The position numbers and the translations under genes are program-made. From positions 1 to 34,413 of the forward strand of contig CAIWFB010000321.1 of NCBI GenBank assembly GCA_903911825.1: a DNA stretch of 34,413 nt, in the 5' to 3' direction. Every line of letters starts with the position of its first letter. The stretch's first letter is position 1. This DNA is from an uncultured Verrucomicrobia subdivision 3 bacterium (lineage in GTDB: Bacteria; Verrucomicrobiota; Verrucomicrobiia; Limisphaerales; UBA11358). The notes below the pieces were generated by a model that saw nothing but the letters and a program-made list of their open reading frames with translations, was not told where the DNA came from and searched no databases. Below, in pieces: positions 1-34,413 of the stretch.

Positions 1-726
1 CACCAGCTTGGCCAGACCGAAGTCGGCGATCTTCACCTGGCCGGAGCGGTTGAGCAGGATGTTCTCGGGCTTGATGTCGCGGTGCACGATGCCGCGATCG
101 TGGGCGTACTGCAGCGCGTCGCAGATCTGCGGCACGATGGCCAGCGCCTCGCGCGGCGCGATCCGGCTGCCGTGCAAAAGCTGCCGCAGGTTCACGCCAT
201 CCACGAATTCCATGAGGAAGAAATACAGTAGCGCAGGCGTCTCGCCTGCTGCTTTTGGCTGTGCCCCGGTTTCTGTTTTGTCGGCGGCAGGCGAGACGCC
301 TGCGCTACTTTGGGCCCGACCAAACTCATACAACGTCACGATCCCGGGATGATTCAACTTGGCGAGCGCCTTGGCTTCGCGGGTGAAGCGTTCGGCGAAC
401 GCCGGATCATCGCCGATGCCGGGGGGGAGAATTTTCAGCGCCACGATGCGGTCGAGTTGCTTCTGCCGCGCTTTGTAAACCGCGCCCATGCCGCCTTTGC
501 CGATGAGCTCAATGATTTCTAACTGCGGAAACAACGGCGCAAGTTCGGCCACGCTGGGCGGATTGAAGGTGGGTTGCTTTGCGTCGGTAACGGTGTCGGC
601 GGATGCGCCCATTTTGAGCAAACACAGCGGGCAAAGCCCAGCCAGCGCGCCGGTGGGGAGCGGGGTGCCGCATTGCGGGCATGGAGGCTGTTCGGGCATT
701 GGCGGCGTCATTTTTACTGTGTCCAT
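1..726 (-). CDS. Serine/threonine protein kinase, N-terminal 242 residues (3' end outside window)
   Basis: This Hanks-type Ser/Thr kinase should phosphorylate protein substrates in the cytoplasm. A short N-terminal zinc-ribbon-like segment has two CxxC pairs (C16/C19 and C32/C35). The kinase domain starts near residue 70 with the glycine loop GKGGMGAVYKA (77-87). It continues with the ATP lysine in VALKIL (K98), the helix-C glutamate in REAKAL (E118), HRDIKPEN (215-222) and DFG (235-237). The frame runs off the window at base 1, so the activation loop, the C-lobe and any sensor or membrane region are missing. The start is ATG at 726; ATG at 711 is an alternative, and neither has a clear ribosome site. 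Residues about 140-167, between strands beta-4 and beta-5, are an in-frame insertion made by a palindromic repeat (listed separately). The catalytic motifs are intact, so the kinase may still be active. The gene lies downstream of ubiA on the same strand, separated by a repeat. Confidence 0.93.
   Translation of the reverse strand, partial: MDTVKMTPPMPEQPPCPQCGTPLPTGALAGLCPLCLLKMGASADTVTDAKQPTFNPPSVAELAPLFPQLEIIELIGKGGMGAVYKARQKQLDRIVALKILPPGIGDDPAFAERFTREAKALAKLNHPGIVTLYEFGRAQSSAGVSPAADKTETGAQPKAAGETPALLYFFLMEFVDGVNLRQLLHGSRIAPREALAIVPQICDALQYAHDRGIVHRDIKPENILLNRSGQVKIADFGLAKLV
227..309. repeat. Palindromic element with 23-bp perfect inverted arms, inserted in frame in the kinase gene
   Basis: Arms 227-249 and 287-309 are exact reverse complements around a 37-base spacer. 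Each arm is itself a hairpin: GCAGGCG, three bases, CGCCTGC. Read in the kinase frame the element adds about 28 residues, including GVSPAA and GETPAL, without a stop or frameshift. The nested hairpin design resembles REP/MITE-like interspersed elements. I recall the same peptide signature from many Verrucomicrobiota proteins, but I cannot search for it here. Confidence 0.9.
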
Positions 727-775
727 GCCCACTTCAGAAGCAAAACTGTAAAAATGTTACCCGAAAAAAATCCTA

Positions 776-844
776 ACTGCGAAATACACGAAATACGCGA
801 AAGGGAAAAAGGCTTTTGTTCGCGTATTTGGCGTGGTTCGCGGT
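776..844. repeat. Imperfect inverted-repeat element between the kinase gene and ubiA
   Basis: Arms 776-801 and 819-844 are 26 bases each and match at 21 of 26 positions as inverted repeats, around a 17-base A/T-rich spacer. It fills most of the 123-base gap between the kinase start (726) and the ubiA stop (850). Read on the minus strand it would encode the phrase FRVFRVFRS, which I recall as a recurrent translation of an interspersed verrucomicrobial repeat. It could form a hairpin in transcripts running from ubiA towards the kinase gene. It lacks a terminal U-run, so it is not a convincing terminator. Confidence 0.7.
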
Positions 845-849
845 AAAAA

Positions 850-1746
850 TCACCGCAGCTTGAATCCGCCTTGGAAAACAACTTCCACCGCGACCACCAC
901 TAGAAAAACGACGCCGACGATAGCGTTGAGCCGGAAGAAGGCATTGTTGATCCAGTTCAAACTCCGGCGACGCGCGATCCAATGTTCCATCACGAGGCAG
1001 ACTAAAATAATCAGCCAGCCGACGAGATACGCGAGGCGGAAATGACACAGAAAACCAAACGCAAACAACAAGCCACACATCACCATGTGCGCCAGAAACG
1101 CAGCGGACAAGGCATTCTGCGGTCCCCACGCGACGACGAGCGAACGCAAGCCGTGCGATTTATCGAACTCGTAATCTTGCAGCGCGTAGATGATGTCGAA
1201 GCCGATGAGCCACAGGGTCACGATGCCCGCGAGCAACGTCATCTGGATGATTTCCATGCCCGTGACATTCGCGCCCTTCACTGCCAGCCACGCGCCGACG
1301 GGTGCCAGCGCGAGCGCGATACCCAGAAAAACATGCGGATAATCCGTGAACCGTTTTGTCAGCGAATAAAAACAAACCACCGTCAGCGCCACCGGCGAGA
1401 GCCAGAAACACAGCGGATTGATGAACCAGCTCGCGGCCATCAAGCCCGCGCCCGACAAGGCACACAACAAGCTGGCACTCGCGAGCGAAATGGTTCCGGC
1501 GGGCAGATGCCGCTTGGCGGTGCGCGGATTCAGCGCGTCAAATTTGCGGTCCACGATGCGATTGAACGCCATCGCGCAGGTGCGGGCGCAAACCATGGCG
1601 ACGAGAATCAATCCAAACACGCGCCAGCCGGGCCAGCCACGATTTTCCCGGGCCGCGACGAGCATCGCCGCCAGCGCGAATGGCAGGGCGAAAACGGTGT
1701 GCGAGAAACGCACGAAGGAACCCCATTTTTGTAGCGTCGAAATCAT
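850..1746 (-). CDS. ubiA: UbiA-family prenyltransferase (probably menaquinone pathway, MqnP-like)
   Basis: UbiA-family integral membrane enzymes attach a polyprenyl chain from polyprenyl diphosphate to an aromatic acid. This one is 298 residues with about eight hydrophobic helices. The first Asp-rich motif appears as NRIVDRKFDALNPRTAKR. The second appears as DIIYALQDYEFDKSHG. Both should bind Mg-diphosphate. Linkage to a ubiX homologue suggests quinone synthesis. In bacteria using the futalosine route, a UbiA homologue (MqnP) and a UbiX homologue (MqnM) are assigned to the late steps, which I think is more likely here than ubiquinone. ATG at 1746 is preferred; TTG at 1755 overlaps the upstream stop. 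The gene follows the ankyrin gene by only a few bases and is presumably cotranscribed with it and ubiX. Confidence 0.9.
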   Translation of the reverse strand: MISTLQKWGSFVRFSHTVFALPFALAAMLVAARENRGWPGWRVFGLILVAMVCARTCAMAFNRIVDRKFDALNPRTAKRHLPAGTISLASASLLCALSGAGLMAASWFINPLCFWLSPVALTVVCFYSLTKRFTDYPHVFLGIALALAPVGAWLAVKGANVTGMEIIQMTLLAGIVTLWLIGFDIIYALQDYEFDKSHGLRSLVVAWGPQNALSAAFLAHMVMCGLLFAFGFLCHFRLAYLVGWLIILVCLVMEHWIARRRSLNWINNAFFRLNAIVGVVFLVVVAVEVVFQGGFKLR

Positions 1747-1751
1747 TCCAA

Positions 1752-2201
1752 TCAAGTGGTGAATTTTTTAGCCGCTCGTTCCAGCATGGCGTAAATCGCC
1801 GGCGTGCGAATGCGGTTCCGGGCGCGATCCAAGGCATTGAGATTCATCCAGCCGCGAATGGTCGGATCGGCTCCGGCGGCGAGCAATACTTCAATCATTT
1901 CAAACGCGCCGTCGCCGGCGACTTCGTTGAGGGCGGTGTTGCCGATGCGAGGATTATCGTGCGCATTCACTTCGGCCCCGGCGGCGAGCAATAGTTTCAC
2001 CGCCTCGACGTGGTCGCCCTTGGCGGCGTGCATCAGCGGAGTCAGGCTCAATTCGTCAAAGACGTTGAGTAATTTCACATGGTCGGATTGCAGCAACCGT
2101 TTGATTTCATCGAGGTTTCCCTCCGCCGCCGCCTGATGTAACTGCCCGATCTCAAAGCGTTCTTCCAGCGACAAATCGTCTGTGAAGCGAATGAGGCTCA
2201 T
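1752..2201 (-). CDS. Small ankyrin-repeat protein
   Basis: The protein has 149 residues. An acidic N-terminal helix leads into LHQAAAEGNLDEIKRLL (21-37). Two clear ankyrin repeats follow: TPLMHAAKGDHVEAVKLLLA (54-73), and NTALNEVAGDG with the EVLLAAGADPT end (88-114). A shorter capping helix ends the protein. There is no signal peptide or membrane segment, so it should be a cytoplasmic protein-protein interaction module. The ATG at 2201 overlaps the ubiX stop in an ATGA junction, pointing to translational coupling. The open frame continues to 2510, but that upstream part lies over ubiX and does not look like protein. Its place between ubiX and ubiA suggests a link to the quinone enzymes or simply operon hitch-hiking; the sequence does not decide. 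Confidence 0.85.
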   Translation of the reverse strand: MSLIRFTDDLSLEERFEIGQLHQAAAEGNLDEIKRLLQSDHVKLLNVFDELSLTPLMHAAKGDHVEAVKLLLAAGAEVNAHDNPRIGNTALNEVAGDGAFEMIEVLLAAGADPTIRGWMNLNALDRARNRIRTPAIYAMLERAAKKFTT

Positions 2202-2755
2202 TCTTTTTCTTCCGCCCAACGTGGCGCGAGCTGGTTGGGCAAGCCCATGTGATCGAGCACGCGGGCGACTACGGTATCCACCAGTTCGAGGATAGTTTTC
2301 GCGCCGGAATAAAAACTGGGGTTCGCCGGAATCAGCGTCACGCCCGCGAGCAGGAGCAATTCCATGTTCTTCACATGAATCAAGCTCAACGGTGTTTCTC
2401 GCGGGACGAGAATTAATTTTTTCTTTTCCTTCAGCACCACATCGGCAGCGCGTTGCAAAACGTCTTCGCTGTAGCCGTGAGCGATGCGCCCCATCGTGCC
2501 CATAGTGCAAGGAATGACCACCATCACGTCGGGCGGATTCGAGCCGCTGGCAAAGGACACATTCATGCTCTTAAGATTATGCGCCTTCACGCCGTCAGGC
2601 AGGCGCAGTCCACCGGGTAACTCCTCGGCGATGACTTGCTGGGCGTAGTTGCTCAACACGACGTGAATCTGATGTTCCGCCGGATTCAAATTATCCAACA
2701 AACGCTGCGCATACAGCGCGCCGCTAGCTCCGGTGATGGCGACAAGAATTTTCAA
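2198..2755 (-). CDS. ubiX: UbiX-family flavin prenyltransferase
   Basis: UbiX enzymes prenylate FMN to make the prenyl-FMN cofactor used by UbiD-type decarboxylases. The protein starts KILVAITGASGALYAQRLL, the FMN-binding GASG motif typical of the family. Other conserved parts are VVIPCTMGTMGRIAHG, LVPRETPLSLIHVKNM and LIPANPSFY. Choosing the TTG at 2755 gives 185 residues, the usual size. The open frame extends to 2869, but the added 38 residues have no family character. An AGGAG lies about 18 bases upstream of the TTG, which is a long spacing. This is the first gene of the minus-strand set ubiX, ankyrin, ubiA. With the UbiA homologue it probably serves menaquinone synthesis (an MqnM-like role); no UbiD homologue is in the window. 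Confidence 0.9.
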   Translation of the reverse strand: MKILVAITGASGALYAQRLLDNLNPAEHQIHVVLSNYAQQVIAEELPGGLRLPDGVKAHNLKSMNVSFASGSNPPDVMVVIPCTMGTMGRIAHGYSEDVLQRAADVVLKEKKKLILVPRETPLSLIHVKNMELLLLAGVTLIPANPSFYSGAKTILELVDTVVARVLDHMGLPNQLAPRWAEEKE

Positions 2756-2936
2756 GTGAACGGATGATAACTCGCTCCTGACTGCGCCGCAAACACAACC
2801 ACGGCTCCAATATAAAAATTGCGTTTTACGATATTCGATTGGTGCAGCAACCGGTGTTAGACGCGTCAATCGCTAATCGCATATCATAAATTCGGAAACA
2901 GCTTGAGTCCGCTTTTGCCTTCCGCACAATTGGCGC
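2756..2936. promoter_or_regulatory. Divergent intergenic region between ubiX and the amidase gene
   Basis: This 181-base, comparatively A/T-rich gap separates two outward-facing gene sets, so it must hold promoters for both. I cannot identify a convincing -35/-10 pair or an operator by eye. The label rests on gene orientation only. Confidence 0.4.
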
Positions 2937-4058
2937 GTGTTCAAGTATTTCGGAATCATTTTCGCCGCCGCCCTGCTCTTCGGAGCGGGTTGCGCCACGC
3001 CGTCCAATGATGGCAATGGTAGTTTTCCCCCCGATTGGTCAGCGAATCAGGTGACGACCAACCTGCCGATTTACCAACCGATCCCCACAGTTTTGCCCGC
3101 CGTCAAAACAAATCCGCCGCCCGTTGCTATTCGCACCAATCCGCCCGTCGTCGTGAAACCCGTCAAACGTCCGCCGATTCTGACGTGGACCTCGCTCAAC
3201 CGTTGGGCAGCGGAAAATAAATTTGCCGCGCCGCGCCGCGCCGCGAATGGCCCCACCGTGAATTATTCCATCACTTCCCCGCGTGGCACAATGATTCTGA
3301 CCATTGGAAGTCGCGAGGCGATTTGGCGCGGACTGGAATTGCATCTCGGTTTTGCCCCGGAAATTATTGATGACCAAGTCTTCATTCACGGCCTTGACTT
3401 GCGCAAAAATCTGGAGCCGCTGCTGTTGGATGAACCACTCACGTTCAGCAGCACTAATCGCATCATCGTGATTGATCCCGGCCACGGCGGCGTCGCGGGT
3501 GGAACGATCAGCACGCTCGACAAGCGTCCGGAAAAAGAATTCACGCTCGACTGGGCGCGGCGGCTGAAACCATTGCTGGAAGCGAACGGCTGGCGTGTTT
3601 TTCTCACGCGCACATATGACACCGACGTTTCGCTTTCCAATCGCGTTGCCTTTGCCGCCTCGCATCGCGCCGACGTTTTTATCAGCCTGCATTTCAATTC
3701 CTCCGCGCCCGACCACAAGCAGTCCGGGCTAGAAACGTATTGCCTCACGCCCGTCGGCATGCCCTCAACACTCACGCGCGGCAATCCGGATTATTACTCA
3801 CAGATTTTTCCAAATAATTATTACGACGAATTGAATATCCAACTCGCCGCCAAGCTGCACGGCGCGTTGTTGCAAGCGAATGGCGAAGAAGATCGCGGGA
3901 TTCGCCGGGCCCGTTTCATGGGCGTGCTGCATGGGCATCGCTGTCCCGCTGTGTTGATCGAGGGCGGCTTTCTCTCCAACGCTCGCGAGGCGGAAAAAAT
4001 TGAAACCGGTGCTTTCCGCCAGCGCCTCGCGGAAGCGTTAGCCAACGCGCTCAAATGA
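2937..4058 (+). CDS. N-acetylmuramoyl-L-alanine amidase (Amidase_3), lipoprotein
   Basis: The predicted zinc amidase cleaves the bond between N-acetylmuramic acid and L-alanine in peptidoglycan. Residues 1-19 are a lipoprotein signal ending LFGAGC, with C19 as the lipidation site, so it should be anchored facing the periplasm. A Pro/Thr/Asn-rich linker spans about 25-80. A small domain follows, then the catalytic domain from about 175. Zinc and catalytic residues are visible: H183 in IDPGHGG, E201 in EKEF, H252 in SLHFNSS and E342 in IEGGFLSN. The 373-residue length fits a linker plus catalytic domain. The start is GTG at 2937, just before the signal peptide. The stop overlaps the next ATG (ATGA at 4055-4058), so the epimerase gene is probably translationally coupled. 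The pairing suggests an envelope function for both. Confidence 0.93.
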   Translation: MFKYFGIIFAAALLFGAGCATPSNDGNGSFPPDWSANQVTTNLPIYQPIPTVLPAVKTNPPPVAIRTNPPVVVKPVKRPPILTWTSLNRWAAENKFAAPRRAANGPTVNYSITSPRGTMILTIGSREAIWRGLELHLGFAPEIIDDQVFIHGLDLRKNLEPLLLDEPLTFSSTNRIIVIDPGHGGVAGGTISTLDKRPEKEFTLDWARRLKPLLEANGWRVFLTRTYDTDVSLSNRVAFAASHRADVFISLHFNSSAPDHKQSGLETYCLTPVGMPSTLTRGNPDYYSQIFPNNYYDELNIQLAAKLHGALLQANGEEDRGIRRARFMGVLHGHRCPAVLIEGGFLSNAREAEKIETGAFRQRLAEALANALK

Positions 4059-5014
4059 AAAATTCCCGACCCATTCTCGTCACCGGCGGCTGCGGCTTTA
4101 TCGGCGCGCACTTGGTGGAACGCCTGCTGCGCGATGGCAAAAGCGTCGTCGTCATTGATGATCTTTCCACCGGTAGCTTGGAAAATCTCGCGGCTGTGAA
4201 AAATCATCCGCAACTCCGCATCATCCAAGCGAAGGTTTCTGACTGCGCTGAATTGCCGGAACTCGCCGCGCAGGCGGAATATATTTTTCATCTCGCTGCC
4301 ACTGTCGGCGTGGAACTCGTCGTGCAATCCGCGCTGCACGTGCTCGAAGCCAGCTTCAACGAAACGCAAATCTTGCTACGCGCCGCGCTGAAAAACTCCA
4401 CGCCACTGCTGCTCACCTCCACTTCGGAAGTTTACGGCAAAAGCGCCAAGCCCGAGTTCAGCGAAGACGACGATCTGCTCATCGGACCGCCCGGTCAATC
4501 ACGCTGGAGTTACGCGTGCTCGAAGCTCACGGATGAATTTCTCGCCCTCGCCTACGCGCGCGAACGCGGTTTGCCCGTCACCATCGTGCGCCTGTTCAAC
4601 ACCGTCGGCCCGCGGCAGACCGGACGCTACGGCATGGTGCTGCCGCGCTTCATCGCCGCCGCGAAATTGGGCACGCCACTAAAAGTTTTCGGCGATGGCG
4701 CCCAATCGCGCTGCTTCTGTCTGGTGCACGATGTGGTGGAAGCCTTGGTGCGCTTGCAGAATTGCCCAAGTGCAAAGGGAGAAATTTTCAACATCGGCGG
4801 CACGGAAGAAGTCTCGATCCTGGAACTCGCCCAACTCGTCGTGGCCACGCTCGGTTCAAAATCTCTGATTGAATTGATTCCCTACGACCAAGCGTATTCT
4901 CCCGGCTTCGACGACATGCGCCGCCGCAAACCGCTGGTGGAAAAACTGGAACGCACGGTAAATTTTAAACCGCAGACCACGCTGCAAGACATCATTCGGC
5001 TGACGGCTAGTTGA
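4055..5014 (+). CDS. NAD-dependent epimerase/dehydratase (nucleotide-sugar, extended SDR)
   Basis: This 319-residue extended short-chain dehydrogenase probably converts a nucleotide sugar. The NAD-binding GGCGFIG motif is at 11-17, with an acidic residue after strand 2 (VVVIDDLSTG). Catalytic residues are the Ser/Thr cluster in TSTSEVYG (121-128) and Y153/K157 in YACSK. Substrate-side signatures RLFNTVGPRQTGRYGMVLPR and FGDGAQSR resemble UDP-glucose 4-epimerase and UDP-glucuronate decarboxylase relatives. I cannot tell these substrates apart by eye. There are no membrane segments. Its ATG overlaps the amidase stop, pointing to an operon with a cell-wall hydrolase and a role in envelope glycan supply. 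I see no terminator in the 50-base gap before the convergent lipoprotein gene. Confidence 0.92.
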   Translation: MKNSRPILVTGGCGFIGAHLVERLLRDGKSVVVIDDLSTGSLENLAAVKNHPQLRIIQAKVSDCAELPELAAQAEYIFHLAATVGVELVVQSALHVLEASFNETQILLRAALKNSTPLLLTSTSEVYGKSAKPEFSEDDDLLIGPPGQSRWSYACSKLTDEFLALAYARERGLPVTIVRLFNTVGPRQTGRYGMVLPRFIAAAKLGTPLKVFGDGAQSRCFCLVHDVVEALVRLQNCPSAKGEIFNIGGTEEVSILELAQLVVATLGSKSLIELIPYDQAYSPGFDDMRRRKPLVEKLERTVNFKPQTTLQDIIRLTAS

Positions 5015-5064
5015 GTTTTGTGCGAAGCACGCGAAAGTAGTCGAACGAAAACACTGCTGGCTAC

Positions 5065-5511
5065 TTACATCACACCTGGGTAATACCAAAAATTAACCCC
5101 CGGAATCCAATTGGTATAAACCTCAGTATCTTTGGCAGGCTGGAAAGACGATGAGCCGATACAAATCCCAAAAAAACCGGAAGCGGAAGAGCCAAACATT
5201 TTGTAAGTTCGCCAACAAACCAGGTGAACGCAGTTCGAGTCCATCATGTTTGGCTCCATTTGGAATCCCCGACCAATCAGTTTTTGAACATCAGACGGAA
5301 GTTGGCTTACTGATATTTTTGAATTAACCGTGTTGGTTCGAAGAATTCCCAGCGCCCAAGTTTGCAAGTTGGTTGGATTAATTTGCCGCTTGGCTGCATT
5401 CGCCAACTTCGTCATTTCGGATTTAAGATCGGGCGCACACCCAAACGAGAAGCAAACCAATGGTGCGACCAGCAGCGTGAACAAAACAGATTTATGAGAA
5501 AACTTATTCAC
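5065..5511 (-). CDS. Small hypothetical lipoprotein
   Basis: I do not recognise this 148-residue protein. It starts with a lipoprotein-type signal: positive residues, a hydrophobic stretch, then CFSFGC with the likely lipidated cysteine at about position 25. The mature part has a short helical segment (KSEMTKLANAAKRQI), a middle region and a Trp/Tyr/Gly-rich C-terminus. It contains several cysteines. The start is GTG at 5511, which overlaps the end of ogt by 8 bases. It is therefore read after ogt on the same strand and is likely translationally coupled to it. Its base composition is more A/T-rich than the surrounding genes, consistent with a lineage-specific or acquired gene. The signal sequence supports it being real. 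Confidence 0.7.
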   Translation of the reverse strand: MNKFSHKSVLFTLLVAPLVCFSFGCAPDLKSEMTKLANAAKRQINPTNLQTWALGILRTNTVNSKISVSQLPSDVQKLIGRGFQMEPNMMDSNCVHLVCWRTYKMFGSSASGFFGICIGSSSFQPAKDTEVYTNWIPGVNFWYYPGVM

Positions 5512-5995
5512 ATTCCACGCTTAAAAGTTTTCGCTTCCACTCCAACCCACCCGAGAACCCGCCAATCTTTTTATTCGCCGCCAGCACGCGGTGGCAGGGA
5601 ACTAAAACGGGAATCGGATTCGCTCCGCACGCACCGCCGACAGCGCGGACGGCTTTGGGATTGCCAATCGCGGCGGCAATTTCCCCATAGCTGCGGGTTT
5701 TGCCGAGCGCAATTTTCCGCAGCGCGGCCCAGACACTTTTCTGAAATTCCGTGCCCGTCATATCCAGCGGCGGAAATTCCTTGGGCGCACGGCCGGCGAG
5801 AACTTTCTGCAACGCATCCGTCGTCACCCGATGCCAGCGCAGGATTTGCGTGGCGAGGCCTTTGGTGTTCACGGCGCGCGCGGATGTGCGACCCGGCTTG
5901 GGAAAATTCAATTCCGCCAGACCTTTATCTGAGTAGTGCGCCACAAAAACGCCATCCGCTGTGGGCACGGGCAATTCAATGAGTTCAATTTTCAT
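5504..5995 (-). CDS. ogt: Methylated-DNA--protein-cysteine methyltransferase
   Basis: The protein repairs O6-alkylguanine by transferring the alkyl group to its own cysteine, a suicide reaction. The acceptor is C134 in the invariant PCHRV motif (133-137), followed by the substrate loop NKKIGGFSGGLEWKRKLL. The helix-turn-helix region reads FQKSVWAALRKIALGKTRSYGEIAAAIG (about 84-111), and the Asn/Arg switch lies around NPKAVRAVGGA. The length of 163 residues is normal for an Ogt/MGMT without an Ada domain. The start is ATG at 5995. A small lipoprotein gene overlaps its 3' end by 8 bases, and a coiled-coil gene lies 15 bases upstream on the same strand. No Ada box was looked for in detail. Confidence 0.95.
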   Translation of the reverse strand: MKIELIELPVPTADGVFVAHYSDKGLAELNFPKPGRTSARAVNTKGLATQILRWHRVTTDALQKVLAGRAPKEFPPLDMTGTEFQKSVWAALRKIALGKTRSYGEIAAAIGNPKAVRAVGGACGANPIPVLVPCHRVLAANKKIGGFSGGLEWKRKLLSVECE

Positions 5996-6010
5996 AAGCA
6001 GTTGAAGGAT

Positions 6011-6532
6011 TCAATGCCGTGGCATCAACATATAAAACAAGCCGAATAGCACGACGGTGACGATGATCACGAGCCAGAGAAAGCGGTTGCGGGCGATGCG
6101 CTTCTCGTAGCGCAACGGACGCAAACCGTGCACACCGCCCGCAGCGAGGTAATTCACCAGACGCGGGTTACTGGTGGTTGGACCGCGAAAGTGATTCCGC
6201 AGTCGATTCCACAGCGCGGGAAGATCATATTTACGAACGCCGAGTTCGTTGAATAATTCCGGCACTTCCGTCGGCGCGTTGCCACCGAGTTTGGTGGTAT
6301 TGATGGCTTCGAAAACCGGTTCGGCGGGTTGATTCGACGGCGGCGGATTTTTCTCGGCGTAGCGTGGAGCAATTTGGCCCGCAGGGGTGGCGGTGGAACG
6401 AAATTTGGGCTCGGTGTTCCGCTCTAGTTGCGTGTCGAGTTTCTTGATCTCGGCTTCGAGCGCGGCGATTTCGTCAGCGAGGGCGCGCGCCTTGTCCGTG
6501 ATCGGGTCGGGCTTTTTCTTGGAGAACGCCAT
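6011..6532 (-). CDS. Hypothetical tail-anchored coiled-coil protein
   Basis: I do not recognise this 173-residue protein. Residues about 10-45 form a charged heptad-like coiled coil (ADEIAALEAEIKKLDTQL). A Pro/Asn-rich linker and a short domain with LFNELGVRKYDLPALWNRLR (about 95-115) follow. The C-terminus is one hydrophobic helix (FLWLVIIVTVVLFGLFYML) with only three residues after it. It has no signal peptide, so it should be tail-anchored in the inner membrane with its bulk in the cytoplasm. It starts 3 bases after the stop of the 6536-7210 gene, which has the same architecture, and the two probably form a complex. Neighbouring ogt gives no functional hint. Confidence 0.8.
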   Translation of the reverse strand: MAFSKKKPDPITDKARALADEIAALEAEIKKLDTQLERNTEPKFRSTATPAGQIAPRYAEKNPPPSNQPAEPVFEAINTTKLGGNAPTEVPELFNELGVRKYDLPALWNRLRNHFRGPTTSNPRLVNYLAAGGVHGLRPLRYEKRIARNRFLWLVIIVTVVLFGLFYMLMPRH

Positions 6533-6535
6533 ACC

Positions 6536-7210
6536 TCAATGCCGCGCGAGAATGGCGATGAATACACCGAGCGCGAGCAACGCGACGAGCAGCAACGGCC
6601 ACGTCAGCGCCAGCCCAATTTTGCACAACTGGCCGAAGCTCAATTCCGCCAGCGACGGCGCAGCGGCAGCAGCCGAAGAATTTTTCTCAGCGGCGGCAAC
6701 GGGACGATTTTCACCGGCGAGCACGGGCAGTTTGAGGCGGGCGGAATTCCATTCCATGCGCGCGTTTTCGATGGCGGTCAGGGCGCGAGTGAGTTCGATC
6801 TGAAAATTTTCTTTCGTCCACGTTTCGTCGCGGACGGCTTGGACTTTGGCGAGCGCATTCTGGAAATCGCCGAGCGTCTTCACCATGATTTCCGCATCGC
6901 GACGGGCGGTGAATTCCGCTTCTTCGAGCAAGCCGACGCCGCGGGTGAGTTGCTGGATAATTTCGGTGCGGCCGGTCTGAAATTCTGTCTGGCGACGGCG
7001 CAATTCTTCGAGGCCGCTGCGTTCGCGTTCCAATTCTTCCTGCGCCCGCTTAAGTTCGGCGAGCTTTTGCTGCGCGTCCACGACTTTGCGATCCACATCA
7101 TCACGGGTCGGGGCGCGGAATTGGTTGCTGGCTGAGGCCGCCGCATAAGGAGATTTATGCGCGGTTAAATCGGGGTCAATAAATTCGCTTGAGTCGTATT
7201 CGCCAGCCAT
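6536..7210 (-). CDS. Hypothetical tail-anchored coiled-coil protein (larger partner)
   Basis: I do not recognise this 224-residue protein. The N-terminal 45 residues are acidic and low in structure. Residues about 45-145 are strongly charged and heptad-like (KLAELKRAQEELERERSGLE), predicting a long coiled coil. An Ala-rich linker leads to one C-terminal membrane helix (WPLLLVALLALGVFIAIL) ending ARH. There is no signal peptide, so the coiled coil should face the cytoplasm. The gene precedes 6011-6532 by 3 bases and shares its layout, which suggests one membrane-linked complex. The ATG at 7210 is the first in frame. It is divergent from the GST-like gene, with about 80 bases between the two starts for promoters. 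Confidence 0.8.
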   Translation of the reverse strand: MAGEYDSSEFIDPDLTAHKSPYAAASASNQFRAPTRDDVDRKVVDAQQKLAELKRAQEELERERSGLEELRRRQTEFQTGRTEIIQQLTRGVGLLEEAEFTARRDAEIMVKTLGDFQNALAKVQAVRDETWTKENFQIELTRALTAIENARMEWNSARLKLPVLAGENRPVAAAEKNSSAAAAAPSLAELSFGQLCKIGLALTWPLLLVALLALGVFIAILARH

Positions 7211-7291
7211 GAGGCGATTCTACCCCCGCGCGAAAAAGAGTAAAGCGGCTTTGCGCTTGTCATCGTGCCGCTATTCGCGCAGAACATCGGC

Positions 7292-7954
7292 ATGATTGAA
7301 CTCATCCAATTTCCGTGGAGCCCCTTTTGCCTCGTGCAACGTCGTATTCTGGAATTCTCCGGCGCCAAATTCAAAATCACCAACCTGCCGAGCACCAGCG
7401 ACCGCTCGCTCATCTGGAAACTCACGAATGAGCAATATTACGCCGTGCCGATTCTCCGCGACGGCGCGAAAGTCATCTACGAAACCGGCGACGATACACA
7501 AGATCTCGCCCGCTACTTGGATGCGAAACTGAATCTTGATCTCTTTCCCGCCCAACGCGAAGGCGAGCAAACTATTCTCTGCCGCTATTTCGAACACGAA
7601 GTCGAAGCGCTCGGCTTCAAGCTCAACGACATTTACTTTAAAGAATTCGTGACCAAAGCGGATCAAGTTGGGTTCATCCGCCACAAAGAACGCAAATTCG
7701 GTCGCGGCTGCCTCGATCAATGGCGCGCGCAGCAGAAAGATCTGGTCAAGCAACTGGAGCAAAAACTCGCGCCCTGCGAACAGATGCTCGTGCACACGGA
7801 ATTTTTGTTGGGCGACGTGCCGTTGTTCGTGGATTTCAATCTCTACGGCATGGTGGAAAATTTCCTTTTCTCCGGACACTATCAAATTCCCAAATCGCTT
7901 CCCAACCTGCGCGAATGGTATCAGTGCATGAAAACCATCCGGCTGGTAAGTTGA
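7292..7954 (+). CDS. Glutathione S-transferase family protein
   Basis: This 220-residue cytosolic protein has a thioredoxin-fold N-domain. ELIQFPWSPFCLVQRRILEF carries the SPFC segment where GSTs place the thiol-contacting residue. The cis-proline region is VPILRDGAKVIYETGDDTQDLARYL, typical for the glutathione site. The helical C-domain spans about 85-215 and includes FLLGDVPLFVDFNLYGMVEN, the conserved N-capping Asp motif of GSTs. The substrate cannot be read from the sequence. ATG at 7292 was chosen because the family begins directly at the first beta strand; a GTG at 7265 would add nine residues. It lies 51 bases upstream of the copper ATPase on the same strand, so it may share its transcript. 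Confidence 0.88.
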   Translation: MIELIQFPWSPFCLVQRRILEFSGAKFKITNLPSTSDRSLIWKLTNEQYYAVPILRDGAKVIYETGDDTQDLARYLDAKLNLDLFPAQREGEQTILCRYFEHEVEALGFKLNDIYFKEFVTKADQVGFIRHKERKFGRGCLDQWRAQQKDLVKQLEQKLAPCEQMLVHTEFLLGDVPLFVDFNLYGMVENFLFSGHYQIPKSLPNLREWYQCMKTIRLVS

Positions 7955-8005
7955 GTCAGGGATTCGACGTATATGTGTCGCGACGGTTAGCTGATAAATA
8001 GAGAA

Positions 8006-10279
8006 ATGACCACGCCCGTCACAACAGAATTGCACGTCAGCGGCATGACGTGCAACAACTGCGCCCGCAAAGTCACTGAGGCAGCGCAGAAAATCCCCGG
8101 CGTTCACAGCGTGAGCGTCAGCGTGGCAACGGAGCGCGCCAGTGTCCGTTGGCAAGCAGAGGAAAATATTCCTGCCGTGATCGCTGCCATTTCCGCAGCA
8201 GGCTTCGACGCCAAAGCACTTTCGCCCGGCACAGCGACCCAGCCGAGTCGCTGGCAATGGACACTGATCGTGGGTCTCACCATCACGGCCATCTTGATGC
8301 TGGGTGAATGGATTTTTCACCTCGCGATGACGCCATGGTTTCAATGGCTCGCGTTCGGGCTGGCGGGCATCGTGCAGGTTTATTGCGGGGCCCAGTTCTA
8401 TCGCGGCGCGTGGCGACAAATCAAAGCGGGCCAGTCCAATATGGACACGCTCGTGGCGCTCGGTTCCACGACGGCATTTGGTTACAGCACTTGGGCGTTG
8501 TTGAGCGGCGCGGGTGGGCACGTTTATTTCATGGAGGCGGCGTCCATCATTTCGCTCATCAGCGTTGGCCATTGGATCGAAGCCCGCGTGAGCGAGCAAG
8601 CGAGCGGCGCATTGAAATCACTCTTGAATCTGGCACCACAGACCGCCCGCCGACTTCAGGAACCAGAAAACCAAAAAGCAAAGCTCGCCGAAAAACCATT
8701 AAGCCTAAAGACGCTTTCCTTTTCTCAAGCGGCAATCGAAACAGAAGTTCCTGTCGCTGCGTTGAAGATAAACGACCGCATCGCGCTGCGCCCCGGCGAC
8801 CGCGTGCCGGTGGACGGCGCAGTGATCGAAGGCGAATCCGCCGTGGATGAAGCCATGCTCACCGGCGAATCCATTCCCGCCGATAAAAAAAGCGGTAGCA
8901 AACTGTTCGCTGGCACGGTCAATCTCAATGGTCGCCTCGTCATGTGCGTCACCGCTACGGGCGAAGCCACGGCACTGGCCCACATCATCGCTGCTGTGCA
9001 ACGCGCGCAGACCAGCCGCGCCGACATCCAAAGGCTCGGCGACCGCGTCAGCAATGTTTTCGTGCCCATCATCGTGGCCGTTGCGCTCGCCGCCGGATTG
9101 TGGTGGGGTTTGGCACCTGCTTCGGCGAATCACGTTCACGACTGGCTGGCGCAATTTTTCTGGCACGCGCATGCGCCGGCGGGTGCAGCCGCGGGATTCA
9201 TCATTGCGGCGGCGGTGTTAATCATCGCGTGTCCCTGCGCGATGGGTTTAGCCACACCCGCGGCCATCATGTCCGCTGCTAACTCCGCAGCACGAAGAGG
9301 AATTTTGATCCGCGATGGCGTGGCGTTGGAGAAGGCTGGTGAAATTACCGCCGTAGTTTTTGATAAGACAGGCACTGTAACATCCGGCAAACCAGAGGTG
9401 GCAGCGGAAAGCATATTCGGGACCCCAAATTCAGATGCCAAAATTTTGGCCGCAACCCTCGCAGCCAGTTCTACGCATCCCATCAGCCAAGCCATCGCCA
9501 CGCTTTCGACCGAGAAAACTGAAGTCGCAAATTGGAAGGAAGTTCGCGGTGCGGGTGTGGAGGCTACAACGGCAGATTCAAAAATCGTCCGGATGGGTTC
9601 TTTGAATTGGCTTAAAGCAAATGGAGTTGACCTGACCAGCGGTGAACCGTTTGTCGCCGAATGGTCACAGCTGGGAGCAACCATCGTTGGATTGGCGTTA
9701 GAGAAAGAATTGCGGGCTTTGTTTGCGGTGCGTGATGCGCTTAAGTCCAACGCGACAGACGTCGTTCGGCAACTTCAGCAGCAAAGGTTCAAAATCTTTT
9801 TGCTCACGGGGGATAATTCATTGACGGCTGCCGCCATCGCCAAACAAGTTGGTATCGCACCGGAAAATGTGTTTGCCGAAGTCCGCCCCGAACAAAAAGC
9901 CGAGTTCATCAAAAAACTCCAAGCGCGCGGCGAGCGCGTGGCGTTCGCAGGTGACGGCATCAATGACGCTCCAGCTCTCACGCAAGCCGACCTCGGAATC
10001 GCCGTCAGCCGCGCCAGCGATGTGGCGCGGGAGGCGGCGGACATCATTTTGCTGAAATCGGAAATTGAAGCCGTGCCTGAAGCGCTCGGCTTGGCGCGGG
10101 CGACGTTACTCACGATCAAACAGAATTTGTTCTGGGCCTTTTTCTACAACGCGCTCGGAGTGCCGCTGGCGGCGATGGGTTTTATCAGTCCCATTTTCTG
10201 CGCGGCGGCGATGGGTTTGTCCGATCTGATTGTCATCGGCAATGCGCTCCGGTTGCTGCGCTGGAAATCGCCCAAGTGA
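8006..10279 (+). CDS. copA: Copper-exporting P1B-type ATPase
   Basis: The protein pumps copper out of the cytoplasm using ATP. A single heavy-metal-associated domain at the N-terminus has GMTCNNC (C16 and C19). Membrane helices follow from about residue 85. The actuator loop has TGES (286-289), the transport site is CPC (C409-P410-C411), and the phosphorylation site is DKTGT (D453). The HP dipeptide of P1B pumps is at 491-492, and the hinge is GDGINDAP (649-656). CPC plus this layout fits Cu(I) rather than Zn/Cd. The 757-residue length is normal. Residues about 217-247 form a charged, Lys/Glu/Ser-rich insertion in the actuator domain (see findings). No copper regulator such as CueR or CsoR is next to it. 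The gene is followed by sppA after 55 bases. Confidence 0.95.
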   Translation: MTTPVTTELHVSGMTCNNCARKVTEAAQKIPGVHSVSVSVATERASVRWQAEENIPAVIAAISAAGFDAKALSPGTATQPSRWQWTLIVGLTITAILMLGEWIFHLAMTPWFQWLAFGLAGIVQVYCGAQFYRGAWRQIKAGQSNMDTLVALGSTTAFGYSTWALLSGAGGHVYFMEAASIISLISVGHWIEARVSEQASGALKSLLNLAPQTARRLQEPENQKAKLAEKPLSLKTLSFSQAAIETEVPVAALKINDRIALRPGDRVPVDGAVIEGESAVDEAMLTGESIPADKKSGSKLFAGTVNLNGRLVMCVTATGEATALAHIIAAVQRAQTSRADIQRLGDRVSNVFVPIIVAVALAAGLWWGLAPASANHVHDWLAQFFWHAHAPAGAAAGFIIAAAVLIIACPCAMGLATPAAIMSAANSAARRGILIRDGVALEKAGEITAVVFDKTGTVTSGKPEVAAESIFGTPNSDAKILAATLAASSTHPISQAIATLSTEKTEVANWKEVRGAGVEATTADSKIVRMGSLNWLKANGVDLTSGEPFVAEWSQLGATIVGLALEKELRALFAVRDALKSNATDVVRQLQQQRFKIFLLTGDNSLTAAAIAKQVGIAPENVFAEVRPEQKAEFIKKLQARGERVAFAGDGINDAPALTQADLGIAVSRASDVAREAADIILLKSEIEAVPEALGLARATLLTIKQNLFWAFFYNALGVPLAAMGFISPIFCAAAMGLSDLIVIGNALRLLRWKSPK

Positions 10280-10334
10280 ATTTGGATTGATGCTAGTTGC
10301 CGCCCTGCCCGCTTTGGATTAGTTTCAACGCGCA

Positions 10335-11525
10335 ATGGATAATCCAACTTTTTCCGCTCCCGCTGGCGGCAACCTCACGCCTCCACCGCCATCCTTTTCT
10401 CCCCCGCCGCTGATGGCTCCGCCGTCTGCACCCAAGCCTCGCAAGAGTTACGGTTGGATGATCACCGCCATCATTTTGATTGTCGTGTTAGCCTTCAGCC
10501 TTTTGGGGAACGTGACGCAGATGGCGGTGAACTCATTCTCCTTTAATCATACCTTCAAAAATTCTACCGCCCGCGAAGTGGGACCGAAGCTGGAGGAATG
10601 CCTGCTGGAGGATAATGACGAGCACAACAAAATCGCCGTGATTTCCGTGGATGGTGTCATTAGCAGCCACGGCGACGATGGCGCGGGTTATAACTTGGTG
10701 GAAGTCATCAAGGCCCAACTCATGCGCGCCGCCGATGACGACCGTGTGAAGGCCGTGATTTTGAAAATTGATTCGCCCGGCGGCGAAGTCATGGCCTCCG
10801 ACCAGATCTATAAAGCCATCAATGATTTTCAGGCCGATGAACCTGCCGAACACGGTCATCCAGGTCGCAAGGGGAAGCCGGTTATTTGCTCGATGGGCAG
10901 TCTCGCGGCAAGCGGCGGATATTACATCGCCGCGCCGTGCCGCTGGATTGTGGCGGACGAACTCACCTTGACCGGCAGCATCGGCGTCATCATGCACGGC
11001 TATAATTATCGCGGCCTCATGGATAAAGTTGGCCTCGCGCCGATGACTTACAAGAGTGGCAAATTCAAAGACATGCTCAGCCCCGACCGCAGCACCAACG
11101 ACATTCCCGTGGAAGAACGCGCCATGGTGCAGGCGTTGATTGATGAGACGTTCCAGAAGTTCAAAGGCGTCGTCCGCGAAGGCCGTGAAGCCGCGCACGA
11201 ACTGAACAAAAAAGAAGGCCGCGCACTCGCGAAAGATTGGGAAGACTACGCCGATGGCCGCGTCGTTTCCGGCACGCAGGCGTTCAATCTTGGTTTCGTG
11301 GATGAACTCGGTGATTTCGATTACGCCGTGGAACGCGCCTTAGAAATCACGCACATCAAGAAAGCGAATCTCGTGGAATACCAGCAGCGCTACGACATCG
11401 CGAATTTTCTCTCCATGTTCGGCCAGAGCGGGCAAGCCAAAGACTTGAAGATCGACCTCGGCGTGAACCTGCCGAAACTTCACGCGGGCTATCTTTATTT
11501 CCTCGCCCCCAACTTTGTGAACTGA
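10335..11525 (+). CDS. sppA: Signal peptide peptidase SppA, 36K-type
   Basis: SppA-type serine proteases degrade leftover signal peptides in or at the membrane. This is the short, single-repeat type (396 residues). A Pro-rich cytoplasmic N-terminus (1-36) precedes one membrane helix (41-60, WMITAIILIVVLAFSLLG). The ClpP/crotonase-like domain follows. The nucleophile is probably S193 in SLAASGGYY. The general base is probably K245 in SGKFKDM, at the spacing seen in Bacillus SppA. The segment LKIDSPGGEV is also conserved. The ATG at 10335 begins the Pro-rich tail. The stop is one base before the upp ATG, so the two are surely cotranscribed, although their functions are unrelated. Confidence 0.93.
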   Translation: MDNPTFSAPAGGNLTPPPPSFSPPPLMAPPSAPKPRKSYGWMITAIILIVVLAFSLLGNVTQMAVNSFSFNHTFKNSTAREVGPKLEECLLEDNDEHNKIAVISVDGVISSHGDDGAGYNLVEVIKAQLMRAADDDRVKAVILKIDSPGGEVMASDQIYKAINDFQADEPAEHGHPGRKGKPVICSMGSLAASGGYYIAAPCRWIVADELTLTGSIGVIMHGYNYRGLMDKVGLAPMTYKSGKFKDMLSPDRSTNDIPVEERAMVQALIDETFQKFKGVVREGREAAHELNKKEGRALAKDWEDYADGRVVSGTQAFNLGFVDELGDFDYAVERALEITHIKKANLVEYQQRYDIANFLSMFGQSGQAKDLKIDLGVNLPKLHAGYLYFLAPNFVN

Positions 11526-11526
11526 C

Positions 11527-12150
11527 ATGACAAACGTCACCATCATCTCGCACCCGCTTGTCCAGCATAACCTCGCGCAGTTGCGGGACAAAAAAACGGA
11601 GTCGCAGGAATTTCGGCGTCTGCTGGGCGAAATTTCCGCGTTGATGATCTATGAAGCCACGCGAAGTTTTGCGGTTAAAAAAATCTCCGTTCAAACCCCA
11701 ATCTCGGCTTGCCCCGGCTTTCAGTTGGAACGCGAAGTCGCTTTGGTGCCGGTGCTGCGCGCAGGTTTAGGAATGTTGGATTCCATTCTGCAACTCATTC
11801 CCCACGCCCGCGTCGGCTTCATCGGATTGAAGCGTGAAGAAACGACGTTGCGTGCAATGTTCTATCACAAAAGTTTGCCAAAAAATCTTGGTCGTTTTGA
11901 AGTCCTCCTCATTGACCCGATGCTCGCGACCGGCGGCAGCACTGTGGCGGCGATTGATCTGCTCTTGGAACAAGGTGCCAAACACATCCGCGTAGTGAAT
12001 CTCGTGGCCGCGCCCGAAGGCATCCGCACCGTGCAAAAAGCTCATCCGCGCATTCCCATCTTCACCGCCGCCGTGGATAAGAAATTGAACCAACGCGGCT
12101 ACATCGTCCCAGGCTTAGGCGACGCGGGTGACCGGTTATTTGGAACGTGA
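11527..12150 (+). CDS. upp: Uracil phosphoribosyltransferase
   Basis: This pyrimidine salvage enzyme joins uracil and PRPP to give UMP in the cytosol. The 207-residue length is typical. The PRPP-binding motif appears as LIDPMLATGGSTVAAIDLL, and the uracil-binding end as GYIVPGLGDAGDRLFGT. The N-terminal ISHPLVQHNLAQLRDK is also a family signature. The ATG at 11527 follows the sppA stop by one base. No uracil permease or PyrR attenuator is visible nearby. The gap to the next gene is 42 bases with no obvious terminator. Confidence 0.96.
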   Translation: MTNVTIISHPLVQHNLAQLRDKKTESQEFRRLLGEISALMIYEATRSFAVKKISVQTPISACPGFQLEREVALVPVLRAGLGMLDSILQLIPHARVGFIGLKREETTLRAMFYHKSLPKNLGRFEVLLIDPMLATGGSTVAAIDLLLEQGAKHIRVVNLVAAPEGIRTVQKAHPRIPIFTAAVDKKLNQRGYIVPGLGDAGDRLFGT

Positions 12151-12192
12151 ATTCCTTATCTTTATACCGCAATACAATCTACGCTCAGCACC

Positions 12193-12846
12193 ATGAAAAT
12201 TCTTCCGACAATACTTCTAGCGTTCGGAACATGGTTTGGAGCAAACGCGCAAGGTTACATCGTGCCGAACGGGGTTATGGATGGCGGCTACGATTCAAAC
12301 TTTGGTTACAGCATCCTGGTAAATGATAATCCGACTGGAAAGCTATCCATCTTCGATCAATACACTTTATTCTGGCTTAACCCGATTGGCAAAACCCCTC
12401 CAACTCTTTATACGAACACCTTTTCGATAGGGGAACGAACTGATATTGGCGTGCGAGTATTTCTAGTCCCTGCAAATGCTGCGTTCACTTTTGATTCAAT
12501 TCAGTCAGGAAGTTTTACCGAGTTGGTCAACCCCAGTTACGTCTTTCAATCAGGTATTCCATTTTATCTGGGTCTCTACACAGGCATTCAATTTGCGCCA
12601 CCATACCCACCTAACCCGCCTTATACATATTTGGAGCCTGTTTTTGGCTGGGCAAAACTGGTGAATAATCAGGGTGTCATTCAACTTTTAGATAGCGGCT
12701 TGGCATATCAAGCTGCTGGCATTTACGCCGGAACTCAAACGCTGATACCAGTGCCCGAACCAACCGGAATTTCTATGGCTGCCTTAGGTTTGATTCTTAT
12801 TGGAAGACAGATTTACCGCTCAAACCAAGCGAGACCTTTAAATTAA
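12193..12846 (+). CDS. PEP-CTERM sorting-domain protein
   Basis: This is a secreted protein of 217 residues. Residues 1-19 are a signal peptide (MKILPTILLAFGTWFGANA). The middle is a beta-rich, Tyr/Asn/Pro-rich domain that I do not recognise. The C-terminus is a PEP-CTERM signal: VPEP at 187-190, a hydrophobic helix (ISMAALGLILIG) and a basic end (RQIYR). Such tails are recognised by exosortase and replaced during export, often in organisms making extracellular polysaccharide. No exosortase gene is in the window. The gene is more A/T-rich than its neighbours. It ends 2 bases before the stop of the convergent PAP2 gene. Confidence 0.85.
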   Translation: MKILPTILLAFGTWFGANAQGYIVPNGVMDGGYDSNFGYSILVNDNPTGKLSIFDQYTLFWLNPIGKTPPTLYTNTFSIGERTDIGVRVFLVPANAAFTFDSIQSGSFTELVNPSYVFQSGIPFYLGLYTGIQFAPPYPPNPPYTYLEPVFGWAKLVNNQGVIQLLDSGLAYQAAGIYAGTQTLIPVPEPTGISMAALGLILIGRQIYRSNQARPLN

Positions 12847-12848
12847 AC

Positions 12849-13514
12849 TCACTTCCTCTTCCACGCCCGGTGGAGATTGCCAAACTGGAATTCCACCGAT
12901 GTCAGCAGGACGTGTTTGAAGAAAATCGCCAGCGGAATCGCCAGCACCGCAGACGCCAGCACGTCGGACAGATGATGGCATTCGAGCGCGATGCGCGACC
13001 ACATCACCGCCAGCGCATACACTGCCGCCACCGATCCCCAACCGCGATGGACCAACCAGGCCGCCGCCGCCAAACCCACCGCCGAACCGGCGTGGCCTGA
13101 AGGAAAAGCGCTGAACTTGGCCTGTCCCAAAATGAAATGGCCATCATGCCAGATGCCGTAGAAACCGGGCGGCACATCGTGATTGCTGGGCCGGGTTCGA
13201 CCAGTCAGCGTGCGGAGAATTGTCGCAGCGAGGCCGGTCAGTTCGGAAGTCAGCGCGATGAAAAATATATGCGCCGCTAGGCGCGGACGGTTCAGCAACA
13301 GAAACAGAAGGGCGAAAAAAATTCCCGCCGCGCCGACAACCCAGCCTTCGCCGATTTTTGAGCACCACCACGCGACTTCGTGCCACGGAGAATTTCGCGG
13401 CTCGACCAGCGCGGCGGCCACGCGATTATCCAACAGAAACGCCAGCCCCACCACCCCGACTCCGGCCAGCAGCCAGAGCCAACGGCGTCGTTTGGAACCG
13501 GATGGTTTCGTCAT
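12849..13514 (-). CDS. PAP2-family phosphatase (membrane lipid phosphatase)
   Basis: This 221-residue integral membrane protein has about five or six helices. All three PAP2 signatures are present. RTLTGRTRP (101-109) is the first. FPSGHAGS contains the catalytic H141. SRIALECHHLSD (173-184) contains H180 as nucleophile and D184. Members remove phosphate from lipid phosphates such as undecaprenyl diphosphate, phosphatidate or PGP; the exact substrate is open. The Lys/Arg-rich start (SKRRRW) is cytoplasmic. The gene is divergent from a GT39 glycosyltransferase with 88 bases between starts. A role in recycling a lipid carrier for envelope glycans would fit but is only inference. Confidence 0.92.
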   Translation of the reverse strand: MTKPSGSKRRRWLWLLAGVGVVGLAFLLDNRVAAALVEPRNSPWHEVAWWCSKIGEGWVVGAAGIFFALLFLLLNRPRLAAHIFFIALTSELTGLAATILRTLTGRTRPSNHDVPPGFYGIWHDGHFILGQAKFSAFPSGHAGSAVGLAAAAWLVHRGWGSVAAVYALAVMWSRIALECHHLSDVLASAVLAIPLAIFFKHVLLTSVEFQFGNLHRAWKRK

Positions 13515-13602
13515 GCCGTCACCTTACTCCGACGCGCTTGCAAAGCGAACCTCAAATCGCTAGTGTCCGCGAGAATTTCTGATCGCTCCGATTTCTGTAA
13601 CG

Positions 13603-15048
13603 ATGCAAGCCTGGTTCGAAAAACTCGCCGCCAAACCGCAACGCTCAATCATCTTTTTGAGCCTCCTCCTGCTGCTGGCCGGCAACTGGATTCTCCCCAT
13701 CACCGACCGCGATGAAGCGCGTTTTTCCGAAGCCTCTCGGGAAATGATTTTACGCGGCGATTACATCGTGCCGTTCTTCAACGACGCTTACCGTTTCGAT
13801 AAACCGATCCTGATCTACTGGTGCCAAACCGCGAGCTACCAGATTTTCGGCGTGAATGATTTTGCCGCGCGCGTGCCCTCAGTGCTGTTTACCACCGCCA
13901 CGGCTCTGCTGCTGGTGCGCTGGGGCCGCAAGCGGATGAATGCCAAGACGGGTTTTCTCGCCGGCGTGATGTTCGTCGCTGGCTTACACGTCGCCGTGAT
14001 CGGCCGCGTGGCCACGGCAGATATGGCGATGGTGTTCTTCGTGACGCTCGCGGTGTGGAGCGGCTGGGAACTGACTCGCCCCGAACAAACCGATCGCCAC
14101 CGTTGGTGGTGGATCTTTTACCTAGCACTTGCGCTAGGATTTTTGGCGAAAGGCCCTGTGGCGTGGCTGCCGTTGGGCGGAATAATTCTCGGCAAGTTAA
14201 TGTTGAAAAAATCTTTCCGACTGCCGCTCATGGAAACTTGCGTTGGCTTGGCGCTGGCACTGGCGCTGGTGGCGTGCTGGGGCATTCCCGCCATTTTGCA
14301 AACGGGCGGAAAATACGTTGAAGTCGGGTTGGGCGAACACGTCTTGCACCGCAGCACAGGCGTGATCAATGGCCACGGCGGCGGTGGTGCGCTGGGATTC
14401 ATTGCTACCATGCCGCTCTATTTTCTGACGTTCTTCGTCAGCTTTTTTCCGTGGTCCACCAAAATGCCCGGGGCGCTGCGTCGCTGGTGGCCGGAACGTC
14501 AACGGGATGAACTTGGCTGGTATCTGCTGGTGCAAGCGCTGCTGGTCTTCGCCGTGTTTTCCTGCGTGCGCACGAAACTGCCGCACTACACGATGCCCGC
14601 CTTTCCCTGCCTCGCGCTGTGGCTGGCGCGGCAATTGACGGTGGAACCCAAAATTTTCGCGTGGGCCGGTCGGCGTTTGGCAGCGATGAGTCTTTTGATT
14701 CTGGCGCTGATGCTTGGTTTTTTCAGCTTCGCCAAACCCTATTTACTGACGGAAAATGTCTGGCGCGCGGCCAATCCATTCACGCAACCGCAGACACGCA
14801 TCGGTTGCTTTGGATATTTCGAGCCTAGCTTGGTCTGGAAATTCCGTAGCGTGACCACCAACACAATCGCGCTCGGCAAAGTCGATCTAGCGGCAAATTT
14901 CCTGACCAATCCGCCGCCGTGCATCCTGGTGCTACCCACCAAAGATCTAGCGCAATTGCCGGATACCAACGGTCTGCGCTTCACCGTGCGCGGGCTGGAC
15001 ATGGTGAAATTGAAGAATTGGGATCTCACCATCATCGTCCGCGAGTGA
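13603..15048 (+). CDS. Glycosyltransferase family 39 / ArnT-like membrane protein
   Basis: GT39/GT83-type enzymes move a sugar from a polyprenyl-phosphate donor to lipid or protein on the outer side of the inner membrane. The first periplasmic loop has the conserved acidic pair in TDRDEARFSEASREMI (D35 to E38). This is followed by DAYRFDKPILIYW (61-73), as in ArnT. About ten hydrophobic helices run to residue 370, then a soluble C-terminal part of about 100 residues. The length of 481 is normal for the family. The acceptor cannot be read from the sequence; lipid A or another envelope glycan are candidates. The gene is divergent from the PAP2 phosphatase, which might recycle the lipid carrier. 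The start is ATG at 13603. Confidence 0.9.
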   Translation: MQAWFEKLAAKPQRSIIFLSLLLLLAGNWILPITDRDEARFSEASREMILRGDYIVPFFNDAYRFDKPILIYWCQTASYQIFGVNDFAARVPSVLFTTATALLLVRWGRKRMNAKTGFLAGVMFVAGLHVAVIGRVATADMAMVFFVTLAVWSGWELTRPEQTDRHRWWWIFYLALALGFLAKGPVAWLPLGGIILGKLMLKKSFRLPLMETCVGLALALALVACWGIPAILQTGGKYVEVGLGEHVLHRSTGVINGHGGGGALGFIATMPLYFLTFFVSFFPWSTKMPGALRRWWPERQRDELGWYLLVQALLVFAVFSCVRTKLPHYTMPAFPCLALWLARQLTVEPKIFAWAGRRLAAMSLLILALMLGFFSFAKPYLLTENVWRAANPFTQPQTRIGCFGYFEPSLVWKFRSVTTNTIALGKVDLAANFLTNPPPCILVLPTKDLAQLPDTNGLRFTVRGLDMVKLKNWDLTIIVRE

Positions 15049-15142
15049 GTTGCACCGAGGCGAATTTTCTGCTTAATTCTGCTTCGAACGAACGAGGCGT
15101 TTGAATGTTTTTACCCATGCGTTGTCTTTGTATTACTGATTT

Positions 15143-15844
15143 ATGTTATCCTATTTGATTTTCATGTTGCCGGGTTTGCTGTTCGGCCTGTGGGCGCAAT
15201 ATAAACTGCGTTCGGCCTACGGAAAATATTCCCAGGTCCCAGCGCAAACCGGACTGACCGGGGCGGAAGCAGCGCGGGAAATTCTCGACCGCGCCGGCCT
15301 AACGAATATGCCGGTCAACGAAGTAGAAGGGGAGTTGACCGACCATTACGATCCGACCAAACGCGCGCTGTTTCTCTCGTCTAATAATTTTCATGGGCGC
15401 TCCTTGGCTGCCGTAGGCGTGGCCGCACATGAAGCGGGACACGCGTTGCAGCACCAGAAAGCTTACGGCATGTTTCAATTCCGGATGGCGCTCGTGCCCA
15501 CGACCAGCTTCGCCAGCAAGGCCAGTTTCATCATCATCATGGCGGGGTCTTTACTGGCCTCGATGCGCATGATCAGCCCGCATCTTTTCTCGAACCTGCT
15601 GTGGATCGGCATCATTTTATTTTCCGCCGTAGCGCTGTTTCAACTGGTGACCCTGCCCGTGGAATACGATGCCAGCCGTCGCGCCAAGGAAGAACTCTTT
15701 CGCCTCGGCATCGTCCGCGAAGGTGAGCGCGTGGGCGTGAATAAAGTTTTGGATGCCGCCGCTTTGACCTACGTAGCTGCACTCGTCAGCTCGGTTTTGA
15801 CGCTGCTCTATTATTTGGCTATCGCCCGCGACAGCCGGAATTGA
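15143..15844 (+). CDS. Zinc metallopeptidase, YugP-like (neutral zinc metallopeptidase)
   Basis: This 233-residue membrane protein has a hydrophobic N-terminal helix (LSYLIFMLPGLLFGLWA). It has a zinc-protease motif HEAGH (96-100) in VGVAAHEAGHALQHQ and two or three further membrane helices after residue 120. Upstream, GLTGAEAAREILDRAGL and DHYDPTKRALFLS are signatures of the YugP/Zn_peptidase_2 family. Its physiological substrate is not known to me. The ATG at 15143 directly begins the membrane helix. It is followed by the sigma factor gene after 48 bases. The preceding gap to the GT39 gene is 94 bases and shows no terminator. Confidence 0.88.
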   Translation: MLSYLIFMLPGLLFGLWAQYKLRSAYGKYSQVPAQTGLTGAEAAREILDRAGLTNMPVNEVEGELTDHYDPTKRALFLSSNNFHGRSLAAVGVAAHEAGHALQHQKAYGMFQFRMALVPTTSFASKASFIIIMAGSLLASMRMISPHLFSNLLWIGIILFSAVALFQLVTLPVEYDASRRAKEELFRLGIVREGERVGVNKVLDAAALTYVAALVSSVLTLLYYLAIARDSRN

Positions 15845-15892
15845 CTTTAATTTGCTTGCGGCTTCCCGTCGCCAGCTTAACTTGCGACACAC

Positions 15893-16921
15893 ATGGCGGC
15901 TAAAAAAACAACTCGGAAGTCGGTGCTGGTCAAACCGGTGAAACGGAAGAAAAAAGTTTCCGCCGTAGCGGCACCGAAAGTCATTCCTCCACCCGCCCCC
16001 GCGCCCATTGTCGTGCCCCTCGATCCCTCGGTAGCGCCAGCGGGCGAAGGCGACACCACCCGGTTTCTCCAACGCGAAGCCGAACGCAGCGATGGCGATA
16101 GCGCCATTAAACTTTATCTCCGCGAAATCGGTTTGGTAAAACTGCTGACGCCGCAGGAGGAAATTGATTTAGCCGCCAAGATCAAGAAGGGCGACAAAAA
16201 AGCCCGCGAACACATGATCAAGGCGAACCTTCGCCTCGTCGTGAAAATCGCCCGCGATTACGAAGGCATCGGCCTGCCGCTGCTCGATCTCATCAGCGAA
16301 GGCAATATCGGCTTGATGAAAGCCGTCGAACGCTTCGACCCAGCTAAAGGCGGCAAACTCTCCACCTACGGCTCCTGGTGGATCAAACAATCCATCAAGC
16401 GCGCGCTGGCAAACCAGTCCAAGACCATCCGCCTGCCCGTGCATCTTGTGGATAAGATTTCCAAGATGCGGCGCATGTCCATGAAGCTGCAGGAAATTTT
16501 CGGCCGCGAACCGACCGATGAAGAATTGGCTGCTGAACTCGGCACCACCGCCGCGCGCGTTTCACAGATGCGCACCGCCTCCATCCGCCCCGCCTCGCTC
16601 GATGCGCCCGTGGGCGAAGATGATTCCAATAGCTATTCGGAAATCGTCGAAGACGAACGCGCCACTAATCCTTACGACGAACTCGAAGACAAAACCGTCA
16701 CCGGCATGTTGCAAGAGATGGTGAAACATCTCGATGCGCGTGAAGCGACCATTCTCCGCTTCCGCTTTGGCCTCGATGGCGGAGCGGAAAAAACGTTGGA
16801 AGAAGTCGGTGAAAAATTTGGTGTCACGCGTGAACGCGTCCGCCAGATCCAAAATCTTGCGCTCCGCAAACTGCGCAAGATGATCGAGAAACTCGAAAAA
16901 TCGAAAACGAAAGAAGATTGA
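15893..16921 (+). CDS. rpoD: RNA polymerase sigma-70 factor, RpoD/SigA group
   Basis: This sigma factor directs RNA polymerase to promoters. The 342-residue protein lacks region 1.1. Instead it has a basic Lys/Pro/Ala-rich N-terminus (1-50). Region 1.2 begins at about 65 (AIKLYLREIGLVKLLTPQEE). Regions 2.1-2.4 lie around 110-175 (NLRLVVKIARDYEGIGLPLL; LSTYGSWWIKQSIKRAL). Region 3 follows (LVDKISKMRRMSMKL). Region 4.2 is a complete helix-turn-helix (TLEEVGEKFGVTRERVRQIQ). Full regions 2-4 fit a primary or group 2 factor. A second, longer RpoD elsewhere in the genome cannot be excluded. The apt gene follows after 3 bases. The ATG at 15893 precedes the basic tail. Confidence 0.9.
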   Translation: MAAKKTTRKSVLVKPVKRKKKVSAVAAPKVIPPPAPAPIVVPLDPSVAPAGEGDTTRFLQREAERSDGDSAIKLYLREIGLVKLLTPQEEIDLAAKIKKGDKKAREHMIKANLRLVVKIARDYEGIGLPLLDLISEGNIGLMKAVERFDPAKGGKLSTYGSWWIKQSIKRALANQSKTIRLPVHLVDKISKMRRMSMKLQEIFGREPTDEELAAELGTTAARVSQMRTASIRPASLDAPVGEDDSNSYSEIVEDERATNPYDELEDKTVTGMLQEMVKHLDAREATILRFRFGLDGGAEKTLEEVGEKFGVTRERVRQIQNLALRKLRKMIEKLEKSKTKED

Positions 16922-16924
16922 ACC

Positions 16925-17458
16925 ATGCCCCCCTCCGTTACTGCCGCTGAAATTGAGAAGGCCATCCGCAACGTGCCAGATTTTCCAAAGCCTGGCATCC
17001 AATTCAAAGACATCACGCCTGTCCTCGCCGATGCTCGACTCTTCGCCGGGACGATTGATCTGCTTACCCAAAAATTTAAACCCGGCGACGTGGATGCCGT
17101 CATCGGTATTGATGCACGCGGCTTTATTTTCGCCGCCGCCGCCGCCACTAAACTGCACGCCGGCTTTGTGCCCGTGCGCAAAAAAGGGAAGTTGCCCTAC
17201 ACGACCATCGAGGAAGATTATGCGCTGGAATACGGTAACTCCACCGTGGCGATGCACATCGATGCGTTGAAGCCGGGCGCCAAAGTGTTGCTAGTGGATG
17301 ACTTGCTCGCCACCGGCGGAACCGCCGCCGCCGCCATTTCCTTGGTGAAGAAACTGGGCGGCCAGATCTTGGAAGTTGGCTTTGTGATCGAACTAAAGTT
17401 CCTCAATGGCCGCACCAAACTGCACGACCTCCCCGTGCGTTCGTTGGTCAGCTATTAA
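16925..17458 (+). CDS. apt: Adenine phosphoribosyltransferase
   Basis: This purine salvage enzyme makes AMP from adenine and PRPP in the cytosol. The 177-residue length fits. Family motifs are FPKPGIQFKDITPVL near the N-terminus, the hood region IGIDARGFIFAAA, and the PRPP site LLVDDLLATGGTAAAAI. The ATG at 16925 lies 3 bases after the sigma factor stop, so both are on one transcript. It ends in front of the strong hairpin terminator at 17475-17510, which closes this plus-strand run. Confidence 0.96.
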   Translation: MPPSVTAAEIEKAIRNVPDFPKPGIQFKDITPVLADARLFAGTIDLLTQKFKPGDVDAVIGIDARGFIFAAAAATKLHAGFVPVRKKGKLPYTTIEEDYALEYGNSTVAMHIDALKPGAKVLLVDDLLATGGTAAAAISLVKKLGGQILEVGFVIELKFLNGRTKLHDLPVRSLVSY

Positions 17459-17474
17459 TACAATCTAAAAATAA

Positions 17475-17510
17475 AAAAAGGCGGCGTGGAAGATTCCACG
17501 CCGCCTTTTT
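17475..17510. terminator. Bidirectional intrinsic terminator between apt and atpC
   Basis: A 16-bp perfect stem (17475-17490 with 17495-17510) closes on a four-base loop AGAT. The stem has a G/C-rich core, GGCGGCGTGGA. It is flanked by A-runs on the left and T-runs on the right, so it works as a rho-independent terminator in both directions. It sits exactly between two convergent genes. Confidence 0.95.
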
Positions 17511-17519
17511 GATTTAGAT

Positions 17520-17930
17520 TTATCGGCGGTGCCGTTGCTTGACCTTGAGTTGGGTCAAGGCGTGCATGAGCGAAGCTTGCACCACAGCGGATTCTTCTTC
17601 GGTCAGCTTTTCAGCGAGGCGTTGCTCGGCTTTCTGACGGGCTTCTTCAGCTTTGGCTTCATCAATGTCATCGGACTTGACGGCCATATCCGTCAAAACG
17701 GAAACCGCAGAGCCGGTGATCTGCACGAAACCGTCACCGACGGCGAGGAAGATATTCTCCGCACCTTTTTTGGCGATGATTTCGCCCGCTGCCAACTGCG
17801 TCATGATCGGCATGTGCTGCGGATAGATGCCCATCTCGCCGTCAATGCCGGTGAGTGTGACCATCTCCACGTCTTCTGAGAAAATTGTCGCCGTCGGGGT
17901 GACGATTTCGAGTTTGAGCGTAGCAGCCAT
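17520..17930 (-). CDS. atpC: ATP synthase F1 epsilon subunit
   Basis: Epsilon belongs to the central stalk of F1 and can hold the enzyme in an inhibited state. The protein has 136 residues. The N-terminal beta-sandwich contains the family signature VTLTGIDGEMGIYPQHMPIM, followed by FLAVGDGFVQITGSAVSVL. The C-terminal pair of helices (about 90-136) contains an acidic, Ala-rich segment (DIDEAKAEEARQKAEQRLAE), so the regulatory hairpin is present. It is the last gene of the atp operon, 38 bases after atpD, and ends next to the bidirectional terminator. Confidence 0.95.
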   Translation of the reverse strand: MAATLKLEIVTPTATIFSEDVEMVTLTGIDGEMGIYPQHMPIMTQLAAGEIIAKKGAENIFLAVGDGFVQITGSAVSVLTDMAVKSDDIDEAKAEEARQKAEQRLAEKLTEEESAVVQASLMHALTQLKVKQRHRR

Positions 17931-17968
17931 TTAATTTGATGCGCGAGTGAGTTGATCAATTCAGCGGA

Positions 17969-19435
<1,467 letters not shown>

Positions 19436-19446
19436 CTAATTTAGTT

Positions 19447-20325
19447 TCAACTGATCGCCATCTGTGCGGTGGTGATCTCCAACAATTCCTTCGTGATGTT
19501 AGCCTGCCGCAGCTTGTTGTATTCCAGCGTAAGATCTTTGATGATCTGCTTGGCATTGTCCGTGGCGTTCTTCATCGCCACCATGCGTGCGCTTTGTTCG
19601 CTGGCCTTGGTCTCCAGCAAAATCTGGTGCATCTGAAAATTCAAACTGTGCGGCAACAACTGGCCGAGCACGGTTTCTTCATCCGGCTCAAACTCGAAAA
19701 TCTCGTCCGTGTCGTGAGACATCAGATCTTCTTTCGGCGCATTCAAGCCCGCAGTGACGGCGGATAATTTGCCCATCGGCAGGAATGGCACGAGCGAGGG
19801 CTGCTGCGTCAACGTATTGATGAAACGAGGATAGAGAATATCTACGGCATCCACTTCGCCCTTCAAAAACAATTGCTGCACGAATTTGGAAATCGCGCGC
19901 GCCTCCGCAAATTCCGGCGTGTCTTTGTAGGAAAATTCCGCCGCGAGATTTCGTTTCGTGCGGGCGATGAACAACGAAGCTTTTTTACCGGCCGTCACAA
20001 ACACCGTGATGTTTTTATCCAGCTTGGCGACTTCGCGAAAAAGATTTCCATTCAAGCCACCGCACAGACCGCGATCAGAACCCACGACAACCACTGCACG
20101 TTTGTTCACCGGGCGCGACTGCATCAGTGGATGATCGAAGCCGACCGTGCCCGTGGCCGCTTCGGCCATCATCACGTTGAGCAGCTTGGCGTAAGGGCGA
20201 CCGACGAGCGCGGCCTGCTGGGCCTTGCGCATCTTCGCCGCCGCCACCATCTGCATCGCCTTGGTGATTTGGGCGGTATTCTTGACCGACTTGATTCGTC
20301 GGCGTATGTCGCGCGTGCTGGCCAT
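19447..20325 (-). CDS. atpG: ATP synthase F1 gamma subunit
   Basis: Gamma is the rotating shaft of F1. The 292 residues have the two terminal helices that form the coiled-coil shaft. The N-terminal one reads TRDIRRRIKSVKNTAQITKA. The C-terminal one includes ARMVAMKNATDNAKQIIKDL and LEYNKLRQANITKELLEI. The central Rossmann-like domain includes VVVGSDRGLCGGLNGNL. All these are standard family features, so the protein should be functional. The gene starts 6 bases after the atpA stop and is followed by atpD. Confidence 0.97.
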   Translation of the reverse strand: MASTRDIRRRIKSVKNTAQITKAMQMVAAAKMRKAQQAALVGRPYAKLLNVMMAEAATGTVGFDHPLMQSRPVNKRAVVVVGSDRGLCGGLNGNLFREVAKLDKNITVFVTAGKKASLFIARTKRNLAAEFSYKDTPEFAEARAISKFVQQLFLKGEVDAVDILYPRFINTLTQQPSLVPFLPMGKLSAVTAGLNAPKEDLMSHDTDEIFEFEPDEETVLGQLLPHSLNFQMHQILLETKASEQSARMVAMKNATDNAKQIIKDLTLEYNKLRQANITKELLEITTAQMAIS

Positions 20326-20331
20326 GAAATA

Positions 20332-21864
20332 TCAGCGGTAAGACTGCTTGAATTCCGTGATCGCCGCTTTCAAATCCGCCGTGAGGGCGTCGTTGATGGC
20401 TTTTTCATTACGGATTTTTGCGAGCACCTCGGCTTTGCGGGTCTGGAAGAAATCAACCAGCTTGCCTTGGAAATCTTTGACTTTTTCCACCGCGACGTCG
20501 TCGAGGAAATTATTCTGCACGGACCAGAGCACCAGCACCTGCACTTCGACGGGCAGCGGGTTGTATTGGTTCTGCTTGAACAATTCCACAATGCGCTTGC
20601 CGCGTTCGAGCAAGGCTTGCGTCTTGGCATCAAGATCGGAACCGAACTGCGCGAACGCTGCGAGTTCACGGAACTGGGCCAAGTCACCTTTGATACGACC
20701 GGCCACTTGCTTCGTCGCCTTGATCTGCGCGGCAGAACCGACGCGGCTCACGGAGAGACCGACGGAAACTGCGGGGCGGATGCCTTGATAGAACAAATCG
20801 GTTTCAAGATAAATTTGGCCGTCCGTGATCGAAATCACGTTCGTCGGAATGTAAGCGGAAACGTCGCCCGCTTGCGTCTCAATGATCGGCAACGCAGTAA
20901 GCGAGCCGTTACCGTATTTTTCGGAAACACGCGCCGAACGTTCGAGCAAACGGCTGTGGAGATAGAATACGTCACCGGGATACGCTTCACGACCGGACGG
21001 ACGTTTCAAGATGAGCGCAACCTGGCGATAAGCCACGGCGTGCTTGGACAAATCATCAAAAATGATCAACGCGTCCATGCCGTTATCCATGAACCATTCA
21101 CCAATTGCCGCACCGGCGAACGGAGCGAGATATTGGTTCGTGGCGGAATCAGAAGCGGAGGCCGCAACAATCACCGTGTAAGGCAAAGCACCAGCTTCTT
21201 CGAGCACCGCGATGACGCGGGCGATGTTGGACTGCTTTTGGCCGATCGCAACGTAGATGCTGTAAATCGGACGAAAATCTTTTTCGCCGGATTTTTCCGC
21301 AGCCAAATTGATGCGCGCCTGATTGATCATACAATCCACGCCAATCGTGGTCTTGCCAGTGCCACGGTCACCGATGATCAGTTCGCGTTGGCCGCGACCG
21401 ATCGGAACCATCGCGTCGATCGCCATGATGCCGGTTTGCACCGGCTGGCTCACGGGTTTGCGGCGGATGATGCCGGGCGCAATTTTTTCAACGGGATAAA
21501 AAGCGGATTCTTTGATCGGTCCCTTGCCGTCGATCGGCTGGCCGAGGGTGTTGACCACGCGGCCCAACATGCCTTTGCCGACGGGAACCTGTAGCAATTT
21601 GCCGGTGGTGCGGACTTCGGAACCTTCTTTGATCTTCGTGTAGTCGCCGAGAATGATGGCGCCCACTTCGGTTTCTTCGAGGTTCAGCGCGAGGCCGACC
21701 ACGCCGCCGCCGAAGTCGAGCATCTCGTTCAACATCGTGTCGGTGAGGCCTTCGATCTTGGCCACGCCGTCGCCGATTTCGCGGACGGTGCCGACATTCT
21801 GTTTTGCCGTCGCGGTTTTTGCACCGGCGATCTGGGCTTCGATTTCTTGCAACAAATTACTCAT
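20332..21864 (-). CDS. atpA: ATP synthase F1 alpha subunit
   Basis: Alpha carries the non-catalytic nucleotide sites of F1. The 510 residues contain Walker A GDRGTGKT (165-172), [17 protein letters not shown] (Walker B region) and the arginine finger segment around [16 protein letters not shown]. The N-terminus ([14 protein letters not shown]) is the helix that normally contacts the delta subunit. The length is normal. This is relevant because the delta encoded just upstream is unusually short. Gaps are 13 bases to atpH and 6 bases to atpG. Confidence 0.98.
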
Positions 21865-21877
21865 AGGGGAAATTCAA

Positions 21878-22270
21878 TTAAAAACTCTGCGCCAATTTTT
21901 CCAAACGCGTTTTCACGCTGCCGTCATAAAGATCACTGCCGACCTGAATCCGCAAACCGCCGAGCAACTTGGGGTTGATGGCGTAGGAAATATCCAGATG
22001 CGTGCCGTATTGCTTTTCCAAGCTCGCCTTGATGCTCGCGCGTTGTTCGGGCGAGGTTTCCACGGCGTTCTCCACTTTGGCCGTGCGTTTGGCCACGTCT
22101 AGCTGCACCAAGCGATGCAAGCGCGACAGGATTTCCACATAGCCACGCGGCTTCTTTTCCGCCAGCAGCTTCACCACGTGACTAACACGGCCTTCATCCA
22201 GCACGCCATTCACCATGGAAGTGCGGAACAATTGACGGGCGTCGCGTTGGGCTTGTTTGGAAATCTTCAT
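21878..22270 (-). CDS. atpH: ATP synthase delta subunit, short form
   Basis: Delta joins the peripheral stalk to the top of F1. The C-terminal domain is well conserved: INPKLLGGLRIQVGSDLYDG followed by SVKTRLEKLAQSF. Upstream, AEKKPRGYVEILSRLHRLV matches the last helices of the N-terminal domain. Only about 33 residues precede that point, against about 80 in E. coli delta, so the total is 130 rather than about 177. The first helices of the bundle that binds alpha therefore seem to be missing or reduced. No upstream in-frame extension is possible without running into atpF, 12 bases away. The reading frame is intact, so this looks like a natural short form. Confidence 0.9.
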   Translation of the reverse strand: MKISKQAQRDARQLFRTSMVNGVLDEGRVSHVVKLLAEKKPRGYVEILSRLHRLVQLDVAKRTAKVENAVETSPEQRASIKASLEKQYGTHLDISYAINPKLLGGLRIQVGSDLYDGSVKTRLEKLAQSF

Positions 22271-22282
22271 GCCTGCTTCAAA

Positions 22283-22780
22283 TCAAGCGAGTTGCTTTTG
22301 GGTTTCTTCCGCCAGACGTTTTTGGTCGTCCGCCGTGAGAACTTTGCCGGTAACCGTCGTCGTGGTTTGCACCACCAAACGGCCGACTTCGCGCTTCAAT
22401 TCCGAGAGCGTCGCGGCGCGTTCTTGCGCGGCGGCCTCGCGGGCTTTCGACACGATCTGCTCGGCGGCAGCCACGGCTTTTTGCGTTTCCAATTCGGTCA
22501 CGCGGGCGACTGCCGCACGAGCATCGGCGATGATCTTGTTCGCCAGATCACCAGCTTCTGCCAGAATTTTTTGGCGATCTGCTTCGGTCTTAGCAACTTC
22601 TGACTTGATCTTGTCAGCATTAGCCAGACCTTCGGCGATCTTCACCTTGCGCGCGTCGAGGATTTTGAAGATTGGCTTGTAGACAAAAATCCACAGCACC
22701 ACCAGCGCGACCGAGAAGTCGATCGTTTGAACAATCAACTTCTGCCACTGGATACCCAGCATTTCGAGTGTCCCGTTCAT
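22283..22780 (-). CDS. atpF: ATP synthase Fo b subunit
   Basis: Subunit b forms the peripheral stalk. One N-terminal membrane helix (LIVQTIDFSVALVVLWIFVY, about 15-34) is followed by KPIFKILDARKVKIAEGL. A long Ala/Glu/Lys-rich helix then runs to the end (residues about 50-165). The length of 165 is typical. Only one b-type gene is present, so the stalk is probably a b homodimer. It lies between atpE (15 bases upstream) and atpH (12 bases downstream). Confidence 0.96.
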   Translation of the reverse strand: MNGTLEMLGIQWQKLIVQTIDFSVALVVLWIFVYKPIFKILDARKVKIAEGLANADKIKSEVAKTEADRQKILAEAGDLANKIIADARAAVARVTELETQKAVAAAEQIVSKAREAAAQERAATLSELKREVGRLVVQTTTTVTGKVLTADDQKRLAEETQKQLA

Positions 22781-22795
22781 ACGAGCCTCAAAAAA

Positions 22796-23014
22796 TTAGG
22801 CTTTGCCGAGCACGAACGCGAGAATCGCCGCGCCTTCAGCGAGCGCGATACCGAGAATCATAATGGCGACAACGCGACCGAACATGCCAGGGTTGCGACC
22901 GATGGCCATGGTTGCACCAGCGGCGGCAATACCGATACCGATGGCGGCGCCACCGAAGGCAAGACCGACGTGGACGTTACCTTGGAGGACGGGAGCTAGT
23001 TCTGCGAGCATCAT
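22796..23014 (-). CDS. atpE: ATP synthase Fo c subunit (proteolipid)
   Basis: Subunit c builds the rotor ring. Two hydrophobic helices are joined by the polar loop GRNPGMF. The second helix carries the ion-binding glutamate in LGIALAEGAAILAFVLG. The residue after the glutamate is Gly, and helix 1 (GGAAIGIGIAAAGATMA) lacks the Gln used by Na+-binding rings. The ring is thus most likely proton-coupled. ATG at 23014 (72 residues) is chosen; a second ATG follows at 23011. A TTG at 23050 would add a polar Asn-rich leader not seen in the family. It is the second gene of the operon, 75 bases after atpB. Confidence 0.94.
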   Translation of the reverse strand: MMLAELAPVLQGNVHVGLAFGGAAIGIGIAAAGATMAIGRNPGMFGRVVAIMILGIALAEGAAILAFVLGKA

Positions 23015-23089
23015 ATGCTTATTATTATTTTGGTTTCTAGTTTCTCGCAACCGTTCGCCGAAAGGTCTCCCGGTTGCAAATGGTTAAAT

Positions 23090-24061
23090 TTAATGTTTCG
23101 CGTGATCTTCTTCAGTATGGGAACACAACGTTCCTGCGAATACGATGGTCAACATCGCAAAAACGAACGCTTGCACTACCGCGACAAAAATTTCGAAAAA
23201 GTAGAAAGGCAGCGAGAGCAATAAACCCATGATGAAAGGTTTTGCTGTCATCGTCATCGTTAACAGGGTTTCACCCGCGAAGACGTTACCGTAAAGACGA
23301 ACCGCCAGAGCGAGCGGACGAACAAAAACAATCGAGAGCGCTTCCATCGCCCCAACAAACAAAAACATCAGAGCCACCAACGGATAAAGCCACTTGGTCG
23401 TTTCCACTTTGACTCCGAAAATATGCTTGATCAGGCCGATGGGACCATTGTAACGCAGAGCCCACACAAAGGTCATCACCAAGAAAATTAACGCCATCGC
23501 CACAGTCAAGTTTGCGTCAGATGTTGGCGGACGGATAAAAGGCAATTCCACGTGCTCAACCGCGAACGGCATGGAACTAAAAGCTGTCCCCGGGTGAGCC
23601 GGCAAACCATAACCAATTGCACCAACCCCGGGCATCAAATCGACAAAATTAGAGATGAAGGCAAAAATGAAAAATGTAACGGCAAACGGAAACACCCAAC
23701 GCGAAACTTTGGGCTCAAGAATCATTCCAGACAGGCTATCCCAGCCTTCAACCAATGCTTCGAAAAGATTACCCAACCCAGTCGGCACTTTATCAGCGCT
23801 CATGCGACGGGCACCAACTTGCACCACCACCACAATCAACAATACCACAGCCCAAGAGAGCACAATCGAGTTGGTGATGGGAAAGGAACCGACATGAAAC
23901 AACGCAGGCGCATCCATTGGCACCAACGGAGCAGTGTGTTCGACAGCGGCGACTTGGACACCATCCGCAGCGGGGACCGCAACGGTTTTCGCCCTCAAAC
24001 CAGCAACCGAAGTCACAGCGAGGAGCGTCAAAGCAAAAATGAGTTTATTAAAACGAGCCAC
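23090..24061 (-). CDS. atpB: ATP synthase Fo a subunit
   Basis: Subunit a contains the two half-channels for protons. The essential arginine is R255 in LALAVRLYGNVFAGE. The 323 residues exceed the E. coli protein (271). Part of the excess is an N-terminal hydrophobic leader that looks like a cleavable signal peptide (KLIFALTLLAVTSVAGLRA) plus an exported segment up to about 60. Five further membrane helices follow, ending with VVQAFVFAMLTIVFAGTL. The start is GTG at 24061. This is the first gene of the atp operon; no atpI is found upstream. Confidence 0.95.
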   Translation of the reverse strand: MARFNKLIFALTLLAVTSVAGLRAKTVAVPAADGVQVAAVEHTAPLVPMDAPALFHVGSFPITNSIVLSWAVVLLIVVVVQVGARRMSADKVPTGLGNLFEALVEGWDSLSGMILEPKVSRWVFPFAVTFFIFAFISNFVDLMPGVGAIGYGLPAHPGTAFSSMPFAVEHVELPFIRPPTSDANLTVAMALIFLVMTFVWALRYNGPIGLIKHIFGVKVETTKWLYPLVALMFLFVGAMEALSIVFVRPLALAVRLYGNVFAGETLLTMTMTAKPFIMGLLLSLPFYFFEIFVAVVQAFVFAMLTIVFAGTLCSHTEEDHAKH

Positions 24062-24187
24062 AAAAATTGATTTCTGACGACACTAATAGCTGCGGATTTG
24101 CCTTCTGTCGGGCGTCAGAGCCGCAAAAAATGCCTCATCGTGAATTTTTTCACAAGCACTAATTCGACAAATTTTGGGGAGACACAC
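24062..24187 (-). promoter_or_regulatory. Leader/promoter region of the atp operon
   Basis: These 126 bases lie between the gluQ stop and atpB and are A/T-rich. They include the palindrome GTGAATTTTTTCAC (24139-24152), which might be a protein site. I found no atpI gene, no clear terminator and no unambiguous promoter boxes. The operon promoter is placed here only by position. Confidence 0.35.
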
Positions 24188-25027
24188 CTACCTACCAACC
24201 GACCAATCCGAACGGATTTTTTTAGGAGTAGCACCCTGCTCGCGCAACTGGCGCAAACTCAAAGAGTCATGCCTTTTGGCCAAACGCTCCCCTTTAGCAT
24301 CCAGCATCAGTTCACAGTGGAAAAAATCCGGCACCGACCAGCCTAGTGCGCGATAAATCAAGATTTGCCGCACGGTGCTGACGAGCAAATCCGCCCCGCG
24401 CACCACTTCGGTGATGTGCATCGCAGCATCGTCAGCGACGCAAGCCAACTGGTAAGCGGGCACGCCATCGCCGCGCCACACGATGAAATCACCAAAATCT
24501 TTGCCCGCAATAAAATTCTGCGGACCGCAATTCCCGTCCATGAATGAAACGGTTTCGCCATCAGGCACACGAAATCGCCAACTGTATTTTCGATTGCCGA
24601 TTGCCGATTGCCGATTTTCCCGACACGTTCCGGGGTAGATCAATTCATCATCCGCTGCGTGCGGGGCGGTGACGGCGGCTTGAATATCTTTGCGTGAACA
24701 AGTGCAGGGATAAATGAAGTTGCCGGACTGAAGCTTTGCTAGCGCCGCGCGGTAAACATCCATTCGCTCGCTTTGGTTGTAGGGCGCATATTTTCCGCCG
24801 ACATCCGGGCCTTCACTCCACTCGAAACCGAACCAGCGCAAGTCTTCGAGCATGGAGTCAACGAACTCCATTTTGAAGCGGGTGGAATCCAAATCTTCAT
24901 TCCGCAAAATCAATTCACCGCCGGCGGCTCGCGCCCGTTGCTGTGCAGCCCAGAACGTGCGCGCGTGCCCCAGGTGCAAATAGCCGGTGGGCGAAGGCGC
25001 GAGGCGACCACGATACGTTTGATTCAC
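24188..25027 (-). CDS. gluQ: Glutamyl-Q tRNA(Asp) synthetase
   Basis: GluQRS attaches glutamate to the queuosine base of tRNA(Asp). This 279-residue protein is the catalytic half of a GluRS without an anticodon domain, as expected. It begins GRLAPSPTGYLHLGHA, with the HIGH-type motif HLGH (18-21). The zinc site is visible as YPCTCSRKD followed by YPGTC. The KMSKS-type motif is LAKRHDSLSLRQL near the C-terminus. Directly after the zinc cysteine the sequence RQSAIGNR is encoded by a 7-bp tandem repeat, in frame (listed separately). The start is GTG at 25027. It is upstream of the atp operon on the same strand but is probably independent. Confidence 0.94.
   Translation of the reverse strand: MNQTYRGRLAPSPTGYLHLGHARTFWAAQQRARAAGGELILRNEDLDSTRFKMEFVDSMLEDLRWFGFEWSEGPDVGGKYAPYNQSERMDVYRAALAKLQSGNFIYPCTCSRKDIQAAVTAPHAADDELIYPGTCRENRQSAIGNRKYSWRFRVPDGETVSFMDGNCGPQNFIAGKDFGDFIVWRGDGVPAYQLACVADDAAMHITEVVRGADLLVSTVRQILIYRALGWSVPDFFHCELMLDAKGERLAKRHDSLSLRQLREQGATPKKIRSDWSVGR
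24591..24616. repeat. 7-bp tandem repeat inside gluQ
   Basis: CGATTGC occurs three times in succession followed by CGATT, giving 3.7 copies. Three units make 21 bases, so the tract encodes RQSAIGN in the gluQ frame without breaking it. It lies in the loop after the last zinc ligand. Copy-number change by a number not divisible by three would frameshift the gene. Confidence 0.9.
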
Positions 25028-25132
25028 GCGACAGAATTAACCACCAAGACACGAAGGCACCAAGAAAAACTTCGCAGGGCATCGCCAGTTTTGGCGGTGG
25101 ACTTTTGGGCGGAATGAATCCCATAATTTTTC

Positions 25133-27238
25133 ATGACCCCATTCAAATTATCCGCGCCGGAATTATTGCGCGCCACGCTCGTCGGCCTTTTCATGTTGGG
25201 CTCGCTGGCCAATTGTCCGGCTGAATCCAGCGCGCTGCCGGTTTTGCAGATCAACGTCGCGCAAGTCAACGCGCCATTACCTCCGACATTTTACGGGCTG
25301 ATGACCGAGGAAATTAATTACTCCTACGAAGGCGGGCTTTACGGCGAACTCATCCGCAACCGAGCGTTCAAGGCAGATACCATTCAGGAACCCATCAAGC
25401 CGGAAAATTATGACCCAGCAAAAAATTATCCCGCGAAACTTCCTCACGGCAATGCGCCAAAATTTTGGAGCACAGTGGGCACTGCTCAGATTTCGCTGGA
25501 TACCAACACGCCTTTGAATGCCGCCCTCAACGTCAGCCTCAAGCTGGACGCGAACGGAGCGACGAAACAGAATCCGGCGGGCATCGCGAACAGCGGTTAC
25601 TGGGGCATTCCCGTGCAACCGAAGACGAGTTATGCGGTTTCGTTTTATGCTAAAGCTGCTCCCGGATTTAACGGTTCGGTGACGGTGAGTTTGGAAAGTG
25701 TGGATGGCAAAACGGTTCTGGCCAGTGCTCGAGTTTCTGGCGTGACGGGCGACTGGAAAAAATTTACCGCCACTCTGAAAACACGAGCGATTCCAGCCTC
25801 GAAAGAAAATATCTTCAAGCTAACGACGACTGCGCCCGGCACGCTCTGGTTGCAAAACATTTCGCTGATGCCGCCAACTTTCATAAACCGCGCGAACGGC
25901 AACCGCCGCGACCTCTCGCAATTGCTGGCCGAGGCGCAGCCGAAATTTCTCCGCTTCCCCGGCGGCAATTACGTCGAGGGCGATTACTTTAGCGAACGGT
26001 TTAACTGGAAAGAAACTATCGGTCCCGTCGAATCGCGTCCCGGCCATCGCAGTTGCTGGGGTTATTGGTCCACGGATGGTTTTGGGCTGCCGGAATTTCT
26101 CGGCTGGTGTCAGGACTTAAACATGGAACCCGTGCTCGCGGTCTTCGCGGGCTACACCTTAAAACATGATTACGTCGCCCCCGGCCCAAAGCTCGAACCC
26201 TACGTTCAGGAAGCGCTCGAAGAGATTGAATACGTCACCGGCGACGCCTCGACCAAATGGGGCGCGCAACGCGTGAAGGACGGTTATCCGCAGCCCTTCA
26301 AGCTCCGCTACGTCGAGATTGGCAACGAAGATTGGTTCGATAAATCCGGTAGTTATGACGGACGCTTCGCGCAATTTTACGACGCCATCAAAGCGAAATA
26401 TCCGCACCTGAAAATCATTTCCACCGTCGGCTACGAACATCCCGGCGACCAGCAAGTTCACAGTCGCACGCCGGATTTGGTGGATGAACATTACTATCGC
26501 TCCGAAGAAGAAATGGAGTCGCAGTCCTTCGTCTATGACAAGCGCGACCGCAGCAACCCCACCAAAATTTTCGTGGGCGAATGGGCCACGCGCGTCGGCT
26601 CGCCCACGCCGAACATGGCGGGTGCGCTCGGCGATGCGGCGTGGATGTGCGGCATGGAACGCAACGCCGACATCGTGCTCATGCACTGCTACGCGCCGCT
26701 GTTCGTGAACGTCAGCGACCTCGGCGCGGGCCGTTCCATGCAGTGGAAATCCGACCTCATCGGTTACGACGCGCTGACCAGCTACGGCTCGCCGTCCTAT
26801 TACGCGCAGAAAATGTTCAGCACGTTTCAAGGCGATGAAGTGCTCGCAGTATCCGCGCAGAACCTGCCGACCTATACTTGGATTCAAACCGGACGCACGC
26901 GCAATGGCGTGGCGCAGCCGCCGCGCACCAACGAGGTAAAATCCTTGTTCTACTCCGCGCTGCGCGATTCCAAAACCGGTAAGCTCATCGTCAAAGTCGT
27001 CAATCGCGCGGACGCAGCGCAGGCCGTGAAAATTGAAATCAGCGGCGCCAAAGCCATCGCAGCGCAAGGCACCGCCACCGTGTTGAAAGCCGAGAATCGC
27101 GACGCGACCAACTCATTGAAAGCGCCGAAGCACGTCGTGCCCGCCACGGAAACGGTGGACGGCTTGGGCACCAACTTCACCCGCACCTTTCCGCCCTGCT
27201 CCATCACCGTGTTGGAATTAATTTCTAGCCAACCCTAG
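25133..27238 (+). CDS. Alpha-L-arabinofuranosidase, GH51, secreted
   Basis: The enzyme releases arabinose from arabinoxylan or arabinan. Residues 1 to about 30 are a signal peptide (LLRATLVGLFMLGSLANCPA), so it is exported. A beta-rich, CBM4/9-like module lies at about 100-245, inside or just after the start of the catalytic fold. The GH51 barrel gives FLRFPGGNYVEGDYF (272-286). The acid/base is E399 in EIGNEDWF and the nucleophile is E483 in VGEWATRVG. A C-terminal beta-sandwich ends the 701-residue protein. The architecture resembles the secreted GH51 enzymes with an inserted CBM. No transporter or SusCD pair is nearby, so this is not a full polysaccharide locus. The stop overlaps the convergent RmlD-like gene by 3-4 bases. 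Confidence 0.94.
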   Translation: MTPFKLSAPELLRATLVGLFMLGSLANCPAESSALPVLQINVAQVNAPLPPTFYGLMTEEINYSYEGGLYGELIRNRAFKADTIQEPIKPENYDPAKNYPAKLPHGNAPKFWSTVGTAQISLDTNTPLNAALNVSLKLDANGATKQNPAGIANSGYWGIPVQPKTSYAVSFYAKAAPGFNGSVTVSLESVDGKTVLASARVSGVTGDWKKFTATLKTRAIPASKENIFKLTTTAPGTLWLQNISLMPPTFINRANGNRRDLSQLLAEAQPKFLRFPGGNYVEGDYFSERFNWKETIGPVESRPGHRSCWGYWSTDGFGLPEFLGWCQDLNMEPVLAVFAGYTLKHDYVAPGPKLEPYVQEALEEIEYVTGDASTKWGAQRVKDGYPQPFKLRYVEIGNEDWFDKSGSYDGRFAQFYDAIKAKYPHLKIISTVGYEHPGDQQVHSRTPDLVDEHYYRSEEEMESQSFVYDKRDRSNPTKIFVGEWATRVGSPTPNMAGALGDAAWMCGMERNADIVLMHCYAPLFVNVSDLGAGRSMQWKSDLIGYDALTSYGSPSYYAQKMFSTFQGDEVLAVSAQNLPTYTWIQTGRTRNGVAQPPRTNEVKSLFYSALRDSKTGKLIVKVVNRADAAQAVKIEISGAKAIAAQGTATVLKAENRDATNSLKAPKHVVPATETVDGLGTNFTRTFPPCSITVLELISSQP

Positions 27239-28092
27239 AAGTCCGCCGTTGTCCGCGCCAGCCACTCGTTCAGACCGGGGAGCGGCGCGGACAATTCTTT
27301 CTGCACCTTGCTGATGTCGAAGGAGGTGTCCAACGCGCGCGGCGGGCCGGGGAAATCTTTGGCCGAACCAGCTTGGATTTCCATCTGGATTTCCGGCCAG
27401 CGCGGCAGCAAAGCTTGCGCGATTTGCCGGCGCGATAACCGCTCCGCGCCAGCCACGTGGTAAAGTCCCGCGCACTGTTTCCCCAGCAATTCCCAAACGG
27501 CCCGCGCGGTTTCGGCAGCGGGCAGCGGGCAGCGAAATTCATCCGTGAACAACGTCATCCCCGGCCCCGCTTGCTGCATCGCCCGCCGCAATTGCTCGTT
27601 GAACGAACGCGTTCCCGACCGCGACACGCCGCCGTTGATCGAAGTGCGCACGACGAGATGACGTGGGTTGGCGAGCACGCTCTGCTCCGCCGCCAACTTC
27701 GTCTCGCCGTAAAGGTGCAGCGGATTCACCGCATCGGTTTCGGAATAATTTCCCTTTCGTCCGTCGAAAACTAAATCGGTGGAGAAGAACACGAAGGGAA
27801 TTTCCGCCGCCAGTTCCGCGAGCAACTGCGTCGTCGCCACGTTCACGCGGCGCGCGAGCGCGGGATTCTGCTCGGCATCCGCCACGACGGTGATCGCCGC
27901 GCAATGGATGATCGCCTGCGGCGACTCGCGCTGAAAGGCTTGGCGCACGGCGGCGAAATCCAGCAGATCGAAGTCCGCCCGCGTCAAAGCGCGCACCGTG
28001 AACTGCGGCGCGAAGCGCGGCGCGGTCTGCACGAGATAATTCCCGATGAGCCCGTTCGCGCCGGTGATCCAAACTGTGGCTGGTGGTTTCAA
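27235..28092 (-). CDS. RmlD-like dTDP-4-dehydrorhamnose reductase / SDR sugar-nucleotide reductase
   Basis: RmlD-type enzymes reduce dTDP-4-dehydrorhamnose with NAD(P)H; other members act on related sugars or form methionine adenosyltransferase beta subunits. Visible motifs are TGANGLIGNYLV (nucleotide binding), IIHCAAITVVADAEQNP, FFSTDLVFDG and the catalytic YGETKLAAE. The end has GLYHVAGAERLSRRQIA, as in RmlD. No rmlA, rmlB or rmlC is beside it, so its substrate is uncertain. TTG at 28092 gives 285 residues. An upstream TTG at 28149 falls in the U-run of a terminator and is unlikely. The stop is tail-to-tail with the GH51 gene and shares a CTAG. Confidence 0.85.
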   Translation of the reverse strand: MKPPATVWITGANGLIGNYLVQTAPRFAPQFTVRALTRADFDLLDFAAVRQAFQRESPQAIIHCAAITVVADAEQNPALARRVNVATTQLLAELAAEIPFVFFSTDLVFDGRKGNYSETDAVNPLHLYGETKLAAEQSVLANPRHLVVRTSINGGVSRSGTRSFNEQLRRAMQQAGPGMTLFTDEFRCPLPAAETARAVWELLGKQCAGLYHVAGAERLSRRQIAQALLPRWPEIQMEIQAGSAKDFPGPPRALDTSFDISKVQKELSAPLPGLNEWLARTTADF

Positions 28093-28145
28093 GTCAGGCG
28101 AAATTTGCCCCAGCTTGGCGCGCGGGCAAGGCAATTGTTTCGCCA

Positions 28146-28178
28146 ACAAAAAACCGGCGACCCTTGCGAGTCGCCGGT
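28146..28178 (-). terminator. Intrinsic terminator after the 28202-28690 gene
   Basis: On the minus strand a 9-bp perfect stem ACCGGCGAC/GTCGCCGGT (28153-28161 with 28170-28178, 8-base loop) is followed by a run of six T and GTTG. It lies about 25 bases after the stop at 28202. It argues that the RmlD-like gene downstream has its own promoter and a start later than 28149. Confidence 0.9.
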
Positions 28179-28201
28179 GAGGTTAGGTTGCTTTGCAATT
28201 T

Positions 28202-28690
28202 TTAGAACGACCAGTTCACGATCGGGAAGCCGGTCGCGAGTTTGTCCGGGAATTCTTTGAACCAGGAATTGTTGCGGGCGATGTTGATGAAGCCGATCTG
28301 CACGCCCCGGAGGTTTTCCGAGTAGTTGATCGCGCCCCATTGCAGGCCGTGGCATTCCTTGGCCACGTTCACGAAGCCGGATTGCCAGCCGGTGAAGCTG
28401 ACTTTGCTGACGTTGACCATGCCCCATTCGACACCCGTGTAGGTGTCGTCATAGTTCACGAGGAACGCCCAGCTGAAGCCGGAGCTGACGCCCGTGCTGC
28501 CGTTGACGAACCCGAGCGCGAGGCTGTTCTGCGGATTCTCGCCCCAGATACTGAGGGAGAGGCCGTTGATTTCGGTGGTTTTGGAGTGGATGGCGATGTC
28601 CGGCGTCAAGGACGCTTGGAACGCGACGCCTTCCGCTTGCACACCAGCGACGCTGGCGACGAGCGCGGAGAGGATAAGTAATTTTTTCAT
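28202..28690 (-). CDS. Secreted 15-residue-repeat protein, paralogue A
   Basis: I do not recognise a named family with certainty. The 162-residue protein has a signal peptide (MKKLLILSALVASVAGVQA) and should be exported. After about residue 60 it is built from units of 15 residues with the pattern G-x-(V/I)-N-(V/Y)-x5-G-x3, for example GMVNVSKVSFTGWQS and GFVNVAKECHGLQWG. It ends with a conserved aromatic end, PIVNWSF. The alternating pattern suggests beta-strands, perhaps an outer-membrane or surface beta structure. The ATG at 28690 begins the signal peptide. A strong terminator follows. The gene at 32373-32900 is a close paralogue with one extra unit. Confidence 0.88.
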   Translation of the reverse strand: MKKLLILSALVASVAGVQAEGVAFQASLTPDIAIHSKTTEINGLSLSIWGENPQNSLALGFVNGSTGVSSGFSWAFLVNYDDTYTGVEWGMVNVSKVSFTGWQSGFVNVAKECHGLQWGAINYSENLRGVQIGFINIARNNSWFKEFPDKLATGFPIVNWSF

Positions 28691-28720
28691 ATTTTTTTGG
28701 GAGACGGAGTAACTCTTTTA

Positions 28721-28810
28721 AGCCAGCCGCGCGGCGAAGGCAACTGCTATTTCCTGCCTGCCCATTGCCCGCGACAATGAACCGCAGAACGAATCACCGC
28801 GCGGCTGGCT
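28721..28810. repeat. 14-bp perfect inverted repeat flanking a 62-base segment
   Basis: AGCCAGCCGCGCGG (28721-28734) is the exact reverse complement of 28797-28810. The 62 bases between have no gene. The pair lies in the 131-base gap between the 28822-29529 gene and paralogue A, upstream of the latter. It may be a long-loop hairpin or the remains of a small element. Confidence 0.7.
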
Positions 28811-28821
28811 GCGCGTTCCCC

Positions 28822-29529
28822 TCACGGATGCGGCGTGGGTGGGGGCGGGGTCACGGCAGGTTTATCCGGTGGCGGCGTGTAGGTGGTGGGGATGGTGCCG
28901 CGAATCATATCGCCCTCCGCTGTGCCTGCCGGAAACACATCCAGCGCGTCGGAATACCACGCCTCATTGACATCTTCCAACGCGTGCGCCATCTGGTTCA
29001 GTATCCCCGCCTGCTCGCGCCACGCGCTCAACTTATCTTTGTAATCCTGCTGTAACGGCTCCGCGCATAGCAGGCGCAAGGGGCTGAACGCCGCCAGCGT
29101 GTTGGTAGCGAGCGGACTCCACCCCGGCTCCGCCTTGCTCCACGCCGTCTCCCAATTCAACGCCTCCTCCAAGATTGCCGCCCGACTATCGCCCCGCGCC
29201 GACAAATCAGCGACCAAGGACAACTTGATCGGATCATTCCGGTAACGGTTCTTGGCCATGGACACCCCCTGCATCGTCAGCTTATGCAACGTATCCAGTT
29301 TTGCGTCCCACGCCGAACGCGCATTCACCATTTCCTGCTCCGCCGCGCTCGTGATTTTCTCCTGCCCCGGCAGCACCGGCGTGACCGTGTTATCGCCGAC
29401 GATTGCCACCACCGCCGCATTCATCTGCGCCACCGTTTTTTCCTGCCACGTCCACTGCGCCGCCACCGCTTTGGCAGCGGCAATGGTTTTGGTGGCGCGG
29501 TCTTTGACGAACTCCAGTGTTTGACTCAT
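28822..29529 (-). CDS. Hypothetical helical protein next to the 21-bp array
   Basis: I do not recognise this 235-residue protein. It has no signal peptide and no membrane helix, so it should be cytoplasmic. Residues 1-45 are an Ala/Val/Lys/Gln-rich helix with two tryptophans (QWTWQEKTVAQMN). Residues about 60-200 are mostly helical and acidic, with EEALNWETAWSKAEPGW and DVNEAWYSDALDVFPAGTAE. The tail of about 25 residues is proline-rich (TYTPPPDKPAVTPPPPTPHP). The ATG at 29529 has AAAGAG about eight bases upstream, a reasonable ribosome site. The gene begins 64 bases from the first clear core of the repeat array, and the array fills its upstream region. A role in binding or regulating that array is only a hypothesis. 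Confidence 0.8.
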   Translation of the reverse strand: MSQTLEFVKDRATKTIAAAKAVAAQWTWQEKTVAQMNAAVVAIVGDNTVTPVLPGQEKITSAAEQEMVNARSAWDAKLDTLHKLTMQGVSMAKNRYRNDPIKLSLVADLSARGDSRAAILEEALNWETAWSKAEPGWSPLATNTLAAFSPLRLLCAEPLQQDYKDKLSAWREQAGILNQMAHALEDVNEAWYSDALDVFPAGTAEGDMIRGTIPTTYTPPPDKPAVTPPPPTPHP

Positions 29530-29592
29530 GATTGACTCTTTCGTTTGAGGGTTGCACTACTCCTTTAGCCGACTTGAGGGGACACCCCGCCC

Positions 29593-29880
29593 ACCTACGC
29601 CCACGCGCCACGTGCCACCGTAGCGGGCCGGGATTCCTACGGACATCCCCACCCTTCCTACGGACAAAGTAACGCCGCCGACGCAGAATTTTGGCCCGCC
29701 GACACCGTCGGCCAAGCAAGACGACCTGTAGGAATAATAAAAATGGTCGTCGGCACGTCAAGAATCTACGTCGGCACCCCTCGGCGCTACGTCGGCGCGG
29801 ATAAAATGGACGTCGGCCAGCCTTCCCGCTACGTCGGCCCGCCAAAAATGGTCATAGGAACCCTGCGCCTGTCCGTAGGT
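29593..29880. repeat. Divergent 21-bp-period repeat array with central dyad
   Basis: Six-base cores recur every 21 bases. On the minus strand they lie at 29593-98 GTAGGT, 29614-19 GGTGGC, 29635-40 and 29656-61 GTAGGA, 29677-82 and 29698-703 GTCGGC. On the plus strand they begin at 29707 GTCGGC, 29728 GTAGGA, 29749, 29770, 29791, 29812 and 29833 (all GTCGGC), 29854 ATAGGA and 29875 GTAGGT. The two sets meet at GCCGACACCGTCGGC (29698-29712). Three bases before each core are mostly TAC, GAC, GTC or TCC, and about 12 bases between are variable. Further degenerate units may exist at both ends (for example GCCGAC at 29568). It is not a CRISPR: the repeats are too short, and the units change orientation. 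It lies between the 28822-29529 gene and the ABC-F gene. Confidence 0.92.
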
Positions 29881-30142
29881 GAGTCCAGAAAATCAGGGGT
29901 TTTGGCATAAAAGTAGGGAAAAGGTCACTTTTAGCAGCGGGCGGCGGGTTTAGCCGCCAGTTTGCCCGCTTGGGTGGTTAGTTTTCGTTGCCCTTTTGCT
30001 CGCGGCGCAGTCGGCGCGGGCCTCGGTTCCCCGCCCCACTTGAAATGCGCGGTTGACGGACTCCTGCCGCAGCCTAAACTTTCGCCCGCTCGTATTCGGC
30101 GGTGAGACGATTCTCAGCGCCGGCGAGTTGGAACTATTTCCC
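29881..30142. other. Intergenic region between the array and the ABC-F gene
   Basis: No gene is seen here. A hairpin with a 6-bp stem (GGCGGC/GCCGCC, 29940-29945 and 29953-29958) lies in it, without a T-run. The promoter of the ABC-F gene must lie in this stretch or within the array. An open frame starting at 30053 enters the ABC-F gene, but its first 30 residues do not look like family sequence. Confidence 0.5.
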
Positions 30143-31753
30143 ATGTTAATCATTCGCGACTTAAAGATGACTTTTGGCGGACGCACGCTGTTTGAAAACG
30201 CGTCGTTTGCCGTGAATTACGGCGACCGTGTGGCGCTGGTCGGCCCCAATGGTGCGGGCAAATCCACCTTGTTCTCGCTCATCCTCAAACAGCGCGAGGC
30301 GGATTCCGGCGTGATCGAGCGCGATGAATGGACGATGGTGGGCCATCTCCCACAGGAAGGCGAAGCGCTCGGCGAGGAAACGGTGCTAGATGTGGCCACG
30401 GGGCGCGTGGATGAATTGCCGCAGATCGAGAAGCGCTTGCATGAGTTGGAAAAAGCCAATGATGTTTCCAGCGCGGAATACATGGAGTTGCACGCCAAGC
30501 ATGACAAGCTGAACGATCCGCAGGTAGAGACGAAGGCGCGCAAGATGTTGCGCGGCCTCGGCTATCGCGAGGCGGACATCACGCGCAAAGCGAATGAGAT
30601 GAGCGGGGGCTGGGTGATGCGCGCGCGCTTGGCGCGGTTGCTGGTGATGGAGCCGGATTTGTTGCTGCTGGATGAGCCGACGAATCATTTGGATCTGCTG
30701 TCGTTGCTGTGGTTGCAGAATTACTTGAAGAATTACTCGGGAGCGGTGCTGCTCATCTCGCATGATCGCGTGTTCATGGATGAGGTGATCACGCAGGTGC
30801 ATGAGATTTCGGAGCGCAAGTTGAGTCCCTACACGGGCAACTACACGGACTTTCTGCGGCAGCGGGAGGAGCGTTACGAGCAGCAGTTGGCGGCTTACAA
30901 CAATCAGCAGAAGGAGATCAAGGCGTTGCAGGAGTTCGCGGATCGGTTCCGCGCGGTGCCGTCGAAGGCGTCGCAAGCGCAAAGCAAGCTGAAGCAGATC
31001 GAGCGGCTGGAGCTCATCGAAAAACCGTTGGCGCCGCGCAAGCCGTTTCGCTTTCACATTCCGCCGCCGCCCCGGGGCGGGCAACGCGCGATTTCGCTGG
31101 AAGGGATTCACATGGCTTACGGCACGCACGCGGTGTATGCGGGGCTGGATTTGACGATCGAACGCGGCGAACGCACGGTGTTGGTCGGCCCCAATGGCGC
31201 GGGCAAGTCCACGTTGCTGAAGATTCTCGCGGGCGTGGTGGAGTTTCAGAAAGGCAAGCGCGACTTGGGCCACAACGCGAAGATCGGTTACTTCAGCCAG
31301 CATCGGGCGGCGACGTTGGACCCGGAGAAGACGGTGATTGATGAAGTGTTATCCGCCGCGCCGGAGTTGCCGGAGAACGAAGCGCGAGGAATTCTCGGCT
31401 CCTTTCTGTTCCGCAAGGATGACATCTTCAAGAAGACGGCGGTGTTGAGCGGGGGCGAGAAGAGCCGCTTGAACCTCATCAAATTTCTGGTGGATCCGCC
31501 GAACTTGTTGCTGATGGACGAACCGACGACGCACTTGGACATTCACACGGTGGAGTCGCTGACGTTGGCGTTGGAGAAATACGAAGGCACGCTGGTGTTC
31601 ATCTCGCATGATGTGCATTTCATCCGCCATCTCGCGACGAAGGTGCTCCACGTCAATGCGGGCACGATCACGCCGTATGCGGGGAGCTACGATTATTTTC
31701 TGGAGAAGACGGGTCTGCTCGAAAACGAACGCGCCGCACTTACGGCGAGCTAA
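30143..31753 (+). CDS. ABC-F family ATPase (ribosome-associated)
   Basis: ABC-F proteins are soluble, carry two ATPase domains and act on the ribosome, relieving stalls or giving antibiotic resistance; they are not transporters. The 536-residue protein has Walker A GPNGAGKST twice. The signatures are MSGGWVMRARLARLL and LSGGEKSRLNLIKFL. The Walker B motifs are LLLLDEPTNHLD and LLLMDEPTTHLD. The charged interdomain linker (about 240-320, RQREERYEQQLAAYNNQQKE) is the P-site-tRNA-interacting region. There are no membrane segments. The length resembles YbiT-like members. ATG at 30143 is where homology begins. The DUF4337 gene follows by 6 bases, so the two share a transcript. Confidence 0.93.
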   Translation: MLIIRDLKMTFGGRTLFENASFAVNYGDRVALVGPNGAGKSTLFSLILKQREADSGVIERDEWTMVGHLPQEGEALGEETVLDVATGRVDELPQIEKRLHELEKANDVSSAEYMELHAKHDKLNDPQVETKARKMLRGLGYREADITRKANEMSGGWVMRARLARLLVMEPDLLLLDEPTNHLDLLSLLWLQNYLKNYSGAVLLISHDRVFMDEVITQVHEISERKLSPYTGNYTDFLRQREERYEQQLAAYNNQQKEIKALQEFADRFRAVPSKASQAQSKLKQIERLELIEKPLAPRKPFRFHIPPPPRGGQRAISLEGIHMAYGTHAVYAGLDLTIERGERTVLVGPNGAGKSTLLKILAGVVEFQKGKRDLGHNAKIGYFSQHRAATLDPEKTVIDEVLSAAPELPENEARGILGSFLFRKDDIFKKTAVLSGGEKSRLNLIKFLVDPPNLLLMDEPTTHLDIHTVESLTLALEKYEGTLVFISHDVHFIRHLATKVLHVNAGTITPYAGSYDYFLEKTGLLENERAALTAS

Positions 31754-31759
31754 ACTTTT

Positions 31760-32308
31760 ATGGAAGAACAAGAAGTTCCCACGGAACATTTACACGAACA
31801 CATGGAGCATCACGCCAAACACAGTGCTGAACGCTGGATTTTGGGCGTGGCGTTGAGCTCGGCGTTGCTGGCGGCGCTGGCGGCCGTGGGGTCGCTGCAA
31901 GCCGGTCACCACGCGAACGAGGCGATGATTTGCCAGATCGAGGCGGCGAATAAATGGAGCTATTTCCAATCGAAGAGCATCAAGGAATCGCAGTTGAAGT
32001 CGAAGTTGGAAATCTTGGAGGCGCTGGGCAAACCCGACCAACCGGCGGACAAAAAGAAGTTGGAAGAATACAAATCGGACAAGGAAAAGATTCAGTCGGA
32101 GGCGGAGGAAAAAGAAAAGGAAGCGACGCACGAACTCAAGACGCACCAGATCTTCGCGAAGAGCGTGACGCTGTTTCAGATTGCGATTTCCATCGGCGCG
32201 ATCGCGGTGCTCACGAAACGTCCGCGCTTCTGGTATTTGAGTTTAGGCTTGGGCGTGACGGGCTTGGTGTTTTTCATCCAAGCGTTTCTGTCCATCGCCG
32301 GCCACTGA
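31760..32308 (+). CDS. DUF4337 membrane protein
   Basis: This 182-residue protein has a His-rich N-terminus (EHLHEHMEHHAKHS). One membrane helix lies at about 25-48 (LGVALSSALLAALAAVGSL). A soluble charged coiled-coil segment (about 75-130, KKKLEEYKSDKEKIQSEAEE) follows, then two C-terminal membrane helices (about 133-150 and 158-180). The segment EAANKWSYFQSKSIKES is the signature I associate with DUF4337. Its function is unknown to me. It starts 6 bases after the ABC-F stop. The His-rich start might bind metal, which is a guess. It ends before the bidirectional terminator at 32326-32355. Confidence 0.82.
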   Translation: MEEQEVPTEHLHEHMEHHAKHSAERWILGVALSSALLAALAAVGSLQAGHHANEAMICQIEAANKWSYFQSKSIKESQLKSKLEILEALGKPDQPADKKKLEEYKSDKEKIQSEAEEKEKEATHELKTHQIFAKSVTLFQIAISIGAIAVLTKRPRFWYLSLGLGVTGLVFFIQAFLSIAGH

Positions 32309-32325
32309 CGCCGTTTTCAAAATCA

Positions 32326-32355
32326 AACCCCGGAAGCCGCGAAGCTTCCGGGGTT
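32326..32355. terminator. Bidirectional terminator between DUF4337 and paralogue B
   Basis: A 12-bp perfect stem (32326-32337 with 32344-32355, AACCCCGGAAGC and its complement) has a six-base loop. It is followed by ATTTTGTT on the plus strand and preceded by A-rich sequence for the other direction. It lies between convergent stops at 32308 and 32373. Confidence 0.85.
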
Positions 32356-32372
32356 ATTTTGTTAGTCGAGGT

Positions 32373-32900
32373 TTAGAACGACCAATTCACGAAGGGGAAA
32401 CCGGTGGCGAGTTTATCCGGGAACTGGGTGAACCACGGGTTATTCATCGCCACATTCACGAAGCCGATCTGCACGCCCCGGAGATTTTCCGAGTAGTTCA
32501 CGAAGCCGAGTTGGAGGCCGTGAAATTCCTGCGCAACGTTGACCCAGCCGGATTGCAAGCCCATGAAATAACCTTGCGAGACATTCAACGCGCCGTCCTG
32601 CCAACCGATGAAGCTGGTGCGGCTGACGTTGATGAAACTCCACGCGACGCCGGTGTAGGAGTCGGCGTAGTTCACCAAGCCCCAGCTCAAGCCGCTGCTG
32701 TTGCCGCTGCTGCCGTTGACCAAACCAAGCGCGAGGGCATGCTGCGGGTTCTCGCCCCAGATGCTCAAGGCAAGGCCGTTGATCTGGGTGTTTTTGGAAT
32801 GGATGGCAATGTCCGGCGTGAGCGAGGCTTGGAAGAATTCTTCCGCGTGCAGGCTGGCCGAGCCAATAATTAGGGCTGAGAGTAGGAGGGTTTTTTTCAT
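32373..32900 (-). CDS. Secreted 15-residue-repeat protein, paralogue B
   Basis: This is a close paralogue of the protein at 28202-28690. It has 175 residues, a signal peptide (MKKTLLLSALIIGSASLHA) and the same SLTPDIAIHSK start of the mature part. The repeat units are GLVNYADSYTGVAWS, FINVSRTSFIGWQDG, ALNVSQGYFMGLQSG, WVNVAQEFHGLQLGF and NYSENLRGVQIGFVN. Compared with paralogue A it has exactly one extra 15-residue unit, around ALNVSQGYFMGLQ. The ends (EFPDKLATGFPIVNWSF in A, QFPDKLATGFPFVNWSF here) are nearly identical. It should be exported and beta-rich. The ATG at 32900 begins the signal peptide. Function is unknown. Confidence 0.88.
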   Translation of the reverse strand: MKKTLLLSALIIGSASLHAEEFFQASLTPDIAIHSKNTQINGLALSIWGENPQHALALGLVNGSSGNSSGLSWGLVNYADSYTGVAWSFINVSRTSFIGWQDGALNVSQGYFMGLQSGWVNVAQEFHGLQLGFVNYSENLRGVQIGFVNVAMNNPWFTQFPDKLATGFPFVNWSF

Positions 32901-33053
32901 AGTTTGTATTTCGGCTTATAAAATACCTCACCGGTCCGGGATCAACAATGGGGTGAATACCTGATGAGTGCGGGCAACCAACCAGCGGGTTACGCCGCCG
33001 CCAGACTTGACGCGGCATGGGCTAAGGTTCAGGTTTGGCCGAGGATTAAATTT

Positions 33054-33542
33054 ATGAAAAGCGACGCCACGACAGTCGAGGAATACCTAAAGACCTTACC
33101 CGCTGATCGCCGCGCGGCAATCAGCGCCGTGCGCCAAGTCATTCTCGCCCACCTGCCCAAAGGTTTCGTCGAATGTATGGGCTACGGCATGATTGGCTAC
33201 GTCGTGCCGCACAGTCTTTTTCCCGCCGGTTACCATTGCGATCCCAAGTTGCCGCTGCCCTTCGCCAACCTGGCCTCGCAGAAAAACCACATGTCACTGT
33301 ATTTGATGACCGTCTATGGCGACCCGGTCGCCGAGCAATGGTTTCGTAAGGCTTGGCAAGCTACCGGCAAAAAACTCGACATGGGCAAAGCCTGCGTGCG
33401 GTTCAAGAAACTCGACGATGTGCCGCTGGAGGTGATCGGGCAAATCATCGCCCGCGTGTCGGTAAAAGAATACATCGCCCGCATCGAGAAAGCGTTCAGT
33501 AATACCGCCAAGGCGCGAAAAAAAGCACCGAAGCCCAAATGA
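33054..33542 (+). CDS. DUF1801 / YdhG-like protein
   Basis: This 162-residue cytosolic protein starts with a helix containing VEEYLKTLPADRRAAISAVR. It has the central ECMGYGMIGYVVP region and the pattern KNHMSLYLMTVYGDPVAEQW. The conserved CVRFKKLDDVPLEVIGQII follows, and the C-terminus is Lys-rich (KARKKAPKPK). These are hallmarks of the DUF1801 (YdhG/YjhA-like) fold; I do not know its biochemical role. ATG at 33054 is preferred because the family begins here and GAGG lies about nine bases upstream. The open frame extends to 32964, but those 30 residues look unrelated. It ends before the terminator shared with eno. Confidence 0.8.
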   Translation: MKSDATTVEEYLKTLPADRRAAISAVRQVILAHLPKGFVECMGYGMIGYVVPHSLFPAGYHCDPKLPLPFANLASQKNHMSLYLMTVYGDPVAEQWFRKAWQATGKKLDMGKACVRFKKLDDVPLEVIGQIIARVSVKEYIARIEKAFSNTAKARKKAPKPK

Positions 33543-33568
33543 AACTGCCCGGCGCGGCTCACCAATAA

Positions 33569-33600
33569 AAAACCCGGAAGCCTTGCGGCTCCCGGGTTTT
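33569..33600. terminator. Bidirectional terminator between the DUF1801 gene and eno
   Basis: A 14-bp stem with one mismatch (33569-33582 with 33587-33600, core CCCGG/CCGGG) closes on a TTGC loop. It ends in four T on one side and begins with A-rich sequence on the other. It serves both convergent genes. Confidence 0.88.
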
Positions 33601-33616
33601 GAATTTTAGACGTTGC

Positions 33617-34413
<797 letters not shown>

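Follow-up and report, generated by a model that had tools for sequence, protein, structure and literature searches.

An array of 15 six-base cores set at exact 21-base steps, nine on the plus strand and six on the minus strand, occupies positions 29593-29880 of the window, as we call the whole 34,413-nucleotide stretch of DNA that was analysed. We read it, at a probability of roughly 45%, as a helix-phased platform of candidate cooperative protein-binding sites acting in cis to the left-hand orphan gene. What we observe is how the array is spaced, its cores and symmetry, where it lies and how it is inherited; binding, cooperativity and gene control are what we infer.

The array is flanked on its left by the minus-strand orphan gene, whose start codon lies 64 bp away, and on its right by a plus-strand ABC-F ATPase gene that starts at 30143. 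The original prediction had described at least 15 cores at exact 21-base steps, six of them on the minus and nine on the plus strand, around a central dyad; all 15 were recovered with every coordinate in register, and the dyad is formed by the two innermost cores at the junction of the halves (Table 1). The pattern GTMGG fits 13 of the 15 cores, the exceptions being ATAGGA at 29854 and GGTGGC at 29614-29619 on the minus strand. A detector of 21-bp-spaced cores scored both halves far above the maximum of 13.9 reached when the whole window was shuffled 20 times by mononucleotide, and the observation is confirmed. The division of each unit into a fixed core and a variable stretch was likewise borne out: with the 15 units aligned, the five columns of CGT.GG (its fourth position excluded) are identical in 13 to 15 units and every other column in at most 10. 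For a portion of the plus half TRF called a period of 42 bp, which reflects two unit flavours in partial alternation.

Table 1. Coordinates of the array, its orphan gene and other features of the window, with SseB-like genes from other loci
Feature	Position	Strand	Remarks
Orphan gene, family A (235 aa)	28822..29529	-	Homologs usually with an upstream 21-bp array; all-helical AlphaFold2 model, pLDDT 95
Left array half	29593..29703	-	6 cores, ends at 29598, 29619, 29640, 29661, 29682, 29703; detector score 29.9
Central dyad, GCCGAC-ACC-GTCGGC	29698..29712	.	Two innermost cores, joining the halves; GAC-N3-GTC type
Right array half	29707..29880	+	9 cores, starts at 29707, 29728, 29749, 29770, 29791, 29812, 29833, 29854, 29875; detector score 54.4
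DUF4337 gene	31760..32308		Downstream of the ABC-F gene
DUF1801 gene	32964..33542		Downstream of the ABC-F gene
Heptamer CGATTGC	24591..24616		Short tandem repeat, 3.7 copies
SseB-like genes	L215:289-1125; L299; L307:2401-3240; L214:1077-1883		L215 member matches Pfam SseB and SseB_C

Comparison of related loci places the array with the left-hand orphan gene, a member of what we term family A, rather than with the ABC-F gene. An ABC-F protein match occurs in 49/49 genomes of the genus, paralogs counted, and we compared the best 30 loci, comprising the window and 29 relatives at 84-91% identity. Neither a window-type array nor the orphan gene was found upstream of the ABC-F gene in these relatives (0/29 for each), and on this basis we rejected regulation of the ABC-F gene by the array. 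One ABC-F relative (L291, just 435 bp upstream) carries a different 21-bp periodic stretch.

The association extends to two more orphan families, B and C, which were encountered beside arrays in another genome, G018. Profile comparison found B and A to be unrelated, family B has no Pfam match, and an fn3 domain is present in 10 of 75 family C homologs. Within 900 bp upstream of the genes, 21 was the best lag among lags 15-30 at 21/25 loci of family A, 20/28 of B and 23/26 of C, against 8/30 ABC-F loci. Lag identity at 21 bp reached at least 0.48 at 18/25, 22/28 and 21/26 of the A, B and C loci, respectively, and at two of the 30 ABC-F controls, one of which is the window itself. Downstream of the same genes this level was reached at 3/26 (A), 1/30 (B), 2/28 (C) and 0/30 (ABC-F) loci. 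The upstream counts leave aside six loci whose upstream sequence was shorter than 200 bp (one of A, two of B and three of C) and one C locus at which the gene was not recovered, and they use an estimated gene start for some homologs because these are fragments.

Searches of Pfam, NCBIfam and PHROGs with the window's family A protein gave no match at E<0.01, and no DNA-binding domain or toxin family was recognised in those libraries; structure searches with the AlphaFold2 model of the protein gave no match at E≤0.001. Family A is acidic, with a pI of 5.15. We collected 95 family A homologs, and the four that carry an organism name all belong to Verrucomicrobiota. The family was found in 15/293 genomes of the order, two of these at E>1e-5, and among 387 genomes sampled evenly over the phylum it was found in the window's own genome and in one other as a weak, partial match. 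Phage, plasmid and viral collections yielded no relatives at the limits used. Longer members (P0065, P0069, P0088 and P0095) have an extra C-terminal stretch that looks Ig- or FN3-like by eye, in place of which the window member has a proline-rich tail. Three genomes (G277, G018 and G297; Table 1) have genes for SseB-like proteins in the neighbourhood of family A or B genes.

The geometry of the array is shared with relatives of the gene. The closest family A relative with DNA examined, at 66% identity in genome G020, has the same head-to-head array upstream, with TACGCCGTA at the orientation switch. Compared unit by unit, the spacers of the window and G020 arrays gave 53/126 matches versus 36.9 when permuted (p=0.003), with the maximum at shift 0. 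Core identity was higher at shift 3 (0.81) than at shift 0 (0.71), and in G020 a single unit sits one base out of register; that core identity is not best at the same index, and that one unit is off register, we count against the binding reading. Further family A homologs also have upstream 21-bp arrays, mostly with different cores. Five of the eight two-orientation family A arrays contain GACnnnGTC once, at the orientation switch, against a background frequency of roughly 0.1 per 300 bp; two of these five come from paralogs that are 89% alike, which likewise weighs against binding.

To compare array sequence with gene ancestry, we delineated 63 arrays and compared their consensus sequences pairwise. 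Mean similarity was 0.53 where the proteins were at least 60% identical (60 pairs) and 0.33 where they were less than 40% identical (349 pairs); between families it was 0.29 (1316 pairs), and between families within one genome 0.30 (49 pairs). Judged by consensus similarity, array type follows the gene orthologs and not the genome. Such inheritance of the word with the gene, rather than across the genome, disfavours one sequence-specific, genome-wide binder, and some of the resemblance between arrays of close orthologs may be due to simple descent.

Arrays of this step are also common away from these genes. A period tally of G018 covered 573,046 bases in 40 contigs (the first 20 kb or the whole contig), with contigs C1, C8, C16, C32 and C38 set aside as known carriers of A, B or C genes. 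It returned 35 stretches with lag identity of at least 0.48 at periods 13-40, among them 21 at period 21 and three at period 22, with any remaining period in two stretches at most; block-shuffled DNA gave no such stretch at these periods. A match to A, B or C (E≤1e-4) lies within 1.5 kb of 4/21 period-21 arrays, two of these matches being weak. In a separate search for A, B or C remnants beside another set of 21 arrays, strong matches were confined to L213 and L214, where the genes are present, and those at L209 and L216 were weak. By eye, most G018 arrays consist of palindromic units with a consensus of their own, and the arrays are intergenic, between neighbours in every relative orientation. 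Period 21 accounted for 4/9 periodic stretches in 267 kb of the window's own genome and, as a modest excess, for 13/74 in 398 kb of G184 (nine each at 15, 18, 33 and 39), both samples being partly non-random in that they include contigs chosen from earlier hits. A genome of another order showed no period-21 excess over 400 kb (10/84, with 13 at period 24).

Some of these arrays are dispersed copies of one another. Within G018, a stretch of 616 bp is common to L388 and L412 at 85% and one of 399 bp to L397 and L401 at 74%, and L405, L407 and L417 have 126 identical bases in common, at contig starts. The same conserved flanks in G018 enclose two different 21-bp arrays (L388:344-699, L389:1346-1688 and L412:10002-10395), as though the flanks had been retained around array content that was exchanged or that diverged. 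Period-22 arrays of the same kind occur at L394:11876-12243, L407:17800-18101 and L415:9605-9996 in G018, and in two of them, which are near copies, some units carry GACCCCTC, the reverse complement, in place of the block GAGGGGTC. G184 has the unit type GATTCTACACGTCGG at three separate loci (L205:2324-2700, L206:2265-2540 and L207:1897-2300), each array with two outward halves and none of the three beside an A, B or C gene; GACnnnGTC is central in one of three orphan arrays of G184 and absent from the other two.

The original prediction had proposed looking in related genomes for GTMGGM cores at 21-bp spacing, a test that succeeded in part. In the order, the GTMGG core at that spacing, searched as CGTMGG, matched 23/293 genomes versus 14/293 for a reversed control, which makes the result weak by itself, and several of the matches were simple or coding repeats. 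Arrays that combine this step with a different core proved common, the core sequence varying by locus while the step stays at 21 bp, rarely 22. The original prediction mentioned neither this variation of the core nor the association with the left-hand gene nor arrays at other loci. A pattern scan of genome contigs gave at least 118 stretches with record titles from many phyla, and from these titles we judged the set to be dominated by simple and coding repeats, and in column-conservation scans coding periodicity swamped the signal.

Two turns of B-DNA span 21 bp, and the oriented sites of the window array stand at helical phase. Known iteron and operator arrays of cooperative DNA-binding proteins likewise have oriented sites about two helical turns apart, with possible nucleation and spreading; unlike them, the arrays described here are many per genome, each has its own core, and the binder is only putative. 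In the mechanism that we propose, a dimer would settle on the central dyad, further subunits would join cooperatively outwards at every second turn on the same helix face, and the resulting nucleoprotein filament or wrap would switch or tune the orphan gene. The interpretation given in the original prediction is supported in part: the placement of all cores on one face, for cooperative binding by a putative protein, stands as the best reading of step, conserved cores with freer spacers, and dyad. Since loci within a single genome carry different array types, the reader is probably locus-specific, or else phase and symmetry are read more than sequence; a locus-specific reader is perhaps the orphan gene product itself. 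The existence of three 22-bp arrays, together with the lack of a codon signal, fits a constraint set by helical turns. Against binding we also count the acidic character of family A and its lack of a recognised DNA-binding domain or structural match, the position of most G018 arrays away from A, B and C genes, the dispersed copies among them, and a promoter-like site within the window array.

The main rival to the binding reading, and in our estimate a rather unlikely one, takes the arrays for minisatellites or miniature mobile elements that are scattered between genes, have no regulatory role and arise by slippage or transposition, with 21 bp as a trait of the copying process. The dispersed G018 copies, the single unit type at three G184 loci and the exact tandem copies within several arrays all speak for it, and bacterial minisatellites (VNTR) are similarly tandem and intergenic, some with exact copies. 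However, in G018 a single period dominates, every alternative to 21 being represented by three stretches at most; arrays are enriched upstream of three gene families; unit order is preserved between two species; and a dyad marks the orientation switch. The arrays differ from VNTRs in that a single period prevails among them, the orientation switches at a dyad and spacers agree unit by unit across two species. The copies are covered by this explanation, but the upstream enrichment at three families and the unit-by-unit match are not. Whole-length likeness of units, as in a minisatellite, was not found in the window, where likeness is limited to the core columns; some other arrays are near-exact tandems.

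A wider extension of the binding reading, which we regard as unlikely, would see in the arrays an address system of a new class on the chromosome. Each genome would have many two-turn arrays between its genes, every one with a private word for a co-inherited locus-specific factor, and the A, B and C proteins would be self-readers of this type that nucleate at a dyad and spread outwards.

Quite unlikely, in our view, is that the array is read as RNA, in a leader or a small RNA whose elements repeat or pair, comparable to the repeat-RNA antitoxins upstream of their genes. The array does lie upstream of the orphan gene, and contains a promoter-like site aimed at that gene (minus strand, 29761-29734, TTGACG-16-TATTAT, 10/12 matches); three promoter-like sites occur in the window region versus 0.2 in shuffles, one at L307 versus 0.3, and none at L310. 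It also folds better than shuffled sequence (z of -2.7 and -3.95), and units in many arrays are palindromic, yet any inverted array is expected to fold well. The window and nine other loci had no Rfam match at gathering thresholds, tRNA aside. A first covariation test on 84 arrays gave a mean z of 1.93 at the best axis versus -0.09 elsewhere, a result confounded by flank rows. In a stricter test on palindromic units of 45 arrays, 203/397 pairs were compensatory versus 179 expected (51% versus 45%, p=0.018). That the excess is only slight weakens the large-hairpin alternative that had been suggested, although RNA folding beats shuffles. Type III toxin-antitoxin loci have tandem repeats directly upstream of a small gene, as the window locus does; unlike them, the window locus has 21-bp units in two orientations, no recognised toxin family and an RNA that is putative.

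Very unlikely is a purely topological role, in which cruciform-prone or curved DNA would set supercoiling or insulate neighbouring genes with little protein specificity. A fixed two-turn step with variable sequence, dyads in units or arrays, and the variety of gene orientations seen around the G018 arrays would suit it; the conservation of core columns inside the array, and the inheritance of array type with orthologs, would not.

We consider it highly improbable that the window array consists of clustered REP elements bearing GTAG or CGTC tags. According to PMC3733652, GTAG and CGTC are the tags of two REP super-families, both present in the window cores, and GTAG repeats are reported from Verrucomicrobia; there, CGTC REPs are without a RAYT (Y1 transposase), while the association holds for GTAG. 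REP, BIME and REPIN elements with RAYT transposases, the subject of PMC3733652, PMC2817692 and PMC3116915, resemble the arrays in being intergenic, often palindromic, many per genome and in head-to-head pairs, but the arrays differ in their contiguous units, fixed 21-bp step and locus-specific sequence, and the window array also in lacking tagged stem-loops. Folding nine plus-half units of 30 nt each revealed no stem-loop after the tag (mean energy about -5.7 versus about -5.4 in mononucleotide shuffles), and a three-core pattern at one mismatch or fewer matched the window array alone in its own genome, in which no Y1 transposase was found (91.5% complete). Y1 transposases were present in 6/7 genomes searched, and a 21-bp array adjoins 1/12 Y1 loci.

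Coding of seven-residue repeats has a negligible chance. The step of 21 is divisible by three, and over the window array a plus frame stays open for about 110 codons with a recurring Val-Gly, a frame that we judged incidental. Codon-phase conservation, however, was significant in 1/28 arrays, substitutions were spread 259/229/237 over the three phases (eight ortholog pairs), and a 22-bp step occurs in three arrays, of which two are mutual copies; on this evidence coding is rejected as a general explanation.

The original prediction knew of no family with such a layout, and we likewise recognised no description of such arrays in open-licence PMC papers. The feature may yet prove to be an unusual minisatellite or a variant of operator arrays. 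If functional, the helix-phased arrays would represent a cis element not described before, with a constant step of two helical turns and a locus-specific sequence, present in genomes of this order at a density of up to some tens per Mb in the best-sampled relative. They are tied to three families of small proteins, of which A and B matched none of the libraries searched and C just fn3, and would thereby offer a handle on genes of unknown function. They would also raise the question of how DNA can be recognised through phase and symmetry, or through a reader private to the locus, as opposed to a word common to the whole genome.
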